DNA of 64,000 nucleotides from Shinella zoogloeoides. GTDB lineage: Bacteria > Pseudomonadota > Alphaproteobacteria > Rhizobiales > Rhizobiaceae. This document shows positions 1 through 64,000 of the stretch, piece after piece (position 1 is the first letter of the stretch; every line of letters begins with the position of its first letter). The DNA lies in assembly GCF_003574625.1 (NCBI RefSeq), contig NZ_QNUJ01000011.1, positions 62,001 to 126,000 on the forward strand, written 5' to 3'. The translations under genes were made by a program, and so were the position numbers. The notes under the pieces were generated by a model that saw only the letters and a program-made list of their open reading frames with translations, had not been told where the DNA came from and did no database searches.

Positions 1-432
1 ACCCTGCCGCTCGCGGATGAAATGCCACGGCACGATGTTGGAATGGTGCTCCATGATCGAAAGGACGATCTCGTCGCCCTCGCCGATCCTGGGCATGCCG
101 TAGCCATAGGCGACCGTGTTGATCGCCTCGGTCGAGGATTTCGTGAAGACGATCTCGTCGACCGAAGACGCATTCAGGAAACGGCGCACTTTTTCGCGCG
201 CCGCCTCATAGGCGTCCGTGGCGGCATTCGACAGGAAATGGAGGCCGCGGTGCACGTTTGCATATTCGTTGGAATAGGCATGTGCGACCGCGTCGATCAC
301 CACCTGCGGCTTCTGCGCCGAAGCACCGTTGTCGAGATAGACCAGCGGCTTGCCATAGACCGTTTTCGACAGGATGGGAAAATCCTTGCGGATCGCCTCG
401 ACGTCGTAGGCCAGTGCGGGTGCTTGTTCCAT
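1..432 (-). CDS. sufS: SufS group II cysteine desulfurase, N-terminal part (runs off window)
   Basis: PLP enzyme that takes sulfur from L-cysteine for SUF Fe-S cluster assembly in the cytoplasm. The 144 visible residues carry the SufS N-terminal region (YLDNGASAQKP near residue 32) and the EHHSNIVPW segment near residue 130. The catalytic Lys and Cys lie beyond the window edge. ATG at 432 is preceded by AGGA at 8-nt spacing. The gene starts 15 nt after sufD and closes the visible part of a sufS2-B-C-D-S1 operon; in Agrobacterium the order continues with sufX and sufA. The assignment is secure, but the gene is incomplete here. Confidence 0.95.
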   Translation of the reverse strand, partial: MEQAPALAYDVEAIRKDFPILSKTVYGKPLVYLDNGASAQKPQVVIDAVAHAYSNEYANVHRGLHFLSNAATDAYEAAREKVRRFLNASSVDEIVFTKSSTEAINTVAYGYGMPRIGEGDEIVLSIMEHHSNIVPWHFIRERQG

Positions 433-447
433 CTCGATCGTCCTAAA

Positions 448-1722
448 CTAGGCGTGCTTTTCCAGCCAGGCGGCGATGATGCCTTCCAGCGCTTCGACCA
501 GCGGCTCGTCTTCCAGCTCCTCGACGATCTCGGCGACGAAGGCGTTGACCAGCATGGCGCGCGCCTTGTTTTCCGGAATGCCGCGCGCCATCAGGTAGTA
601 GAGCTGCGTGTGGTCGATATCGATCACGGTCGCGCCGTGGCCGCACTGCACGTCGTCGGCGAAGATTTCCAGCTCCGGCTTGGCGGAGAAATCGGCTTCG
701 TCGGAGAGCAGCAGCGTGTTGCACGACATCTTGGCGTCGGTCTTCTGGGCATCCGGCGCAACGCGGATCTGGCCCTGGAAGACGCCGCGCGCGCGATCGA
801 AGATCACGTTGCGGATAACTTCGCTCGACGTCGTGTTCGGCACGTCATGACCGACCGTGAAGGTCACGTCGTTGTGCGTCTCGCCGCCGAGAAGATTGAT
901 GCCGCGCAGCGTCAGGTCCGAGCCCTCACCCGAAACGACCACATGGATTTCCTGCCGGACGAGTTTGCCGCCGGCATTGACTACGTAAAGACGCAGCTTC
1001 GCGTCGGTGCCGAGCGTGATGCGGATCTGGCCGAGATGGGTATCCGCAGCGCCCTGCGTCTGCAGGATGATCCAGGTGATCTCCGCACCGTCGGCAAGCG
1101 TGATGTCGCTGACCGTCGTCACGAAGGCAGCGTTCTCGCCGCCGGCCACATGGCGCTCGATGACAGTCGCCTTCGTATTGGCGCCGAAGGTCGCCGGGAA
1201 GCGCGTATGCGTCTGGCCGGCGTTCTGGATCGTCTGGATCTCGAGCGGAGCTTCCAGCTCGGTACCGTCAGCCAGATCGAGCACGAAACCATCGCGCACG
1301 AAGGCGCCGTTGATGCGGCCGATGGCATCGTCGCCGTCACGGGCGGCAAGCCCTGCGGCGGCGGTGCCGTCCACCAGCGCGTCCTTGAAAGTCCGCACCG
1401 TCACACCCTCGGCCGTCGCGCGGGCGTCGGCGAGGCCGTTTGCGACCGAAACCACGGCCGACCCCTCGACCAGCGAGCCGACCTTGGCGACCGAAGCCGC
1501 CGGGTCGAACGCCGGAACGGCGCGCAGGAGCGCCTTGAGGTCCGTATAGTGCCAGGCTTCCACGCGGCGCGTCGGAAGACCGGCGGCCTTGAAGTCGCTG
1601 ATCAGCGTATCACGTGCGGCCAGAACCGCGCCGTCGCCCGGCAGTTCGCCGATGGCGTTGTCATAGGCTTCGCAAAGCGCGGTCTCGGCGACCGAAAGCT
1701 TCATGCCTGTCTGCATGTTCAT
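448..1722 (-). CDS. sufD: Fe-S cluster assembly protein SufD
   Basis: 424-residue SUF scaffold subunit that pairs with SufB in the SufBC2D complex. It has the SufBD beta-helix core (UPF0051 family) and, near the C-terminus, the segment CGHGATVIDIDHTQLYYLMARG, whose Cys and His are typical of SufD. ATG at 1722 follows AAGGAG with about 8-nt spacing. The gene lies 23 nt downstream of sufC and 15 nt upstream of sufS, so it is co-transcribed. A long antisense open frame over it (22-1776, plus strand) is a GC-skew shadow. Confidence 0.97.
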   Translation of the reverse strand: MNMQTGMKLSVAETALCEAYDNAIGELPGDGAVLAARDTLISDFKAAGLPTRRVEAWHYTDLKALLRAVPAFDPAASVAKVGSLVEGSAVVSVANGLADARATAEGVTVRTFKDALVDGTAAAGLAARDGDDAIGRINGAFVRDGFVLDLADGTELEAPLEIQTIQNAGQTHTRFPATFGANTKATVIERHVAGGENAAFVTTVSDITLADGAEITWIILQTQGAADTHLGQIRITLGTDAKLRLYVVNAGGKLVRQEIHVVVSGEGSDLTLRGINLLGGETHNDVTFTVGHDVPNTTSSEVIRNVIFDRARGVFQGQIRVAPDAQKTDAKMSCNTLLLSDEADFSAKPELEIFADDVQCGHGATVIDIDHTQLYYLMARGIPENKARAMLVNAFVAEIVEELEDEPLVEALEGIIAAWLEKHA

Positions 1723-1745
1723 GGGATCACTCCTTCACCGTGCCG

Positions 1746-2501
1746 TCAGGCGGCAGCACCGATGATGTCGGCATAGCCGTTCGCTTCCAGCTCGTGCGCC
1801 AGCGTCTTGTCGCCGGACTTGATGACCTGGCCCTTGTAGAGAACGTGGACCGTATCCGGCACGATGTAGTCGAGCAGGCGCTGATAGTGCGTGATGACGA
1901 TAACGGCGCGATCCGGCGAACGGAGCGCGTTGACGCCGTCGGCGACGATCTTCAGGGCATCGATGTCGAGGCCGGAATCGGTCTCGTCGAGAACGCACAG
2001 CTTCGGCTCCAGCAGCGACATCTGCAGGATCTCGGCGCGCTTCTTCTCACCGCCGGAGAAACCGACATTCAGCGGGCGGCGCAGCATTTCCGGCGCGATC
2101 TTCAGTTCGGCGGCGGCCTCCTTGACGCGGCGCATGAAGTCCGGCGTCGTCAGCTCGTCCTCGCCGCGCGCCTTGCGCTGCTCGTTCATCGCGACCTTGA
2201 GGAACTGCATGGTGGCGACACCCGGGATTTCGACCGGGTACTGGAAGGCAAGGAAGATACCCTTGGAGGCGCGCTCTGCCGGGTCGAGTTCCAGAATGCT
2301 CTCGCCGTTATAGAGGATGTCGCCCTCGGTGACTTCATAGTCCTCGCGGCCGGAGAGGATGTAGGAAAGCGTCGACTTGCCGGAGCCGTTCGGACCCATG
2401 ATGGCGGCGACTTCGCCAGCCTTCACGGTGAGGTTCAGGCCGCGGATGATCTCGGTGCCGTCTTCGGCGATGCGGGCGTGCAGGTTCTTGATTTCAAGCA
2501 T
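1746..2501 (-). CDS. sufC: Fe-S cluster assembly ATPase SufC
   Basis: 251-residue ABC-type ATPase that energises the SufBCD scaffold; soluble and not part of a transporter. Walker A GPNGSGKST is at residues 36-44, the signature FSGGEKKR near 149, and Walker B with LDETDSGLD near 168, all matching SufC. ATG at 2501 has AAAGGA 7 nt upstream. It lies between sufB (74-nt gap) and sufD in the iron-regulated suf operon. Confidence 0.98.
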   Translation of the reverse strand: MLEIKNLHARIAEDGTEIIRGLNLTVKAGEVAAIMGPNGSGKSTLSYILSGREDYEVTEGDILYNGESILELDPAERASKGIFLAFQYPVEIPGVATMQFLKVAMNEQRKARGEDELTTPDFMRRVKEAAAELKIAPEMLRRPLNVGFSGGEKKRAEILQMSLLEPKLCVLDETDSGLDIDALKIVADGVNALRSPDRAVIVITHYQRLLDYIVPDTVHVLYKGQVIKSGDKTLAHELEANGYADIIGAAA

Positions 2502-2575
2502 GGACGTATCCTTTTCGGACGAATTCGTTTGTCGGCGCGCGTCTTGCGCGCGCCCGGATGATCAATGGGCGAAGG

Positions 2576-4045
<1,470 letters not shown>

Positions 4046-4181
4046 ATCGTTCTCCAATCTCGCCGGAGACAAGGTCCGGCAGCTTGTTAACGGGTGGCGG
4101 TGAGCCGCCGGTTATGTAAGCGCCAAAGGCGGCTTTTCCCACCCTTTGGCAAGCGAAAACTCGCGTTTCCGCAAGATTCCT

Positions 4182-5351
4182 TCAGGCCGCGTTCCCCGTC
4201 ACGCGGCGCCGCGAGACGACGCGCGAGAAAGCGGCCAGAAACCGATCCACATCCGCCTGCGCCGATCCCGGCCCGAGCGAGACGCGAAGTCCGCCGAGCG
4301 CGGCATCGAAGCCCATGGCCGTCAGCACATGGCTCTGCCCGACCTTGCCGGACGAGCAGGCGGAACCCGCCGAAAGCGCGATTCCTTCGAGGTCGAAGGC
4401 GATCTGCCCCGTCTCGGACTTGAGACCCGGCAGGCTGAAGAAGGACGTATTGGCGACGCGCTCGCCGTCCGCGCCGTGGATGATCACGTCATTGGCCGCA
4501 AGCCGCATGCCCGCCTCCAGCGCGTCGCGCAGACCGGTGATCCGGGCATTGCGCTCAACCATGTCGGCGGTCGCCGCACGCGCCGCGGCGGCAAAGCCGG
4601 CGAGCGCCGCCGGGTTCTCTGTGCCGGAACGGTGCCCCTTCTCCTGCCCGCCGCCACGGATCAGCGGCGCGGGCATCAGCACCTCGCCGCGCGCGATGAG
4701 CGCGCCGGCGCCCTTCGGACCGCCGAGTTTGTGCGAGGAGACGATGAGGAAATCGGCATCCAGCGCCTCGATATCGACCGGCATGCGGCCGACGGCCTGC
4801 ACCGCATCAACGACGAGGAGACCTCCATGGCGGCGCACGATTTCCGCGGCAGCCTTCACCGGCTGGACGATGCCTGTCTCGTTGTTGGCGAGCATGACGG
4901 CAACCATCGGCAGACCCTTGGCCTTGTCATGGTTCTGGAGCAGCGTTTCGAGCGCTTCCAGATCCACCACACCGGCGCGCGTGACCGGAACAGTCGTTAC
5001 GTTCTCCCGCTGAAAGCGCCCGCCCTCGCGGACCGCCGGATGCTCGATCTCGGACACATAGAGATGACCGATGGCAAGCGGCGTGCGACCCATGCGGTAA
5101 TCGGGCGTCAGGACAAGGTTCGCCGCCTCGGTCGCGCCACTCGTGAAGATGACATGGGCCGGGGCCGTATTGACGAGCGCGGCAACGTCACGGCGCGCGG
5201 CTTCCACCAGCATGCGCAGCGCCCGGCCCTCGCCATGCACGGAAGACGGATTGCCGACCGTGTCGAGCGCGGCGATCACGGCCTCACGCGCCGCGACCAG
5301 CAAGGGCGCGGTGGCGTTCCAGTCGAGATATGTGCGCTCAGTCTTCGTCAT
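4182..5351 (-). CDS. sufS2: NifS/IscS-like cysteine desulfurase heading the suf operon (SufS2)
   Basis: 389-residue class V aminotransferase-fold PLP enzyme releasing sulfur from cysteine. The PLP lysine is K208 in SSHKLGGPKG and the mobile-loop catalytic cysteine is C332 in SAGSACSSGK, so it looks active. It is distinct from the SufS at the other end of the operon. Two desulfurases in one operon matches the Agrobacterium sufS2BCDS1XA arrangement, from which the symbol is borrowed. ATG at 5351 has only a weak ribosome site. The promoter with Irr- and RirA-type boxes lies at 5462-5511. Confidence 0.93.
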   Translation of the reverse strand: MTKTERTYLDWNATAPLLVAAREAVIAALDTVGNPSSVHGEGRALRMLVEAARRDVAALVNTAPAHVIFTSGATEAANLVLTPDYRMGRTPLAIGHLYVSEIEHPAVREGGRFQRENVTTVPVTRAGVVDLEALETLLQNHDKAKGLPMVAVMLANNETGIVQPVKAAAEIVRRHGGLLVVDAVQAVGRMPVDIEALDADFLIVSSHKLGGPKGAGALIARGEVLMPAPLIRGGGQEKGHRSGTENPAALAGFAAAARAATADMVERNARITGLRDALEAGMRLAANDVIIHGADGERVANTSFFSLPGLKSETGQIAFDLEGIALSAGSACSSGKVGQSHVLTAMGFDAALGGLRVSLGPGSAQADVDRFLAAFSRVVSRRRVTGNAA

Positions 5352-5461
5352 TCGTTATCCGTGCGTGTCCGGCAAGATCAAGACGACGTGCATTTTTCTT
5401 GAAATTTCCGCCGGGCTTGCCTTATGACACCAAACTCATGGCGCCAGATGCGTCCAAACAG

Positions 5462-5478
5462 TTTCGAACAGTTCTAAA
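5462..5478 (-). promoter_or_regulatory. Irr box (ICE-like palindrome)
   Basis: Minus-strand TTTAGAACTGTTCGAAA fits the published iron-control-element pattern TTTRGAAYNRTTCYAAA at 16 of 17 positions. It lies inside a 21-bp imperfect palindrome (5460-5480) just downstream of the -10, covering the predicted start site, where a bound regulator would block initiation. Irr control of suf operons is known in Agrobacterium and predicted across Rhizobiales. Confidence 0.72.
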
Positions 5479-5482
5479 CTAG

Positions 5483-5511
5483 GTTCTAGAAAAGCTGAGT
5501 GCTTTCGTCAA
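5483..5511 (-). promoter_or_regulatory. suf operon sigma70-type promoter
   Basis: On the minus strand, -35 TTGACG (5511-5506) and -10 TAGAAC (5488-5483) are separated by exactly 17 nt, giving a start near 5476 and a leader of about 125 nt before sufS2. The TGA-N9-TCA site overlaps the -35/spacer and the Irr-like palindrome covers the start site. Seen directly; promoter function is inferred. Confidence 0.65.
5496..5510. promoter_or_regulatory. RirA/IRO-type box TGA-N9-TCA
   Basis: TGA-GTGCTTTCG-TCA matches the minimal rhizobial IRO motif TGA-N9-TCA. It overlaps the -35 hexamer and spacer of the suf promoter. The motif alone is weakly specific; its position and the adjacent Irr-like site are what make it credible. 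Confidence 0.55.
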
Positions 5512-5562
5512 GACTTGACTTGACAAGAATCCGTTTCAGAACGCGAATGTGCCGGAGTAAGA

Positions 5563-6240
5563 ATGCCCGAAATCATCTTCAACGGACCCGCCGGTCGCCT
5601 CGAAGGCCGTTACCAGCCGTCCAAGCAGAAGAACGCCCCTATCGCCATCGTGCTGCACCCGCATCCGCAGTTCGGCGGCACCATGAACAACCAGATCGTC
5701 TACCAGCTCTTCTACATGTTCCAGAAGCGCGGTTTCACGACTCTCCGTTTCAATTTCCGTGGCATCGGCCGCAGCCAGGGCGAATTCGACCACGGCGCGG
5801 GGGAACTCTCCGACGCCGCCTCGGCGCTCGACTGGGTGCAGAGCCTTCATCCCGATTCCAAGAGCTGCTGGGTCGCCGGCTATTCCTTCGGCGCCTGGAT
5901 CGGCATGCAGCTCCTGATGCGCCGCCCCGAGATCGAAGGCTTCATGTCGATCGCGCCGCAGCCGAACACCTACGACTTCTCGTTCCTGGCGCCCTGCCCG
6001 TCGTCCGGCCTGATCATCAATGGTGAAGCCGACAAGGTCGCGCCGGAGAAGGACGTCAACGGTCTCGTCGAAAAGCTGAAGGCGCAGAAGGGTATCCTGA
6101 TCACGCACAAGACCGTGCCGGGCGCCAATCACTTCTTCAACGGCCAGACCGAGACGCTGATGGCGGAATGCGAGGACTATCTCGACCGTCGCCTTGCCGG
6201 CGAACTGACGCCGGAGCCGGCCGCCAAGCGCATCCGCTGA
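5563..6240 (+). CDS. Alpha/beta hydrolase (COG2945-like)
   Basis: 225-residue soluble serine hydrolase. It has an oxyanion-region HPHPQFGG near residue 32, the nucleophile elbow GYSFGAW with Ser near 108, an acid in NGEADKVAPE, and His in GANHFF near 190. The family (COG2945, dienelactone-hydrolase-like) has no firm substrate. ATG at 5563 has GGAG 7 nt upstream. It is divergent from sufS2, so it may share the iron-responsive intergenic region, though no strong plus-strand promoter was found. Followed directly by a good terminator. Confidence 0.85.
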   Translation: MPEIIFNGPAGRLEGRYQPSKQKNAPIAIVLHPHPQFGGTMNNQIVYQLFYMFQKRGFTTLRFNFRGIGRSQGEFDHGAGELSDAASALDWVQSLHPDSKSCWVAGYSFGAWIGMQLLMRRPEIEGFMSIAPQPNTYDFSFLAPCPSSGLIINGEADKVAPEKDVNGLVEKLKAQKGILITHKTVPGANHFFNGQTETLMAECEDYLDRRLAGELTPEPAAKRIR

Positions 6241-6263
6241 TCGGCCGAAAACCAAAGACATCG

Positions 6264-6295
6264 AGCCCGGAGGCCCCGCCTCCGGGCTTTTTCTT
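6264..6295 (+). terminator. Rho-independent terminator after the hydrolase
   Basis: Perfect 11-bp stem AGCCCGGAGGC/GCCTCCGGGCT with a 3-nt loop, followed by TTTTTCTTT on the plus strand. It lies between the convergent hydrolase and diguanylate cyclase genes. Confidence 0.92.
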
Positions 6296-6300
6296 TACCG

Positions 6301-7479
6301 TCAGTTCGCCCGCTTGACGACTTCCAGCACGACGGCCGACGGCTCGGCCTCGCGCACGCAGTCGCGGCCGGCATTCTTGGCGGCGTAGAGCGCGTCATCG
6401 GCCCGGCGCATGGCGAACCGGAAAGGCTCCCGGTCGCCGATTTCGGCAACACCGAAGCTGGACGTCACTCTTATTCCGGCCGGAAGGCCCGGAATGGGCG
6501 AGACGGCCCGCGTCGCCCGCAGCGCATGGGCAAAGAGCAAGGCGGCCTCCTTGCCGGTGCGCGGCAGGAACATGAGGAATTCCTCCCCGCCGATGCGCGC
6601 GGCAAGCGCGCCCTTGGGCGCCGCTGCGCTGAGCATCTCGCCGAAAGCGCGGATGGCCGCATCGCCGCCCTGGTGGCCATGGGTATCGTTTACCGCCTTG
6701 AAGTGGTCGAGGTCGCAGAGCACGATGCTGTGCGGCCCCGGGCCCGCAATCAGCGCATCGACCCGGTTGTCGAAGCCGCGGCGATTGAGCAGGCCGGAGA
6801 GCGGGTCGATCTCCGCGTTGACCTTCTCGTCCGCGACGATCTCCAGCACGAGCACGCAGAGCAGCATGAGGCCGACGGCGACGATGAGCACCGCGCCCAT
6901 GCTCTGCGACACGAGCGCGAACTGGCTGGCGAGGTAGTCCTTCGCCGTATTGCCCGATCCAGCAAGGACGGCGGCAAAAGCCTTGAGGAGAAAATGCGCG
7001 CTGGTGACGGCCAGCAATACGACAAGCGCCCGGTCGACGAAGGTTTTCTCCCGCGCGCGCCAGGCCGCGAAGGCGCTGAGGCCGAGCGCCACCGCAAAAG
7101 GCGTCTGGTAGGGCAGCGCATGCTGCAGCGTGCCGCGCGGCAGATCGTAGATGAAACAGTCGACCGCGACGAAGGCGGCAAAGAGCGCGGCAAGCCCGAG
7201 CCGGCTGGTCTTCAGGCCATAAAGCTGACCGATGCCGACGCGCAGCATGAACATGCCGCCCAGCATCGAGGCGAAGGCGAGGATCGCCCAGGGTTTCGCC
7301 GGGGGAACATAGGCGACGAGCAGTTCGAAGACGGTCGAGAGAGACGCGACGGCAAAGCAGCCGGCAAACCAGCGGGCGGCGACCCGATTGCGGCTGCGGG
7401 CGGAAACCGCCAGGAAAAACATGCAGAAACACTGCGCGATGAGGAAGTTCACCGTCAGCAGGAAACCTGCGCCACTCAT
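6301..7479 (-). CDS. Membrane-anchored GGDEF diguanylate cyclase
   Basis: 392-residue protein with about six or seven hydrophobic helices in residues 1-215, followed by a cytoplasmic GGDEF domain. The active-site motif is GGEEF at 297-301 with FKAVNDTHGHQGGD upstream, so c-di-GMP synthesis from GTP is expected. No RxxD inhibitory I-site stands five residues before GGEEF, so product inhibition is probably absent. The membrane part is not a named sensor domain that I recognise. Convergent with the upstream hydrolase; 90 nt separate it from anmK. Confidence 0.9.
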   Translation of the reverse strand: MSGAGFLLTVNFLIAQCFCMFFLAVSARSRNRVAARWFAGCFAVASLSTVFELLVAYVPPAKPWAILAFASMLGGMFMLRVGIGQLYGLKTSRLGLAALFAAFVAVDCFIYDLPRGTLQHALPYQTPFAVALGLSAFAAWRAREKTFVDRALVVLLAVTSAHFLLKAFAAVLAGSGNTAKDYLASQFALVSQSMGAVLIVAVGLMLLCVLVLEIVADEKVNAEIDPLSGLLNRRGFDNRVDALIAGPGPHSIVLCDLDHFKAVNDTHGHQGGDAAIRAFGEMLSAAAPKGALAARIGGEEFLMFLPRTGKEAALLFAHALRATRAVSPIPGLPAGIRVTSSFGVAEIGDREPFRFAMRRADDALYAAKNAGRDCVREAEPSAVVLEVVKRAN

Positions 7480-7569
7480 TGGCCACCTTATACAAGAACC
7501 GATGTCGCGCCGTGCGGAAACGCCCCGGTACGATCGGACGGATGCTAGAGAACGGCGACGAAAAAAGCG

Positions 7570-8703
7570 TTAATCGGAAGGGGCTGCTTTCCGCAACAGG
7601 CCGCCCGTCACCGGCGCCGTCACGCCCGTCGTTCCCGGGAAGGTGAGCGGCAGCCCGCGCAGCGAGCGCACGGCGAGATAGGCCCAGGCCTCCGCCTCCA
7701 TGCTGTCGCCGTTGAGATCGACGGCCTCCGCGGCCACGACCGCGGCGCCCTCCGGCCCGGCAAGCGCTGCAAGGTCGCCCATGATGACCGGATTGAGCCG
7801 CCCGCCGCCGCAGACGACATAGAGCTTCGGCCGCTCCGGCAGATGGCGGGCGGAGCGCAGGATGGCGGCGGCGGTGACATGCGCCAGCGTGCGCGCACCG
7901 TCCTCGAGGCTCGCCTCCACGCCTTGTGGCGGGCGGAAATCGTTGCGGTCGAGCGAGCGGCGCACCTTGTCGGTGAAGAAGGCGTGGCCCAGGTAGCGCT
8001 CGGCAAGACCGGCGTCCACCCTGCCCTCCGAGGCGATCATGCCGCCCTGGTCGTAGGGAATGCCGGCATGGGCCTCCACCCACTGGTCGATCAGCGTATT
8101 GCCCGGCCCGCTGTCATAGGCGACGATCTCGCTGCCGCTGCCGACGAAGGTGATGTTGGAAATGCCGCCGATATTGACGAAGACCACAGCCTCGCCGCTG
8201 GCGCGGGAAAGGCCTGCGGCAAGCGCGGCATGGTAGGCCGGGATCAGCGGCGCGCCCTGCCCGCCATGCGCCATGTCGTTCGCCCGCATGTCGTAGACCA
8301 CGTCGATGCCGGTCTCGCGGGCCAGCAGGTCGCCGTCGCCGAGCTGCACGGTGAGGCCCTGATTCGGCCGGTGCAGCACGGTCTGGCCGTGGAAGCCTAT
8401 AACGTCGATGTCATCCGACCGCAGATCGTTCTCGGCAAGGAATGTGCGCACCGCCTCGGCGTGGCGAAGGGTCAGTTCGCGCTCGATCTCAGCCAGATCG
8501 CCCGGCCGCTCGCCGCGCTCGCCGATCATCTTGGCTGTCTCCAGTGCGCCTTGCAGCCGGCGGCGGAAGGCCACGTCGTAGGGACGCCCCATCGACGGTC
8601 CGCGCTCGACTACAGCCTCACCGTCCGTGCGCAGCAGCGCCACGTCGATGCCATCGAGGCTCGTGCCGCTCATCAGGCCAATCGCCGTCAACATCCCCGT
8701 CAT
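7570..8703 (-). CDS. anmK: Anhydro-N-acetylmuramic acid kinase
   Basis: 377-residue sugar kinase that phosphorylates and opens 1,6-anhydro-MurNAc to MurNAc-6-phosphate in cell-wall recycling. Family landmarks are [12 protein letters not shown] near the N-terminus, [31 protein letters not shown] and [12 protein letters not shown] at 8703 has GGAG 7 nt upstream. Divergent from tyrS with a 114-nt intergenic stretch, a pairing common in alphaproteobacteria. Confidence 0.96.
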
Positions 8704-8817
8704 GCCGCCACTCCAGAATCACTTTTGAAGTGATTATGCGCGCAAACGGTGCTAAACGCCCGGCGGTCCGCGGGAAAATCTTCCCGACCAAGCACGATCC
8801 CACCAGAGAGACAGGCC

Positions 8818-10071
8818 ATGTCCGAATTCAAATCCGATTTCCTTCGCACGCTGAAAGAGCGCGGTTTCATCCACCAGATTTCCGATGAAACCGGCCTCGA
8901 CGATCTTCTCGCCAAGGAAACCGTGACGGCCTATATCGGCTTCGATCCCACGGCGCCGAGTCTCCACGCCGGCGGGCTCATCCAGATCATGATGCTGCAC
9001 TGGTTCCAGAAGACCGGCCACCGCCCGGTCTCGCTGATGGGCGGCGGCACCGGCATGGTGGGCGACCCCTCCTTCAAGGACGAGGCGCGCCAGCTCCTGA
9101 CGCCGGAAACGCTGAGCACCAACATCGCCGGCATCAAGAAGGTCTTCTCCAACTACCTGACCTACGGCGACGGCCCGAAGGACGCGTTGATGATCAACAA
9201 TGCCGACTGGTTGCTCGGCATCAACTATCTCGAGTTCCTGCGCGATGTCGGCCGGCATTTCTCGGTCAATCGCATGCTCTCCTTCGACAGCGTGAAGATG
9301 CGCCTCGAACGCGAGCAGTCGCTGTCCTTCCTCGAATTCAACTACATGATCCTGCAGGCCTACGACTTCGTGGAACTGAACAAGCGCTACGACGTGCGCC
9401 TGCAGATGGGCGGCTCCGACCAGTGGGGCAACATCGTCAACGGCATCGACCTCGGCCACCGCATGGGCACGCCGCAGCTCTACGCCCTCACCTCGCCGCT
9501 GCTGACCACCGCGTCTGGCGCCAAGATGGGCAAGTCGCTCTCCGGCGCCGTGTGGCTGAACCCGGAAATGCTCTCGGCCTATGATTTCTGGCAGTACTGG
9601 CGCAACACGGAAGATGCGGACGTTCCGCGCTTCCTGAAGCTCTACACGACGCTGCCGATGGACGAGATCGCCCGCCTTTCCGCGCTCGGCGGCGCCGAGA
9701 TCAACGAGGTGAAGAAAATCCTCGCGACGGAAGTGACGGCGATGCTGCATGGCCGACAGGCTGCCGAACAGGCCGCCGAGACCGCGCGCAAGACCTTCGA
9801 GGAAGGCGCGATCGCGGAAAACCTGCCGTCGATCGACGTCGCGGCCGGTGAACTGGAAGCCGGCATCGGCCTGCTGACGCTCGTCGTCAAGGCAGGGCTT
9901 GCCGCCTCCAACGGCGAAGCGCGCCGCCATGTCCAGGGCGGTGCCGTGCGCATCAACGACACGGCCGTATCGGACGAGCGCCGCGTCATCGGCACGGCGG
10001 ACGTTTCCGCCGACGGCGTGATCAAGCTTTCGCTCGGCAAGAAGAAGCATATTCTCGTCCGCCCGGCCTGA
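8818..10071 (+). CDS. tyrS: Tyrosyl-tRNA synthetase
   Basis: 417-residue class Ic synthetase that charges tRNA-Tyr. The HIGH-equivalent motif is HAGG at 50-53 and KMSKS is KMGKS at 236-240, typical of bacterial TyrS. An S4 RNA-binding domain fills the last 60 residues or so. The frame is open further upstream, but ATG at 8818 matches the family N-terminus and has a GAGAGACAG purine tract before it. Ends in a strong terminator. Confidence 0.98.
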
Positions 10072-10094
10072 GCGGCCGGACACACTTCACCATC

Positions 10095-10120
10095 AAGGCC
10101 GCCTCCGGGCGGCCTTTTTC
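10095..10120 (+). terminator. Rho-independent terminator after tyrS
   Basis: 9-bp perfect stem AAGGCCGCC/GGCGGCCTT with a 4-nt loop, then TTTTTC. It abuts the stop codon of the convergent AsmA-like gene. Confidence 0.9.
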
Positions 10121-13100
10121 ATTGGAACTCGAAGATGTTGCGGAAGACGCCCGGCGCGATGATCGAGAGCGGGTTGATGATGAGGTTCGGTTTGTCGAAG
10201 GCGCCGGAGAGCTTGAAGGTAATGCCGATCAGGCCGCGGTCGTTGCCGTTGCCGAGGATGATGCCGATCAGCGGCAGTTCGGCGAACAGCCGGTTTAGGC
10301 CATAGGCCGGCATGAAGGTGCCGGTCATGTCGATCCGGCCGTTGGCGTCGCGCACGGTTCCCTGGAAGGTCGCGCCCACCGTTTCGCCGCGCACCACGCC
10401 GTTGTCGAGGGCGAGCGTACCGCCGCCGATCCGCACCTGCGCGAAGCCGCGCGAGAATTTCACCGCGCTGACGTCGATCTCGCGGCGCACGGCGTCGTTC
10501 AGGCTGCGGCCGTTCTCACCGGCCGGGGTGGAGACGAGCGAGCGCAGCCGCTCCTCGCCGACGAGCGCGAAATTGCGGATATCGACCGAGCCCGCCCAGC
10601 CGCCATTGGTCCGCTGGCTCAGCCGCACGTTCAAAAGACCGCCGCGCAGGTGGCCGTAGATATCTGCGAAGCGTGCGACCGCGCCGGCGTCGCCACTCGT
10701 CAACTGGATGATATCGATGGCGCCGTTATTGGCGAGCTTCACCACCACCGGTGCGCCGCTCTCCGTCACGGCGGAGAGATCGACCGCTGAAATGCGATCG
10801 CCCGCCGTCGCATAGCGGAAATTGACGCCGGAAAGGGTCTCACCATTGAAGCCCACCACCCGCGAGAGATTGGCCTCCACGCTGATATTCTGCTTGTCCC
10901 CGCCGTCGCTGCCACCACCCGGATTCTTCAGCCGCGCCAGCACCTGGCGCAGATCCGCGGCCTCGCCATCGGCACGCACCTGATAGCCGGACTTGGCGCG
11001 GTCGACCTTCAGGCTGAACCGATCGTCGGCGGACAGGCGGACAGTGGAGAAGTTCGCCGAATCCAGCGTCGTGCCGTGAAACGCGAGATCGCCCGAAACG
11101 CTGAAACCGTCGCCGGCAAAGCGGAAGCCGGAAATCCGCGTCACCTTGTCGTCTGTATTCGCGGTCAACGTCACCTTGCCGCCGATGCCTGCGCCCTTCG
11201 TCCACCCAAGCCAGGGAATGGAGATCGCGGCAGCGCCGACATCGGCCTCGACCTGGCGCGGACCGTCGCCCTCCTGCTCTAGCCGGACCGCGATATTGCC
11301 CTCGATCACGTCGTCGAGCCCCGGCAGCAGCTTGCGCCGTTCCTTGTTGCCGAGCGTTCCGGTCAGAACCGTCTTGCGCACGATGCCCGCCTTCTTGTCG
11401 ACCGGCTCGACCAGTTCGAGATTGAGCGGAACGCCGTCGATATCGGCTTTCGCATCGAGACTGGCCACCGTGGGATCGATGGCGAGCAGGCCATGCAGTC
11501 CCGTGACGTTGCGTCCGGCGATCGGCTTGCGCACGTCCACGTCGTCGAGGGTCAGGGCCGCGGTCCATTGCGGCGGCGGCGGATTGTGCGCGGAAACGAC
11601 CCCGAAATGCGCCTTCACCTTGGCCTTCACGTGACCGCTGAAATCCTCCGGCGCAAAACCGGTCGCCGGCAGCGCGCGGATCGGCTTGTAGGTAACGAGT
11701 TCGGCGATGGCGTCGGCATCGCCGGAAACGTCGATGTCCATGTCCGCCATCAGTGGCTTGGTGTAATTGTCCGGCAGCACGAAGGTGCCGCCGGTCAGCG
11801 CTACCGTGCGCCCCGAGGGGAAATAGGCCGTGCCGCCGGTAATGGAGATTTCCGTGCGCGGGCCGCGCAGGCGGAATTTGCCGGACGTATCGCGCAGCGG
11901 CGGAATATCGCCCGCGATATTCATGCGGGCGCCCTCGATGTCGAAATCGATCTTCAATTCGTTCGCGTCGAGATGCATCGGCACGCCCGGCTCGCGCGGG
12001 CGACCTTCGGCAAGATAGAACTCGATGCGGCCATTGGTAATGGTGCCGCCGTAGATGTTCTTCAGAACCCAGCTGCGCGCTATCTTGCCCATCCAGAAGG
12101 GCCAGAACTGCTTGACCGCCGCGGATTGAAGCTCGCTGGCGATCATCACGAAACTCACCTCCGGCTCGCGGTCGGAAAAGCGCATCGCGAGCGAGCCGGC
12201 GACATTGCCCTTGTCGCTCGAAACGGCCATCTCGTCGAACTGCAGCTTCCTGGCCGCCGGCAGATAAGCGCCGCTCACCTTGGCGTCGAAGCGGATCGGC
12301 GCCTCGCTGGAATCGACCGGACGGCTGATCGCATTGCTGAAGACGAGGTCGATGGCAAAGCCCTTGTCCGACTTGTCGGATACGCGGTCGAGATCGATCA
12401 GGCCACCCGTGAAGGGAAAGTGCGAGAGCCCGACGCCGGCATCCGACGAGGCGAGCTCAATGGCCCCCTTGTCGAAATTGTAGGTCGCCTGCACGGTGGA
12501 CGGCCGCAGCTCGGCGGCGACGCCGTCGCCGTAGATCGCGCCGGCGGCAAGCTTCACGCCCAGCGTCAGCTGCGGCTTTGCCTGTTCGCTCTCGCGGCGC
12601 GCGTGGATGGCAAGATCCACCGTCGTATCGAGGCCGGCATGCACCTCGCCGTCCGGGCTGTGGCTGAGGAAGAAGTCGCCGAGCGCAATATTGCGGATCG
12701 CCCCGTCGAGCCCCTGCACGGCCCCGTTGCCCGTCGCCGCCTTCAGGTCGATCTCCCCCTCCTTGCCCTGCAGCTCGAAGGCTCCCTCGATGGACATCAC
12801 GCCGGCATCGTCGCGAGAAAACCGCAGGCTGGCGACGGAAAGCACCACGGGCTTGCCGTTCGGCCCCGCGAAGGTCGCACCGAGTTCGGAAATGCTGACG
12901 GCCTGCATCGCGTTGACGTCGATCAGGCGATTGATGCCGTCCAGCCGCTCGAAGGTGGTCTTGAGATAGTCCGGCACATCGGAAATGCGCAGCGCGGCAA
13001 GGTCGAGCGGCTTGCTCTTCGGCAGGAGCGCCGCGTTGAACATCGCGCCGTCCACATCGAGGCGGGAGACCGCGACATGGCCCGTGGCAAGCGCCCAGGG

Positions 13101-13511
13101 ATCGAGCACGATGCCGACGGATTCGGTGGTCGCCAGCTCCTTGCCCGATTCGACCTCGATGATGCGCGCGTTCTCCGCCTTCAGCGCGAAGCCGTTGAGA
13201 CCCGCAAGCCGCACGACCGTATGATCGACAGAAGCCCGGTAGCGCGGCCCGAGCGCCTGATTGAGCGCCGTGACGGCGCGGGCATTCAGCGCATTGTCGA
13301 AAATTCCCATCTCGACGAGGCCGATGACGACCGCGCCGAGGAACAGCACGAGCGCGACGGCCGTCGCGGCGATGCGGCAGAGAATACCCGTACGGCTCGT
13401 CTCGACGGCATGCAGGAGGATGGGCTCATGCGCCTGCGCGGACGGCAATTCGTGCAGCGGAACAATGTCCTGCTTCCGGAACACGACTTTCTCGCCGCGG
13501 ATTTCTCCCAT
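10119..13511 (-). CDS. AsmA/YhdP-like DUF3971 envelope protein
   Basis: Very large (about 1130 residues) inner-membrane-anchored protein. One transmembrane helix near residues 45-65 is followed by a long beta-rich periplasmic region with repeated short sugar-coat-like strands, a DUF3971 core, and a C-terminal AsmA_2-like segment (GVVRGETVGATFQGTVRDANG, GTFMPAYGLNRL). The family (YhdP, TamB, AsmA) is thought to bridge the periplasm for phospholipid transport to the outer membrane. ATG at 13511 is preferred over the longer frame start at 13580: AAGGA lies upstream, though at long spacing (about 12 nt). The start is uncertain. Confidence 0.82.
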   Translation of the reverse strand: MGEIRGEKVVFRKQDIVPLHELPSAQAHEPILLHAVETSRTGILCRIAATAVALVLFLGAVVIGLVEMGIFDNALNARAVTALNQALGPRYRASVDHTVVRLAGLNGFALKAENARIIEVESGKELATTESVGIVLDPWALATGHVAVSRLDVDGAMFNAALLPKSKPLDLAALRISDVPDYLKTTFERLDGINRLIDVNAMQAVSISELGATFAGPNGKPVVLSVASLRFSRDDAGVMSIEGAFELQGKEGEIDLKAATGNGAVQGLDGAIRNIALGDFFLSHSPDGEVHAGLDTTVDLAIHARRESEQAKPQLTLGVKLAAGAIYGDGVAAELRPSTVQATYNFDKGAIELASSDAGVGLSHFPFTGGLIDLDRVSDKSDKGFAIDLVFSNAISRPVDSSEAPIRFDAKVSGAYLPAARKLQFDEMAVSSDKGNVAGSLAMRFSDREPEVSFVMIASELQSAAVKQFWPFWMGKIARSWVLKNIYGGTITNGRIEFYLAEGRPREPGVPMHLDANELKIDFDIEGARMNIAGDIPPLRDTSGKFRLRGPRTEISITGGTAYFPSGRTVALTGGTFVLPDNYTKPLMADMDIDVSGDADAIAELVTYKPIRALPATGFAPEDFSGHVKAKVKAHFGVVSAHNPPPPQWTAALTLDDVDVRKPIAGRNVTGLHGLLAIDPTVASLDAKADIDGVPLNLELVEPVDKKAGIVRKTVLTGTLGNKERRKLLPGLDDVIEGNIAVRLEQEGDGPRQVEADVGAAAISIPWLGWTKGAGIGGKVTLTANTDDKVTRISGFRFAGDGFSVSGDLAFHGTTLDSANFSTVRLSADDRFSLKVDRAKSGYQVRADGEAADLRQVLARLKNPGGGSDGGDKQNISVEANLSRVVGFNGETLSGVNFRYATAGDRISAVDLSAVTESGAPVVVKLANNGAIDIIQLTSGDAGAVARFADIYGHLRGGLLNVRLSQRTNGGWAGSVDIRNFALVGEERLRSLVSTPAGENGRSLNDAVRREIDVSAVKFSRGFAQVRIGGGTLALDNGVVRGETVGATFQGTVRDANGRIDMTGTFMPAYGLNRLFAELPLIGIILGNGNDRGLIGITFKLSGAFDKPNLIINPLSIIAPGVFRNIFEFQ

Positions 13512-13661
13512 CTCGCGTCTGTTTCCTTTGCCCCTCTGCGCCGCGTTATCCCATGGAATTGCCGCGCATCGCCCGCTCACCGCTGGACGATTCTGCCTGT
13601 CACTATATATGCGGGAAGCCGTGTCCCTGACTCAAAAAGCCGGCCAAAGAAAGGAAATCCC

Positions 13662-14129
13662 ATGGCAGAACTGGTCCGAGGCGCCGACGCGCCGGATTTC
13701 ACCCTTCCGCGCGACGGTGGCGGCGCAATCTCGCTTTCCGAATTCCGCGGCCGCCCGGTCGTGCTGTTCTTCTATCCGAAGGACGACACGGAAGGCTGCA
13801 CGATGGAAGCGAAGGATTTCACCGCCGCAAAAGCCGATTTCGATGCGGCGGGCGTCGCGCTCATCGGCCTTTCGCCCGATCCGGTGAAGAAGCACGACCG
13901 GTTCGTTCAGAAGCACGCCCTCGCCGTGCCGCTCGCCTCCGACGAGAGCCATGAGACGCTGGAGGCCTACGGCGTGTGGAAGGAAAAGAGCATGTATGGC
14001 CGCACCTATATGGGCGTCGAGCGCACGACGGTGCTCGTCGATGCCGACGGCAGGATCGCGGAGATCTGGTCGAAGGTGAAGGTCAAGGGCCATGTCGAGG
14101 CCGTGCTCGACGCTGCCAGAAAACTTTAA
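13662..14129 (+). CDS. bcp: Bcp/PrxQ-type thioredoxin-dependent peroxiredoxin (1-Cys)
   Basis: 155-residue peroxiredoxin reducing H2O2 and alkyl hydroperoxides. The peroxidatic cysteine is C46 in TEGCTMEAKDF. It is the only cysteine in the protein: the resolving Cys found five residues later in E. coli Bcp is Lys here, so it should act by a 1-Cys mechanism needing an external thiol. ATG at 13662 has a clear AAGGA 6 nt upstream. A much longer frame running from 11493 is an antisense shadow of the AsmA-like gene. Followed after 22 nt by the DUF455 gene, probably an operon. Confidence 0.94.
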   Translation: MAELVRGADAPDFTLPRDGGGAISLSEFRGRPVVLFFYPKDDTEGCTMEAKDFTAAKADFDAAGVALIGLSPDPVKKHDRFVQKHALAVPLASDESHETLEAYGVWKEKSMYGRTYMGVERTTVLVDADGRIAEIWSKVKVKGHVEAVLDAARKL

Positions 14130-14151
14130 GAACCGGAAACAGGGCGCTGGA

Positions 14152-14979
14152 ATGACAGACCTTCCGTATATCGAGAGCCTGCGTGGCGGGGCGACGGCGG
14201 CAATCCTTGCGGCCGACCTCGACCTGAAGACGGCGCTGTCGCAGGAGACCGCCCGGCGCTGGTTCGCCCGCACGCTTTCGATGCGCTCGCCGCGCGATCC
14301 TGCGCTGCCGCTCCGGCCGGGCCGCCCGGCAAAGCCGGCGCTCATTCCGCCCAAACATATGGAGAAGCGCTCGCTGCACACGCTGAAAGGCCGCATCGCC
14401 CTTCTCCATGCCCTCGCCCATATCGAGCTCAACGCCGTGGACCTCGCGCTCGACATCGTCGCCCGCTTCACGACGGAGCGGGTTCCGCATTCCTTCTTCG
14501 ACGGCTGGATGCAAGTTGCGTTCGAGGAGGCCAAGCACTTCCGGCTCGTGCGCGATCGCCTGCGCGAGCTCGGCGCGGACTATGGCGACCTGCCGGCGCA
14601 TGACGGGCTCTGGCAGGCCGCGCACGACACGCGCAACGATCTGACGGCCCGCCTTGCCGTGGTGCCGCTCATTCTGGAGGCGCGCGGCCTCGACGTGACG
14701 CCGACCCTGCAGGCGAAGATGCGCGAGACGGGCGACCACGCCAGCGCCGACATCCTCGACATCATCTACAACGATGAGAAAGGCCATGTGGCCGTCGGGG
14801 CCAAATGGTTCCGCTTCCTCTGCGCCCGCGAGAAGAAGGACCCGGCCGCCGCCTTCAAGGAGCTTGTCCGCCTGAATTTCCGCAGCCCCCTGAAGCCGCC
14901 CTTCAACGATATAGCCCGCGCCGAGGCGGGATTGACGCCGTCCTTCTACCGGGCGCTCGTTTCCGTCAGCCAAAGCTGA
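14152..14979 (+). CDS. DUF455 ferritin-like domain protein
   Basis: 275-residue helical protein of the DUF455 (COG2833) family, ferritin-like superfamily. Putative metal-site residues occur in HIELNAVDLALD, VAFEEAKHF and DIIYNDEKGHV, the spaced Glu/His pattern of a di-iron four-helix bundle. Function is unknown; some databases carry a misleading rhamnosyltransferase label. ATG at 14152 lies 22 nt after bcp, and the pairing with a peroxiredoxin is compatible with an iron/oxidative-stress role (inference). Confidence 0.85.
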   Translation: MTDLPYIESLRGGATAAILAADLDLKTALSQETARRWFARTLSMRSPRDPALPLRPGRPAKPALIPPKHMEKRSLHTLKGRIALLHALAHIELNAVDLALDIVARFTTERVPHSFFDGWMQVAFEEAKHFRLVRDRLRELGADYGDLPAHDGLWQAAHDTRNDLTARLAVVPLILEARGLDVTPTLQAKMRETGDHASADILDIIYNDEKGHVAVGAKWFRFLCAREKKDPAAAFKELVRLNFRSPLKPPFNDIARAEAGLTPSFYRALVSVSQS

Positions 14980-15077
14980 TATTCCGGGCGGAAAAGCCGT
15001 CCTGGAAAGGCTTTATTAACCCTAACAATGTGTAATTCCCCGCACGAGAACCATGAGAATCGGCCGGGGAGTTTTAG

Positions 15078-16358
15078 GTGGCGGAGCGTCCTGAAAACCG
15101 TGTCTTTGGAAAACGCGCGCAGCAGCATGTCGTGATCCTGGCGAGCGGCGACAAGATCCGCCACATGACCATCCGCCCCTGGATGGCCGCCGTGACGCTC
15201 TGTTTTGCCGGCATGTTCACCGTCGGCTATCTCGCCGCCACCTCCTATCTCGTCCTGCGCGACGACCTGATCGGCGCCACCATGGCGCGCCAGGCCCGCA
15301 TGCAGCACGACTACGAGGACCGCATTTCCGCCCTCCGCGCCCAGGTAGACCGCGTCACCAGCCGCCAGCTCCTCGATCAGCAAGTGGTGGAGGAGAAGGT
15401 CGAGAAGCTGATGCAGCAGCAGCTCGCGCTGTCCGAGCGCCACGGCAAGCTCGACGCCCTGCTGAGCCGCGCCGAAAGCAGCGGCGTCGATGGCGGCGAA
15501 ACGGTGCCCCTACCCGGCGAGAAGCCGATGACGGACGGACGCCGCGCCGATGCGGCCGGCGCGATCGAGGCCATCATGGGCATTACGCCGCAGAAGACGA
15601 CGCAGCTCGCCTATGCTTCCACGGGCGAATCGGTCGCCGACCACGCCGACCGCATGTTCTCGAAGGTCACGCTGTCGCTGAAGGATCTCGAGCACGAGCA
15701 GCTCGGTCGCATCCAGTCGCTCACGGCCGGCGCCTCGGAAACGGCTGACGCCATCCAGAAGATCCTGCGCCGCACCGGCTTCGACATCGCCGAAGGCATC
15801 CCGACGGATACATCCGCCGACACGGCCATCGGCGGCCCCTTCGTCGAGCCGATGAGCCCGGGCGATGCCTTCGAGGAATCGATCAGCGACCTCGATACCG
15901 CGCTGGACCGGCTCGACGCCGCCCGCCGCACGGCGCGCAAACTGCCCTTCGGCAATCCCGCGCCCGGCAGCAACATCACCAGCCGCTTCGGCAACCGTAC
16001 CGATCCGTTCCTCGGCCGCCTCGCCCTTCATGCCGGGATAGACTTCCGCGCCGCGACGGGCACCGAGGTCCATTGCACCGGCGCCGGCACGGTCACGGTG
16101 GCCGGCCGCACGGGCGGCTACGGCAACATGGTGGAGATCGACCACGGCAATGGCCTGACGACCCGCTACGCGCACCTTTCCCGCGTGCTCGTCAAGATCG
16201 GCGACCATGTGGAAGCCTCCGATCCGGTCGGCCTTTCCGGCACGACGGGCCGCTCCACGGGCCCGCATGTACACTACGAAGTGCGCCGCAACGGCAAGGC
16301 CGTCGACCCGATGCGCTTCCTCACCGCAGGCATGAAGCTGACGACCTATATGGATTGA
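15078..16358 (+). CDS. M23 (LytM-type) peptidoglycan metallopeptidase
   Basis: 426-residue membrane-anchored cell-wall enzyme. Layout: cytoplasmic N-terminus, one TM helix near residues 35-55, a coiled-coil stretch around 70-140, a linker, and a C-terminal LytM domain from about 295. Zinc ligands are visible as HAGIDF and HVHYE, with SRFGNRTDPF before them, so the site looks intact. Start is GTG at 15078 with GGGGAG upstream. May cleave crosslinks or act as an amidase activator. Confidence 0.9.
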   Translation: MAERPENRVFGKRAQQHVVILASGDKIRHMTIRPWMAAVTLCFAGMFTVGYLAATSYLVLRDDLIGATMARQARMQHDYEDRISALRAQVDRVTSRQLLDQQVVEEKVEKLMQQQLALSERHGKLDALLSRAESSGVDGGETVPLPGEKPMTDGRRADAAGAIEAIMGITPQKTTQLAYASTGESVADHADRMFSKVTLSLKDLEHEQLGRIQSLTAGASETADAIQKILRRTGFDIAEGIPTDTSADTAIGGPFVEPMSPGDAFEESISDLDTALDRLDAARRTARKLPFGNPAPGSNITSRFGNRTDPFLGRLALHAGIDFRAATGTEVHCTGAGTVTVAGRTGGYGNMVEIDHGNGLTTRYAHLSRVLVKIGDHVEASDPVGLSGTTGRSTGPHVHYEVRRNGKAVDPMRFLTAGMKLTTYMD

Positions 16359-16447
16359 CGTAGCGCAAGCCCGGGCGCTTCGGTATGACAAAATTGTCTG
16401 CCATCGGCTTCAAATCACTCGCGGATTTACCAAATTCGCTGATTTCC

Positions 16448-16476
16448 TTGACTTTCCGGCACTTTCGGCATATGTG
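16448..16476 (+). promoter_or_regulatory. Promoter of the DEAD-box helicase gene
   Basis: TTGACT (16448-16453), a 17-nt spacer and TATGTG (16471-16476). A start near 16483 would put the in-frame GTG at 16474 upstream of the transcript, which supports translation from TTG at 16552. Confidence 0.5.
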
Positions 16477-16551
16477 CGCTGCATCCTTGCGGCTATTGCG
16501 CCGCTGAAACCCATAGCGTTCGCAAGAACCGGAACGGAAACTGTTTTCCCT

Positions 16552-18051
16552 TTGACCACTTTTGCTGATCTTGGCCTGAGCCCGAAAGTCCTGTCCGCCG
16601 TCACGGATGCGGGATATACGATCCCGACTCCCATCCAGGCCGGCGCCATCCCGCCGGCGCTCGCGCGGCGCGACATTCTCGGCATTGCCCAGACGGGCAC
16701 CGGCAAGACCGCCTCCTTCGTCCTTCCGATGCTGACGCTGCTCGAAAAGGGCCGCGCCCGTGCCCGCATGCCGCGCACGCTCATCCTCGAGCCGACGCGC
16801 GAGCTTGCCGCGCAGGTCGCGGAGAACTTCGAAAAGTACGGCAAGAATCACAAGCTCAACGTGGCACTGCTCATCGGCGGCGTCTCCTTCGACGAGCAGG
16901 ACCGCAAGCTGGAGCGCGGCGCGGACGTCCTGATCTGCACCCCCGGCCGCCTGCTCGACCATACCGAGCGCGGCAAGCTGCTGATGACCGGCGTGGAAAT
17001 CCTCGTCATCGACGAAGCCGACCGCATGCTCGACATGGGCTTCATCCCGGATATCGAGCGCATCGCCAAGCTCATCCCCTTCACCCGCCAGACCCTCTTC
17101 TTCTCGGCCACCATGCCGCCGGAAATCCAGAAGCTGGCCGACCGCTTCCTGCAGAACCCGGAGCGGATCGAGGTGGCGCCGCCCTCCTCCACCGCCAAGA
17201 CCGTGACGCAGCGCCTCGTCGCCACGCACGGCAAGGACTACGAGAAGCGCGCGACGCTGCGCGACCTCATCCGCGCGCAGGACGACCTGAAGAACGCCAT
17301 CATCTTCTGCAACCGCAAGGTCGACGTCGCCGATCTCTTCCGCTCGCTCGACCGCCACGGCTTCTCCGTCGGCGCGCTGCATGGCGACATGGACCAGCGG
17401 GCCCGCACGACGATGCTGGCCAACTTCAAGGAAAACAAGCTCACGCTCCTCGTGGCATCCGACGTCGCCGCCCGCGGCCTCGACATTCCGGACGTGAGCC
17501 ACGTCTTCAACTTCGACGTCCCGATCCATGCCGAGGACTATGTCCACCGCATCGGCCGCACCGGCCGTGCCGGCCGCTCGGGCGCCGCCTTCACCCTGGT
17601 ATCCAAGCGCGACGGAAAATTCGTCGATGCCATCGAGAAGCTGATCGATCAGAAGGTCGAATGGCTGAACGGCGGCATCGAGGACCTGCCGCAGCAGGCC
17701 GAGAGCGAAGAGCGCGAACGCCCCCGCGGCGGCCGCGATCGCGGCGGTCGTGACCGCGACCGTGATCGTTCCCGCGGTCGCAAGGGCGAAAGCCGTGCGG
17801 CGGAAACCCGCATCGAGACCAGCGAGACCGAAGAGAAGGTGGAAGCCGTGAAAGCTGAACGCAAGGCGGAAGGGCGGCCGCAGAATTCCGCCCGCAATCC
17901 GCGGTCCGCAAACCACGCCGCGCCGCGTCCGGCCAACGACGACAGCCGCGATCGCCGCAACCGCTATCGCCGCGACGAGGATGACGGCCCGACGCCGCTC
18001 GGCTTCGGCGACGAGGTTCCGGCCTTCATGCTGATCGCCGGCAAGGCCTGA
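16552..18051 (+). CDS. DEAD-box ATP-dependent RNA helicase (RhlE-like)
   Basis: About 499 residues; unwinds structured RNA in the cytoplasm. It has a Q motif (FADLGLSPKVLSAV...PTPIQ), Walker A AQTGTGKT, PTRELA, DEAD as VIDEADRMLDMGF, SAT in FFSATMPPE, and HRIGRTGRAGR. The C-terminal 120 residues are Arg/Gly/Asp-rich (RGGRDRGGRDRDRDRSRG), a typical disordered RNA-binding tail. Start taken as TTG at 16552 because homology begins there and the promoter overlaps the earlier GTG at 16474; no strong ribosome site, so the start is uncertain. Confidence 0.92.
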   Translation: MTTFADLGLSPKVLSAVTDAGYTIPTPIQAGAIPPALARRDILGIAQTGTGKTASFVLPMLTLLEKGRARARMPRTLILEPTRELAAQVAENFEKYGKNHKLNVALLIGGVSFDEQDRKLERGADVLICTPGRLLDHTERGKLLMTGVEILVIDEADRMLDMGFIPDIERIAKLIPFTRQTLFFSATMPPEIQKLADRFLQNPERIEVAPPSSTAKTVTQRLVATHGKDYEKRATLRDLIRAQDDLKNAIIFCNRKVDVADLFRSLDRHGFSVGALHGDMDQRARTTMLANFKENKLTLLVASDVAARGLDIPDVSHVFNFDVPIHAEDYVHRIGRTGRAGRSGAAFTLVSKRDGKFVDAIEKLIDQKVEWLNGGIEDLPQQAESEERERPRGGRDRGGRDRDRDRSRGRKGESRAAETRIETSETEEKVEAVKAERKAEGRPQNSARNPRSANHAAPRPANDDSRDRRNRYRRDEDDGPTPLGFGDEVPAFMLIAGKA

Positions 18052-18059
18052 TCCGATCC

Positions 18060-18497
18060 ATGTCCATTCCAGGCATCGACATGCCGGGCCTCGGTTGTGG
18101 CCTGGCTGTTTTGCGTGAGGGCAAGCTTTTGCTCTATCGCCGCCTGCGTGCGCCGGAAGCCGGCTCGTGGAACATCGTCGGGGGCAAGGTCGACCACATG
18201 GAGCGCGCCGTCGACAGCGCCCGCCGCGAGGCCGAGGAGGAATCCGGCCTTTCCATCGGCGCCGTCGAGTTCCTCTGCCTTTCCGAGCAGATCATCGCGG
18301 ACGAGCGCCAGCACTGGGTTTCGCTCATCTATGTGACCGAGGATTTCGCGGGCGAGGCGCGCGTCATGGAGCCGGAGAAGCTTCCGGAATTCGGCTGGTT
18401 CCCGCTGGATGCCCTGCCCTCGCCGCTCTCGCGCTTCGCCGCCGATGCCGTCAAGGCGCTCGGCGCGCGTCATTTCGCCCGCAACGCCGCTTCGTAG
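18060..18497 (+). CDS. Nudix hydrolase
   Basis: 145-residue Nudix-fold pyrophosphohydrolase. The Nudix box is complete: G, five residues, E, seven residues, REAEEESGL, beginning at GKVDHMERAVD near residue 42. The substrate cannot be told from sequence; GSWNIVGGKVDHME is MutT-like. It starts 8 nt after the helicase stop, so probably the same transcript. Its 3' end overlaps the convergent TfoX-domain gene by 28 nt. Confidence 0.88.
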   Translation: MSIPGIDMPGLGCGLAVLREGKLLLYRRLRAPEAGSWNIVGGKVDHMERAVDSARREAEEESGLSIGAVEFLCLSEQIIADERQHWVSLIYVTEDFAGEARVMEPEKLPEFGWFPLDALPSPLSRFAADAVKALGARHFARNAAS

Positions 18498-18787
18498 GCC
18501 CGGCGCACCCAGATGGCCATCTCGTCCGGGTCGTCGAGGGCCTCGTCCGGGATCGACCAGTAGGGCATCTTCACCGGCTTGCCGCTCCTGCCCTCGTAGG
18601 ACCATTGTCGGCTGCCGGCGGCTTCGAAATCCGGCCCACTTTCCGCGTCCGCCTTCAGCAGGATCTCGCCATCCACCTCCAGCGCCAGGATGCGCCCCGC
18701 ATGGTAGATGCCCTTGCCGCCGAACATGCGCCGGATCGTCACCGGCCCGAGCGCCTGGAACATTTCCTCGATCTCATCCCGATCCAT
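18470..18787 (-). CDS. TfoX N-terminal domain protein
   Basis: 105 residues, a stand-alone TfoX_N domain (RRMFGGKGIYHAGRI...LKAD). Such short proteins are common in alphaproteobacteria and are not shown to control competence. It lies 2 nt after the molybdopterin-binding fusion gene at the end of the Mo-hydroxylase maturation operon and overlaps the Nudix gene tail to tail by 28 nt. Confidence 0.82.
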   Translation of the reverse strand: MDRDEIEEMFQALGPVTIRRMFGGKGIYHAGRILALEVDGEILLKADAESGPDFEAAGSRQWSYEGRSGKPVKMPYWSIPDEALDDPDEMAIWVRRAYEAALRAK

Positions 18788-18789
18788 CG

Positions 18790-20400
18790 CTAATCCCTCA
18801 GAATACCGCCCGCCGCGACCACTGCCTCCGGCGTGTCGACGTCGACATGCGCCGCCGCGCCGATCTCAACATCCACCACATCGAGCCCGGCGCTCTCGAC
18901 GATATGGCGGGCGCCGACATCGCCTTCGAGCTGCAGGATGGCGGCGAAGGTGGCGCGGGGCAGCACGACGGGATTGCCGCGCTTGCCGCCCGACACCGCC
19001 CGCACGATGGCATGGCCGCCGGCCGCCGCAAAGGCGTCGAGCAGGCGGCGCACATCCGCGCCGGTGACATGCGGCATGTCGGCCAGCATCACTACGACGC
19101 CGTCGCAGCCCGGACCAAGCGCGGAGACGCCGGCGCGCAGCGAGGTCGACATGCCCTGCGCATGATCGGGATTGCGGACGATATCGATCCTGAGGCCCGC
19201 AAGCTCCGCCTCGATCTCCTCCGCCCGGTGCCCCGTCACCACGAGCACGCGCGACGGCCTTGCTGCAAGCGCCGCCTCCGCCGAGCGGCGGACGAGCGCC
19301 TTGCCTTCGAAGGCGGCGAGCAGCTTGTGGCTGCCCTGCATGCGGCTGGCGCGGCCCGCCGCCAGCACGAGCGCGGCGACGGAGAGCGGGCGCTCGGGCA
19401 TGCGGATATCGCGCGGCTGGGGCCGGCTGGGAATCTCGGCCAGGAGCCCGCCGACGCCCATCCCGGTGATCTCCTGCGGGCCGGGCTTTTCTCCAGCGAA
19501 GATGCGGGCAAGCACCCAGTCGAAACCGTTCTCCTTCGGGCTGCGCGCGCAACCCGGCGCGCCGAGCACCGGCACCGACCCGATGCGCCCGAGAACGAGG
19601 AGATTGCCGGGATCGACAGGCATGCCGACATGCTCGACCACGCCGCCGGCCGCGCGGATCGCGGCGGGGATCACGTCATTGGCGTCAGTCACCGCCGAAG
19701 CGCCGAAAACGACGACGACATCGTTTTCCGGCGCCGCGCGGCGAATGGCATCGGCTACCGCCTCGGCCCGGTGCGGCACGCGCACCTCGTCGGTCAGCCG
19801 GCTGCCGGAGGGCGAGAGGCGCTGCTCGAAAAGCCGGCGCGTCTTGTCCATCACCGAGGGTTTGAGGGACGGCAGCTCCGTCGCGACGACGCCGACCCGA
19901 TGCGCCGCGAAGGGCTTCACCTCCAGCGCCCGGCTCGACGCAAGGACGGCCGCGGCCGCCTGGACGAGCGCGCCGGGCACCGCGAGCGGAATGATCTTGA
20001 CCGTCGCCACCATGTCGCCGGCCGCGACGCTGACGTGATCCGGCAGGGTGGCGAGCGTGATCGCCGGATCGATGCGGTTGAAGCGGTCGACCGCCGCACG
20101 GTCGGCAACGAAAAGGCCGTTTGCCTGCGCATGGAGATTGATGCGGCCGGTCGCCGGCGGCGTGAAGGCAAGATGATCCGGCGGGATAGCTGCGGCGATC
20201 AGCGCCGCCGCCTCGTCCTCGCCGATATCGCCCGGCTCAAGCCGCACGGCGATGACGGTCGAAATCCCCGCCCCGGCCAGCGCCGCGCGATCCTCCTCCG
20301 TCAGGATGCGCCCCTTGTGCAGCGACAGGCCCTCCGCGCGCACGCCATGCGCCAGCCGCGCGCCGACCGCGTCCCCGACCGGCACTTCCCCGAAGATCAT
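18790..20400 (-). CDS. Molybdopterin-binding / MobA-like nucleotidyltransferase fusion
   Basis: 536-residue two-domain protein. The N-terminal 330 residues resemble MoeA/MoaB molybdopterin-binding proteins (VVVVFGASAVTDANDVIPAA, VLGAPGCARSPKENGFDWVL). From about 340 a MobA/MocA-type NTP transferase begins (ALVLAAGRASRMQGSHKLL, VTGHRAEEIEAEL, MLADMPHV). Known family role: cytidylyl transfer to molybdopterin, giving MCD for xanthine dehydrogenase/CO dehydrogenase-family enzymes. It overlaps the XdhC C-domain gene by 4 nt (ATGA), so translational coupling is likely. Confidence 0.88.
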   Translation of the reverse strand: MIFGEVPVGDAVGARLAHGVRAEGLSLHKGRILTEEDRAALAGAGISTVIAVRLEPGDIGEDEAAALIAAAIPPDHLAFTPPATGRINLHAQANGLFVADRAAVDRFNRIDPAITLATLPDHVSVAAGDMVATVKIIPLAVPGALVQAAAAVLASSRALEVKPFAAHRVGVVATELPSLKPSVMDKTRRLFEQRLSPSGSRLTDEVRVPHRAEAVADAIRRAAPENDVVVVFGASAVTDANDVIPAAIRAAGGVVEHVGMPVDPGNLLVLGRIGSVPVLGAPGCARSPKENGFDWVLARIFAGEKPGPQEITGMGVGGLLAEIPSRPQPRDIRMPERPLSVAALVLAAGRASRMQGSHKLLAAFEGKALVRRSAEAALAARPSRVLVVTGHRAEEIEAELAGLRIDIVRNPDHAQGMSTSLRAGVSALGPGCDGVVVMLADMPHVTGADVRRLLDAFAAAGGHAIVRAVSGGKRGNPVVLPRATFAAILQLEGDVGARHIVESAGLDVVDVEIGAAAHVDVDTPEAVVAAGGILRD

Positions 20401-21095
20401 GGCATGGCCTCGCGCAACGGGCGGCGGCGCAGATGTGCGACGATGTCGGCGAGGATCGCGACGGCGATCTCCGCCGGGCTCGCTGCGCCGATATCGAGGC
20501 CGATGGGCGCCGAGATCGTCGCGATTTCCGCCTCGCTGTGTCCCAGCGCCTTCAGTCGCTCAACGCGCTTGGCGTGGGTCTTCCGGCTGCCGAGGGCGCC
20601 GACATAGAAGCAGCCGGTGGAAAGGGCCTGCGACAGCGGAAAATCGTCGATCTTCGGATCGTGCGTGACGGCGGCGAGCGCCGTATAGGCGTCGAGCGGA
20701 CGGGTCTTCAGCACATCCTCCGGCCAGTCCGCGACGAGATCGATGCCGGCAAAGCGCTCCTCCGTGGCGAAAGCGGTGCGCGGATCGATGATCAGGACGT
20801 CGAAGCCGGTGACCTTCGCCATCTGCGCCAGCGCCTGGCTGATATGGACCGCGCCGATGACGACGATGCGGGCGGGCGGCAGGTGGACATTGAGGAAGAA
20901 TTTCCGTTCCTCCGCCTCCACCACGCCGGACCTGCCGGAGCGGAAGGCGGCGGTAACGGCCTCGCCGAGCGGCCCCGCGATAGGATCGCCCTCGCGGATC
21001 ACCCGGTCACGCCCGTCGCCGAGATCCGTCAGGTGGATGACGGCACGGCGCGCGGCGCGTTCCTTGTTCAGCTTGCGCAGGAGAAAGGGATCCAT
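20397..21095 (-). CDS. XdhC/CoxF family protein, Rossmann-domain half
   Basis: 232-residue protein matching the XdhC C-terminal Rossmann domain (IVVIGAVHISQALAQMAKVTGFDVLIIDPR, THDPKIDDFPL, GALGSRKTHAKR, PIGLDIGAASPAEIAVAI). XdhC proteins bind Mo-cofactor and help its sulfuration and insertion into xanthine dehydrogenase-type enzymes. The normal N-terminal XdhC_CoxI domain is encoded by the preceding gene; the two overlap by 1 nt (TGATG), so the function is split over two coupled genes. Confidence 0.88.
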   Translation of the reverse strand: MDPFLLRKLNKERAARRAVIHLTDLGDGRDRVIREGDPIAGPLGEAVTAAFRSGRSGVVEAEERKFFLNVHLPPARIVVIGAVHISQALAQMAKVTGFDVLIIDPRTAFATEERFAGIDLVADWPEDVLKTRPLDAYTALAAVTHDPKIDDFPLSQALSTGCFYVGALGSRKTHAKRVERLKALGHSEAEIATISAPIGLDIGAASPAEIAVAILADIVAHLRRRPLREAMP

Positions 21096-21421
21096 CAGCC
21101 CACCCGCTCCACATAGACGCGGATGCGCCCGCCGCAGGAAAGACCGACGCGCCAGGCGGTCTCGTCGGCGACGCCGAATTCCAGCATGCGCGGCTCGCCG
21201 TCGCCTATCACCTCCATCGCCTCGCCGATGACCGCGCCCTCCACGCAGCCGCCGGAGACGGAGCCGTGGAAATTACCCTCGCCGTCGATGACGAGATGGC
21301 TGCCGACGGGGCGCGGGGCCGAGCCCCAGGTCTCGACCACGGTCGCGAGCGCCACCATGCGCCCGTCATCCATCCAGCGTTCCGCGATCGTCAGCGGATC
21401 GAGCACATCCTTCGCGTCCAT
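21095..21421 (-). CDS. XdhC/CoxI family protein, N-terminal-domain half
   Basis: 108-residue stand-alone XdhC_CoxI domain (VALATVVETWGSAPRPVGSHLVI...GSVSGGCVEGAVIGEA...GLSCGGRI), including the conserved SGGCVE and LSCGG cysteines of the family. ATG at 21421 has GGAGG 6 nt before it; a start six codons earlier is less well placed. Stop and next start overlap as TGATG. It probably forms a functional unit with the Rossmann-half gene. Confidence 0.87.
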   Translation of the reverse strand: MDAKDVLDPLTIAERWMDDGRMVALATVVETWGSAPRPVGSHLVIDGEGNFHGSVSGGCVEGAVIGEAMEVIGDGEPRMLEFGVADETAWRVGLSCGGRIRVYVERVG

Positions 21422-21443
21422 TCTTTCCTCCTCCCTCATTCTC

Positions 21444-22682
21444 TCACGCTACGGGCAGGAAACGGCGCGGATCGCCGGCGCCGCGCCGCACCATGCCCGA
21501 AAGCGCTGCCACCAGATCCGCCATGGCCTCCAGATTGTGCACCGGGCGCAATTCGTCCACATGCGGCAGCATCGCCCGCACCCCGCGCGCCCGCGCCTCG
21601 AACCCTTCGAAACGCAGGAGCGGGTTGAGCCAGATGAGCTGTCGACAGGAACGGTGCAATCGGTCCATTTCCTTTTCGAGCAGTTCGATGCCCTCGCGCT
21701 CCAGCCCGTCGGTGATGAGCAACACGACGGCGCCCTGCGCCAGCACGCGGCGCGACCAGAGCCGGTTGAACTCCTTCAGCGTCTCGCCGATGCGCGTACC
21801 GCCGGACCAGTCGTTCACCGACTGGCTGCATGCCTCCACGGCAAGGTCGGGATCGCGGTGGCGCATCTGGCGCGTGACATTGCTGAGCCGCGTGCCGAAC
21901 AGGAAGGCGTGGACGCGGCGGGTCTCGCCGAGCGCATGCAGGAAATGCAGGAAGATGCGCGTGTACTGACTCATCGAGCCGGAAATGTCGGCGAGCACGA
22001 CGAGCGGCGGATGCACCGTCTTCGGCTCGCGGTGGCGCGGCAGGATCAGCGCGCCGCCGGTGCGCATGGCGTGGCGCATGGTGGCGCGGGCGTCGATGGC
22101 GATGGGACGGGTGCTGCGGCGGAAGCGGCGGGTGCGCACCTCGTCCATCGGCAGGACAAGATCGGCAATCGCCCGTTTCGCCGCCGCAAGCTCGGCGGAT
22201 GTCATCTGCGCGAAATCCGTCCGGCGCAGGAGTTCGCTGCCCGAGGCGGTGAAGCGGGCGTCGATCTCGATATCCGGCTCGTCGCGCTCCCTGCGCCGGT
22301 CCTCCTGCCCGCCGAACAAGGCATCCGAGACGCGGGTTTCCCCGGCCTTGCGTTTTTCCCGCTCCTCGTGCCGGGTCACGACGGGCGACATCAGCGCGAT
22401 CATCTTGCCGACGAGATCGCGCGAGCGCCAGAACAGGCGGAATGCCTCGTCGAAAACCGCGTCGTCCTCGTGGCGCTTGACGAGCGTCGCGTGGAGCGCG
22501 GTGTAGAATTCCTCGCGCTCGCCGATGCCGATGGCCTCCACCGCCTCGATGGCGTCCGTCACCGCCGCCGGGCCGAGGCGAAGGCCGGCCTTGCGCAGCA
22601 CGCGGGCGAAATGCACGATATTGTCGGCGAGCCGCCCGTCAGCGGCAGTGCCAGAAATTCCGTTGCCCACCGCCCTTGCCAT
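21444..22682 (-). CDS. CoxE-like von Willebrand factor A domain protein
   Basis: 412 residues. The C-terminal half is a VWA domain with the MIDAS motif DISGSMS, conserved Thr in WSGGTRIGETL and Asp in LLITDGLER. The N-terminal half is helical and charged (CoxE family, PF05762). CoxE works with the MoxR-type ATPase CoxD in assembling the active site of CO dehydrogenase-like molybdenum enzymes. It starts 3 nt after the MoxR gene, and the pairing MoxR-VWA is diagnostic. Confidence 0.9.
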   Translation of the reverse strand: MARAVGNGISGTAADGRLADNIVHFARVLRKAGLRLGPAAVTDAIEAVEAIGIGEREEFYTALHATLVKRHEDDAVFDEAFRLFWRSRDLVGKMIALMSPVVTRHEEREKRKAGETRVSDALFGGQEDRRRERDEPDIEIDARFTASGSELLRRTDFAQMTSAELAAAKRAIADLVLPMDEVRTRRFRRSTRPIAIDARATMRHAMRTGGALILPRHREPKTVHPPLVVLADISGSMSQYTRIFLHFLHALGETRRVHAFLFGTRLSNVTRQMRHRDPDLAVEACSQSVNDWSGGTRIGETLKEFNRLWSRRVLAQGAVVLLITDGLEREGIELLEKEMDRLHRSCRQLIWLNPLLRFEGFEARARGVRAMLPHVDELRPVHNLEAMADLVAALSGMVRRGAGDPRRFLPVA

Positions 22683-22685
22683 CGC

Positions 22686-23612
22686 TCAACCCGCCGCCGC
22701 CAGACCGGCCTTCACGTCGTCGAGCAGCTTGCGGCCCTCCGCGCCCTCGATGCGGGCGATATCGTCCTGGTATTTCAGCAGCGTTCCCAGCGTGTCGGAA
22801 ACCGTTTCCGGATCGAGCGCCATCCGGTCGAGCTCGGTGAGCGCCGTCGCCCAGTCGATGGTCTCGGCAACGCCGGGATTCTTGAAGAGGTCGAGCCCGC
22901 GCAGCCTCTGGACATAGGCGACGACCTGCTGCGAGAGCGTGGCATTGCAGCCCGGCACCTTGCGGCGGATGATCTCCAGTTCCTGCGCGGCGTCGGGATA
23001 ATCGACCCAGTGATAGAGACAGCGCCGCTTCAGTGCGTCGTGCACCTCGCGCGTGCGGTTCGTCGTGATGATGACGATGGGCGGTTCGGCGGCGCGGATC
23101 GTGCCGAGTTCCGGCACCGTCACCTGGAAATCCGACAGCACTTCCAGCAGAAAGGCCTCGAAGGCCTCGTCCGTGCGGTCGAGCTCGTCGATGAGGAAGA
23201 CGGGCGCGCGGCCGTCCGGCGAGGACAGCGCCTGGAGCACCGGGCGGCGGATCAGGTAGCGCTCGGAGAAGATATCGGCCTCGATGCGGCCGCGGTCGGT
23301 GGTGCCGGAGGCTTCGGCAAGGCGGATCTCCAGCATCTGCGCCGGATAGTTCCACTCATAGACCGCCGAGGAGATGTCGAGCCCCTCGTAGCACTGCAGG
23401 CGGATCAGCGGCCGGTCGAGGGCGGAGGCCAGAACCTTGGCGATCTCCGTCTTGCCGACGCCGGCCTCGCCTTCGAGGAAGAGCGGCCGCTTCATGCGCA
23501 GCGAGAGGAACAGTACGGTCGCCAGCGAACGGCCGGCAAGGTAGTTCCCCGCCGCCAGCATCTCCATGGTCTCGTCGATGGATTGCGGGATCTGTCCGCG
23601 TCGATAGGGCAC
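22686..23612 (-). CDS. MoxR-family AAA ATPase (CoxD-like)
   Basis: 308-residue AAA+ chaperone-like ATPase. Walker A GEAGVGKT near residue 48, Walker B VFLIDELDR near 138, sensor I TTNRTREV. CoxD of Oligotropha is the family reference: an ATPase for maturation of the Mo-Cu CO dehydrogenase. Here it stands before coxE, the split xdhC and the MoeA/MobA fusion, with gaps of 3-27 nt. Confidence 0.9.
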   Translation of the reverse strand: MPYRRGQIPQSIDETMEMLAAGNYLAGRSLATVLFLSLRMKRPLFLEGEAGVGKTEIAKVLASALDRPLIRLQCYEGLDISSAVYEWNYPAQMLEIRLAEASGTTDRGRIEADIFSERYLIRRPVLQALSSPDGRAPVFLIDELDRTDEAFEAFLLEVLSDFQVTVPELGTIRAAEPPIVIITTNRTREVHDALKRRCLYHWVDYPDAAQELEIIRRKVPGCNATLSQQVVAYVQRLRGLDLFKNPGVAETIDWATALTELDRMALDPETVSDTLGTLLKYQDDIARIEGAEGRKLLDDVKAGLAAAG

Positions 23613-23639
23613 GTCGTTCCTCCATTCCGGAGGATGAAC

Positions 23640-24137
23640 TTATAGCGCGCGGTAGCCCCGGTCCATATAGAGAAGCGCCGGTTTGTGCTCGCCGAAGGAG
23701 ACGCCCATCACCTCTCCGATGAGCACCATATGGGTGGCCATCACCTTGAACTCGACGACGCGGCAATCGAAGGCGGCGAGCGCGTCCTTCAGCACCGGCG
23801 CGCCCGTCACCAATTCCTGCCAGTTGCCCATGGCGAAGCGCTGTTCGGAGGTCAGCGAGGGATCGCGGCCCGAAAAGGCATTGGCAAGCTCGATCTGGTC
23901 GGCGGAGAGCGTGTTCAGCGCGAAGCGGCCACTCTTCTCGAAGATCGCATTCTTGGGGTTGGAAGCATTGACGCAGGCGAGCAGCATCGGCGGATTGTCC
24001 GATACCGAGCAGGCGGCGGTGATGGTCACGCCGCGTTTCTCGCCTTCATGCGCGGTCGTCACGATCTGCACATGGCCGGCATAGCGGCTCATGGCATCCC
24101 TGTAGAGTGACGAATCCACCACCAACCTGTCCAACAC
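23640..24137 (-). CDS. Flavin reductase (DIM6/NTAB) family protein
   Basis: 165-residue FMN-binding split-barrel protein (SRYAGHVQIVTTAHEGEKRGVTITAACSVSDNPP, FALNTLSADQIELANAFSG). The family supplies reduced flavin to two-component monooxygenases or acts as an NAD(P)H:flavin oxidoreductase. Start is GTG at 24137, six nt after AAGGAG; the open frame continues upstream without family similarity. First gene of the run leading into moxR (27-nt gap), so possibly part of the Mo-maturation operon. The partner enzyme is unknown. Confidence 0.85.
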   Translation of the reverse strand: MLDRLVVDSSLYRDAMSRYAGHVQIVTTAHEGEKRGVTITAACSVSDNPPMLLACVNASNPKNAIFEKSGRFALNTLSADQIELANAFSGRDPSLTSEQRFAMGNWQELVTGAPVLKDALAAFDCRVVEFKVMATHMVLIGEVMGVSFGEHKPALLYMDRGYRAL

Positions 24138-24252
24138 GGCATTCTCCTTTGACACATGAGATACATGGCGAAAGTGAAGAAAAATGTAACCCCCGGGGCT
24201 GAAAATTCCTGTCCCGCCAGAGACAAAGCGGATCCCGGAACGATAATTCCCT

Positions 24253-24280
24253 TTGACGCCCGAGGCCCGATCCTTACAAA
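24253..24280 (+). promoter_or_regulatory. Candidate promoter of the binding-protein gene
   Basis: TTGACG (24253-24258), a 16-nt spacer and TACAAA (24275-24280). A perfect 12-bp palindrome GGATCGCGATCC (24286-24297) lies over the predicted start, just before the ATG at 24309. Confidence 0.45.
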
Positions 24281-24308
24281 GGGCGGGATCGCGATCCATG
24301 GATTGAGA

Positions 24309-25385
24309 ATGAAGACCGCCGCCCTTGCCAGCCTCTTCGCAGCGTCCGTGCTTGCCGCCGCGCCGGCAGCCGCCGCGGGCCTCACCTTCGCCGTCGTCGC
24401 GCCGAAGGACGGACCGCTCGCCATTCTCGGCCAGCAGGTCCGCGACGGCGCGCGCTTTGCCGCCGAGGCGAACGGCGACACGGTCGTCGAGATTGCGGAG
24501 GCCTGCGACGAGACGGATGGAGCCGGCATCGCCAAGGCAATCCTAGCGGCCGATGCGACCGCCGCCGTCGGCTTCCTCTGCTCGGAGGGGCTTGCCGCCT
24601 CGCTGCCCGCGCTCGCCGAGGCGAATGTGCCGGCTGTCACGCTTTCCGTGCGCTCCGGCATCCTCATGGAGGATGCGCTGAAGAAGAAATGGCCGCTCTT
24701 CCGCCTCGCCCCCGGCCCGAAGGCGGAAGCGGACAAGGCGGTGGAGGTCATCACCCGCGACTGGAAAGCCGAATCCTTCGCCCTCATCGACGACGGCACG
24801 ATCCATGCCCGCGAGCTTGTCGAGGCCGTGCGGCTGCGGCTGGAGGACGTCGGCATGAAGGCGACCTTCGTCGATACGTATCGGCCGGCACAGGAACAAC
24901 AGCTCGCGCTGGTGCGACGCCTCGCCAAGACCGGCGCCACCCATGTCTTCGTCGGCGGCGACCGCACGGACGTCGCCGTCATCGCACGCGATGCGAAAGC
25001 CGAGAAGAAGCCGCTTGCCCTTCTCGGCGGCGAGGCGCTGGTCGGCGCCGATCCCGTCGTGCCGATGACGGACGGCGTGGAGGCCATCGCCCTGCCCGAC
25101 TACCAGTCCCTGCCGGAGGGCGCGCCGGTCGCCGCGGCGATGGCGGAAAAGGATATCGTCGCGGAAGGCTATGTGCTCCCCGCCCACGCCGCCGTCACGG
25201 TACTGGCGACGGCTGCCGCGGCAGGCGGCGACCTCACGCAGAAGCTCAGTGCCGGCAGCTTCGCGACGGCCATCGGCACGATTGCCTTCGGTGCCGATCA
25301 CGAATTGAGGGAAAACCCCTACCGCCTGCTCGTCTGGCGCGCGGGCGCCTTCGTGCCGGTGGACAAGGCGGCGGAGAGCGAGTGA
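24309..25385 (+). CDS. Periplasmic substrate-binding protein, branched-chain amino-acid type
   Basis: 358 residues with a cleavable signal peptide (MKTAALASLFAASVLAAAP, cleavage after AAA near residue 24). It has a type I periplasmic binding fold (Peripla_BP_6/LivJ-like): GPLAILGQQVRDGARFAAE near the N-terminus, VGFLCSEGLAASLPALAE and VPAVTLSVRS. No transporter permease or ATPase genes are nearby, so it is an orphan binding protein and its ligand is unknown. ATG at 24309 fits the signal peptide. Its TGA overlaps the next ATG (TGATG). Confidence 0.83.
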   Translation: MKTAALASLFAASVLAAAPAAAAGLTFAVVAPKDGPLAILGQQVRDGARFAAEANGDTVVEIAEACDETDGAGIAKAILAADATAAVGFLCSEGLAASLPALAEANVPAVTLSVRSGILMEDALKKKWPLFRLAPGPKAEADKAVEVITRDWKAESFALIDDGTIHARELVEAVRLRLEDVGMKATFVDTYRPAQEQQLALVRRLAKTGATHVFVGGDRTDVAVIARDAKAEKKPLALLGGEALVGADPVVPMTDGVEAIALPDYQSLPEGAPVAAAMAEKDIVAEGYVLPAHAAVTVLATAAAAGGDLTQKLSAGSFATAIGTIAFGADHELRENPYRLLVWRAGAFVPVDKAAESE

Positions 25386-26386
25386 TGGCGCCCGGTCCGC
25401 GGAACCTCATCACCGACGTTGCCGGCCTCAAGGTCGGCAACGCCACCGACCATGTCCTTCGCTCCGGCGTCACGGTCGTGCTCTGCGAGGAGCCCGCGAC
25501 GGCGGCCGTGCAGGTGCTCGGCGGCGCGCCCGGCACGCGCGAGACGGATCTCCTGGAGCCGCACAACACGGTCCAGACGGTCGACGCGCTGGTGCTGTCC
25601 GGCGGCTCGGCCTTCGGCCTCGATGCCGCCTCGGGCGTGCAGGCGGGCCTGCGCGAGGCGGGGCGCGGCTTTGCCGTCGGTCCCCATCGCGTGCCCATCG
25701 TCCCCGCCGCCATCCTCTTCGACCTCATGAACGGCGGCAACAAGGACTGGGGCCGCTACCCGCCCTATCGCGAGCTCGGCTACCAGGCGCTCGCCGATGC
25801 GGGCGAGACCTTCGAGACCGGCAGCGCCGGGGCCGGCACCGGGGCCCTGACGGCGACCTTCAAGGGCGGAATCGGCTCGGCTTCCAGCGTGCTGGAGAAC
25901 GGCTTCACGGTCGGCGCGCTGGTGGCGGTCAATGCGCTCGGCTCGGCCACCGTCGGGAACACACCGCATTTCTGGGCCGCGCCCTTCGAGGAGGACGGCG
26001 AGTTCGGCGGGCTCGGCCTCCCCACCCCGTTCCCCGCCGATGCGCGCATCCCACGCACGAAACTGTCGCCACGGCCGGCCGGCGTGGAGAACACCACCAT
26101 CGCCGTCATCGCCACGGATGCGGTGCTGACGAAGGCGGAGGCCAAGCGCCTCGCCATTGCCGCCCATGACGGCTTTGCCCGCGCGCTCTGGCCGGCGCAT
26201 ACGCCGCTCGACGGCGATCTCGTCTTCGCGCTCGCGACCGGCAGGAGCGGCCGCGCACCGGCGGCGGAGGATTTCATCGATCTCTGCGCCGCGGCCGCCT
26301 CCACCATGGCCCGCGCCATAGCGCGCGGCGTGCACGATGCGGCGGCGATGCCGGGCGACGTGATGGCGACTTGGGCCACGCGGTAA
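25385..26386 (+). CDS. P1 family (S58, DmpA-like) peptidase
   Basis: 333-residue N-terminal-nucleophile peptidase of the DmpA/BapA/NylC type, normally made as a precursor that cleaves itself before a Ser/Thr. Landmarks: [55 protein letters not shown] (the cleavage/nucleophile region probably near GS in GGIGS, inferred), and [22 protein letters not shown]. Family members act as beta-aminopeptidases or amidases. Coupled to the binding-protein gene by TGATG, hinting at peptide or amide uptake and hydrolysis. Confidence 0.88.
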
Positions 26387-26453
26387 TTCGCCCGTTGTTC
26401 GGCCCTGCCGGGAATGGTATGGCGACGCCAGATTTCTCGCCCAGGAGCCTGAC

Positions 26454-27131
26454 ATGACCCTTCCCATCCGGATCGCGCCCTCCATCCTCGCCGCCGACTA
26501 TGCCAAGCTGGGCCAGGAAGTGCGCGACGTCGTCGCGGCCGGGGCGGACTGGATCCATCTCGACATCATGGACGGCCATTTCGTGCCGAACATCTCCTTC
26601 GGCCCGGATGTCATCAAGGCGCTGCGCCCGCATACCGACGCCTTCTTCGACTGCCACCTGATGATCGCCCCCGCCGATCCCTATCTCGAAGCCTTCGCCA
26701 AGGCGGGCTGCGACGGCATCACGGTCCACGCCGAGGCCGGCCCGCATCTCGACCGCTCGCTTCAGGCGATCCGGGTGCTCGGCAAGCGCGCGGGCGTGGC
26801 GATCAACCCGGCGACGCCCGAAAGCGTGCTCGACTATCTCCTCGACAAGATCGACCTCGTCCTCGTGATGACCGTCAATCCCGGCTTCGGCGGCCAGAAG
26901 TTCATTCCGGCGATGGAAGAGAAGATCCGCCGCGTGCGCGCCATGATCGGCGAGCGGCCGATCGAGCTGCAGGTCGACGGCGGCATCGCCGTCGATACGA
27001 TCGCCCTTCCCGCCTCCGCCGGCGCCAATGTCTTCGTCGCCGGCTCGGCCATCTTCGGCGGCGGCCATGTCGAGGCCTATCGCAAGACCGTCGACACCCT
27101 GCGCGGCAATGCGGAGGGTGCGCGGGCGTGA
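26454..27131 (+). CDS. rpe: Ribulose-phosphate 3-epimerase
   Basis: 225-residue TIM-barrel enzyme interconverting ribulose-5-P and xylulose-5-P in the pentose phosphate pathway. Motifs: [32 protein letters not shown] with the metal/catalytic Asp, [22 protein letters not shown] and AGSAIFG. ATG at 26454 has AGGAG 7 nt upstream. Overlaps the following DUF2259 gene by 4 nt (GTGA). Confidence 0.98.
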
Positions 27132-27859
27132 CGACCTCGGGAAGAGCGGCCATCGTTCTTGCGGCCTGCCTTTCGGCGGCGGGCGCGCAGGCGGGCGATT
27201 TTTCCACCTTCCAGTCCCTCGGCTTCTCGCCGGACGGCAAGGTCTACGCCTTCGAGGAATTCGGCGTCCAGGACGGCTCGGGCTTTCCCTATTCCAACGT
27301 CTATTTCATCGACACGGAAAAGGACGCCTACCTTCCCGGCACGCCGATCCGCGTGCGCATCGACGACGAAGCGGCCGGCATCGCCAAGGCGCGCGCGGAA
27401 AGCCGCGACAAGGCGAAGGCGCTCGCCGACCGGTACGACGTGCTGGCCAATCCCGGCGTGCTCGCTGCCTTCAACCCGATGGGCGAAGGCAATGTCGATA
27501 CGAAGCGCATCGAATATCTCCAGCACGCCGTCGAACCGACGGTCGGCGGCGCCTTTTCCCTCGCCATCGAGGACATCGCCCTCGACATGACGGACCGGTG
27601 CCGCGACATCGCGCCGGACGGCATCAAGGGCTTCCGCCTCAAGCTCGTCAAGAACGACGGGACCGTCGCCGATACGCTGGTGCACGAGGACAAGCGCGTG
27701 CCCGAGAGCCGAAACTGCGCCTTCTCCTACCAGATATCCGGCGCGGTCACCTTCAACGCGTTCAATGTGAAACCGGTCCATGTCGCGCTCGTGCTGGTGC
27801 GCAGCTTCGGCTTCGAGGGCGCGGACGGCCGCTGGATCGCAGTGCCCTTCCGCCCGTAG
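27128..27859 (+). CDS. DUF2259 secreted protein
   Basis: 243 residues with an N-terminal signal peptide (hydrophobic stretch [14 protein letters not shown], cleavage near residue 22). It matches the DUF2259 (COG5497) family of predicted secreted proteins found mainly in Rhizobiales ([22 protein letters not shown] at the mature N-terminus). Two Cys, in DRCRDI and SRNCAF, could form a disulfide. Function unknown. Start is GTG at 27128 overlapping the rpe stop, so translation is coupled to rpe. Confidence 0.85.
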
Positions 27860-27939
27860 GGCCGCCATGCGTTGAGCTTGCCGGCCATCTTTGCTAAAGC
27901 GGCGGCAATTCCCACCCTCCCAAGGAAAGTCTAGAGCCG

Positions 27940-29247
27940 ATGATCCCTCGCTATTCCCGACCGGACATGGTCGCCATCTGGTCGCCCGAAACGAAGTTCC
28001 GCATCTGGTTCGAGATCGAGGCCTATGCCTGCGACGCGCTGGCCGAGCTCGGCGTCATCCCGAAATCGGCCGCGGAGACCATCTGGGAAAAGGGCGGCAA
28101 GGCCGAGTTCGACGTCGCCCGCATCGACGAGATCGAGGCCGTCACCAAGCATGACGTCATCGCCTTCCTGACGCATCTTGCCGAGTTCGTCGGCCCGGAC
28201 AGCCGCTTCGTGCACCAGGGCATGACGTCTTCGGACGTGCTCGACACGACCTTCAACATCCAGCTCGTGCGCGCCGCCGATATCCTGCTTGCCGACATGG
28301 ACCGCGTGCTCGCGGCCCTCAAGGCCCGCGCCTTCGAGCATAAGGACACGATCCGCATCGGCCGCAGCCACGGCATCCATGCCGAGCCGACGACGATGGG
28401 CCTGACGCTCGCCCGCTTCTATGCCGAGATGGATCGCAATCGCGCCCGCCTCGTCGCCGCCCGCGCGGAAATCGCCACCGGCGCGATCTCCGGCGCCGTC
28501 GGCACCTTCGCCAATATCGATCCGCGCGTCGAAGAGCATGTCTGCGCCAAGCTCGGCCTCGTGCCGGAGCCTGTCTCCACGCAGGTCATTCCGCGCGACC
28601 GCCATGCGATGTTCTTCGCCACGCTCGGCGTCATCGCCTCGTCCATCGAGAACGTCGCCATCGAAATCCGCCACATGCAGCGCACGGAAGTCCTGGAGGC
28701 CGAAGAGTTCTTCTCGCCGGGCCAGAAGGGTTCCTCCGCCATGCCGCACAAGCGCAACCCGGTGCTGACCGAGAACCTGACGGGCCTTGCCCGCCTCGTG
28801 CGCATGGCCGTCACGCCCGCCATGGAGAATGTGGCGCTGTGGCACGAGCGCGACATTTCGCATTCCAGCGTCGAGCGCGGCATCGGCCCGGACACGACGA
28901 TCACCCTCGACTTCGCGCTGAACCGCCTAGCCGGCGTCATCGAGAAGCTGGTGATCTACCCGGAGAACATGCTGAAGAATCTCAACAAGTTCCGCGGGCT
29001 CGTTCACTCGCAGCGCGTCCTGCTTGCCCTTACGCAAGCCGGGGTCTCGCGCGAGGATGCCTACCGCCTCGTGCAGCGCAACGCCATGAAGGTATGGGAA
29101 CAAGGCAAGGACTTCCTCGAGGAGCTTCTGGCGGACGGCGAAGTGCGCGCCGCCCTTTCCGAAGAGGCGATCCGCGAAAAGTTCGACCTCGGCTACCACA
29201 CCAAGCATGTCGACACGATCTTCCGCCGCGTCTTCGGCACGGTCTAA
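27940..29247 (+). CDS. purB: Adenylosuccinate lyase
   Basis: 435-residue fumarase/aspartase-superfamily enzyme catalysing two steps of purine synthesis (SAICAR to AICAR, adenylosuccinate to AMP). Motifs: HQGMTSSDVLDT, GRSHGIHAEPTT and the signature GSSAMPHKRNP near residue 267 with the catalytic mobile-loop Ser. ATG at 27940 has AAGGAAAG upstream. It is apart from the other pur genes at 34-41 kb but on the same strand. Confidence 0.98.
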   Translation: MIPRYSRPDMVAIWSPETKFRIWFEIEAYACDALAELGVIPKSAAETIWEKGGKAEFDVARIDEIEAVTKHDVIAFLTHLAEFVGPDSRFVHQGMTSSDVLDTTFNIQLVRAADILLADMDRVLAALKARAFEHKDTIRIGRSHGIHAEPTTMGLTLARFYAEMDRNRARLVAARAEIATGAISGAVGTFANIDPRVEEHVCAKLGLVPEPVSTQVIPRDRHAMFFATLGVIASSIENVAIEIRHMQRTEVLEAEEFFSPGQKGSSAMPHKRNPVLTENLTGLARLVRMAVTPAMENVALWHERDISHSSVERGIGPDTTITLDFALNRLAGVIEKLVIYPENMLKNLNKFRGLVHSQRVLLALTQAGVSREDAYRLVQRNAMKVWEQGKDFLEELLADGEVRAALSEEAIREKFDLGYHTKHVDTIFRRVFGTV

Positions 29248-29258
29248 GGTCTGAAAAG

Positions 29259-29283
29259 GCGATGGCGCCAATGGCGCCATCGC
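29259..29283 (-). terminator. Hairpin/terminator between purB and the DUF2189 gene
   Basis: Perfect 11-bp inverted repeat GCGATGGCGCC/GGCGCCATCGC with a 3-nt loop. On the minus strand it is followed by CTTTTC, so it more likely ends the DUF2189 transcript; on the plus side the tail is C-rich, so it would be a weak terminator for purB. Confidence 0.6.
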
Positions 29284-29342
29284 TCCCCTCTGGCGGGCGG
29301 TCTTGCACTCTCCTCCTGGCGCTTCCGCCCGCGAAACGTTCC

Positions 29343-30143
29343 CTATCCCTCGTCGACGACAATCTTCCTGTAGAGATGCCAGGTGGCATGGCCGAGGATC
29401 GGCATGATCACGGCAAGCCCGACGAAGAGCGGGATCGAGCCAATGATCAGCAGCGCCGCGACGATCAGGCCCCAGCAGGCGATCGGCACGGGATTGACCA
29501 GCGTCGCGCGCAGCGACGTCTCGACGGCTGCGACCGCCCCGACATCCCGGTCGAGCAGCATCGGAAAGGCGATGACGGTGGTCGCCAGCACGACCAGCGC
29601 GAAGCAGAAACCGATGGTATTGCCGGCCAGCATCAGGAGCAGCCCGTTCTCGGAATCGAAGACGGAGGCGAGGAACAGCGACAGCGAGCGCGGCGGCTCC
29701 GGCCCGTAAAGGCTGGTATAGAGCATCTGCGCGAAGACAAGCCATGCCACGAAGAGCACCATCAGCATCGCACCCAGGGCGAGGATCGACGGCAGGGCCG
29801 GCGAATGGCGAACCTCCAGCGCATGCAGCCAGGACGCATCCATGCCGCGCTCGCGCCGACGGCTGATCTCGTAGAGGCCGATGGCGAAGAACGGCCCGAG
29901 CAGCGCGAAGCCCGCCACCAGCGGAAAGATCAGCGGCAACATGTTGGCCCCGGAACTCCAGGTGACGAGCACCACGCCGCAGATCGGATAGATGAGACTG
30001 AGGAAGACGTAATGCGACGGCTTGGCGCGAAAATCGTCGAAGCCGCGCATGAGCGCATCCCGGATATCGGTGAGGCCGATCCGCCGGATTGCCGGATGGG
30101 CGACCATCTCGCCGGGGCCGGCCATGACATGAAAGCTCGCCAT
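29343..30143 (-). CDS. DUF2189 integral membrane protein
   Basis: 266-residue inner-membrane protein with about six hydrophobic segments (including HYVFLSLIYPICGVVLVTW, MLPLIFPLVAGFALLGPFFAIGLYE and ALGAMLMVLFVAWLVFAQ). It matches the DUF2189 (COG5473) family. No enzymatic motif is evident. The ATG at 30143 is chosen over the longer frame because AAGGAGGA stands 5 nt before it. Convergent with purB. Confidence 0.85.
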   Translation of the reverse strand: MASFHVMAGPGEMVAHPAIRRIGLTDIRDALMRGFDDFRAKPSHYVFLSLIYPICGVVLVTWSSGANMLPLIFPLVAGFALLGPFFAIGLYEISRRRERGMDASWLHALEVRHSPALPSILALGAMLMVLFVAWLVFAQMLYTSLYGPEPPRSLSLFLASVFDSENGLLLMLAGNTIGFCFALVVLATTVIAFPMLLDRDVGAVAAVETSLRATLVNPVPIACWGLIVAALLIIGSIPLFVGLAVIMPILGHATWHLYRKIVVDEG

Positions 30144-30313
30144 GATACTCCTCCTTGCCGGTTGGAAACCGTCAATGGCGCACCAAGTGGAGGGCAATCG
30201 TCCGCCACCACGGCAGGCCGTGACTGGCATTGAAGACCGCGAATCATACACCCGGAGGGCCGATTTGTCCCGCCCCCTTGACTTCAGCACTTCGTGAACG
30301 CACATCCGGGCGC

Positions 30314-30874
30314 ATGAAAGTCTCGGAAGCAGATATCCTCATCGTCCCCGGATACAGCAATTCCGGCCCCGACCACTGGCAGAGCCGCTGGCAATCGAAA
30401 CTCTCGACGGCGCGCCGCGTGGAGCAGGCCGAATGGGCAAAGCCCGTGCGCGAGGACTGGGTGCGGCGCGTGGTCGAGGACGTCGCGGCGGCCACGAAGC
30501 CCGTCGTCATCGTCGCCCATTCGCTCGGCGTTGCCAGCGCCATCCATGCCGTGCCGCATCTCGGCGACAAGGTCGCCGGCGCCTTCCTCGTCGCGCCGCC
30601 CGATGTCGCCAATCCCGATATCCGGCCGAAGCACTTCATGAGCTTCGGGCCCTATCCGCGCGATCCGCTGCCCTTCCCCTCGCTCGTCGTCGCCAGCCGC
30701 AACGATCCGTTCGGCACCTACGAACACGCCGACGACATTGCCGCCGCCTGGGGCTCGCTTCTGCTCGACGCCGGCGAATCCGGCCATATCAACGCGGAAT
30801 CCGGCCACGGCCCCTGGCCGGAGGGAACGATGGTCTTCGCCCAGTTCCTCAGCCGTCTCAAGGCGCCGGCCTGA
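30314..30874 (+). CDS. RBBP9/YdeN-type serine hydrolase
   Basis: 186-residue small alpha/beta hydrolase: VPGYSNSGPDHWQSRW near the N-terminus, nucleophile in VAHSLGVASA, acid in VVASRNDPFGTYEHA, and His in GHINAESGHGPW, a full triad in the RBBP9 (PF06821) pattern. The physiological substrate is unknown for the bacterial family. ATG at 30314 begins the homology. Upstream is the divergent DUF2189 gene; downstream, 90 nt away, is the GGDEF-EAL gene. Confidence 0.88.
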   Translation: MKVSEADILIVPGYSNSGPDHWQSRWQSKLSTARRVEQAEWAKPVREDWVRRVVEDVAAATKPVVIVAHSLGVASAIHAVPHLGDKVAGAFLVAPPDVANPDIRPKHFMSFGPYPRDPLPFPSLVVASRNDPFGTYEHADDIAAAWGSLLLDAGESGHINAESGHGPWPEGTMVFAQFLSRLKAPA

Positions 30875-30964
30875 CCGGCCGGGGCCCTCATTTCATCATT
30901 AAGAGGAATTTCATAGAAATCCTGCACGCTGCCGGCTGTTGAGTTCATTGCAGGCGCCGCGTTT

Positions 30965-33571
30965 ATGGCCAAACCTTCCGGTTCGACCTCCATTGCCGTG
31001 CGGGAAGCGGAGCACGAATCGTTCTACCGCCGCCTGTTCGACCGTTCCGGTTTCGGCTTCGCCGCGCTCGATGGCGAAGGCCGCATCGTGGATGCGAATG
31101 CCGTGCTGCTCAAGGCGCTCGGCGTTGCCTCCTTCTCCGCACTCACGACCTTCAAGGCTGCCGTCTCGCCCAAGGACCGCGCCATTCTGCCGCTCGCCAT
31201 GCGCGCGCCGATGGCCGAGCAGTCGCCATGGGAAATCCGCCTCCAGCGCGCGGATGGCGCGGAATTCTGGGTTCTGGCCTCCTTCATCGCACCGCCAGTC
31301 AATCCCGGCGAAGATGCTTCGCCGGCCCTGATCGTCCAGATCGTCGACATCGACGAGCGCAAACGCAACGCGCTGGAACTGGCCGAGCGGGAAAGCCGCT
31401 GGAACCACGCTCTCGAATCCGCCGGACAGGGTGTCTGGGACCATGATTTCGCTCGCGGCGACCTGTTCTATTCCCGCCAGTGGCGCACGATCCGCGGCCT
31501 TCAGCCGGACGACCCGATCGAGGGTAACCTCGATGCGTGGATCGATTCCGTCCATCCCGACGACCGGGCCCATGTGCTCGCGCAGATCGCAAGGCAGGAG
31601 AGCGGCGAAGCGCCGTTCAACGTCTTCAGCTATCGCGAGAAGCACAAGGACGGGCGCTGGATCTGGATCGAAAGCCGTGGCGCGGTGGTCGAATACGATG
31701 ACGACGGCAAACCGAGCCGCATTGCCGGCACCGACACGGACATTACCGAGCGCAAGGAGGCGGAAGAGCGCCTCGCCCAGATGTCCCGCCGGCTGGAGCT
31801 GGCGCTCGACGTTTCGCGCATCGGCGTTTTCGAGGTCAACCTGCGCACGGGCGAGGTGCGCTGGGACGACCGGATGATCGAAATGTACGGGCTCACCGAG
31901 GCGCCAGACGGCACCACCTGGGAACGCGCTGTGCATCCCGGGGACAAGCGCAAGGCCACCGCCAAGGTGCGCGACGGTATCTTCCACAGCCGGGATTTCT
32001 CCAACGAGTTCCGCATCATCCGCGGCGACGGCGAGATCCGCCACATCCGCGGGCGGGCCGCGCCCTATCTCGACGGCACCGGCGTGCCGCGCCTCATCGG
32101 CGCGAACTGGGACGTGACCGACGACGTGCTGCTGCAGGAGGAGCTGAAGCACGCCAAGGAGCTTGCCGAAGCCCACAATGACGAACTGGAAGCGGCGCGG
32201 GCGCGCATCGAATACACCGCCCTGCACGACCACCTGACCGGGCTTCCGAACCGGCGCTACCTGGATGCGGCCATCGAGGAGGCGGCGGAGGCGGCGCGCC
32301 GGTCCGGCAGCCGGCTTGCCGTGCTGCATATCGACCTCGACCGCTTCAAGGAAATCAACGACACGCTCGGCCACCTTGCCGGTGACGAAATGCTCATACA
32401 CGCCGCGAAGGTACTGGGCGAACTGAAGGGAGACGGCGACTTCGTCGCGCGGATCGGCGGTGACGAATTCGTCTTCCTTTCCAGCGCCTCATCCGGGCGG
32501 AACCTCGCAGTGCTTGCCGAGGCGATCGTCGAGGCGATGCGCAAGCCCGTTACCTTCAACGGCCATATCTGCCGCTTCGGCGCCAGCGTCGGCATCGCCA
32601 GCCAGTCGGGCGCGGCCGTCGACGCCAAGCAACTCCTCGTCAATGCCGACCTTGCGCTCTACCGCGCCAAGAACCGCGGCCGCAGCCGGCACGAGTTCTT
32701 CACCAGCGATTTCCAGGCACAGATCATCGTCAAGAAGCAGACGGCCGACGATATCCTCTCCGGCATCGAGCAGCGCCGCTTCCTTCCCTGGTACCAGCCG
32801 CAATTCTCGGCCCGCACGCTGGACATGACCGGCGTCGAGACGCTGGCCCGCTGGGATCATCCGACGCGCGGCATCCTTACGCCGGACACCTTCCTGAAGA
32901 TCGCCGAGGATCTCGACTGCGTGGCGATGATCGACCGCATCGTGCTGGAACGGTCGCTTGCCGATTTCGCGGAATGGCAGTCCATGGGGCTCGGCATCGG
33001 CAAGATTTCGGCGAACGTTTCCTCCAAGCGCCTGCACGACCCGGAGCTCGCCCGCTCGTTGCAGATGCTGGACATCCCTCCAAAATCGCTGTCATTCGAG
33101 CTTCTGGAATCGATCTTCCTCGATGACTGCGACCGCACGGTGCTGGAAAACCTCGCCGAGATGCGCAGGCTCGGCATCGATATCGAGATCGACGACTTCG
33201 GCACGGGCCACGCCTCCATCATCAGCCTGATGAAGCTGCGTCCGCGGCGCCTGAAGATCGACCGGCAGCTCGTCAAGCCGGTCGCGCGCTCGCCCGGCCA
33301 GCGCAAGCTCGTCGGCACCATCATCGAGATCGGCCGCTCGCTGAATATCGAGGTGGTGGCCGAAGGTGTCGAGACGGCCGCCCATGTCGCCGTCATGCGC
33401 GACCTCGGCTGTGATATCCTGCAGGGCTACGCCCTCGCCCGCCCGATGCCGGCATCGGCGCTCCCCGCCTTCGTGGAGCGCCAGGAATGGCGCGCGAATG
33501 CCGGCTCCGCGCGCGACCTGCAGAACGAGATCCGCCGCGCCGTTACCCGCCAGAGCGTTTCCGGACGCTAA
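30965..33571 (+). CDS. PAS-PAS-PAS-GGDEF-EAL c-di-GMP turnover protein
   Basis: 868-residue cytoplasmic sensor without clear TM helices. Three PAS-like domains lie at about 20-135, 140-265 and 270-395, the latter two with PAC-type ends (GTDTDITERK, GANWDVTDD). A coiled linker follows, then GGDEF with intact GGDEF at 498-502, and an EAL domain whose signature is ETL at 625-627 with SFELLES and DDFGTGHAS conserved. Both activities are possible. No RxxD I-site is seen. The last seven residues and the stop lie inside a degenerate RIME-like repeat half (33552-33601). Confidence 0.93.
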   Translation: MAKPSGSTSIAVREAEHESFYRRLFDRSGFGFAALDGEGRIVDANAVLLKALGVASFSALTTFKAAVSPKDRAILPLAMRAPMAEQSPWEIRLQRADGAEFWVLASFIAPPVNPGEDASPALIVQIVDIDERKRNALELAERESRWNHALESAGQGVWDHDFARGDLFYSRQWRTIRGLQPDDPIEGNLDAWIDSVHPDDRAHVLAQIARQESGEAPFNVFSYREKHKDGRWIWIESRGAVVEYDDDGKPSRIAGTDTDITERKEAEERLAQMSRRLELALDVSRIGVFEVNLRTGEVRWDDRMIEMYGLTEAPDGTTWERAVHPGDKRKATAKVRDGIFHSRDFSNEFRIIRGDGEIRHIRGRAAPYLDGTGVPRLIGANWDVTDDVLLQEELKHAKELAEAHNDELEAARARIEYTALHDHLTGLPNRRYLDAAIEEAAEAARRSGSRLAVLHIDLDRFKEINDTLGHLAGDEMLIHAAKVLGELKGDGDFVARIGGDEFVFLSSASSGRNLAVLAEAIVEAMRKPVTFNGHICRFGASVGIASQSGAAVDAKQLLVNADLALYRAKNRGRSRHEFFTSDFQAQIIVKKQTADDILSGIEQRRFLPWYQPQFSARTLDMTGVETLARWDHPTRGILTPDTFLKIAEDLDCVAMIDRIVLERSLADFAEWQSMGLGIGKISANVSSKRLHDPELARSLQMLDIPPKSLSFELLESIFLDDCDRTVLENLAEMRRLGIDIEIDDFGTGHASIISLMKLRPRRLKIDRQLVKPVARSPGQRKLVGTIIEIGRSLNIEVVAEGVETAAHVAVMRDLGCDILQGYALARPMPASALPAFVERQEWRANAGSARDLQNEIRRAVTRQSVSGR

Positions 33572-33601
33572 ACCGCTTCGCGCTTTTGCTGGAAATACTC
33601 A
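33552..33601. repeat. Degenerate half of a RIME-like intergenic repeat
   Basis: About 50 nt resembling the second half of the repeat at 50250-50351. For example, AACCGCTTCGCGCTTTTGCT corresponds there to AACCGCTGCGCACTTTTTCT. The ends AGAGCGTTTCC and GGAAATACTCA form an imperfect inverted repeat. It supplies the last codons and stop of the upstream GGDEF-EAL gene. Confidence 0.5.
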
Positions 33602-33609
33602 GGAAACGC

Positions 33610-33638
33610 AAAAGCCGCCCGGCATGCCGGACGGCTTT
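33610..33638 (-). terminator. Terminator of the DUF1476 gene
   Basis: Nearly perfect palindrome AAAAGCCGCCCGGCA/TGCCGGACGGCTTT with one mismatch, 20 nt beyond the DUF1476 stop. On the minus strand the stem is followed by TTTTGCGTTT. Confidence 0.75.
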
Positions 33639-33658
33639 CGAAAACGCGCGAGCGCCGT

Positions 33659-33979
33659 TCAGTTCGCTTCGAGCTGCGAAATGGCGACCGCCAGAAGCTC
33701 GATCATCTGCACGCGGATTTCATCTTCGGTGCGGGCAACGCCGGCCGCATCGAAATCGGCCTTGACCTTGCGCACGACATCCTCGTGGCCGACTTCCTCG
33801 AAGTCCGCGGCCACGACTTCCTTGGCATAGGCTTCCGCCGCTTCGCCGGTCTTGCCGAGCAGGCCGGCAGCCCACAGGCCGACGAGCTTGTTGCGGCGCG
33901 CTTCGGCCTTGAAGCGAAGTTCCTCGTCCAGTGCAAACTTGGCCTCGAAGGCCTTTTCCCGATCTTGTATGCCGCTCAT
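33659..33979 (-). CDS. DUF1476 protein, F1-ATPase zeta-subunit type
   Basis: 106-residue all-helical protein of the DUF1476 family (IQDREKAFEAKFALDEELRFKAEARRNKLVGLWAA). The Paracoccus member of this family is the zeta subunit, which blocks reverse rotation of F1-ATPase through its N-terminus. The same N-terminal inhibitory-type segment is present here, but whether rhizobial homologues inhibit as strongly is debated. ATG at 33979 has GGGAGA at 5-nt spacing. Divergent from purC. Confidence 0.88.
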   Translation of the reverse strand: MSGIQDREKAFEAKFALDEELRFKAEARRNKLVGLWAAGLLGKTGEAAEAYAKEVVAADFEEVGHEDVVRKVKADFDAAGVARTEDEIRVQMIELLAVAISQLEAN

Positions 33980-34063
33980 ATGTGTCTCCCGTAGATTTTC
34001 TGACCCGTGAGGCCTGACGATCATAAATCAAAACCCCGGCCGATATACAAGAGGAGCTTCCGC

Positions 34064-34094
34064 ATCCCCCGGCAAAGGCCGGAAAACGGGGGAT
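34064..34094 (+). other. Branched hairpin upstream of purC
   Basis: ATCCCCCG and CGGGGGAT pair perfectly around an inner CCGGC/GCCGG hairpin, 100 nt before the purC ATG. It could be an RNA structure in the leader or a protein site. It does not resemble the purine riboswitch core. Confidence 0.3.
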
Positions 34095-34193
34095 CGGGCG
34101 TCTCGGCGATTGTGAAACCGCGGCATTTCGTTTATGGGAGCCCGAAAGAAAGACACCTGCGCGGCCCAATCGCGCCAACAAAGAGAAAACTCC

Positions 34194-34958
34194 ATGAACC
34201 GTCGCCGCCGTATCTACGAGGGCAAGGCCAAGATTCTCTATGAGGGTCCGGAGCCGGGCACGCTGATCCAGTTCTTCAAGGACGATGCGACCGCCTTCAA
34301 CAAGAAGAAGCACGATGTCATCGACGGCAAGGGCGTGCTCAACAACCGGATTTCCGAGTACCTCTTCACGCAGCTGAACAAGATGGGCATTCCCACCCAT
34401 TTCATTCGCCGCCTCAACATGCGTGAGCAGCTGATCAAGGAAGTCGAGATCATCCCGCTTGAGGTCGTCGTGCGCAACGTCGCCGCCGGCTCGCTCTCCA
34501 AGCGCCTCGGCATCGAGGAAGGCACCGTCCTGCCGCGCTCGATCATCGAATTCTACTTCAAGGCCGATGCCCTGGAGGACCCGATGGTCTCCGAGGAGCA
34601 CATCACGGCCTTCGGCTGGGCAAGCCCCCAGGAACTCGACGACATCATGGCGCTCGCCATTCGCGTCAACGACTTCCTCTCCGGCCTCTTCCTCGGCGTC
34701 GGCATCCAGCTCGTCGATTTCAAGATCGAATGCGGCCGCCTCTACGAGGGCGACATGATGCGCATCATCATCGCCGACGAGATTTCGCCCGACAGCTGCC
34801 GCCTCTGGGACATCGCCACCCAGGAGAAGATGGACAAGGACCGTTTCCGCCGCGACATGGGCGGCCTCGTGGAAGCCTACCAGGAAGTGGCCCGCCGCCT
34901 CGGCATCATCAACGAGAACGAGCCCGTGCGCGGCACCGGCCCGGTTCTGGTGAAGTAA
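34194..34958 (+). CDS. purC: Phosphoribosylaminoimidazole-succinocarboxamide synthase
   Basis: 254-residue SAICAR synthetase joining CAIR and aspartate with ATP. Motifs: [15 protein letters not shown] at the N-terminus, [35 protein letters not shown] and [18 protein letters not shown] at 34194 fits the family start; the open frame upstream is not coding. First gene of purC-purS-(small gene)-purQ, with gaps of 28 and 20 nt and then a 4-nt overlap. Confidence 0.98.
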
Positions 34959-34986
34959 CACGTCTCCCAAGGATGGAACGAAAGAC

Positions 34987-35229
34987 ATGATCAAGGCACG
35001 CGTAACGGTTACGCTCAAGAACGGTGTTCTCGACCCGCAGGGCAAGGCCATCGAAGGCGCCCTCGGCAGCCTCGGCTTCGACGGCGTCGGCCAGGTCCGC
35101 CAGGGCAAGGTCTTCGACCTGGAGCTCCAGACCGTAGACCGCGCCAAGGCCGAAGCCGACCTTAAGGCCATGTGCGACAAGCTTCTGGCCAACACGGTAA
35201 TCGAGAACTATACTATCGCCCTCGCCTGA
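34987..35229 (+). CDS. purS: FGAM synthase subunit PurS
   Basis: 80-residue subunit that bridges small PurL and PurQ in the three-part formylglycinamidine ribonucleotide synthase. Typical sequence: IKARVTVTLKNGVLDPQGKAIEGAL, then VRQGKVFDLEL, ending NTVIENYTIALA. Its presence agrees with the short (739-residue) PurL at 38.5 kb, which lacks the fused PurS and PurQ domains. Confidence 0.97.
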   Translation: MIKARVTVTLKNGVLDPQGKAIEGALGSLGFDGVGQVRQGKVFDLELQTVDRAKAEADLKAMCDKLLANTVIENYTIALA

Positions 35230-35249
35230 CGGTTGAAGGGAGATGAAGA

Positions 35250-35507
35250 ATGGCAGAAGTGACGAACGAGCTGCTGTACGAAGTGCTGAAAAGCATCCAT
35301 TCCCGAATGGACAAACTGGATACCGGGCTTTCCGATCTTCGCAGTGAGATGATCACGATGCGGGGAGCGCTCGTGACAGTGCAGCAAGACGTTCACCACA
35401 TCTATTCGCGCCTGGACCGCGTGGACCAGCGTCTCGACCGTATCGAAAACCGCCTCGAACTGCGTGAACTCGCCGAGGCCCAGGCAAGGTTTGAAGCACA
35501 CCCATGA
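35250..35507 (+). CDS. Small coiled-coil protein between purS and purQ
   Basis: 85 residues, unrecognised function. Strongly helical with heptad-like repeats ([38 protein letters not shown]), so probably an oligomeric coiled coil. ATG has GAAGGGAG upstream (35234-35241). Its TGA overlaps the purQ ATG (ATGA, 4 nt), so it is translated within the purine operon and may couple purQ translation. Codon use is like its neighbours. It could be a structural accessory of purine enzymes, but nothing in the sequence shows this. Confidence 0.75.
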
Positions 35508-36175
35508 AATCCGCCGTCGTCCAACTCCCCGGCCTCAACCGCGACCGCGACATGATCGCTGCGCTGACCAAGATTTCCGGCAAGGCGCCGGTGACCGTCT
35601 GGCAGACCGAAACGGACCTGCCGGATGTCGACCTCATCGTCATTCCGGGCGGCTTCTCCTACGGCGACTATCTTCGCTGCGGTGCCATCGCCGCCCGCAT
35701 GCCGATCATGCAGGCTATCAAGGCGAAGGCCGAGGCCGGCGTGAAGGTGCTGGGCGTATGCAACGGCTTCCAGATCCTGCTCGAAGCGGGCCTCCTGCCG
35801 GGCGCGCTGATGCGCAATGCCTCGCTGAAATTCGTCTGCCGCGAAGTGAAGCTGGAAGTCGCCAACGCTGACACCGACTTCACCCGCGCCTATGAAAAGG
35901 GCCAGATCATCCGCTGCCCGGTCGCCCATCACGATGGCAACTATTTCGCCGACGCCGAGACGCTCGCCAAGGTCGAAGGTAACGGCCAGGTCGTCTTCCG
36001 CTATGCCGAAGGCACCAACCCGAACGGTTCGATCAACGACATTGCCGGTGTGATGAACGAAAAGGGCAACGTGCTCGGCCTGATGCCGCATCCGGAAAAC
36101 CTCATCGAGGCCGCCCATGGCGGTTCCGACGGCCGTGGGCTCTTCGCATCGGTTCTCGACGTCATCGCGGCCTGA
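35504..36175 (+). CDS. purQ: FGAM synthase glutaminase subunit PurQ
   Basis: 223-residue class I glutamine amidotransferase delivering ammonia to PurL. Nucleophile cysteine in GVCNGFQIL near residue 86, oxyanion [11 protein letters not shown], and the His-Glu pair in [10 protein letters not shown] near the C-terminus. The start overlaps the small coiled-coil gene by 4 nt. Downstream, purL is separated by a lipoprotein gene, DUF1127 and a MocR regulator. Confidence 0.98.
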
Positions 36176-36304
36176 GGCAACCTGACGAAACCTGCCGGAC
36201 ACGGGCGCCGAAAAGCCCCGATCCGCCGGCTTCATACGGTTTCGTCAGCCTCTCTTAACCGGCCCTTGCTATCAAGGCGCATGTTCGCTCCCGAAAGGTC
36301 TTCC

Positions 36305-36697
36305 ATGCGCCCTCTCCTCTCCGCCAAGCTCCTCCTGCCGCTCGTCGCCGCTGCGGCCATGGCCGGCTGCCAGGCGAAGACCCCGGCGCCGAAGGCCGAC
36401 AATCGCGCCCTTCCGATGATGGAGCGGGTCGCGCTCGGCGCGAATAGCTGCTGGTTCAAGTCTGGCGATCCGGCCTTCAAGGCCTATCGCCTCGCGCCGG
36501 AGCTGAATTCCTTCTCCGGCCGCCCGCGCATCTTGGTCGTCCACCGCAATTCGCCGGAAGCCCGGCCGCTGCTCGTCGTGCAGGCTGAAGGAAGCCCCGC
36601 CAAGCTCGACGCATTCGGCCCGCTGATGGGCGAAGCCGTCGGTCCGCGCATCGCGACCGACGTCAAGCGCTGGGCCGGCGGCGGCAAGGGCTGCTGA
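36305..36697 (+). CDS. Predicted lipoprotein
   Basis: 130 residues. Signal peptide MRPLLSAKLLLPLVAAAAMAGC with a lipobox-like AMAGC, so lipid attachment at C22 is expected. The mature part is short and basic-neutral with two further cysteines (NSCWFKSGDPAFKAYRL and the C-terminal GKGC) that could pair. No recognised domain; similar small lipoproteins occur in Rhizobiales. ATG at 36305 chosen because the signal peptide begins there; the frame is open 13 codons earlier. Confidence 0.7.
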   Translation: MRPLLSAKLLLPLVAAAAMAGCQAKTPAPKADNRALPMMERVALGANSCWFKSGDPAFKAYRLAPELNSFSGRPRILVVHRNSPEARPLLVVQAEGSPAKLDAFGPLMGEAVGPRIATDVKRWAGGGKGC

Positions 36698-36702
36698 CGG
36701 GA

Positions 36703-36918
36703 TCAATCCCAGAAATAGGACTTTCCGGCCTCACGCCGGGCTTCGCTGCGGGTGAGCCCGACATCGCGAAGCTGCTCGTCCGTCAGTTCCAGCAGCGCAT
36801 AACGCGTGTGTCGCCTGATACGCCATGCCTGATAGACGCGCCATGCGCGACGAAGGATCACGCGGAACGCGCCGCGCGACTTTAGCTCCGTGCCGGCGTA
36901 AAATGTCTCAATTGCCAT
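36703..36918 (-). CDS. DUF1127 (YjiS-like) small protein
   Basis: 71-residue basic protein with a C-terminal DUF1127 domain (AWRIRRHTRYALLELTDEQLRDVGLTRSEARREAGKSYFW). DUF1127 proteins are small Arg-rich proteins common in alphaproteobacteria; some bind RNA or alter sRNA turnover, phosphate/carbon metabolism or stress responses. ATG at 36918 has AGGAGA 7 nt upstream. Divergent from the MocR-type regulator, with a TGTCAC-N8-GTGACA palindrome between them. Confidence 0.87.
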   Translation of the reverse strand: MAIETFYAGTELKSRGAFRVILRRAWRVYQAWRIRRHTRYALLELTDEQLRDVGLTRSEARREAGKSYFWD

Positions 36919-36935
36919 CACTGCATCTCCTGAAA

Positions 36936-36955
36936 TGTCACCGGAAATAGTGACA
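36936..36955. promoter_or_regulatory. Candidate operator TGTCAC-N8-GTGACA
   Basis: Perfect 6-bp inverted repeat with an 8-nt spacer between the divergent DUF1127 gene and the MocR-type regulator, immediately upstream of the DUF1127 ribosome site. Possibly an autoregulatory site of the MocR protein (inference). A plus-strand TTGACT...TATAAG pair with a short 15-nt spacer lies at 36977-37003. Confidence 0.4.
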
Positions 36956-37013
36956 ATCGGCAAAGACAGAGATGAATTGACTCACAAAACGGTGCAATAT
37001 AAGAATTGCCACC

Positions 37014-38432
37014 ATGACAAATTGGCTACCCGATCTCCAGGCCTCCGACGGGCCGCTCTATGTCCGCATCGCCGACCAGATCGAGCAGGCGATCAATACC
37101 GGGGCGCTCGCCGCCGGCAGCAAGCTGCCGCCACAGCGCAACCTCGCCTATGATGTCGGCGTGACGATCGGCACGATCAGCCGCGCCTACAGCATGGTGC
37201 GCGAGCGCGGCCTCGTCAGCGGCGAAGTCGGGCGCGGAACCTATGTGCTCGGCACGGGCGCGGAGGACGAGCCGGCGCCGATCGACACGGTCAGCGCACG
37301 GCTTTCCGGCACGCGGGCCGCCAATGCCCCGCCGGGCAAGCTGCGCTTCGACACGACGGCGGCGACGGATGTCGGCCAGTCGGCCGTCATCACCGATATC
37401 CTTTCCGCCATCTGCCGCGAGCAGCCGAACGAGATCGCCAGCTACACCCGCAACTTCCCGCAGCATTGGCTGGAGGCCGGGCGGCGCTGGCTGAAACAGG
37501 GCGACTGGCAGCCGAGCCTCGACAGCATCGTGCCGACGCTGGGCGCGCATGCGGCGGTCATTGCCGCGGTTTCGGTCATCACCTCGCCCGGCGACCGCAT
37601 CGCCTTCGAGCACGTCACCTATTCGCAGATCAGCCGCGGCACCGCCCTCCTCGGCCGCCAGACCGCGCTCGTCGAGTCGGATGCCGAGGGGGTCATTCCC
37701 GAAGATTTCGAGCGGGTCTGCCTGCAGCAACATCCCAAGCTCGCCTTCCTGATGTCTTCGGCACAGAACCCGACCCTCGCCACCATGCCGGAGGAGCGCC
37801 GCCGTGCCATTGCCGCCATTGCCAGGCGGCACAATGTCTTCCTCGTGGAGGACAATCTCTACGGCGCGACGGCGGACACCGGCATTCCGCTGCTGGCGGA
37901 AATCGCGCCGGACCGCACCTTCCTCGTCGGCGGCCTGTCGAAGAGCGTCGCGGCCGGGGTGCGCGGCGGCTGGATCGCCTGCCCGCCGCATCTTGCCCAG
38001 CGCGTGCGCATCGCCCACAAGATGGTGAGCGGCGGCCTGCCCTATCTGCTTGCCGAACTCGGTGCGCGGCTGGTGCTGAGCGGCATGGCGGACACCATCC
38101 GCGGCAGGGTGGCCGAGGAAGTCGGCGCCCGCGAGGCCCATGCGCGGGACATCTTCGCCGGGCTCGATTTCAACTCGCACCCGCGCGTGCCGTTCCTCTG
38201 GCTGAAGCTGCCCGACCCCTGGCTCGCCGGCACCTTCCGGCAGGCGGCCTTCGACGAGGATATCCTCATCGACGACGAGGACGAGTTCAAGGCCGGCCGC
38301 ACCGAAAAGACCTTCTACCGGGTGCGCATCGGCCTTTCCTCGCCGGAGAACCGCGAGGACGTCGTCACCGGCCTGACGCGGCTGCGCCGCCTGCTCGCCC
38401 ATGGTCCGACAGGCTACGACAGCCCGGCCTGA
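37014..38432 (+). CDS. MocR-type GntR/aminotransferase transcriptional regulator
   Basis: 472 residues: an N-terminal GntR winged helix ([48 protein letters not shown] region, residues 15-75), a linker, and a C-terminal fold-type I aminotransferase domain. It has SAQNPT, the PLP-site lysine in [15 protein letters not shown] and EDNLYG. MocR proteins sense PLP or amino compounds and usually regulate a neighbouring gene. Here the divergent DUF1127 gene is the nearest candidate target. Confidence 0.9.
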
Positions 38433-38536
38433 AAGCCGCTTTCTCATGTGGTTGGCGGTCATTTTCCTGTCGCGCTGCAAAGCAGCATGGGGTAAAGAGA
38501 CCGCAATCCTGCCCTCCACCGACAAGACGAGCGACG

Positions 38537-40756
<2,220 letters not shown>

Positions 40757-40784
40757 TCGGCGGGCATCGACGCCAGGTGATTTG

Positions 40785-40826
40785 CGGGCTCATCGTTCCA
40801 GCGGAACGATGAGCCCGTTTCCTTTT
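40785..40826 (+). terminator. Rho-independent terminator after purL
   Basis: Perfect 15-bp stem CGGGCTCATCGTTCC/GGAACGATGAGCCCG, 3-nt loop AGC, then TTTCCTTTT. One of the strongest hairpins in the window. Confidence 0.93.
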
Positions 40827-40967
40827 GCGGCGGGCTGCGACGCACAGCCTGGCCGCAGTCGCGCGCGGCCGCTCTTGTAGAAGCCGGGATGGACGACCTC
40901 TGCGATTGACCTTTCCGGATGTTCGCCACTATCCTGCATGGGCAATAACGGAATCGGAGACTTCACT

Positions 40968-41201
40968 GTGGCAATGAGCGCCGGCGACATCGAAACCCTC
41001 ATCAAGCAAGGCATTCCGGACGCCAAGGTGACGATCCGCGACCTTGCCGGCGACGGCGACCACTATGCGGCCGAGGTGGTGGCGGAAAGCTTCCGCGGCA
41101 AGAGCCGCGTGCAGCAGCACCAGATGGTCTACGAAGCGCTGAAGGGCAATATGGGCGGTGTGCTGCATGCCCTCGCCCTCCAGACCTCCGCGCCGGACTG
41201 A
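40968..41201 (+). CDS. bolA: BolA family protein
   Basis: About 77 residues, BolA/YrbA fold (IPDAKVTIRDLAGDGDHYAAEVVAESFRGKSRVQQHQMVYEAL with the conserved His). BolA proteins bind a [2Fe-2S] cluster jointly with CGFS monothiol glutaredoxins, and such a glutaredoxin gene lies 415 nt downstream. GTG at 40968 has GGAG about 9 nt upstream. ATG at 40974 or an in-frame ATG at 40938 are alternative starts. Confidence 0.92.
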   Translation: MAMSAGDIETLIKQGIPDAKVTIRDLAGDGDHYAAEVVAESFRGKSRVQQHQMVYEALKGNMGGVLHALALQTSAPD

Positions 41202-41208
41202 TCCGGCG

Positions 41209-41445
41209 GTGGCCGACCTCATCAAGGACCTCGTCAGCGGCGTGGTGGACGCAGCCCTCAAGGAGGTGCTGAAGAAGACCGGCGTGCGGTCGGCTTCGAC
41301 CCGCCGCAGGAAGGCCTCGGGCGGCCTCCTCGCCGACGTGATCGAAGCCGTGCTGAAGCCGGAGAAGAAGCCGGCGCGGCGCGCCCGCAAGCAGGTGAGC
41401 CGCCGCAGGACGGCGGCAAGCCGCAGCCCCCAGCGCAACCGCTAG
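41209..41445 (+). CDS. Small basic hypothetical protein between bolA and grxD
   Basis: About 78 residues from GTG at 41209, 7 nt after bolA. The N-terminal part is an amphipathic helix (ADLIKDLVSGVVDAALKEVLKK) with a second helix (LLADVIEAVLK). The C-terminus is very Arg/Lys-rich and probably disordered (ARRARKQVSRRRTAASRS). No known domain. The frame extends 17 codons upstream inside bolA, less likely coding. It may be real given its position in the bolA-grxD unit, but coding evidence is modest. Confidence 0.45.
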   Translation: MADLIKDLVSGVVDAALKEVLKKTGVRSASTRRRKASGGLLADVIEAVLKPEKKPARRARKQVSRRRTAASRSPQRNR

Positions 41446-41615
41446 CCTCGACCGACCGGGCAAAGGCGCGGCGAACGCGCAACACCCCGCAAGTCGTAAG
41501 GCAGCCCCCGGCGTTTTTTCCCGGGCGCTTCTGGCAATTGTCACACGAGATTGTTATCTAGGGCGAACGGTTCATCGCATCGGCCCTTGAAGCCGATTTG
41601 CCAGGGAATATTGAA

Positions 41616-41951
41616 ATGAGCGGCATCCACGATTTCATCGACAATGAAGTGAAGACCAACGACGTCGTCCTGTTCATGAAGGGCACGCCGGAATTCCCCC
41701 AGTGCGGGTTCTCCGGCCAGGTCGTGCAGATCCTCGACTATGTGGGTGTCGACTACAAGGGCATCAACGTGCTCGCCGACGCCGACATCCGCCAGGGCAT
41801 CAAGGACTATTCCAACTGGCCGACCATCCCGCAGCTTTACGTGAAGGGTGAGTTCGTCGGCGGTTGCGACATCGTGCGCGAGATGTTCCAGTCGGGCGAG
41901 TTGCAGACCCATCTTCAGGGCCAGGGCATCGCCGTCAAGGGCGCCGCCTGA
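41616..41951 (+). CDS. grxD: Monothiol CGFS glutaredoxin (Grx4 family)
   Basis: 111-residue glutaredoxin with active site CGFS at 30-33, preceded by the class-typical MKGTPEFPQ. Such proteins carry and hand over [2Fe-2S] clusters and partner BolA. ATG at 41616 has AGGGA upstream; an in-frame ATG at 41598 is less likely. With bolA it forms the conserved purL-bolA-grxD neighbourhood of alphaproteobacteria, functionally linked to the suf genes at the start of the window. Confidence 0.97.
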
Positions 41952-41985
41952 CGCCTTTCCGATCTTTCGCCGGCAAGCTTTTCAA

Positions 41986-42018
41986 AAGGCGCCGCACCCA
42001 GCGGCGCCTTATCTCTTT
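41986..42018 (+). terminator. Hairpin after grxD
   Basis: Perfect 10-bp stem AAGGCGCCGC/GCGGCGCCTT with a 5-nt loop. The tail ATCTCTTT is only partly T-rich, so termination may be incomplete before the MFS gene at 42035. Confidence 0.6.
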
Positions 42019-42034
42019 CATGGAATAAATTGAT

Positions 42035-43282
42035 ATGTCTGGACTTTCCCCTGAATCGGCCCAGCGCCTGAAAGGCATGGGCAAAGTAGAATTCATCGCA
42101 CTGATGGCCCTCCTGATGGCGCTCAACGCGCTCGCCATCGACATCATGCTGCCCGGTCTCCAGGAGATCGGCGCCAGCCTCGGCGTCGAGAACGAGAACC
42201 ACCGCCAATATGTCATCTCGGCCTACCTGATCGGCTTTGCCTGCGCGCAGCTCTTCTACGGCCCGATCTCCGACCGTTTCGGCCGGCGCAAGCCGATGCT
42301 CTTCGGCCTTGCCATCTATGCCGTGTCGTCGCTCTTCGCCATCCTCGTGCCGAGCTTCGCCGCGCTGCTGGCGCTGCGCTTCATCCAGGGCATCGGCTCG
42401 GCCGCAACGCGCGTCATCACCGTCTCCATCGTCCGCGACGTCTTCGGCGGGCGCGCGATGGCGGAGGTCATGTCGCTCATCATGATGGTCTTCATGGTCG
42501 TTCCGGTCATGGCGCCGGGCACCGGCCAGGTCGTCATGCTGTTCGGCGAATGGCACCTGATCTTCATCTTCATGGCGGTCATGACCGTGGTCGTCGGCAC
42601 GTGGATGTATATCCGCCTGCCGGAGACCCTGCATCCCGAGGACGTGCGCCCCTTCACGGCGCGCTCGATACTCGGCGGCTTCCGCATCGTTCTCACCGAC
42701 CGCGTGGCGCTCTGCTACACGCTGGCGAGCACCTTCATCTTCGGCGGGCTCTTCGGCTTCATCAACTCGGCGCAGCAGATCTATGTCGGCATCTACGGGC
42801 TCGGCGTGTGGTTCCCGCTCGCCTTCGCCGGCGTCGCCGCCTTCATGGCCCTGTCGTCCTTCGTCAATTCGCGGCTCGTCGGGCGCTTCGGCATGCGGCG
42901 CCTGTCGCATGGCGCACTGCTCGGCTTCCTGACCGTGAACACGATCTGGCTCGTCCTGACGCTGCTCTGGCCGACGCATCTGCCGTTTGCGATCTTCATC
43001 GTGATCTTCGCGCTGACGATGTTCCAGTTCGGCTGGATCGGCTCGAACTTCAACTCGCTCGCCATGGAGCCGCTTGGCCACGTCGCCGGCACAGCCTCTT
43101 CGGTGCTCGGCTTCATGGGCACGGCCGGCGGCACGGTGATCGGCGCGATCATCGGCCAGTCCTTCAACGGCACCTCGCTGCCGCTGGTCATCGGCTTCTT
43201 CACCCTCTCGGTGATCGGCCTCATCTTCGTGCTGATCGCCGAGCACGGGAAGCTGTTCCAGCCGCATAACAAGCCGGTTTGA
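42035..43282 (+). CDS. MFS drug transporter, Bcr/CflA type
   Basis: 415-residue inner-membrane proton antiporter with about 12 TM helices. N-terminal motif MLPGLQEIGASLGVEN, loop motif YGPISDRFGRRKPML (MFS motif A) and a central VMAPGTGQVV segment match the Bcr/CflA multidrug subfamily. Substrate unknown. ATG at 42035 starts 83 nt after grxD, beyond a hairpin. Ends before a strong bidirectional terminator. Confidence 0.9.
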   Translation: MSGLSPESAQRLKGMGKVEFIALMALLMALNALAIDIMLPGLQEIGASLGVENENHRQYVISAYLIGFACAQLFYGPISDRFGRRKPMLFGLAIYAVSSLFAILVPSFAALLALRFIQGIGSAATRVITVSIVRDVFGGRAMAEVMSLIMMVFMVVPVMAPGTGQVVMLFGEWHLIFIFMAVMTVVVGTWMYIRLPETLHPEDVRPFTARSILGGFRIVLTDRVALCYTLASTFIFGGLFGFINSAQQIYVGIYGLGVWFPLAFAGVAAFMALSSFVNSRLVGRFGMRRLSHGALLGFLTVNTIWLVLTLLWPTHLPFAIFIVIFALTMFQFGWIGSNFNSLAMEPLGHVAGTASSVLGFMGTAGGTVIGAIIGQSFNGTSLPLVIGFFTLSVIGLIFVLIAEHGKLFQPHNKPV

Positions 43283-43395
43283 GAAGGCGGCGGGGCTGCA
43301 TGCAGTTCCGCTCCGCTTCCCAGCCTGCCCCTCTTCACGGCGTGGATCCTCGGGTCGAGCCCGAGGATGACGGGAGGCAAGGCTTGAAGGCAAAC

Positions 43396-43429
43396 AAAAG
43401 GCCCGGATGCGGATGCAGCCGGGCCTTTT
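43396..43429. terminator. Bidirectional terminator between the MFS and inositol-phosphatase genes
   Basis: Perfect 11-bp stem AAAAGGCCCGG/CCGGGCCTTTT with a 12-nt loop. T-runs are present on both strands (CTTTTCATT and CTTTTGTTT). It lies between two convergent genes. Confidence 0.88.
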
Positions 43430-43446
43430 CATTCAATGCGCTCCAC

Positions 43447-44265
43447 TCAGTCGACGAAGACCTCGCGGCGAAGCATCTCCCAGCTTTCCCTGTCCGGCGC
43501 CAGCAGCAGGCCACCCTCGACGTGATGGGGCCTGTAGGCCGAGCCGTCGAAACGGGCGGCATAGGCGCCGGCCTCCCGCGCGATCAGCGTGCCGGCGAGG
43601 TGATCCCAGGGCATCAGCTTGTTGTACATGAGGTAATGCAGGTTGCCGCCCGCGAAGGTGCGGTATTCGTGCGCGGCGCAGCGATAGTTGGAAACGAAGG
43701 CGACCTTGGCGAGGTTCGACAGGACGCGGGCGCGGCGCGCGCGGTCGAGGAAGCTGGTGGATGCCATGCCGGTCATCGCCTCGAGCGGCGCGGCGCCGCG
43801 CGTCTTCAGCCGGACCGCCGGGCGATGATCGCCCGTCTGCCAGGCGCCGCCGCCCTTTTCCGCCATCACGAAATCGTCGCCCATCGGATCGTAGATGATG
43901 CCGCCGACCGTCTCGCCGCCGGAAACGATGGCCGCCATGACGCCGAAGAGCGGCACGCCGGCCGCGAAATTGAAGGTGCCGTCGATCGGATCGACGACGA
44001 TGGCGAGCTCTGCATCCGCAAGCTTGCCCAGCAGCGCAGGATCGGCCGCGACCGATTCCTCACCGACGAACAGCACGCCCGGAAACTGCGCCGTCACCTC
44101 GCGCTTGATGAAGCGCTCGGCCGCCTCGTCGGCTTCCGTCACGAGGTCGTTGGCGTCCGCCTTGGTGCGGATGTCGCCCTTGCCGAGGGCGCGGAAGCGC
44201 GGGCGGATTTCGGCCTCGGCCGCCTGTGCGAGCACGAGCGCCAGCGCATTGATGTCAATCGTCAT
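43447..44265 (-). CDS. Inositol monophosphatase family protein
   Basis: 272-residue metal-dependent sugar/nucleotide phosphatase. Metal site motifs GEES at 68-71 and DPIDGT at 92-97, plus the C-terminal [14 protein letters not shown], are intact. Whether it acts on inositol phosphate, PAP (CysQ type) or another substrate cannot be told. Its start overlaps the 3' end of ttcA by 11 nt, so the two are translationally linked. Confidence 0.9.
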
Positions 44266-45121
44266 TTTGTCTTACCGTTTCCAGGGAGGAGAAATCGAAA
44301 AGCTTCGGATCGAGGAGATGGGACGGGTTGGTGTGGCCCAGCGCCCGCAGCATGGCGTCCTTGCGGCCCGGCATGCGCGTCTCGATATCCGCCAGCATCG
44401 CCTTCATCGCATTGCGCTGGAGACCGTCCTGCGAGCCGCAGAGGTCGCAGGGAATGATCGGGAAGCGCATGGCGGCGGCGAATTTCGCAAGGTCGTCCTC
44501 CGCCGCATAGGCGAGCGGACGCAGCACCATCAGATCGCCCTCGTCGTTCAAGAGCTTCGGCGGCATGGCGGCGAGCCGCCCGCCGTGGAAGAAGTTCATG
44601 AAGAAGGTCTCGAGGATATCCTCGCGATGGTGGCCGAGCACCAGCGCGTCGCAGCCCTCCTCCCGGGCGATGCGATAAAGGTTGCCGCGCCGGAGCCGCG
44701 AGCAGAGCGAGCAATAGGTCGCTCCCGTCGGCACCTTCTCCTTCACGATGGAGTAGGTGTCGCGATATTCGATGCGGTGTTTCACGCCGATGGATTTCAG
44801 GTAGTCCGGCAGGATGTGCTTGGGAAAGTTCGGCTGGCCCTGGTCGAGATTGCAGGCGATCAGCTCGACGGGCAGCAGGCCGCGCCATTGGAGGTCCATG
44901 AGGAGCGCCAGCAGGCCGTAGCTGTCCTTGCCGCCGGAAAGGCCGACGAGCCAGCGCTTCTGGCCCTTGAGCATGGCGAAGTCGTCCATCGCCTGCCGCA
45001 CGTGGCGGAGCAGGCGCTTGCGCAGCTTGTTGAAGGAGACGCTCGACGGCGCATCCGCGAAGAGCGGATGGCGGCCATCCTCCGGTGCATCGTCTTCGAT
45101 TTCGGCAAGGGCAAGGGTCAT
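44255..45121 (-). CDS. ttcA: tRNA 2-thiocytidine biosynthesis protein TtcA
   Basis: 288-residue PP-loop ATPase that thiolates C32 of some tRNAs and needs a [4Fe-4S] cluster. PP-loop SGGKDS at 62-67, cluster cysteines C137 and C140 in YCSLC, and the third-site pair C225/C228 in PCDLC. ATG at 45121 fits the family start. Co-directional with glsA upstream (31-nt gap) and overlapping the inositol phosphatase gene. Confidence 0.95.
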
Positions 45122-45152
45122 GCGCCTGCAATGCCCCGAACGGCCGGCACAA

Positions 45153-46082
45153 TCAAGCCCCGAAGACGGACCAGCCGGTGCGCGTTGCCAGCATTTCCAG
45201 CGCCAACGAGCCGAGCAGCGAATTGCCGTTCTCGTTGAGGCCCGGCGACCAGACCGCGACCGAGGCCTTTCCGGGCGCGACGGCGAGGATACCGCCGCCG
45301 ACGCCGCTCTTGCCGGGCAGGCCGACGCGATAGGCAAAATCGCCCGAGCCGTCATAGTGGCCGCAGGTCAGCATCAGGGCATTGATGCGCCGCGCCCGAA
45401 GATGCGAGACGACGCGGTGGCCGGTGAGAGGATTGGTGCCGCTGTTGGCGAGGAACAGCCCTGCCCGCGCCAGCTGCCGGCAGCTCATCGCCAGCGCGCA
45501 TTGATGGAAATAGACGCCGAGCACCAGTTCGGCCGCATGGTCGAGCTTGCCGAAGGAGCGCATGAAATTGGCGAGCGCGAAATTGCGGAAGCCCGTCGCC
45601 TGCTCCGAGCGCGCCACGGCCTGGTCGACGATGATATCCTCCTCGTCCGCCAGATAGCGCAGGAAGCGCACGACCTCGCCGATCGCCTCCTTCGGCGTGT
45701 GGCCGGCGAGCACGAGATCTGTGATGGCGATGGCCCCGGCATTGATGAAGGGATTGCGCGGGATGCCGGCTTCCTGTTCGAGCTGGACAATGGAATTGAA
45801 GGCCGAGCCGGAGGGCTCGCGCCCGACGCGCTTCCAGATGCCCTCGCCATGCTTGCCGAGCGCCAGCGTCAGGGTGAAGACCTTTGAGATGCTCTGGATG
45901 GAAAAGGCCTCATCCGCGTCGCCGGCAAGGTGGGTTTCGCCATCGACCGTAACGACGGCCATGCCGAATTTCTGAGGGTCCACATGGGCAAGCTGCGGAA
46001 TGTAATCGGCCACCTTGCCCTCGCCGCGCCGCGGCGACAGGCTCGCATGGATTTCCTCGACGATAGCCTGAAGGTCTGTCAC
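45153..46082 (-). CDS. glsA: Glutaminase
   Basis: 309-residue serine-dependent beta-lactamase-fold glutaminase converting glutamine to glutamate and ammonia. Catalytic SxxK in [11 protein letters not shown], with [11 protein letters not shown] and [12 protein letters not shown] as family landmarks. Start is GTG at 46082, 7 nt after GGGGG; the frame is open ten codons further but runs into the rpsD terminator hairpin. Glutaminases of this type can aid acid tolerance. Confidence 0.96.
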
Positions 46083-46090
46083 GCGGGTAC

Positions 46091-46128
46091 CCCCAAAAGA
46101 AAAAGCCGCCAATCTCTTGGCGGCTTTT
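46091..46128 (-). terminator. Terminator of rpsD
   Basis: Perfect 12-bp stem AAAAGCCGCCAA/TTGGCGGCTTTT with a 4-nt loop. On the minus strand it runs into TTTTTCTTTTGGGG. It ends 8 nt before the glsA GTG, so glsA may get some read-through. Confidence 0.92.
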
Positions 46129-46156
46129 CCAGATTGCGCAAGGCGTCTTTCGCGAA

Positions 46157-46774
46157 TTAACGCGAGTAGAATTCGACGACCAGGTGCGGTTCCATGACGA
46201 CCGCGTAGGGAACGTCGGAGAGAACCGGAACGCGAACGAAGGTCGCGGTCATCTTGTTGTGGTCGGCTTCGATGTAGTCCGGAACGTCGCGTTCAGCGAG
46301 GCCAACGGATTCGAGAACCGTGACGAGCTGCTTGGACTTTTCCTTGACTTCGATGACGTCGCCCGGCTTGCAGCGGTAGGAACCGATGTTGACGCGGACG
46401 CCGTTGACCTTGACGTGGCCGTGGTTGACGAACTGACGGGCAGCGAAGACCGTCGGAACGAACTTGGCGCGGTAGACGATCGCGTCGAGGCGCGATTCGA
46501 GCAGGCCGATCAGGTTTTCCGGGGTGTCGCCCTTGCGGCGTTCGGCTTCGGCGAAGATCGCGCGGAACTGCTTCTCGCGGATATCGCCATAGTAGCCCTT
46601 CAGCTTCTGCTTGGCGCGGAGCTGAACACCGAAGTCCGAAAGCTTGGACTTGCGGCGCTGGCCGTGCTGGCCCGGGCCGTATTCGCGGCGGTTGACCGGG
46701 GACTTCGGACGGCCCCAGATGTTTTCGCCCATACGGCGGTCGATTTTGTACTTGGATGCAGCGCGCTTGCTCAT
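46157..46774 (-). CDS. rpsD: 30S ribosomal protein S4
   Basis: 205-residue primary 16S-binding protein with an S4 RNA-binding domain ([40 protein letters not shown]). It starts [26 protein letters not shown] as in Rhizobiales. As usual for alphaproteobacteria it stands alone, outside the alpha operon. GAGGAA lies about 6 nt upstream of ATG 46774. A minus-strand TTGACA (46907-46902) about 130 nt upstream could be its -35, though the matching -10 is poor. Confidence 0.99.
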
Positions 46775-46995
46775 CGCATTTCCTCTAGGTCTTGTTATGC
46801 CGTTCCCTTGCGGGACCGGCTGAAGGAAACACGCCCTCCTCTGAACCTTTTTCGGGTTCCGACAGGTTTCTCACGATCGCGACCGGAGAATCCACGGGAC
46901 ATGTCAAATGAAACACCGGACATTTCTGCCCGGCGCTGGCGGGGTCATTAGGCGGGTTTCAGGAAGATGTCAACGCGGAAAGCCCGGAAATCCGA

Positions 46996-48507
46996 CTATT
47001 CCGCGGCATCGCGGTGAGAATCCGCAAGGTCCGGCCCGTTGGCGTCGCCCGGCAGCGTCTCGCAGCCGAGGTCCGGGAAGGCGACGATGCGGTGGCCGGC
47101 GAGATCGCTGTGCACGACCACCAGCCCCTGCTCCTCGAAATAGCCGAGGAGACGGCGCGCGCGGCGGGCCGAATGGGTGCCATAGGCGCGCGCGATCCGC
47201 GCATCCGAGGGGCAGGCCAGCCCGCGCACCGCCGCCTGCGCGACGAGCAGGAACACGCCCTGCAAATCCTCGGTGACGCTGCGGGAAAGATCGAGCGCCC
47301 TCGCCCAGACCTCCGTCGCCGCCGTCTCGGCATCCACACCCGAACGGGCGACCGCCATCTTGCGCCTGAAGGCCGGCAGCGAGAGCGGCGCGCCGGGCAC
47401 GCGGCGGATGCGGCAGCGCACGAGGAAATCCTGGAACATTTCGGCATCGGCCCGGAAGGCGGCCTCGGGGTTGGCGAGGATTTCGGCGAGCGCCTGGTCG
47501 AGCAGGCTTTCGCGCTCCTCGGCGGAAATCTCCGGCGCTGGGGCTTTCGCCTCCGTCTGCACCGGCTCCGGCCGGGCGCGGGAAAGTTCGGCAAGGATAT
47601 CCGTCGTCGGGCGCGGCGCGGGCGGCGCGCGGCGGACGACGGGACGTGTGAATTCGTCCGGGTCCGGCGTGAAGATCAGGTCTTCGACATCCTGCGGCGC
47701 ATCCGGCAGGGGCATCAGCTTGGGACTGGTGGAGCGCGCGGAGGTCTCGACCGCGCCGATCGTCACCGGCAGCGGGCGGCGCGACAGCGCCGGGCCGAGC
47801 GCGACGAAGGAGCCGCGCGGCAGGTCGCGGAACATTTCCGCCTGCCGCCGGTCGAGGCCGAGAAGATCGGCGGCGCGCGCCATGTCGATATCGAGGAAGG
47901 TGCGGCCCATCAGGAAGTTGGAGGCTTCGGCGGCGACGTTCTTGGCAAGCTTGGCGAGGCGCTGCGTGGCGATGACGCCGGCAAGGCCGCGCTTTCGGCC
48001 ACGGCACATCAGGTTCGTCATCGCGCCGAGCGAGAGTTTGCGCGCTTCTTCGGAGACTTCGCCGCTGACGGCGGGGGCGAAAAGCTGCGCCTCGTCGACG
48101 ACAACAAGCACCGGATACCAGTAGTCGCGATCCGCATCGAACAGCGCGTTGAGGAAGATGCCGGCCGCGCGCATCTGCTCGTCGGCCTCAAGGCCCTCCA
48201 GCGAGAGCACGCAGGACACGCGATGCTGGCGAATGCGGGTGGCGATGCCGACAAGCTCCGCCTCCGTGCGCTCGCCATCGACCACCACATGGCCGAAGCG
48301 GTCGGACAGCGTGACGAAGTCCCCTTCGGGATCGATGATGACCTGCTGCACCCATTGCGCGGACTGTTCGAGCAGGCGGCGCAGGAGATGCGACTTGCCC
48401 GAACCCGAATTGCCCTGCACGAGCAGGCGCGTCGCCAGCAGTTCCTCGATATCGAGCCTGGCCGGTGCGCCGCCCTGCACCGTTCCCATGTCGATGCCGA
48501 CCTTCAT
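46996..48507 (-). CDS. HerA-like DUF87 ATPase
   Basis: 503-residue P-loop ATPase of the HerA/FtsK superfamily. Walker A GNSGSGKS at 32-39, Walker B VLVVVDEAQLFAP near 133, and an arginine-rich segment MCRGRKRGLAGVIATQRLAKL. A C-terminal helical region after a Pro/Arg-rich linker carries a probable winged-helix part (YGTHSARRARRLLGYFEEQGLVVVHSD). HerA proteins pump or translocate DNA, often with the nuclease NurA; no NurA-like gene is adjacent. ATG at 48507 has an AGGA ribosome site; an earlier in-frame start is less likely. Confidence 0.85.
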   Translation of the reverse strand: MKVGIDMGTVQGGAPARLDIEELLATRLLVQGNSGSGKSHLLRRLLEQSAQWVQQVIIDPEGDFVTLSDRFGHVVVDGERTEAELVGIATRIRQHRVSCVLSLEGLEADEQMRAAGIFLNALFDADRDYWYPVLVVVDEAQLFAPAVSGEVSEEARKLSLGAMTNLMCRGRKRGLAGVIATQRLAKLAKNVAAEASNFLMGRTFLDIDMARAADLLGLDRRQAEMFRDLPRGSFVALGPALSRRPLPVTIGAVETSARSTSPKLMPLPDAPQDVEDLIFTPDPDEFTRPVVRRAPPAPRPTTDILAELSRARPEPVQTEAKAPAPEISAEERESLLDQALAEILANPEAAFRADAEMFQDFLVRCRIRRVPGAPLSLPAFRRKMAVARSGVDAETAATEVWARALDLSRSVTEDLQGVFLLVAQAAVRGLACPSDARIARAYGTHSARRARRLLGYFEEQGLVVVHSDLAGHRIVAFPDLGCETLPGDANGPDLADSHRDAAE

Positions 48508-48626
48508 CCCGTTCCTCGTTCCTGAAAAATCCGATTCGCCCGGCCGCCTGCGGAGGGCCGGCAAGCCCTAACACGAAATCAACGCCCGTCGCGCCCGGCT
48601 TTTGAAAAACCCACAGGAATGCCGTG

Positions 48627-49415
48627 TCAGACGACGCGCAGACCAAAACCCTGCATCAGCCGGCACGTCGCGAAATCCGGCCTGCCGGAGGTGAAGACGG
48701 CGATGTCCTCGCCGGGCGCGATGGTTTCCAGCGGCGGGACGAGGCGGCGGGTCTGGCGGGCGATCGCCTCGGCGGGGTCGAGCCAGTCGACCGGCCAGGG
48801 GGCGAGCTTGCGGAAGAGGTTCGCCATGAAGGGATAATGTGTGCAGGCAAGCACGACGATATCGGTCTTGCGGCCCATCTCGTCGACGAAGCAGGGAATG
48901 ATCTCGCTGCGCACCGCCTGGTCGGAAAGGCTTTCGCCGCGGATATAGGCCTCGGCCATGCGGGCGAGATTTTCCGAGCCGACGAGGCGGACGTCGCACT
49001 GGCTGGCAAAGGACTGGATGAGGTCGCGCGTATAGGCGCGCTTGACCGTGCCGGGTGTCGCCAGCACCGAGACGAGGCCGGAGCGCGTGCGCTCGGCGGC
49101 GGGCTTGATGGCCGGAACGGTGCCGACGAAGGGCATGTGCGGAAAGGCGGCGCGCAGGTCCGCGCCGACGAGCGTGAAGGCGGTGTTGCAGGCGATGACG
49201 CAGACTTCCGGGTCGTGCTCGTTCAGGAGCTTGCCGAAGAGCTCGACGATATGCGCCTTCAGCGCCGGCTCTTCCCAGCCGCCATAGGGAAAGCCCGCAT
49301 CGTCGGCGACATAGGTGAAATGCCGCTCCGGCATCAGCACGCGAGCCTCGCGCAGCACGGTGAGGCCTCCGATACCGCTGTCGAACATGAGAACTGGCTT
49401 GGCGCTATTCGTCAC
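48627..49415 (-). CDS. murI: Glutamate racemase
   Basis: 262-residue cofactor-independent racemase making D-glutamate for peptidoglycan. [10 protein letters not shown] at 11-20, the two catalytic cysteines C76 (ACNTAF) and C191 (ACTHYPF). Start is GTG at 49415 with AAGGTG upstream, placing it 11 nt inside the end of the methyltransferase gene, so the two are coupled; the ORF extends 16 codons more into that gene but without homology. Confidence 0.96.
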
Positions 49416-50235
49416 GGGGCACCTTGGGCCGGCGGTTGCGGGTGCGGTTGGGATTGGTCGCACCGCGCGGCGATTCCCGCGTGAAGCGATCGAGGCAGGA
49501 GACGATGCCGCGCAAGACCTGGATCTCCGTGCCGGTGAAGGAAGGACGCGTCAGGATGGCGCGCAGGTTCTCCACCAGTTTGGGCTTTTTTTCGGCGGGG
49601 CGGAAGTAGCCGCGCGCATCGAGCGTCTCTTCCACATGGTCGAAGAGGCCCTGGAGTTCTTCCTTCTTGGCGGGGCGCTGCGGCAGCGCGTCGAAGGGCG
49701 TGTCCTCGACGGAGGCAAGGCCGCTCTTCATCCACTCGTAGCTCATGAGGAGCACGGCCTGGGCGAGGTTGAGCGAAGCGAAGGCGGGATTGACCGGGAA
49801 GGTCACCAGCTCGTCGGCGAGCGCGATCTCCTCGTTGGTGAGGCCCGTGCGCTCGCGGCCGAAGAGAATGCCGGTCTTCTGCCCGGCCCGGAAGCGCGTG
49901 CGCAGGTCGTCGGCGGCGACAACCGGGGAGCGGACTTCCTTGTAGCCGTAGCGGTCGCGCGCCGTGGTGGCATAGACGAATTCGAGGTCGGAGACGGCCT
50001 CCTCCAGCGAGGGATAGACCTTGGCGGCCTCGATGACGTGATCTGCCTTGCTGGCGGCGGAGATCGCCTTCTCGCTCGGCCAGCCGTCGCGCGGGTTGAC
50101 CAGGCGCAGTTCCGCCAGCCCGAAATTCGCCATGGCACGCGCCACCATGCCGATGTTTTCGCCCAGTTGCGGATGAACGAGGATGATCGCCGGTCCTTCG
50201 GCGATCAGCGTGCGTTCGCTGTTCGTGCCTGCCAT
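49405..50235 (-). CDS. trmJ: TrmJ-type tRNA/rRNA 2'-O-methyltransferase
   Basis: 276-residue SPOUT methyltransferase. N-terminal catalytic domain with [62 protein letters not shown] and [18 protein letters not shown] match TrmJ, which methylates ribose 32 in tRNA. The C-terminal 80 residues are basic. ATG at 50235 starts the homology. Upstream is a RIME-like repeat, so its promoter would lie within or beyond the repeat. Confidence 0.88.
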
Positions 50236-50249
50236 ACCCAAATATCCCC

Positions 50250-50351
50250 AGAGCATTTTCGCTTTTCTCCGAATTGCGAAAACGCTCTACCTTTTTGTTT
50301 TGCCGCATTTCCGAACGCAAAACCGCTGCGCACTTTTTCTGGAAATGCTCT
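50250..50351. repeat. RIME-like intergenic repeat (two palindromes)
   Basis: 102-bp element with 9-bp perfect terminal inverted repeats (AGAGCATTT...AAATGCTCT). First palindrome 50250-50288: AGAGCATTTTCGC against GCGAAAACGCTCT, 12 of 13. Second palindrome 50305-50348: GCATTTCC/GGAAATGC. Size and two-palindrome layout match the rhizobial intergenic mosaic elements (RIME). A degenerate half copy lies at 33552-33601. Confidence 0.75.
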
Positions 50352-50407
50352 AGAAATTCGGGGGCTCACTGACACAAGCGGCCCGAAATGAAAAGTGCGC
50401 GCGGCAC

Positions 50408-50983
50408 TCAGTCCGGATTTTCGGCAGCGCTGCCGGCTCCGCCGTTCGGTCCCTCCTCGGCGATCTGCTCAAGTTCCTTCTTGAGCGAAGCGCCCTCCTC
50501 GAAGCTGGTGCGCTCGATATCGTCGATGACGGCCCGGCCGTCCTCCTCGACCACCTTGAAGACCAGCTTCTCCGGCTGCCAGTCCGAGGCACGCTCGCCG
50601 AAGCAATGGCTGTTGTCGAAGGTGACGGTGACGTCCTCCGCGCCGTTCGCCGGCTGGCCTTCGGTCGTCACGACATCCTTGAGAGCGCAGCCGTCCTGCC
50701 CGCCGATGATCGGATCGTAGTCGAAGGGCGAGCCGCCGTCCTCGTAGGCGGGGTATTTCGCGGCTTCCCGGTATTTCGCGACGAAGTCCTTGCTGTAGAG
50801 GCGCGTCAGGAAATCCTCGCTGAAATAGTCCGTATAGGGCGGCGGATTGTCGTTGTCCGTTCCCGTATCCTGCCAGTTGCTGGTCGCCGCGGACATGATT
50901 TCGGCGACCGGCGCCTTGAAATCGGCCGCCTCGGCGGACAGGGGAAGCAGAAGGGCAAGCGCAGCCAGACCGAAACGCGACAT
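50408..50983 (-). CDS. Hypothetical secreted protein
   Basis: 191 residues with a signal peptide (MSRFGLAALALLLPLSAEAADF, cleavage after AEA near residue 20). The mature part is acidic with a helical N-terminus (APVAEIMSAATSNWQ), a YFSEDFLTRLYSKDFVAKYREA segment, two Cys (GGQDGCAL and NSHCFGE) and a long acidic helical tail. It recalls DUF3828-type periplasmic proteins, but I do not assign it firmly. ATG at 50983 has GGAG 6 nt upstream. Confidence 0.7.
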   Translation of the reverse strand: MSRFGLAALALLLPLSAEAADFKAPVAEIMSAATSNWQDTGTDNDNPPPYTDYFSEDFLTRLYSKDFVAKYREAAKYPAYEDGGSPFDYDPIIGGQDGCALKDVVTTEGQPANGAEDVTVTFDNSHCFGERASDWQPEKLVFKVVEEDGRAVIDDIERTSFEEGASLKKELEQIAEEGPNGGAGSAAENPD

Positions 50984-51107
50984 CGCATTCTCCATTGGTG
51001 GCGGAAGGCCCGGGCGCCCACCGCGGGCAGACCTTCCTGAGACGGAATCGTGGCAAAACTTATTCCGCCCGCCCGCGAAAATAAACCGCCTCATCCATTG
51101 GTCGGCT

Positions 51108-51135
51108 TTGCCTTCCCGGCCGCGAGTGCTATAGG
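51108..51135 (+). promoter_or_regulatory. Candidate icd promoter
   Basis: TTGCCT (51108-51113), a 16-nt spacer ending in TGC, and TATAGG (51130-51135), an extended -10 type. It would give a leader of about 58 nt before the icd ATG. Confidence 0.45.
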
Positions 51136-51199
51136 GCCAAGCGGTTCTTTCAAGTCCACGATCCGGGGCGCCCAGCCCCTCAGAAAACACGAGGTTCCC

Positions 51200-52414
51200 A
51201 TGGCAAAGATCAAGGTCGCCAATCCCGTCGTCGAGCTCGACGGCGACGAGATGACGCGCATCATCTGGCAGTTCATCAAGGACAAGCTGATCCACCCCTA
51301 CCTTGATATCGACCTCGAATATTACGACCTCGGCATGGAAAACCGCGACGCCACCGACGACCAGGTGACGATCGACGCGGCCAACGCCATCAAGAAGCAC
51401 GGCGTCGGCGTCAAGTGCGCCACCATCACGCCGGACGAAGCCCGCGTCGAGGAATTCAAGCTGAAGAAGATGTGGAAGTCGCCGAACGGCACGATCCGCA
51501 ACATCCTCGGCGGCGTCATCTTCCGCGAGCCGATCATCTGCAAGAACGTGCCGCGCCTCGTGCCGGGCTGGACCAAGCCGATCATCGTCGGCCGCCACGC
51601 CTTCGGCGACCAGTACCGCGCCACCGACTTCAAGTTCCCCGGCAAGGGCAAGCTGATGATGAAGTTCATCGGCGAGGACGGCAAGGAGATCGAATACGAG
51701 GTCTACGACGCGCCGTCCGCCGGCGTCGCCATGGGCATGTACAACCTCGACGATTCGATCACCGAATTCGCCCGCGCGTCGTTCAACTACGGCCTGCAGC
51801 GCAAGGTGCCGGTGTATCTCTCCACCAAGAACACCATCCTTAAGGTCTATGACGGCCGCTTCAAGGATATTTTCCAGCAGGTCTTCGACGCCGAATTCGC
51901 CGACAAGTTCAAGGAAGCCAAGCTCTGGTACGAGCATCGCCTGATCGACGACATGGTCGCCTCGGCGCTCAAGTGGTCCGGCGGCTATGTCTGGGCCTGC
52001 AAGAACTACGACGGCGACGTGCAGTCCGACATCGTGGCCCAGGGCTTCGGCTCGCTCGGCCTGATGACCTCGGTCCTGATGACGCCGGACGGCAAGACGG
52101 TCGAAGCGGAAGCTGCGCACGGCACGGTTACGCGCCACTACCGCCAGCACCAGAAGGGCGAGGAAACCTCGACCAACTCCATCGCCTCGATCTTCGCCTG
52201 GACCCGTGGCCTCGCCCACCGCGCCAAGCTCGACGGCAATGCGGAGCTCGCCAGGTTCTCCGAGACGCTGGAACGCGTCTGCGTCGACACGGTCGAAGCC
52301 GGCTTCATGACCAAGGACCTCGCCCTCCTCATCGGTCCCGACCAGCCGTGGCTCTCCACCACCGGCTTCCTCGACAAGATCGACGAGAACCTCCGCAAGG
52401 CCATGGCCGCCTGA
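51200..52414 (+). CDS. icd: NADP-dependent isocitrate dehydrogenase (eukaryote-like type)
   Basis: 404-residue TCA-cycle enzyme oxidising isocitrate to 2-oxoglutarate. Sequence is of the homodimeric type shared with mitochondria: [77 protein letters not shown] with metal-binding Asp residues, and [12 protein letters not shown] for NADP. ATG at 51200 has GAGG upstream; the frame remains open earlier as non-coding. Confidence 0.98.
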
Positions 52415-52428
52415 GCCAACCGATAGAG

Positions 52429-52460
52429 AAAAGCCCGGCCCCAGCGCCAGGCTTTTTCTT
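52429..52460 (+). terminator. Probable terminator after icd
   Basis: AAAAGCCCGG pairs with CCAGGCTTTT with one mismatch, followed by TCTTT, 15 nt after the icd stop. Weaker than the others in the window. Confidence 0.65.
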
Positions 52461-52526
52461 TGCCCAGACTTGCACGCCTCTCCTCCGGCCCTATTCTCCC
52501 GCACACCGCATGCAGAGGAGACTATC

Positions 52527-53162
52527 ATGGCCGAGGAACTGGTACTCTACAGCAACCCCATGTCGCGCGGGCGCATCGCCCGCTGGATGCTGGAGGAGGC
52601 CGGCGCGCCCTACCGCGTCGAGTGGCTGACCTTCGAGGGTTCGATCAAGGCGCCGGACTATCTTGCGGTCAATCCGATGGGCAAGGTGCCCGCCATCCGA
52701 CATGGCGAGACGATCGTCACGGAAGCCGCCGCGATCTGCGCCTATATGGCGGATGCTTTCCCGGAAGCCGGGCTCGCCCCGCCGACGGACCGGCGCGGCG
52801 ATTATTACCGCTGGCTGTTCTTCGCGGCCGGGCCACTCGAAACGGCCGTCTCGCTCAAGGCCTTCGGCATGGAGGTGCCACAGGAGCGCCAGCGCGCCCT
52901 CGGCTGCGGCAGCTACGGGACGGCGCTGGATACCCTCTCCTTCGCCGTCACACGCCATCCCTACATTGCCGGCGACACGTTCACGGCTGCCGACGTCTAT
53001 GTCGGCTCGCATATCAGCTGGGGCCTGCAATTCGGCTCACTGGAAGACCGCCCGGAATTCAGGTCCTATTGGGACCGCCTGAAGGACCGCCCCGCCCATA
53101 TCAAGGCAACCGCCCTCGACGACGAGGAGATGCATCGCCAGCTCCAGGCGGCGAAGGGCTGA
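52527..53162 (+). CDS. Glutathione S-transferase family protein
   Basis: 211-residue cytosolic GST: thioredoxin-like N-domain (LYSNPMSRGRIARWMLEEAGAPYRVEWL, cis-Pro in GKVPAIRHGETIVTEAAAIC) and helical C-domain (YIAGDTFTAADVYVGSHISW). Ser of the SNPMSRG segment is the likely glutathione-activating residue. Substrate unknown. ATG at 52527 has GAGGAG 7 nt upstream. Convergent with tig. Confidence 0.92.
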   Translation: MAEELVLYSNPMSRGRIARWMLEEAGAPYRVEWLTFEGSIKAPDYLAVNPMGKVPAIRHGETIVTEAAAICAYMADAFPEAGLAPPTDRRGDYYRWLFFAAGPLETAVSLKAFGMEVPQERQRALGCGSYGTALDTLSFAVTRHPYIAGDTFTAADVYVGSHISWGLQFGSLEDRPEFRSYWDRLKDRPAHIKATALDDEEMHRQLQAAKG

Positions 53163-53183
53163 CCGGGATTTTATGTTGCCCGA

Positions 53184-53214
53184 AGCAAAAAGGCCGCCCG
53201 ATGGGCGGCCTTTC
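53184..53214 (-). terminator. Terminator of tig
   Basis: Perfect 11-bp stem AAAGGCCGCCC/GGGCGGCCTTT with a 3-nt loop. On the minus strand it is followed by TTTGCTT. Also stands after the GST gene on the plus strand, where the T-run is short. Confidence 0.85.
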
Positions 53215-53237
53215 CGTATGCGATGGGATGGAACCGA

Positions 53238-54713
53238 TTACTCGGCGTCGCCTTCGGCGGCCTTCTTCTTGGCCGGGGCCTTCTTCTTCGGAGCGGCTTC
53301 CTCGCCTTCCGCAGCTTCAGCCTTGGCGGCAGCCTTCTTCTTCGGCGCGGCCTTCTTGGCTTCCTTCTCGGAGCCCTCTTCGTCGTCAGCCATCAGCTCG
53401 TCCTTGGAAACGGTCTTGTCCGTTACCTTGATTTCGCCGAGCAGGTGATCGACGACCTTCTCTTCGAAGATCGGGGCGCGCAGCGAAGCGGCGGCGCCGG
53501 GGGTCTTCTGGAAGTATTCGAGGATCTGCTTTTCCTGGCCCGGGAACTGGCGAAGCTGCTGGAAGAGCGACTGCTGCATCTCTTCGTCCGAAACCTGGAC
53601 GCCGGCCTTCTCGCCGATTTCCGAGAGGACGAGGCCGAGGCGGACGCGGCGTTCGGCGAGCTTGCGATATTCCTCGCGAGCGGCTTCTTCCGTCGTGTCT
53701 TCGTCAGCGAAGGTCTTGCCGGACTGGGCGAGGTCCGTGTTGATCTGGCGCCAGATGTTCTCGAACTCGGCGTCGACCAGGCGTTCCGGCGTGTCGAACT
53801 TGTACATCTCGTCGAGCTGGTCGAGGATCTGACGCTTGACCTTCTGGCGGGTGACCGAGCCGTACTGGCTTTCGATCTGGCCGCGGACGATCTCGCGCAG
53901 CTTGTCGGCCGATTCGAGGCCGAGCTTGGAAGCGAGTTCGTCGTTGATCTCGATGGCGGCGGCGGCAGCGACTTCCTTGACGTTGATGTCGAAGGTGGCT
54001 TCCTTGCCGGCAAGGTTAGCGGCCGGGTAGTCAGCCGGGAAGGTGACGGTGATGACCTTCTCGTCGCCAGCCTTCAGGCCGACGAGCTGCTCTTCGAAGC
54101 CCGGGATGAAGCGGTTGGAGCCGAGGACGAGTTCTGCGTCTTCGTCCTTGCCGCCGTCGAAGGCAACGCCGTCGACCTTGCCGAGATAATCGATGGTGAC
54201 GCGGTCGCCGTCGGCGGCCTTGCCCTTCTTCGTCTCGTAGGAACGGGCGCTTTCGGCGATCTTGAGGATCTGCTCGTCGACTTCCTTGGCGTCGATGTCG
54301 ACGACTTCGCGCGTGACGGCGATACCGGAATTATCCTTCAGCGCGATGGCCGGGATGACTTCGTAGGACAGCGTGAACTCGAAATCGGCTTCGCCGTTCA
54401 GGATCTTTTCCGCTTCGGCCTGGTCCTCGGTCATCGCGACTTCCGGCTGCGTGGCGGACTTTTCGCCGCGCTCGGAGAGAATCGCGGACGGACGGTCGCG
54501 AACGATCTCGTTGACCAGCTCGGCCATGACGGACTTGCCGTACATCTTCTTGAGATGTGCGAACGGTACCTTGCCCGGACGGAAGCCGTTGATGCGGACA
54601 CGGCCCTTCACGTCTTCAAGACGCTCGTTCATCTGAGCTTCCATGTCCTTGGCCGGGATGACGACCTTGATTTCGCGCTTCAGCCCTTCAGCGAGCGTTT
54701 CGATAACCTGCAT
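53238..54713 (-). CDS. tig: Trigger factor
   Basis: 491-residue ribosome-bound chaperone and peptidyl-prolyl isomerase. Ribosome-binding signature [14 protein letters not shown] near residue 44, FKBP-type domain around 150-250 ([22 protein letters not shown]), then the helical C-domain. It ends in a 60-residue Lys/Ala/Glu-rich tail ([20 protein letters not shown]...) typical of Rhizobiales. ATG at 54713 has AAGG 7 nt before it; TTG two codons earlier is unlikely. Confidence 0.97.
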
Positions 54714-54890
54714 GTTCAAACCTTCATTTCGAGTTGGCGGTGCTCAAACCGGCCTTCCGGTTATGGCGAGCACCCCGCCGGTCCATTTGCCGGCAGTGGC
54801 TTTACTGAATTCGGTGGCCTTTTGGCAAGCAAAATGGCGCTCTAATGCTCCACAGGACGCGGAAACCTCCATTTCCACGTCTGGTGGCTC

Positions 54891-54975
<85 letters not shown>

Positions 54976-55112
54976 GTCTCAGAAACCGTCTTGCCACAGG
55001 GGGCAAGGCCGCTCCCGTGGCGCCTTCCGAGCGCGGCGTCTCTATATCACCCGTTTTCCGCGGATCAAAGGAAAAATGTGGCCGAAAAGCCGCTGTCCCG
55101 GCCCTTCTCGCC

Positions 55113-55703
55113 TCAATAGAGCGGCTCCTCGTAGACCGGCTCGCCCTTCAGGATCAGCCGGGCGATCTGCGGCGTTCCGTCCCTGGCGACGCGCGCCTCG
55201 ATCTCGAGCTCCTCCGCGTTGCGGGCGCTCTCCAGCGCCCTGCCCTCGCCCTCCGGGACATAATAACGCTCGATGCCGTACTGGACGAAGAGCGTATCGG
55301 GAAGCTCGCCATCGACGGACGAGTAGATCTCGAAGGGCTGCGTGCGCAGCACGACGCTGCCTTCCTGCGGAGCGAGGCCGGCGAAGCTCGCCTCCGTCGC
55401 CGTCCAGAGCCCGTCGGCGCCGGGCCTGACGCGGACGTCGAGACGCACGCGCGCGCCGCTTTGCGGAACGGCGCCGGTGACGATCGATTTCGGGATGGTC
55501 GAGATGGGATAGGAAAGCGTCACATAGTCGCCGCGCAGGAGATCGCGCGGATCGACCGGCATGGTCTTCAGGCGGATATCCGCGCCGTTGCGCAGGATGG
55601 AGGCGCGGCTCTCGACCACATAGCCGATGACGGCCGTCTGCAGTGCGGCGGCGACGATGGCGGCAACGAGCGGCGGGAGGCGGAAGAAGCGGGATTCGGT
55701 CAT
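55113..55703 (-). CDS. GDYXXLXY-motif membrane-anchored protein
   Basis: 196 residues: one N-terminal TM helix (PPLVAAIVAAALQTAVIGYVV) and a periplasmic domain containing the family motif GDYVTLSY near residue 59, after VDPRDLLR. This GDYXXLXY family is regularly paired with a DUF2157 multi-pass protein, here 2 nt upstream in the same operon. Function unknown; an envelope role is inferred from topology. Confidence 0.87.
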   Translation of the reverse strand: MTESRFFRLPPLVAAIVAAALQTAVIGYVVESRASILRNGADIRLKTMPVDPRDLLRGDYVTLSYPISTIPKSIVTGAVPQSGARVRLDVRVRPGADGLWTATEASFAGLAPQEGSVVLRTQPFEIYSSVDGELPDTLFVQYGIERYYVPEGEGRALESARNAEELEIEARVARDGTPQIARLILKGEPVYEEPLY

Positions 55704-55705
55704 GG

Positions 55706-56809
55706 TCAGGCCTCCGCCTTCGTGCCGGCATGGGAAAGGCGACGTTCCAGCGCGATCACCGCCCAGGCGATGAGGGCGACGACGAACCCCGCGACAAGGA
55801 AGAATCCGGACGTGCCGATGATCGAGCCGATCGTCTCGGATGCAAGATACAGTGTCTCGGCGGCGAAGACGACATAGCCGAGATAGCGCACCGCGCCGTT
55901 CTCCTTGCCGGAGAGCGCGATACCGAGAATGGCAGCGCCGAGCGTGACGATGCCGACGAAAAGCCGCTGCTCCACGCTGTCGAATTCGGAATGCAGCGCG
56001 AGAAGGCCGAGCAGCAGCACGAGATAGGCATAAAAGGCGGGCGCTGCCCCGGCGCTGCGGGCAAGCGCGTGAAGCGGCGACTGCGGCAGGGCGGCGGCGA
56101 GATAGGCGACCGCGCCGAAAGCGGCAATCGCGATGGCGGCCGCCGGCGTCTCGTTCTCTCCATAGAGATAGGCGAGCCAGACGAGGAGCAGCAGATAGGC
56201 AAGATGGCGGACGCGGTCGGCGCCCGTATAGCGCACGAGCAGGATGACGATCACGGCCATCAGCGGCATCAGCCAGAGCAGCACGGTATCGTCGACACTA
56301 TAGGATTGCGTCCAGTCGGCCCCCGCCACCACGAAGGCGAGGAAGCCGGCGACGGCCGCGACGGCGCCGGAGCGGAAAAGCACGGCGGTAACCACCGCGC
56401 CGGCGAACCAGACGAGCGCCGCCTGGAACGCATCGCCGGACAGATGATACATCTGCCCGACCAGCGCAATCGCGCCGCCGAAGGCGAGCGTGCTAAGGAT
56501 CAGGAAGGCCCCGGCGAACCGCTCCGCCCCGCGAAGGATCAGGAGGCCGCCGGCAAGATAGGCCCCCCAGATCACCGCCACGATGCCGACGAGGCGGACA
56601 AGGCGGGGAATCGCCTCCCAGTTGGCGGCGACGAGCAGAAGCACGGCGGCGGAAACGAGAAGGGCCGCGATGATCATCAGCACGCGGCCGAGACTGAAGG
56701 CGCTTTCGCGGGAATCGTATTCGCGAAGCAGGCTGCCGGCGGTCGCGGCGTCGATCAGGCCCTGCGCCGTCCAGTGTTTGAGATCGCGCTCGAGCCTGCC
56801 CCTGTACAT
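55706..56809 (-). CDS. DUF2157 multi-pass membrane protein
   Basis: 367 residues: a short cytoplasmic N-terminus (RGRLERDLKHWTAQGLIDAATAGSLLREYD, the DUF2157 core) and about 12 hydrophobic segments. The family has no known biochemical activity. ATG at 56809 begins the DUF2157 homology; the frame is open 38 codons further without similarity. Forms a two-gene unit with the GDYXXLXY gene. Confidence 0.86.
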   Translation of the reverse strand: MYRGRLERDLKHWTAQGLIDAATAGSLLREYDSRESAFSLGRVLMIIAALLVSAAVLLLVAANWEAIPRLVRLVGIVAVIWGAYLAGGLLILRGAERFAGAFLILSTLAFGGAIALVGQMYHLSGDAFQAALVWFAGAVVTAVLFRSGAVAAVAGFLAFVVAGADWTQSYSVDDTVLLWLMPLMAVIVILLVRYTGADRVRHLAYLLLLVWLAYLYGENETPAAAIAIAAFGAVAYLAAALPQSPLHALARSAGAAPAFYAYLVLLLGLLALHSEFDSVEQRLFVGIVTLGAAILGIALSGKENGAVRYLGYVVFAAETLYLASETIGSIIGTSGFFLVAGFVVALIAWAVIALERRLSHAGTKAEA

Positions 56810-57220
56810 CCGCTCACCGTTCCCTTCGCTCTTCGTATTTCCATTCCTGTGCCTGAGAAACGATATAGGGCCGGCAGGAATTCGCAATCGCAGTGAAAAT
56901 CCGAAAGACCGGCGATCTTTCACCTGAAACGCGCAGTCCGACCTTCACGGTTAACCGGACATAAAGAAATCCATGGCAGATTTAGCAACAGAAAGCCCTT
57001 CGGCTTGCGACCGACGACATGCAGCTGGCGCATATCATCCATGCCCATATTGCACTGCACAAAATCGGGAATCGCAGCTATAGTGCAGACATCGGATCAG
57101 AGATGATCCAGACCGAAAGTCAGGCGCCTTCGAGGCGACGGATGGACGGGGGCGAACTGGTCGAACGCCCGGCATGATGCCTCGGACCCGATACTCCGGA
57201 AACGGAGTTCGACAGGAATT
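56810..57220 (+). other. Non-coding stretch before the first sRNA
   Basis: 410 bases with no convincing gene. It holds promoter P1 (dyad 57019-57033, -10 at 57079-57084), two short hairpins, GGATCA-gaga-TGATCC (57094-57109) and ACTCCG-gaaa-CGGAGT (57193-57208), and a 24-codon open frame (57103-57177) without a clear ribosome site. If P1 is the only promoter, the first sRNA is made as a transcript of about 250 nt and may be processed. Confidence 0.5.
57019..57084 (+). promoter_or_regulatory. P1: LysR-type dyad promoter before sRNA 1
   Basis: Dyad ATGCA-GCTGG-CGCAT (57019-57033), a 45-nt gap, then -10 TATAGT (57079-57084). The dyad contains T-N11-A and is centred about 65 nt upstream of the predicted start (~57091). 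A second element TTGCACTGCACA lies 17 nt after the dyad (57050-57061), where an activator's second contact near -35 would fall; the same 12-mer has the same offset in P4. Confidence 0.6.
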
Positions 57221-57340
57221 CGGAGCGACGCACTCCTCCTCCCAGCGTCCCTCCGATACGATTGGCAACACTCCTCCTCCCAGTTGCCAATCATTATTAT
57301 GACGCCCGCTGGATCTCCTCCCCCAGCGGGCGTTATTTTT
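57221..57340 (+). ncRNA. Anti-Shine-Dalgarno sRNA, alpha-r14/cuckoo family, copy 1
   Basis: Three consecutive hairpins. HP1 57221-57255: CGGAGCGACGC/GCGTCCCTCCG with one C-C mismatch. HP2 57260-57292: perfect GATTGGCAAC/GTTGCCAATC. HP3 57302-57333: perfect ACGCCCGCTGG/CCAGCGGGCGT, followed by a TATTTTT terminator tract. HP1 and HP2 share the identical 13-nt loop ACTCCTCCTCCCA; the HP3 loop is ATCTCCTCCC. Unpaired CUCCUCCC can pair with ribosome-binding sites of mRNAs. This architecture is that of the rhizobial alpha-r14 sRNAs (Sinorhizobium NfeR1). The true 5' end is uncertain, as P1 would start it near 57091. Confidence 0.85.
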
Positions 57341-57442
57341 GCGCCCTGCGCATGGCGAGCGGCCGGAGCCGTGGCATTTTCCAGAAAAATCGCTGGGGCC
57401 AGCCCGCACGTTCGAGGCATCTGCCCAATCCTTGCGCAATAC

Positions 57443-57508
57443 ATGCGTCGCGCGCATGGGTGCCATTCCAACCGGGCCCTACCGCGCCGCGATGGCCGAA
57501 TCTATATG
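57443..57508 (+). promoter_or_regulatory. P2: LysR-type dyad promoter of sRNA 2
   Basis: Dyad ATGCG-TCGCG-CGCAT (57443-57457, perfect inverted repeat), a 45-nt gap, then -10 TATATG (57503-57508). Predicted start ~57515, five nt before the first sRNA hairpin, with the dyad centre at about -65. No good -35 hexamer, as expected for an activator-dependent promoter. Confidence 0.65.
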
Positions 57509-57514
57509 GTCCTC

Positions 57515-57640
57515 ATCGGTCGGGCGACGATCTCCTCCTCCCGACGTCCCCGACAGGATTGGCGGCCTCTCCTCCCAAGCTGCCAATCGAGACCAGCAAC
57601 GCCCGCCGGACCTCCTCCCCCGGCGGGCGTTGCTTTTTGC
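57515..57640 (+). ncRNA. Anti-Shine-Dalgarno sRNA, alpha-r14/cuckoo family, copy 2
   Basis: Three hairpins like copy 1 but diverged. HP1 57520-57553: TCGGGCGACG/CGTCCCCGA with one bulged C. HP2 57557-57588: GATTGGCGGC/GCTGCCAATC with a G-U pair. HP3 57596-57633: perfect 14-bp GCAACGCCCGCCGG/CCGGCGGGCGTTGC, followed by TTTTTGC as terminator. Loops carry CTCCTCCTCCC, CTCCTCCC and CCTCCTCCC. Stem substitutions relative to copy 1 largely keep pairing while the loops keep the motif, which argues for selection on RNA structure. Length about 126 nt from the P2 start, usual for alpha-r14 RNAs. Confidence 0.87.
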
Positions 57641-57730
57641 ACTGCACTCACAGCTCAGCGCATAGCTTTGTTTACCTTTGTGGCGCGAGCCCGGAATTTA
57701 GCCAGAATTTTGCCGAAATTTCCGCTTGAC

Positions 57731-57795
57731 ATGCATGAAGCGCATAGGTGCCGTGCTATTCCAGCGCTGTTCATTTCGGCAATGCAGCGTATATT
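57731..57795 (+). promoter_or_regulatory. P3: LysR-type dyad promoter of the first DUF1127 gene
   Basis: Dyad ATGCA-TGAAG-CGCAT (57731-57745), a 44-nt gap, -10 TATATT (57790-57795). Predicted start ~57802, giving a 66-nt leader. The wider core ACATGC-N5-GCGCAT is shared with P1 and P2. Confidence 0.62.
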
Positions 57796-57867
57796 CCATT
57801 TCATCAGATCGGGGCGGCGCCAAGGACGAGCGGCCGCCCAGCAGGAAGCCCAGAAAGGGGTAAAGAC

Positions 57868-58011
57868 ATGAACCTGGCACGCTCTTTCAACAACTGGCGC
57901 AAGTACCGTCAGACCGTCAACGAACTCGGCCGCATGACGGACCGTGAACTCCGCGACCTCGGCATCGGCCGCAGCGATATCCCGTATATCGCACGCAAGG
58001 CCGCCAACTAA
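57868..58011 (+). CDS. DUF1127 small protein, 47 residues (copy 1)
   Basis: 47-residue, strongly basic DUF1127 protein (RSFNNWRKYRQTVNELGRMTDRELRDLGIGRSDIPYIARKAAN): an Arg-rich N-terminal helix followed by the ELxxMTDRELRDLGIxRxDI core. Members of this short class bind RNA or affect sRNA maturation in some alphaproteobacteria and are activated by the LysR regulator VtlR in Brucella. ATG at 57868 has AAAGGGG 8 nt upstream. Own promoter P3 and own terminator. Confidence 0.95.
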   Translation: MNLARSFNNWRKYRQTVNELGRMTDRELRDLGIGRSDIPYIARKAAN

Positions 58012-58040
58012 GCCGGCCGATCCATCCGGATCCCATTTCG

Positions 58041-58077
58041 AACGCCCTTCGGCTCCCGCCGGAGGGCGTTTTGCTTT
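58041..58077 (+). terminator. Terminator after DUF1127 copy 1
   Basis: 13-bp stem AACGCCCTTCGGC/GCCGGAGGGCGTT with one G-U pair, loop TCCC, then TTGCTTTG. Confidence 0.82.
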
Positions 58078-58234
58078 GCACGTCTTTTTGCGCCGCACAA
58101 TGTCGCTTTTTCTCATTCGCGACAAGAGAAGCGACCCGGCCTCGCGGCCGCAGAAATTGCTATTTGTCTGAAATGGCGCGCTTTTCGCCTCTTCCGCATG
58201 CAAGTCCGGCAAATGCCTCTTCCGTGGCCGTCTT

Positions 58235-58300
58235 ATTGCACAAATGCATAGCAGCTGCATTTTCTTTGCACTGCACATTGACAGGGATGTCGCCTATATA
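58235..58300 (+). promoter_or_regulatory. P4: LysR-type promoter of the second DUF1127 gene
   Basis: The downstream half-site TGCAT (58245-58249) stands 45 nt before -10 TATATA (58295-58300), the P1/P2 geometry; T-N11-A is kept (58236/58248), but the upstream half is ATTGC rather than ATGCR. TTGCACTGCACA (58266-58277) lies 17 nt after the half-site exactly as in P1. An inverted repeat AAATGCA-N7-TGCATTT overlaps (58242-58262), and the -10 sits in a 14-bp palindrome CGCCTATATAGGCG (58291-58304). Confidence 0.52.
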
Positions 58301-58354
58301 GGCGTCACGAACCGGTGAGACAGACCTCCCGGGCCACACTTCGAGGAAGAGACC

Positions 58355-58498
58355 ATGAACCCGATCCGCATTGCAAAGAACTGGATTTCCTACCGCCGCA
58401 CCCTGAACGAACTCGGCAACCTGTCGAACCACACGCTCTCGGACATCGGCCTGACCCGCTACGACATCCGCGACATCGCTTCGCGTTCGTTCCGCTAA
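58355..58498 (+). CDS. DUF1127 small protein, 47 residues (copy 2)
   Basis: 47 residues, too short for many gene callers: MNPIRIAKNWISYRRTLNEL continuing GNLSNHTLSDIGLTRYDIRDIASRSFR. Same length and layout as the copy 340 nt upstream (basic helix, NELG, then DIG(L/I)xRxDI), with roughly 40 percent identity by eye, so an old tandem duplication. GAGGAA lies 6-7 nt upstream of ATG 58355. Own promoter P4 and terminator. Confidence 0.95.
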   Translation: MNPIRIAKNWISYRRTLNELGNLSNHTLSDIGLTRYDIRDIASRSFR

Positions 58499-58553
58499 GC
58501 ATCGCTGGTTTCCGCCGCTGCGGCCGGAAACGGCGACGCGCGAGGAACACTTC

Positions 58554-58579
58554 AAACGGCACCGCATGGTGCCGTTTTT
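58554..58579 (+). terminator. Terminator after DUF1127 copy 2
   Basis: Perfect 10-bp stem AAACGGCACC/GGTGCCGTTT, 4-nt loop GCAT, then TT. It lies 55 nt after the stop and 75 nt before the trmFO start. Confidence 0.85.
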
Positions 58580-58653
58580 GATTCCGGGCTCATGCCAAAG
58601 GCGGCTGGCGCTTTTCCTTGGAATGCACCGGCCGCCATGGTAACGAACCGCCC

Positions 58654-60063
58654 ATGACAAAGACCTCTTCCTTCAGCCCCATCCATGTCATCGGCGGCGG
58701 CCTTGCCGGCTCCGAAGCCGCCTGGCAGATCGCCGAGAGCGGCGTTCCCGTCATCCTGCATGAAATGCGCGGCGTGCGCGGCACGGACGCCCACAAGACG
58801 GACGGCCTTGCCGAGCTCGTCTGCTCCAATTCCTTCCGCTCGGACGATGCGACCAGCAATGCCGTCGGCGTTCTGCATGCGGAGATGCGGCTTGCCGGCT
58901 CGCTGATCATGCGCTCGGCCGATGCCAACCAGGTGCCGGCCGGTGGGGCGCTCGCCGTCGACCGCGAGGGCTTTTCCGCCGCCGTGACGGCCGCGCTCGA
59001 AAGCCACCCGCTGATCACCATCACGCGCGAGGAAGTGACGGGCCTGCCGCCGGAGGAGTGGGACCAGGCGATCATCGCCACAGGCCCCCTCACCGCGCCC
59101 TCGCTCGCCGAGGCCATCCAGGCGCGCACCGGCGCCGATTCGCTCGCCTTCTTCGACGCCATCGCGCCGATCATCCATACGCACAGCATCGACATGGATA
59201 TCTGCTGGTACCAGTCGCGCTACGACAAGGTCGGCCCCGGCGGCACGGGCAAGGATTATATCAACTGCCCGATGGACGAGGCGCAGTACAATGCCTTCAT
59301 CGACGCGCTGATCGCCGGCGATACGACCGGCTTCAAGGAATGGGAAGGCACGCCCTATTTCGACGGCTGCCTGCCGATCGAGGTAATGGCCGAGCGCGGC
59401 CGCGAGACGCTGCGCCACGGTCCGATGAAGCCGATGGGCCTCACCAATGCGCATAATCCGACGGTCAAGCCCTATGCCGTCGTGCAGCTTCGACAGGACA
59501 ATGCGCTCGGCACGCTCTACAACATGGTCGGCTTCCAGACGAAGCTGAAATACGGCGCGCAGGCCGAGATCTTCCGCCTCATTCCGGGCCTGGAAAACGC
59601 GGAATTCGCCCGCCTCGGCGGCCTGCACCGCAACACCTACATCAACTCGCCGACGCTGCTCGATCCTTCGCTGGCGCTGAAGGGCCGGCCGGGCCTGCGC
59701 TTTGCCGGCCAGATCACCGGCTGCGAGGGCTATGTGGAGAGCGCCAGCATCGGTCTTCTGGCCGGCCGCTTCGCCTCCGCCGAGCGCCGCGGCGAAACGC
59801 CGTCGCTGCCGCCGGAAACGACGGCCTTCGGCGCGCTGCTGAACCATATCACCGGCGGCCACATCGTCTCCGACGACGAGCCAGGCAAGCGCTCCTTCCA
59901 GCCGATGAACGTCAATTTCGGCCTGTTCCCGCCGCTGGAGCCGGGAGCGGTGACGAGACCGGAAGGCGTGAAGCGTTTCCGCGGCAAGGACAAGGCGCTC
60001 GCCAAGAAGCAGGCGACGGCGGCCCGGGCGCTGGAAGATTGCGCCCGCTGGCTCGGGCGCTGA
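58654..60063 (+). CDS. trmFO: tRNA (uracil-5-)-methyltransferase TrmFO
   Basis: 469-residue folate- and FAD-dependent enzyme forming m5U54 in the tRNA T-loop. FAD-binding [17 protein letters not shown] near residue 12, [10 protein letters not shown] with the conserved cysteine, [12 protein letters not shown] with the second cysteine, and [19 protein letters not shown] at 58654 begins the homology. The family replaces TrmA in most alphaproteobacteria. Confidence 0.97.
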
Positions 60064-60073
60064 CCGGCCGAGA

Positions 60074-60529
60074 CTAGGTCGGCTGTCCGGCCGTCCGGTT
60101 GTCCTGCGCCGCGATGCCCGGCATGAAGCTGCCGAGCATCCAGAGCGAGACCTCGGCGGCCTGCTTCTCGTCGCGGAATTCGAACAGGCCGCCCTCGAAG
60201 GCGGCGTTGGCGAATTCGATCGTCAGGCGCTTCGGCCCGGCGCTGGCAACGCGCACGGTGCCCGGCTCGATGAGGTGGCAGGAATAGTGGTGGCCATGCG
60301 CGTGCATGCAGCCCGCCTTGCCGTCATGCAGCCTCAGGAAGACCGTGCGGCCGTTGGCGGTGGTGATCACCTCGCGGATCGCCTCGCCCGGAAAGGCGCG
60401 GCCGAATTCCAGGATCGCAAGCCCTGCATTCTCCCCTGCCATTTCCGGCTCTTCGTTGCGCTTGCGGAAACGCTGACGGAAGATCAGGCCCGCCAGCAGC
60501 AGGCAGACGATGGTGACGGTCCAGAGCAT
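60074..60529 (-). CDS. Hypothetical membrane-anchored protein
   Basis: 151 residues: an N-terminal TM helix (MLWTVTIVCLLLAGLIF) followed by a basic stop-transfer RQRFRKRNEE, then a cytoplasmic soluble domain with a His/Cys-rich stretch CMHAHGHHYSCHL that could bind metal. No family recognised; similar genes occur beside trmFO in rhizobia. ATG at 60529 is preferred with GGAGG about 10 nt upstream; GTG three codons earlier is possible. Convergent with trmFO (10-nt gap). Confidence 0.72.
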   Translation of the reverse strand: MLWTVTIVCLLLAGLIFRQRFRKRNEEPEMAGENAGLAILEFGRAFPGEAIREVITTANGRTVFLRLHDGKAGCMHAHGHHYSCHLIEPGTVRVASAGPKRLTIEFANAAFEGGLFEFRDEKQAAEVSLWMLGSFMPGIAAQDNRTAGQPT

Positions 60530-60609
60530 CGACTCCACTCCTCCACGGAAAACGTTTCGCCGCTGTAGCCTACAAGGCTTGCGCCAGTTTTGCGTCCGTC
60601 AGGCGCCGT

Positions 60610-61464
60610 TCAGAACGGCCCGCGGCGCAGGGCCCGCCACATCCACCATTGCCGGCGCCACTGGGGCGGCTGGAGGGAGCGGTCGAGCGTAGCGGCGCCT
60701 GCCTTTTCCGCCGCCGCCAGTATAGGCGAAACGAGCGCGACCGGCAAAAAGGCCGGCCGATTGGCGGGCGACACGCCGTTTGCCGCCCGCGCCTTGGCGA
60801 GGTGGTCGCGGCCAAGGCCGACGAAGGCTTCCACCGCGCGGGCGGCGGCGGCCTTGTCGCTGCCGGCCAGAAGGGCCTCCGACTTCAGGCCGGTCGCGGC
60901 CAGGAGATCGGCCGGCAGATAGACCTGCCCGCGCCTGCGATGGATCGGCAGCATGAGCAGGGTACCGGCGATCGTCTGCGCCACGCCGGCATGGCCGGCC
61001 GCTTCCGCCGATTTCGGCGCGTTCTGCGGATCGAGGATGAGGCTTGCGAGCTGTATCAGCGCCGACGCGGTCTCGCCGGCATAGCCTTCCAGCGAGGCGC
61101 GGCTTTCCATCGGGTCGTTGTAGAGATCGAAGATGCGCGCCTCGATCATGTCCGTCAGCACGGCGACCGGCAGGCTGTGTTCCTTGACGCAGGCCACCAG
61201 CGCCGCGGCGAGCGGATTGGCCATGGCGTCGCCCTCGGCGCCGCCCTCCAGGAGATCGCGCCACCATTGCAGGCGGATTTCGCCGGGCAATGCCTCGCGC
61301 ACCACGTCGCGCACGCGCGCGATCTCGGCATTGAAGGCATAGAGCGCGGCAAGGCTTCCGCGCTTTTCCGGCGGAGCCAGCAGGCAGGCGAGGTAGCGGT
61401 CGCGATCGGTGTCGCGAAGCGCCGCCAGGCAATGGGCATAATCGTCTTGTCTCTTGTCGGTCAC
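60610..61464 (-). CDS. Squalene/phytoene synthase-like protein (NDUFAF6 type)
   Basis: 284 residues of the trans-isoprenyl diphosphate synthase fold (COG1562). The Asp-rich catalytic motifs are degenerate (ARVRDVVREALPGEIRLQWWRDLL; EARIFDLYNDPME), as in the mitochondrial complex I assembly factor NDUFAF6, rather than true squalene synthases. Start taken as GTG at 61464. Lies 20 nt after the Mth938-domain gene in the secDF run. The context (NDUFAF3-like neighbour) favours a role in respiratory complex assembly over terpenoid synthesis (inference). Confidence 0.82.
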   Translation of the reverse strand: MTDKRQDDYAHCLAALRDTDRDRYLACLLAPPEKRGSLAALYAFNAEIARVRDVVREALPGEIRLQWWRDLLEGGAEGDAMANPLAAALVACVKEHSLPVAVLTDMIEARIFDLYNDPMESRASLEGYAGETASALIQLASLILDPQNAPKSAEAAGHAGVAQTIAGTLLMLPIHRRRGQVYLPADLLAATGLKSEALLAGSDKAAAARAVEAFVGLGRDHLAKARAANGVSPANRPAFLPVALVSPILAAAEKAGAATLDRSLQPPQWRRQWWMWRALRRGPF

Positions 61465-61484
61465 GTCCGCAAACCGCCCTCGGT

Positions 61485-61871
61485 TCACACGGCGATGAGC
61501 GCGGCGGCGACCGCCCGGCTCTCGGCCAGCATGACGTTGAACGTGCGCACGGCAGCGCCGGTGCTCATCGGATCGGAGCTGATCCGGCGCTCGCGCAAAG
61601 CCGCCTTGATTTCCGGCGAAAGCGGGCGGATTTCCTTGCCGGTGCCGACGAGCAGCACCTCGATCTCGCCCGCCTCGTCCAGCACGCGCTCGAGATCGGC
61701 CAGCGTCAGCGGCGTCTCTTCGGTCTTGTCCCAACCGTGGATGCCCGAGGGCAGGCAGAGGATGGAGCCGCGATGCGACATGTCGGCAAAGCGGAAGCCG
61801 CCATTGCCATATGCGTCGATCGGCGCACGTCCGGGGAAATGCGCCTCCCGGATTTCGATGCCCTTAGCCAT
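61485..61871 (-). CDS. Mth938-like (DUF498/NDUFAF3 family) protein
   Basis: 128-residue small alpha/beta domain: DAYGNGGFRFADMSHRGSILCLPSGIHGW, then VLLVGTGKEIRPLSPEIKAALRERRISSDPMSTGAAVRTFNVMLAESRAVAAALIAV, the Mth938/DUF498 pattern. The human homologue NDUFAF3 is a complex I assembly factor, and its bacterial relatives are known to sit beside secDF and a squalene-synthase-like gene, as here. ATG at 61871 overlaps the secDF end by 8 nt. Confidence 0.86.
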   Translation of the reverse strand: MAKGIEIREAHFPGRAPIDAYGNGGFRFADMSHRGSILCLPSGIHGWDKTEETPLTLADLERVLDEAGEIEVLLVGTGKEIRPLSPEIKAALRERRISSDPMSTGAAVRTFNVMLAESRAVAAALIAV

Positions 61872-64000
61872 TGGCTCCCGTCGCTTCCGTGACCGGTCCG
61901 GTGCCCCCCTTGCCGGGGCGATAGCGCTCCGGCCGAAGGCGGAACAGAATGAGGATCGGTCCGGCAATGTAGATAGAGGAAATGGTACCGATTGCCACCC
62001 CGAAGAGCAGCGTCAGCGCGAAAGTACGTATCGCCTCGCCGCCGAAGAAGGCGAGTGCGGCAAGCGCGATCAGCGTCGTCGCGGAGGTCAGCACCGTCCG
62101 CGACAGCGTGCGGTTGATCGCATCGTCGATGATGAGCGGCAGCGGCATGCGCTTGAAGTGCCGGAGGTTCTCGCGAATCCGGTCGTAGACGACCATCGTG
62201 TCGTTCAGCGAATAGCCGGCGACCGTCAGGAGCGCGGCGACGGCGCTGATGTTGAACTCGATATCGGCGACCGCCAGGAAGCCGAGCGTGAAGAACACGT
62301 CATGCGCCAGCGCGATCACCGCGCCGATGGCGAAGTGCCACTCGAAGCGGATCCAGATATAGGCGACGAGCGCCACGAGCCCCGCCACGAAGCCGAGCGT
62401 CGCGGTATCGATCAGCTCGCCGGAAATCGCCGGCCCCACCACCTCGACACGGCGGAAGTCGTAGTCGTCCTCAAGCTCGCCGCGGGCGACCAGGACCGAG
62501 GTCTGCTCGGCATTCTCGCCCTCGCCCTGCGACGTCAGGCGCACGAGCGCGCGGCGGGGATCGAGGGGCGTGTCGACGCTCTGCACCGCGACGCCCGCGT
62601 CGGTGAGCCGGGCGGAGATGTCGAACGTATCGACCGGGCCGGACTTCGCCTGGATTTCGACGGCCGCACCGCCGGTGAAATCGATGCCGAGGCGCAGTTC
62701 GTCCATGATCAGCAGGCCGGCAATGATCAGCGAGACCGCTCCCGTTCCCAGGAAGATCACGTTGCGCACGGCCATGAAGCGCAGGTTGAGCCGGTCGAAG
62801 AGACCGCTGCGCACGCCCTTGGGCAGATGCGTCGGATGGCTGCGGCCGAGCCAGGCTCGCACCAGCCCATAGGTCAGCGTGAAGGTCGTGAAGAGCGTCG
62901 CCAGCAGCCCGACGCCGACGGCGAGCGCGAAGGCCCGGACGGGAGCCGCCGACAGCACGAAGAGCACCGCAACGGCGATCAGCATGGTCGCAGACGCGTC
63001 GAGGACCGTCGTGCGGGCGCGGCCGAAGCCGACGGTGACTGCATCGCGCAGCGAGCGGCCGCGCGTGCTCTCCTCGCGGATACGCTCGAAGATCAGCACG
63101 CTCGCATCGACCGCGAGGCCGACGGTCAGCACGATGCCGGCGATCATGGAGAGCGAGACGGGAGCCCCGATCAGCGCGAGGACCGCGAAGGTCACGAGGA
63201 CGTTGAAGAACAGCGACAGCGAGGCGATGACACCAAGCACGCCGTAGAAGAACGTCATGAAGGCGACGACGGCGGCGACGGCGACGGCAAGCGCGAGCGC
63301 CACGGTGCCAAGGGACGTCGTACCGAGCGCGGGCTCGATCGAGCGTTCCTCCAGGATGGTCAACTGGGCGGGCAGCGGGCCGCTCGCCACGATGCGCGCG
63401 ATATTGGCCGCTCCTTCGGCATCGAAATCGCCGGAAAGCCGCCCGACGCCATCGTTGATGGCGCCTTGAATCTGTGAGGTGGAGATCACCTGGCCGTCGA
63501 GCAGGATGGCGATGGTGCGGCCGCTGTTGTCGCGCGTGAAGGCGGCAAGGCGATCCGCCGCATCGGCCTTCAGGACGAATTCCACGAAGGGCTCGCCATT
63601 GGCGGCGGGCTGCGCGGATGCGACGTCTACCGCCGTGAAGAGATCATCCCGCTTCAGAAGATAGCCGACCGGCGGCTCGCCGGTGGAATACAGCACTTCG
63701 GAACCGGCCGGCGGGCCGTTCTCGATGGCGTCGTTGACCGGCATGCTGTCGTCAACGATGCGGGCGGAAAGCCGGCCAACCGTCGCCAGCATGTCCTTCA
63801 CGCGCTGCGGATCGGTCAAGCCCGGCATCGACACGACAATGCGACCGCGCTCGCCGCGCGTGACGAGAAGCGACGGAATGTGAAGGCTTTCGACCCGCCG
63901 GCGCACGGCATCGACCGCGCCGAGCGAGGCAGCGGCGACCGCGTCGTCGATGACGGAGACGGACTGCGTGATGCGGAAATGGCCGGCCTCCGGCTCGCTA
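61864..64000 (-). CDS. secDF: Fused SecD-SecF protein export subunit (N-terminus cut by window)
   Basis: At least 711 residues of a fused SecDF, an inner-membrane proton-driven motor that pulls preproteins through SecYEG. The SecD part (AVRRRVESLHIPSLLVTR, a P1-like periplasmic domain, then FNVLVTFAVLALIGAPVSLSMIAGIVLTVGLAVDASVLIFERIREE) is followed by SecF (GIDFTGGAAVEIQ, SLNDTMVVYDRIREN). The reading frame stays open to base 64000, so the start lies outside. An annotated start at GTG 63906 would be wrong. Heads the Mth938 and squalene-synthase-like genes. Confidence 0.95.
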   Translation of the reverse strand, partial: SEPEAGHFRITQSVSVIDDAVAAASLGAVDAVRRRVESLHIPSLLVTRGERGRIVVSMPGLTDPQRVKDMLATVGRLSARIVDDSMPVNDAIENGPPAGSEVLYSTGEPPVGYLLKRDDLFTAVDVASAQPAANGEPFVEFVLKADAADRLAAFTRDNSGRTIAILLDGQVISTSQIQGAINDGVGRLSGDFDAEGAANIARIVASGPLPAQLTILEERSIEPALGTTSLGTVALALAVAVAAVVAFMTFFYGVLGVIASLSLFFNVLVTFAVLALIGAPVSLSMIAGIVLTVGLAVDASVLIFERIREESTRGRSLRDAVTVGFGRARTTVLDASATMLIAVAVLFVLSAAPVRAFALAVGVGLLATLFTTFTLTYGLVRAWLGRSHPTHLPKGVRSGLFDRLNLRFMAVRNVIFLGTGAVSLIIAGLLIMDELRLGIDFTGGAAVEIQAKSGPVDTFDISARLTDAGVAVQSVDTPLDPRRALVRLTSQGEGENAEQTSVLVARGELEDDYDFRRVEVVGPAISGELIDTATLGFVAGLVALVAYIWIRFEWHFAIGAVIALAHDVFFTLGFLAVADIEFNISAVAALLTVAGYSLNDTMVVYDRIRENLRHFKRMPLPLIIDDAINRTLSRTVLTSATTLIALAALAFFGGEAIRTFALTLLFGVAIGTISSIYIAGPILILFRLRPERYRPGKGGTGPVTEATGANG

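Follow-up and report, generated by a model that had tools for sequence, protein, structure and literature searches.

An LsrB-type promoter geometry predicted for alpha-r14 small RNAs and DUF1127 genes in Shinella

Introduction

The window analysed here, the whole of a 64-kb stretch of Shinella DNA, carries two small RNAs of the alpha-r14 family followed by two short DUF1127 genes, and the locus raises the question whether regulatory RNAs and micro-proteins are switched on together by a single activator. In Sinorhizobium meliloti, the alpha-r14 RNA NfeR1 is activated by LsrB from a TGCA-N6-GCAT site at -72 to -57, which has been characterised by pull-down, EMSA, point mutations and lsrB deletion, and the same source already reports that NfeR1 homologues in several genera share a conserved promoter (excerpts of PMC10746234). 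VtlR activates DUF1127 genes in Brucella (excerpts of PMC12595884), while in Agrobacterium it activates atu1667, described as orthologous to two Brucella genes, as well as a small RNA that has no box (excerpts of PMC7486931). The dependence of abcR1 on LsrB/VtlR has been described in two genera (excerpts of PMC8844928 and PMC7486931). The activation of an AbcR RNA and DUF1127 genes by VtlR, as stated in the initial annotation of this DNA, agrees with these sources (excerpts of PMC12595884 and PMC7486931).

The LsrB–NfeR1 half, the VtlR–DUF1127 half and the neighbourhood of DUF1127 genes and cuckoo RNAs were known. What the sequences appear to add is a single 45-nt geometry common to the whole module, the layout of which is variable. 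No paper linking NfeR1 with DUF1127 was found in a literature search that covered mainly papers outside subscription. Such a module would unite two subjects that these papers handle separately: the control of NfeR1 by LsrB in symbionts and, in Brucella and Agrobacterium, that of DUF1127 genes by VtlR.

Promoter architecture of the four units

The features of the locus are collected in the table. The initial annotation had described dyads at 57019, 57443 and 57731 that end 45, 45 and 44 nt before TATAGT, TATATG and TATATT and precede, in this order, sRNA 1, sRNA 2 and DUF1127-a, all of which was confirmed, Rfam assigning both RNAs to alpha-r14 and Pfam the protein to DUF1127. Its fourth site does lie 45 nt before TATATA, but to call it half-conserved understates it: in this variant a spacer of 5 nt separates the two halves, and TGCR-N5-GCAT precedes the last DUF1127 gene in 22 of 25 loci (the window included, together with loci titled Rhizobium, Sinorhizobium, Agrobacterium and near relatives; missing in L043, L071 and L072). 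All four units have a T-N11-A dyad of the form TGCA-N6-GCAT centred near -65, with the N5 variant at DUF1127-b.

Table. Coordinates of the boxes, RNAs and genes discussed in the text; positions refer to the window except for lsrB
Feature	Position	Strand	Sequence, match or basis	-10 word and distance from box end
LsrB-type box of alpha-r14 unit 1	57019-57033	+	ATGCAGCTGGCGCAT; TGCA-N6-GCAT (exact at 57020-57033)	TATAGT, 57079-57084; 45 nt
Predicted 5' leader of RNA 1	57091-57214	+	earlier predicted start to Rfam start	
alpha-r14 small RNA 1	57215-57338	+	Rfam RF02344, 124.2 bits; fold z -10.4	
LsrB-type box of alpha-r14 unit 2	57443-57457	+	ATGCGTCGCGCGCAT; TGCG-N6-GCAT (one change, 57444-57457)	TATATG, 57503-57508; 45 nt
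alpha-r14 small RNA 2	57515-57635	+	Rfam RF02344, 85.3 bits; fold z -6.49	
LsrB-type box of DUF1127-a	57731-57745	+	ATGCATGAAGCGCAT; TGCA-N6-GCAT (exact at 57732-57745)	TATATT, 57790-57795; 44 nt
DUF1127-a, 47 aa, arginine-rich	57868-58011	+	PF06568, 64.0 bits (cut-off 23.3)	
Variant LsrB-type box of DUF1127-b	58237-58249	+	TGCA-N5-GCAT	TATATA, 58295-58300; 45 nt
DUF1127-b, 47 aa, arginine-rich	58355-58498	+	PF06568, 54.3 bits (cut-off 23.3)	
trmFO (downstream neighbour, outside the regulon)	58654-60063	+	NF003739 and TIGR00137 above cut-off	
lsrB	G000:C24:272647-273555	-	named by gene order and LysR domains	

The three full dyads are the sole exact plus-strand matches in the 64-kb window. When one mismatch is allowed, the window holds 12 matches against 17.8 expected, which is not above chance, and the dyad by itself therefore proves nothing. 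TGCR-N6-GCAT followed at 40–48 nt by TATA is found six times in the genome of 5,375,062 bases, three times within 775 bases here, and twice for the reversed control. Since the pattern with TATA is rare genome-wide and the 45-nt spacing peak in related loci is sharp, chance was rejected as its cause. The 57443 dyad also matches on the minus strand.

The promoters come in two subtypes: TTGCACTGCACA lies between the box and the -10 word in RNA 1 and DUF1127-b, and is absent in RNA 2 and DUF1127-a. The published VtlR box, GCAT-N3-TG-N3-T, is present in two of the four sites, where it overlaps the dyads of alpha-r14-2 (GCATGGGTGCCAT) and DUF1127-a (GCATAGGTGCCGT), and is not found in alpha-r14-1 or DUF1127-b; the dyad here extends upstream of it. 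Ahead of RNA 1, the dyad and TATTGCACTGCACAA before the -10 word are kept in eight aligned loci.

The two alpha-r14 RNAs

Both RNAs score above the 58.8-bit gathering cut-off of RF02344, a family of three hairpins with CCUCCUCCC-type loops; RNA 1 has three hairpins with CUCCUCC loops, the final one being the terminator, and each of the two RNAs ends in a strong hairpin and a T run. The predicted transcription start at 57515 coincides with the Rfam start of RNA 2. The one at 57091 does not fit as well: the Rfam start of RNA 1 follows 124 nt later, so that this RNA must possess a leader or a processed 5' end. In the eight aligned loci this leader varies in length and is poorly conserved, and its structure is weak (fold z -1.51); because the aligned relatives do not keep it, a processed leader would be preferred over a second promoter nearby. 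The word GATACT near 57190 is a possible second promoter close to RNA 1.

Judging from order, spacing and the NtrC word of the Sinorhizobium loci, RNA 2 is probably the counterpart of nfeR1. The word in question, TGC-N11-GCA, precedes the dyad by 43–44 nt in three loci of Sinorhizobium/Ensifer (L027, L029 and L042). Unlike in S. meliloti, it is not at that place (-116 to -101) in the window, where a lone copy is found 22 nt before the dyad, and the 70 nt inspected in a close relative (L024) hold none. Control of unit 2 by NtrC as in S. meliloti is not supported.

Conservation in related genomes

Related loci were retrieved through the downstream neighbour trmFO. The 81 stretches preceding this gene yielded 107 DUF1127 genes, found with a profile of our own making, and a box was sought 90–260 nt upstream of each: TGCR-N6-GCAT precedes 51 of them and the N5 form 26 more, whereas the reversed patterns scored 0. 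These counts are not independent, since the 81 stretches share ancestry. Permuted pairs of 4-mers (n=575) gave a mean of 0.36 and top counts of 21, 15, 15 and 14, compared with 39 for TGCA-N6-GCAT; the top permuted pairs (GCAT/CATG and similar) are words that overlap the same box. A TATA-like word stands at 45 nt in 71 of 110 dyads, and at 44 nt in another 14. Conservation of the dyad in orthologous loci had been named beforehand as a test, and the dyad was indeed found in most related DUF1127 loci.

The remaining 30 DUF1127 genes near trmFO have no box; some are second behind a boxed gene and some come from distant genera. In the closest relative, S. yambaruensis, DUF1127-a has no strict dyad upstream (L024) but TGCT-N6-GCAT instead (L123). 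The strict dyad is likewise missing from one Brucella locus (L053). The layout of the module differs between genera: in Mesorhizobium, Phyllobacterium and others the box precedes the DUF1127 gene and the RNAs follow behind, while here the units have boxes of their own and the RNAs their own terminators.

A model, R1, trained on 27 sites, all of them from genomes other than this one, matched at E <= 0.05 in 19 of 22 genomes outside the training. Among 85 R1 matches, some pairs of which share one locus, 30 loci are listed; 26 of these 30 precede DUF1127 or an Rfam alpha-r14 RNA, three a DUF1127-like small ORF and one neither. In locus L133 a box-like word is present, and neither DUF1127 nor alpha-r14 was found.

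Boxes elsewhere in the genome

The initial annotation had proposed a matrix scan of this genome. Run with R1, and with 150 of 614 candidates scored, its top matches do precede alpha-r14 RNAs, DUF1127 and other small-protein genes and abcR RNAs. DUF1127-a ranks first (E 1.3e-7) and alpha-r14-1 second (E 2.6e-5), followed in ranks 3–8 by a DUF3563 gene, a DUF1127-like gene, DUF1127-c and three alpha-r15 (abcR) RNAs. Alpha-r14-2 reaches an E of only 0.17, and DUF1127-b and DUF1127-d are absent from the 12 matches at E <= 10 among the 150 candidates scored. Counted by family, boxes precede three of three alpha-r14 RNAs (one a half box), four of six DUF1127 genes and three of four alpha-r15 RNAs. 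The DUF1127-like gene has no Pfam match, and the box further points to an anti-Shine-Dalgarno (anti-SD) RNA that matches no Rfam family. With 13 candidate boxes counted in the genome, the regulon is not the four-unit one first described.

Before the three abcR-type RNAs, one of which lies directly behind lsrB, the box-type word begins 71 nt ahead of the Rfam start, and, counted by eye, 45 nt separate it from a -10-like word. As the box precedes these RNAs and several small-protein genes, anti-SD RNAs and micro-proteins make up most of the direct targets predicted for LsrB. Two matches to the plain pattern (L014 and L015), without a match in the Rfam scan, were taken as chance, and a further one (C3:47255, E 0.072), where the left box half is absent and what follows resembles, by eye, an SMR-type transporter, is probably chance as well. 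The two weakest R1 matches (L114 and L115) were scanned for Rfam families and DUF1127 only.

LsrB as the predicted activator

The genome has the gene order trxB-lsrB-abcR1-abcR2, with trxB upstream of lsrB and two alpha-r15 (abcR) RNAs downstream, and a close LsrB homologue is present in 42 of 43 genomes tested. The NfeR1 motif, the lsrB gene and conservation across many genera together favour the single LsrB/VtlR-like activator that had been suggested for anti-SD RNAs and DUF1127 genes, and the four units are, on this sequence evidence, very probably separate transcripts switched on by LsrB (VtlR). A longer transcript covering all units, with incidental inner dyads, would suit their head-to-tail order and the 124-nt predicted leader of RNA 1, but it is highly improbable given that a strong hairpin and T run terminates each RNA and that the distance from dyad to TATA is constant while the leader varies. 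Binding of the sites by some other LysR-type regulator with a similar dyad is a distinctly unlikely reading. T-N11-A is described as generic for LysR regulators (excerpts of PMC10746234), and LsrB homologues also occur where the trmFO locus shows no box (L076, L096 and L097), so that the presence of lsrB does not predict a box; against this, TGCA-N6-GCAT is in both word and place the NfeR1 site that needs LsrB (excerpts of PMC10746234), and a similar word precedes the three abcR-type RNAs, abcR1 being LsrB/VtlR-dependent in two genera (excerpts of PMC8844928 and PMC7486931).

It is also unlikely that an older promoter cassette was copied along with the genes and that LsrB has kept control of alpha-r14-2 and DUF1127-a alone, the sites of DUF1127-b and RNA 1 being relics or serving another factor. 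The two promoter subtypes would agree with such a history, as would the missing VtlR box at RNA 1 and DUF1127-b and the 5-nt spacer of the latter. However, the widely kept N5 site has well-conserved flanks, unlike a relic, and N5 spacers are also seen at the boxes before DUF1127 and alpha-r14 in loci L119 and L126.

We infer that LsrB binds and activates in Shinella, and that the DUF1127 proteins have a role in the response. Transcription of each of the four units would begin at a sigma-70-type promoter that lacks a good -35 element, LsrB sitting on the dyad with its centre at about -65, possibly also engaging the overlapping half site GCAT-N3-TG-N3-T at two sites, and recruiting RNA polymerase from a fixed distance of 44–45 nt between dyad end and -10. 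The CUCCUCC loops of the alpha-r14 RNAs could then mask the Shine-Dalgarno sequences of many mRNAs, and both 47-aa DUF1127 proteins, made together with the RNAs, would probably tune the same response, either by RNA binding like CcaF1 or through protein partners as with PhoR. If so, redox sensing by LsrB would set ribosome-site-masking RNAs and tiny proteins, maybe acting on RNA or sensor kinases, in one step. Whether DUF1127 proteins might bind or process alpha-r14 RNAs is disputed, the literature on RNA binding being divided: RNA binding is described for Rhodobacter CcaF1 (PMC10253847, PMC8625941), Agrobacterium DUF1127 proteins reportedly act on the kinase PhoR, and the same source notes that Salmonella YjiS gave no evidence of binding RNA (PMC12501420).

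Comparison with known systems and the prmA locus

Like this locus, the NfeR1 system of S. meliloti has an alpha-r14 RNA whose three loops are anti-SD, preceded by TGCA-N6-GCAT at about -72 to -57 and a sigma-70 -10 element (excerpts of PMC10746234), but here two RNAs of this family adjoin two DUF1127 genes. The VtlR regulon of Brucella and Agrobacterium is alike in that a LysR regulator with the GCAT-N3-TG-N3-T box activates an AbcR RNA and DUF1127-type genes; whereas no alpha-r14 target is named in the excerpts of PMC12595884 and PMC7486931, alpha-r14 and DUF1127 boxes form one cluster here. AbcR1/AbcR2 (alpha-r15) of rhizobia are LsrB-dependent anti-SD RNAs as well, though of a different family (PMC8844928). 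A short DUF1127 gene adjoining CcsR-like RNAs, which defines CIN1 (at second hand in excerpts of PMC10253847), is found here, as in the ccaF1-CcsR1-4 locus of Rhodobacter sphaeroides with its RNAs of the CcsR/cuckoo kind. There, RNase E cuts the RNAs from the 3' UTR of a single RpoHI/RpoHII transcript (PMC10253847, PMC8625941), in contrast to the separate units with LsrB-type promoters predicted here.

A wider reading, slightly less likely than not, is that the core of the direct LsrB regulon across Hyphomicrobiales consists of anti-SD RNAs and arginine-rich micro-proteins that are mutually replaceable behind a promoter of rigid design (dyad, 45 nt, -10). The separately promoted units of the Rhizobiaceae would have arisen by the splitting of an ancestral DUF1127 mRNA that carried anti-SD RNAs in its 3' region. 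At prmA, some genera would have lost the coding part by decay, so that an anti-SD RNA outside any Rfam family would now stand alone (here G000:C22:68644). No title among the matches listed of a literature term search names an RNA at prmA. The conserved box could serve as a practical finder for further small RNAs and micro-proteins. The layouts of the prmA locus range from a DUF1127-like gene with an RNA to the RNA alone, a series that offers a natural case of a 3'-region RNA perhaps turning into an independent small RNA.

The cluster upstream of trmFO

Four short units, two alpha-r14 RNAs followed by two DUF1127 genes, precede trmFO in the order of the table. The host is, on sequence, a Shinella-like genome; its TrmFO is 95% identical to that of Shinella yambaruensis. 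The initial annotation had placed a dyad and a TATA box ahead of each unit, and both coordinates and spacings were borne out on rechecking. Each RNA folds into three hairpins with CUCCUCC words in the loops (z -10.4 for RNA 1, -6.5 for RNA 2). RNA 1 has a predicted 124-nt leader (57091-57214), variable and weakly structured, very different in length among relatives, which is either a processed leader or the trace of a second start that was overlooked. The NtrC-site word TGC-N11-GCA occurs at 57422-57438, preceding the dyad of unit 2 by 22 nt, a different place from that known in Sinorhizobium; near this dyad none was seen in the close relative L024 (S. yambaruensis).

Features in the window and in other contigs (C) of the same genome, with rank and E value in the search with box model R1
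Feature	Position	Strand	Context	R1 rank (E)
alpha-r14 RNA 1	57215-57338	+	dyad at 57019	2 (2.6e-5)
alpha-r14 RNA 2	57515-57635	+	dyad at 57443	10 (0.17)
DUF1127-a	57868-58011	+	dyad at 57731	1 (1.3e-7)
DUF1127-b	58355-58498	+	fourth dyad	
fourth dyad, TGCA-N5-GCAT	58237-58249	+	45 nt before TATATA	
box (L106)	C6:39888		ahead of 50-aa arginine-rich DUF3563 protein	3 (5.2e-4)
box (L107)	C7:95597		ahead of 54-aa DUF1127-like protein, no Pfam match	4 (0.006)
box	C1:44150		ahead of DUF1127-c	5 (0.008)
three boxes			three alpha-r15 RNAs	6-8 (0.04-0.05)
match	C3:47255		probably chance	9 (0.07)
two weaker matches				11-12 (<=10)
box and RNA	C22:68644 (L016:1501-1860)		adjoins reverse-strand prmA; LsrB-type box, then RNA with CTCCTCCTC loops and terminator-like hairpin	
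lsrB	C24:272647-273555	-	302-aa LysR protein	

Conservation of the dyad

DUF1127 genes, CTCCTCC clusters and dyads were mapped over up to 5 kb upstream of trmFO (less in five loci) in the window and in 80 loci of named Hyphomicrobiales genomes, the top 80 among the 591 relatives identified, using our own DUF1127 profile built from four proteins of the window genome. These 81 stretches hold 107 DUF1127 genes; TGCR-N6-GCAT lies 90-260 nt upstream of 51, the form with a 5-nt spacer (N5) before 26 more and neither before 30, counts that are not independent trials since the relatives have common ancestry. With the pattern reversed the count was 0, with spacers of 3, 4, 7 and 8 nt it was 0, 2, 1 and 12, and 575 permuted word pairs averaged 0.36, the top values (21, 15, 15 and 14) belonging to words that overlap the box itself. 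A TATA-like word starts 45 nt after 71 of 110 dyads and 44 nt after 14, every other distance occurring at most 10 times, and the interval from dyad to -10 is widely divergent in sequence among relatives.

The 72 CTCCTCC clusters have an N6 dyad 60-260 nt upstream in 20 cases and the N5 form in two; by set rules, 21 have a box of their own (one of these, L057, uncertain), a further 46 come after a DUF1127 gene or after another cluster, and five do neither. In loci of the Rhizobium-Sinorhizobium-Shinella type the RNAs stand ahead of the DUF1127 genes, and many of these RNAs are boxed individually. In the Mesorhizobium, Phyllobacterium, Aurantimonas, Oricola, Roseibium and Brucella loci the clusters stand behind a DUF1127 gene that mostly has the box (the strict dyad is absent before it in L053, L073 and L086), a layout resembling Rhodobacter ccaF1-CcsR1-4, which is described as transcribed from an RpoHI/RpoHII promoter (PMC10253847).

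The box across the genome

TGCR-N6-GCAT-N40-48-TATA has six matches in the whole genome, three of them inside the cluster (reversed control, two). Of the others, the one at C22:68644 lies ahead of an RNA that has CTCCTCC loops and adjoins prmA; the remaining two were taken as chance. The 44-45 nt form is present in 35 of 61 genomes of the family and totals 87 matches, compared with 26 when the pattern is reversed (summed over the per-genome table).

R1, a sequence-only model from an alignment of 27 boxes, all from other genomes, gave 12 matches at E <= 10 with 150 of 614 candidates scored. Matches precede alpha-r14, DUF1127 and alpha-r15 (abcR family) units; DUF1127-b and DUF1127-d (C1:248367) are absent from these 12. 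DUF1127-d has TGCAAAAGCCGCAT 45 nt before TATCTA (counted by eye). The protein at C6:39888 scores 27.2 bits against DUF3563, barely over the cut-off of 26.9. The protein at C7:95597 and similar ones in L134, L142 and L179 (52-59 aa, behind an LsrB-type box, no Pfam match, an end LKTLGINPADF resembling DUF1127) may form a diverged DUF1127 branch. The module has another copy at C1:44150-44776 (L108), with boxed DUF1127-c, a terminator-like hairpin behind it and then a third alpha-r14 (C1:44651-44776), which has a half box, GCATAGCTGCATTGC, 44 nt before TATAGT (by eye).

The genome has three alpha-r14, six DUF1127 and four alpha-r15 matches, with a box before three (one a half box), four and three, respectively; including the prmA RNA, candidate boxes number 13. 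The unboxed alpha-r15 copy lies behind the one that follows lsrB, in the position of abcR2, which in S. meliloti requires RpoH1 for transcription (PMC8844928). For the DUF1127 genes at C1:104335 and window 36736-36843 (reverse strand), the 500 nt ahead of the domain match contain neither the N5 nor the N6 form of the dyad.

Among 22 genomes outside the training set, some closely related to training genomes, 19 gave an R1 match at E <= 0.05 (85 matches altogether). Thirty of the 85 were examined, some pairs overlapping one locus. Behind 26 of them stands a DUF1127 gene (called with our own profile) or an Rfam alpha-r14, behind three a DUF1127-like small ORF (scoring 15.6 bits in L143, judged by eye in L134 and L142), and L133 has neither such an ORF or gene nor an alpha-r14 behind the match.

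The candidate regulator

The gene lsrB lies behind a thioredoxin reductase gene and ahead of two alpha-r15 RNAs, the order described for Agrobacterium (PMC7486931). An LsrB homologue (E <= 1e-60, identity 50-98%) occurs in 42 of 43 genomes, including some without a box seen at the trmFO locus; orthology of the more distant homologues is assumed. Binding and activation by LsrB (VtlR) have been shown by others in relatives. In S. meliloti LsrB binds TGCA-N6-GCAT at -72 to -57 of PnfeR1, the promoter of an alpha-r14 RNA; transcription is lost when point mutations are introduced or lsrB is deleted, and NtrC represses from TGC-N11-GCA farther upstream (PMC10746234). LsrB is also required for abcR1 (PMC8844928). 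VtlR binds the abcR1, atu1667 and vrsA promoters, with GCAT-N3-TG-N3-T as the box, which one further VtlR-dependent small RNA is described as lacking (PMC7486931). In B. melitensis VtlR activates abcR2 and three DUF1127 genes, a fourth, reported without the motif, being up in the mutant (PMC12595884). Agrobacterium DUF1127 proteins are reported to work through PhoR (PMC12501420). Our literature search found no paper shown to cover NfeR1 together with DUF1127. For the window genome the sequence data show the anatomy, geometry and conservation, the genome-wide ranking and the presence of lsrB. By analogy, LsrB would activate the boxed units in this species, RNAs and proteins would be put out simultaneously, and the DUF1127 proteins might act on the RNAs.

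The prmA locus

An N6 dyad adjoins prmA in 22 of 30 genomes tested, and three states were read by eye: CTCCTCC loops with no DUF1127-like ORF in 11 (Shinella, Mycoplana, Sinorhizobium, Ensifer and others), a 57-64 aa ORF in the DUF1127 place and then at least one CTCCTCC in nine, and the ORF alone in two. Our profile matches four of nine ORFs (L157, L159, L161 and L169), circularly for L161, whose protein it contained, and none of the five Rhizobium-type ORFs (L148-L151, L155), which are called DUF1127-like from length, place and end alone. L165 and L170 combine a profile match and one CTCCTCC with absence of the strict dyad, and three outgroup genomes (L173-L175) plus L154, L168 and L172 have no dyad, ORF or CTCCTCC feature at prmA. 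The RNA-only form is alignable over 10 sequences, the window genome included. In an Rfam scan of 12 loci of this type L171 only passed the alpha-r14 cut-off (L158, at 33.2 bits, fell under it), and the RNA of the window genome had no match at E <= 0.05. At this locus the ORF may have been lost, not gained. At the Agrobacterium prmA loci (L143, L161) the box stands ahead of a DUF1127-like gene, whereas in the window genome it stands ahead of an RNA.
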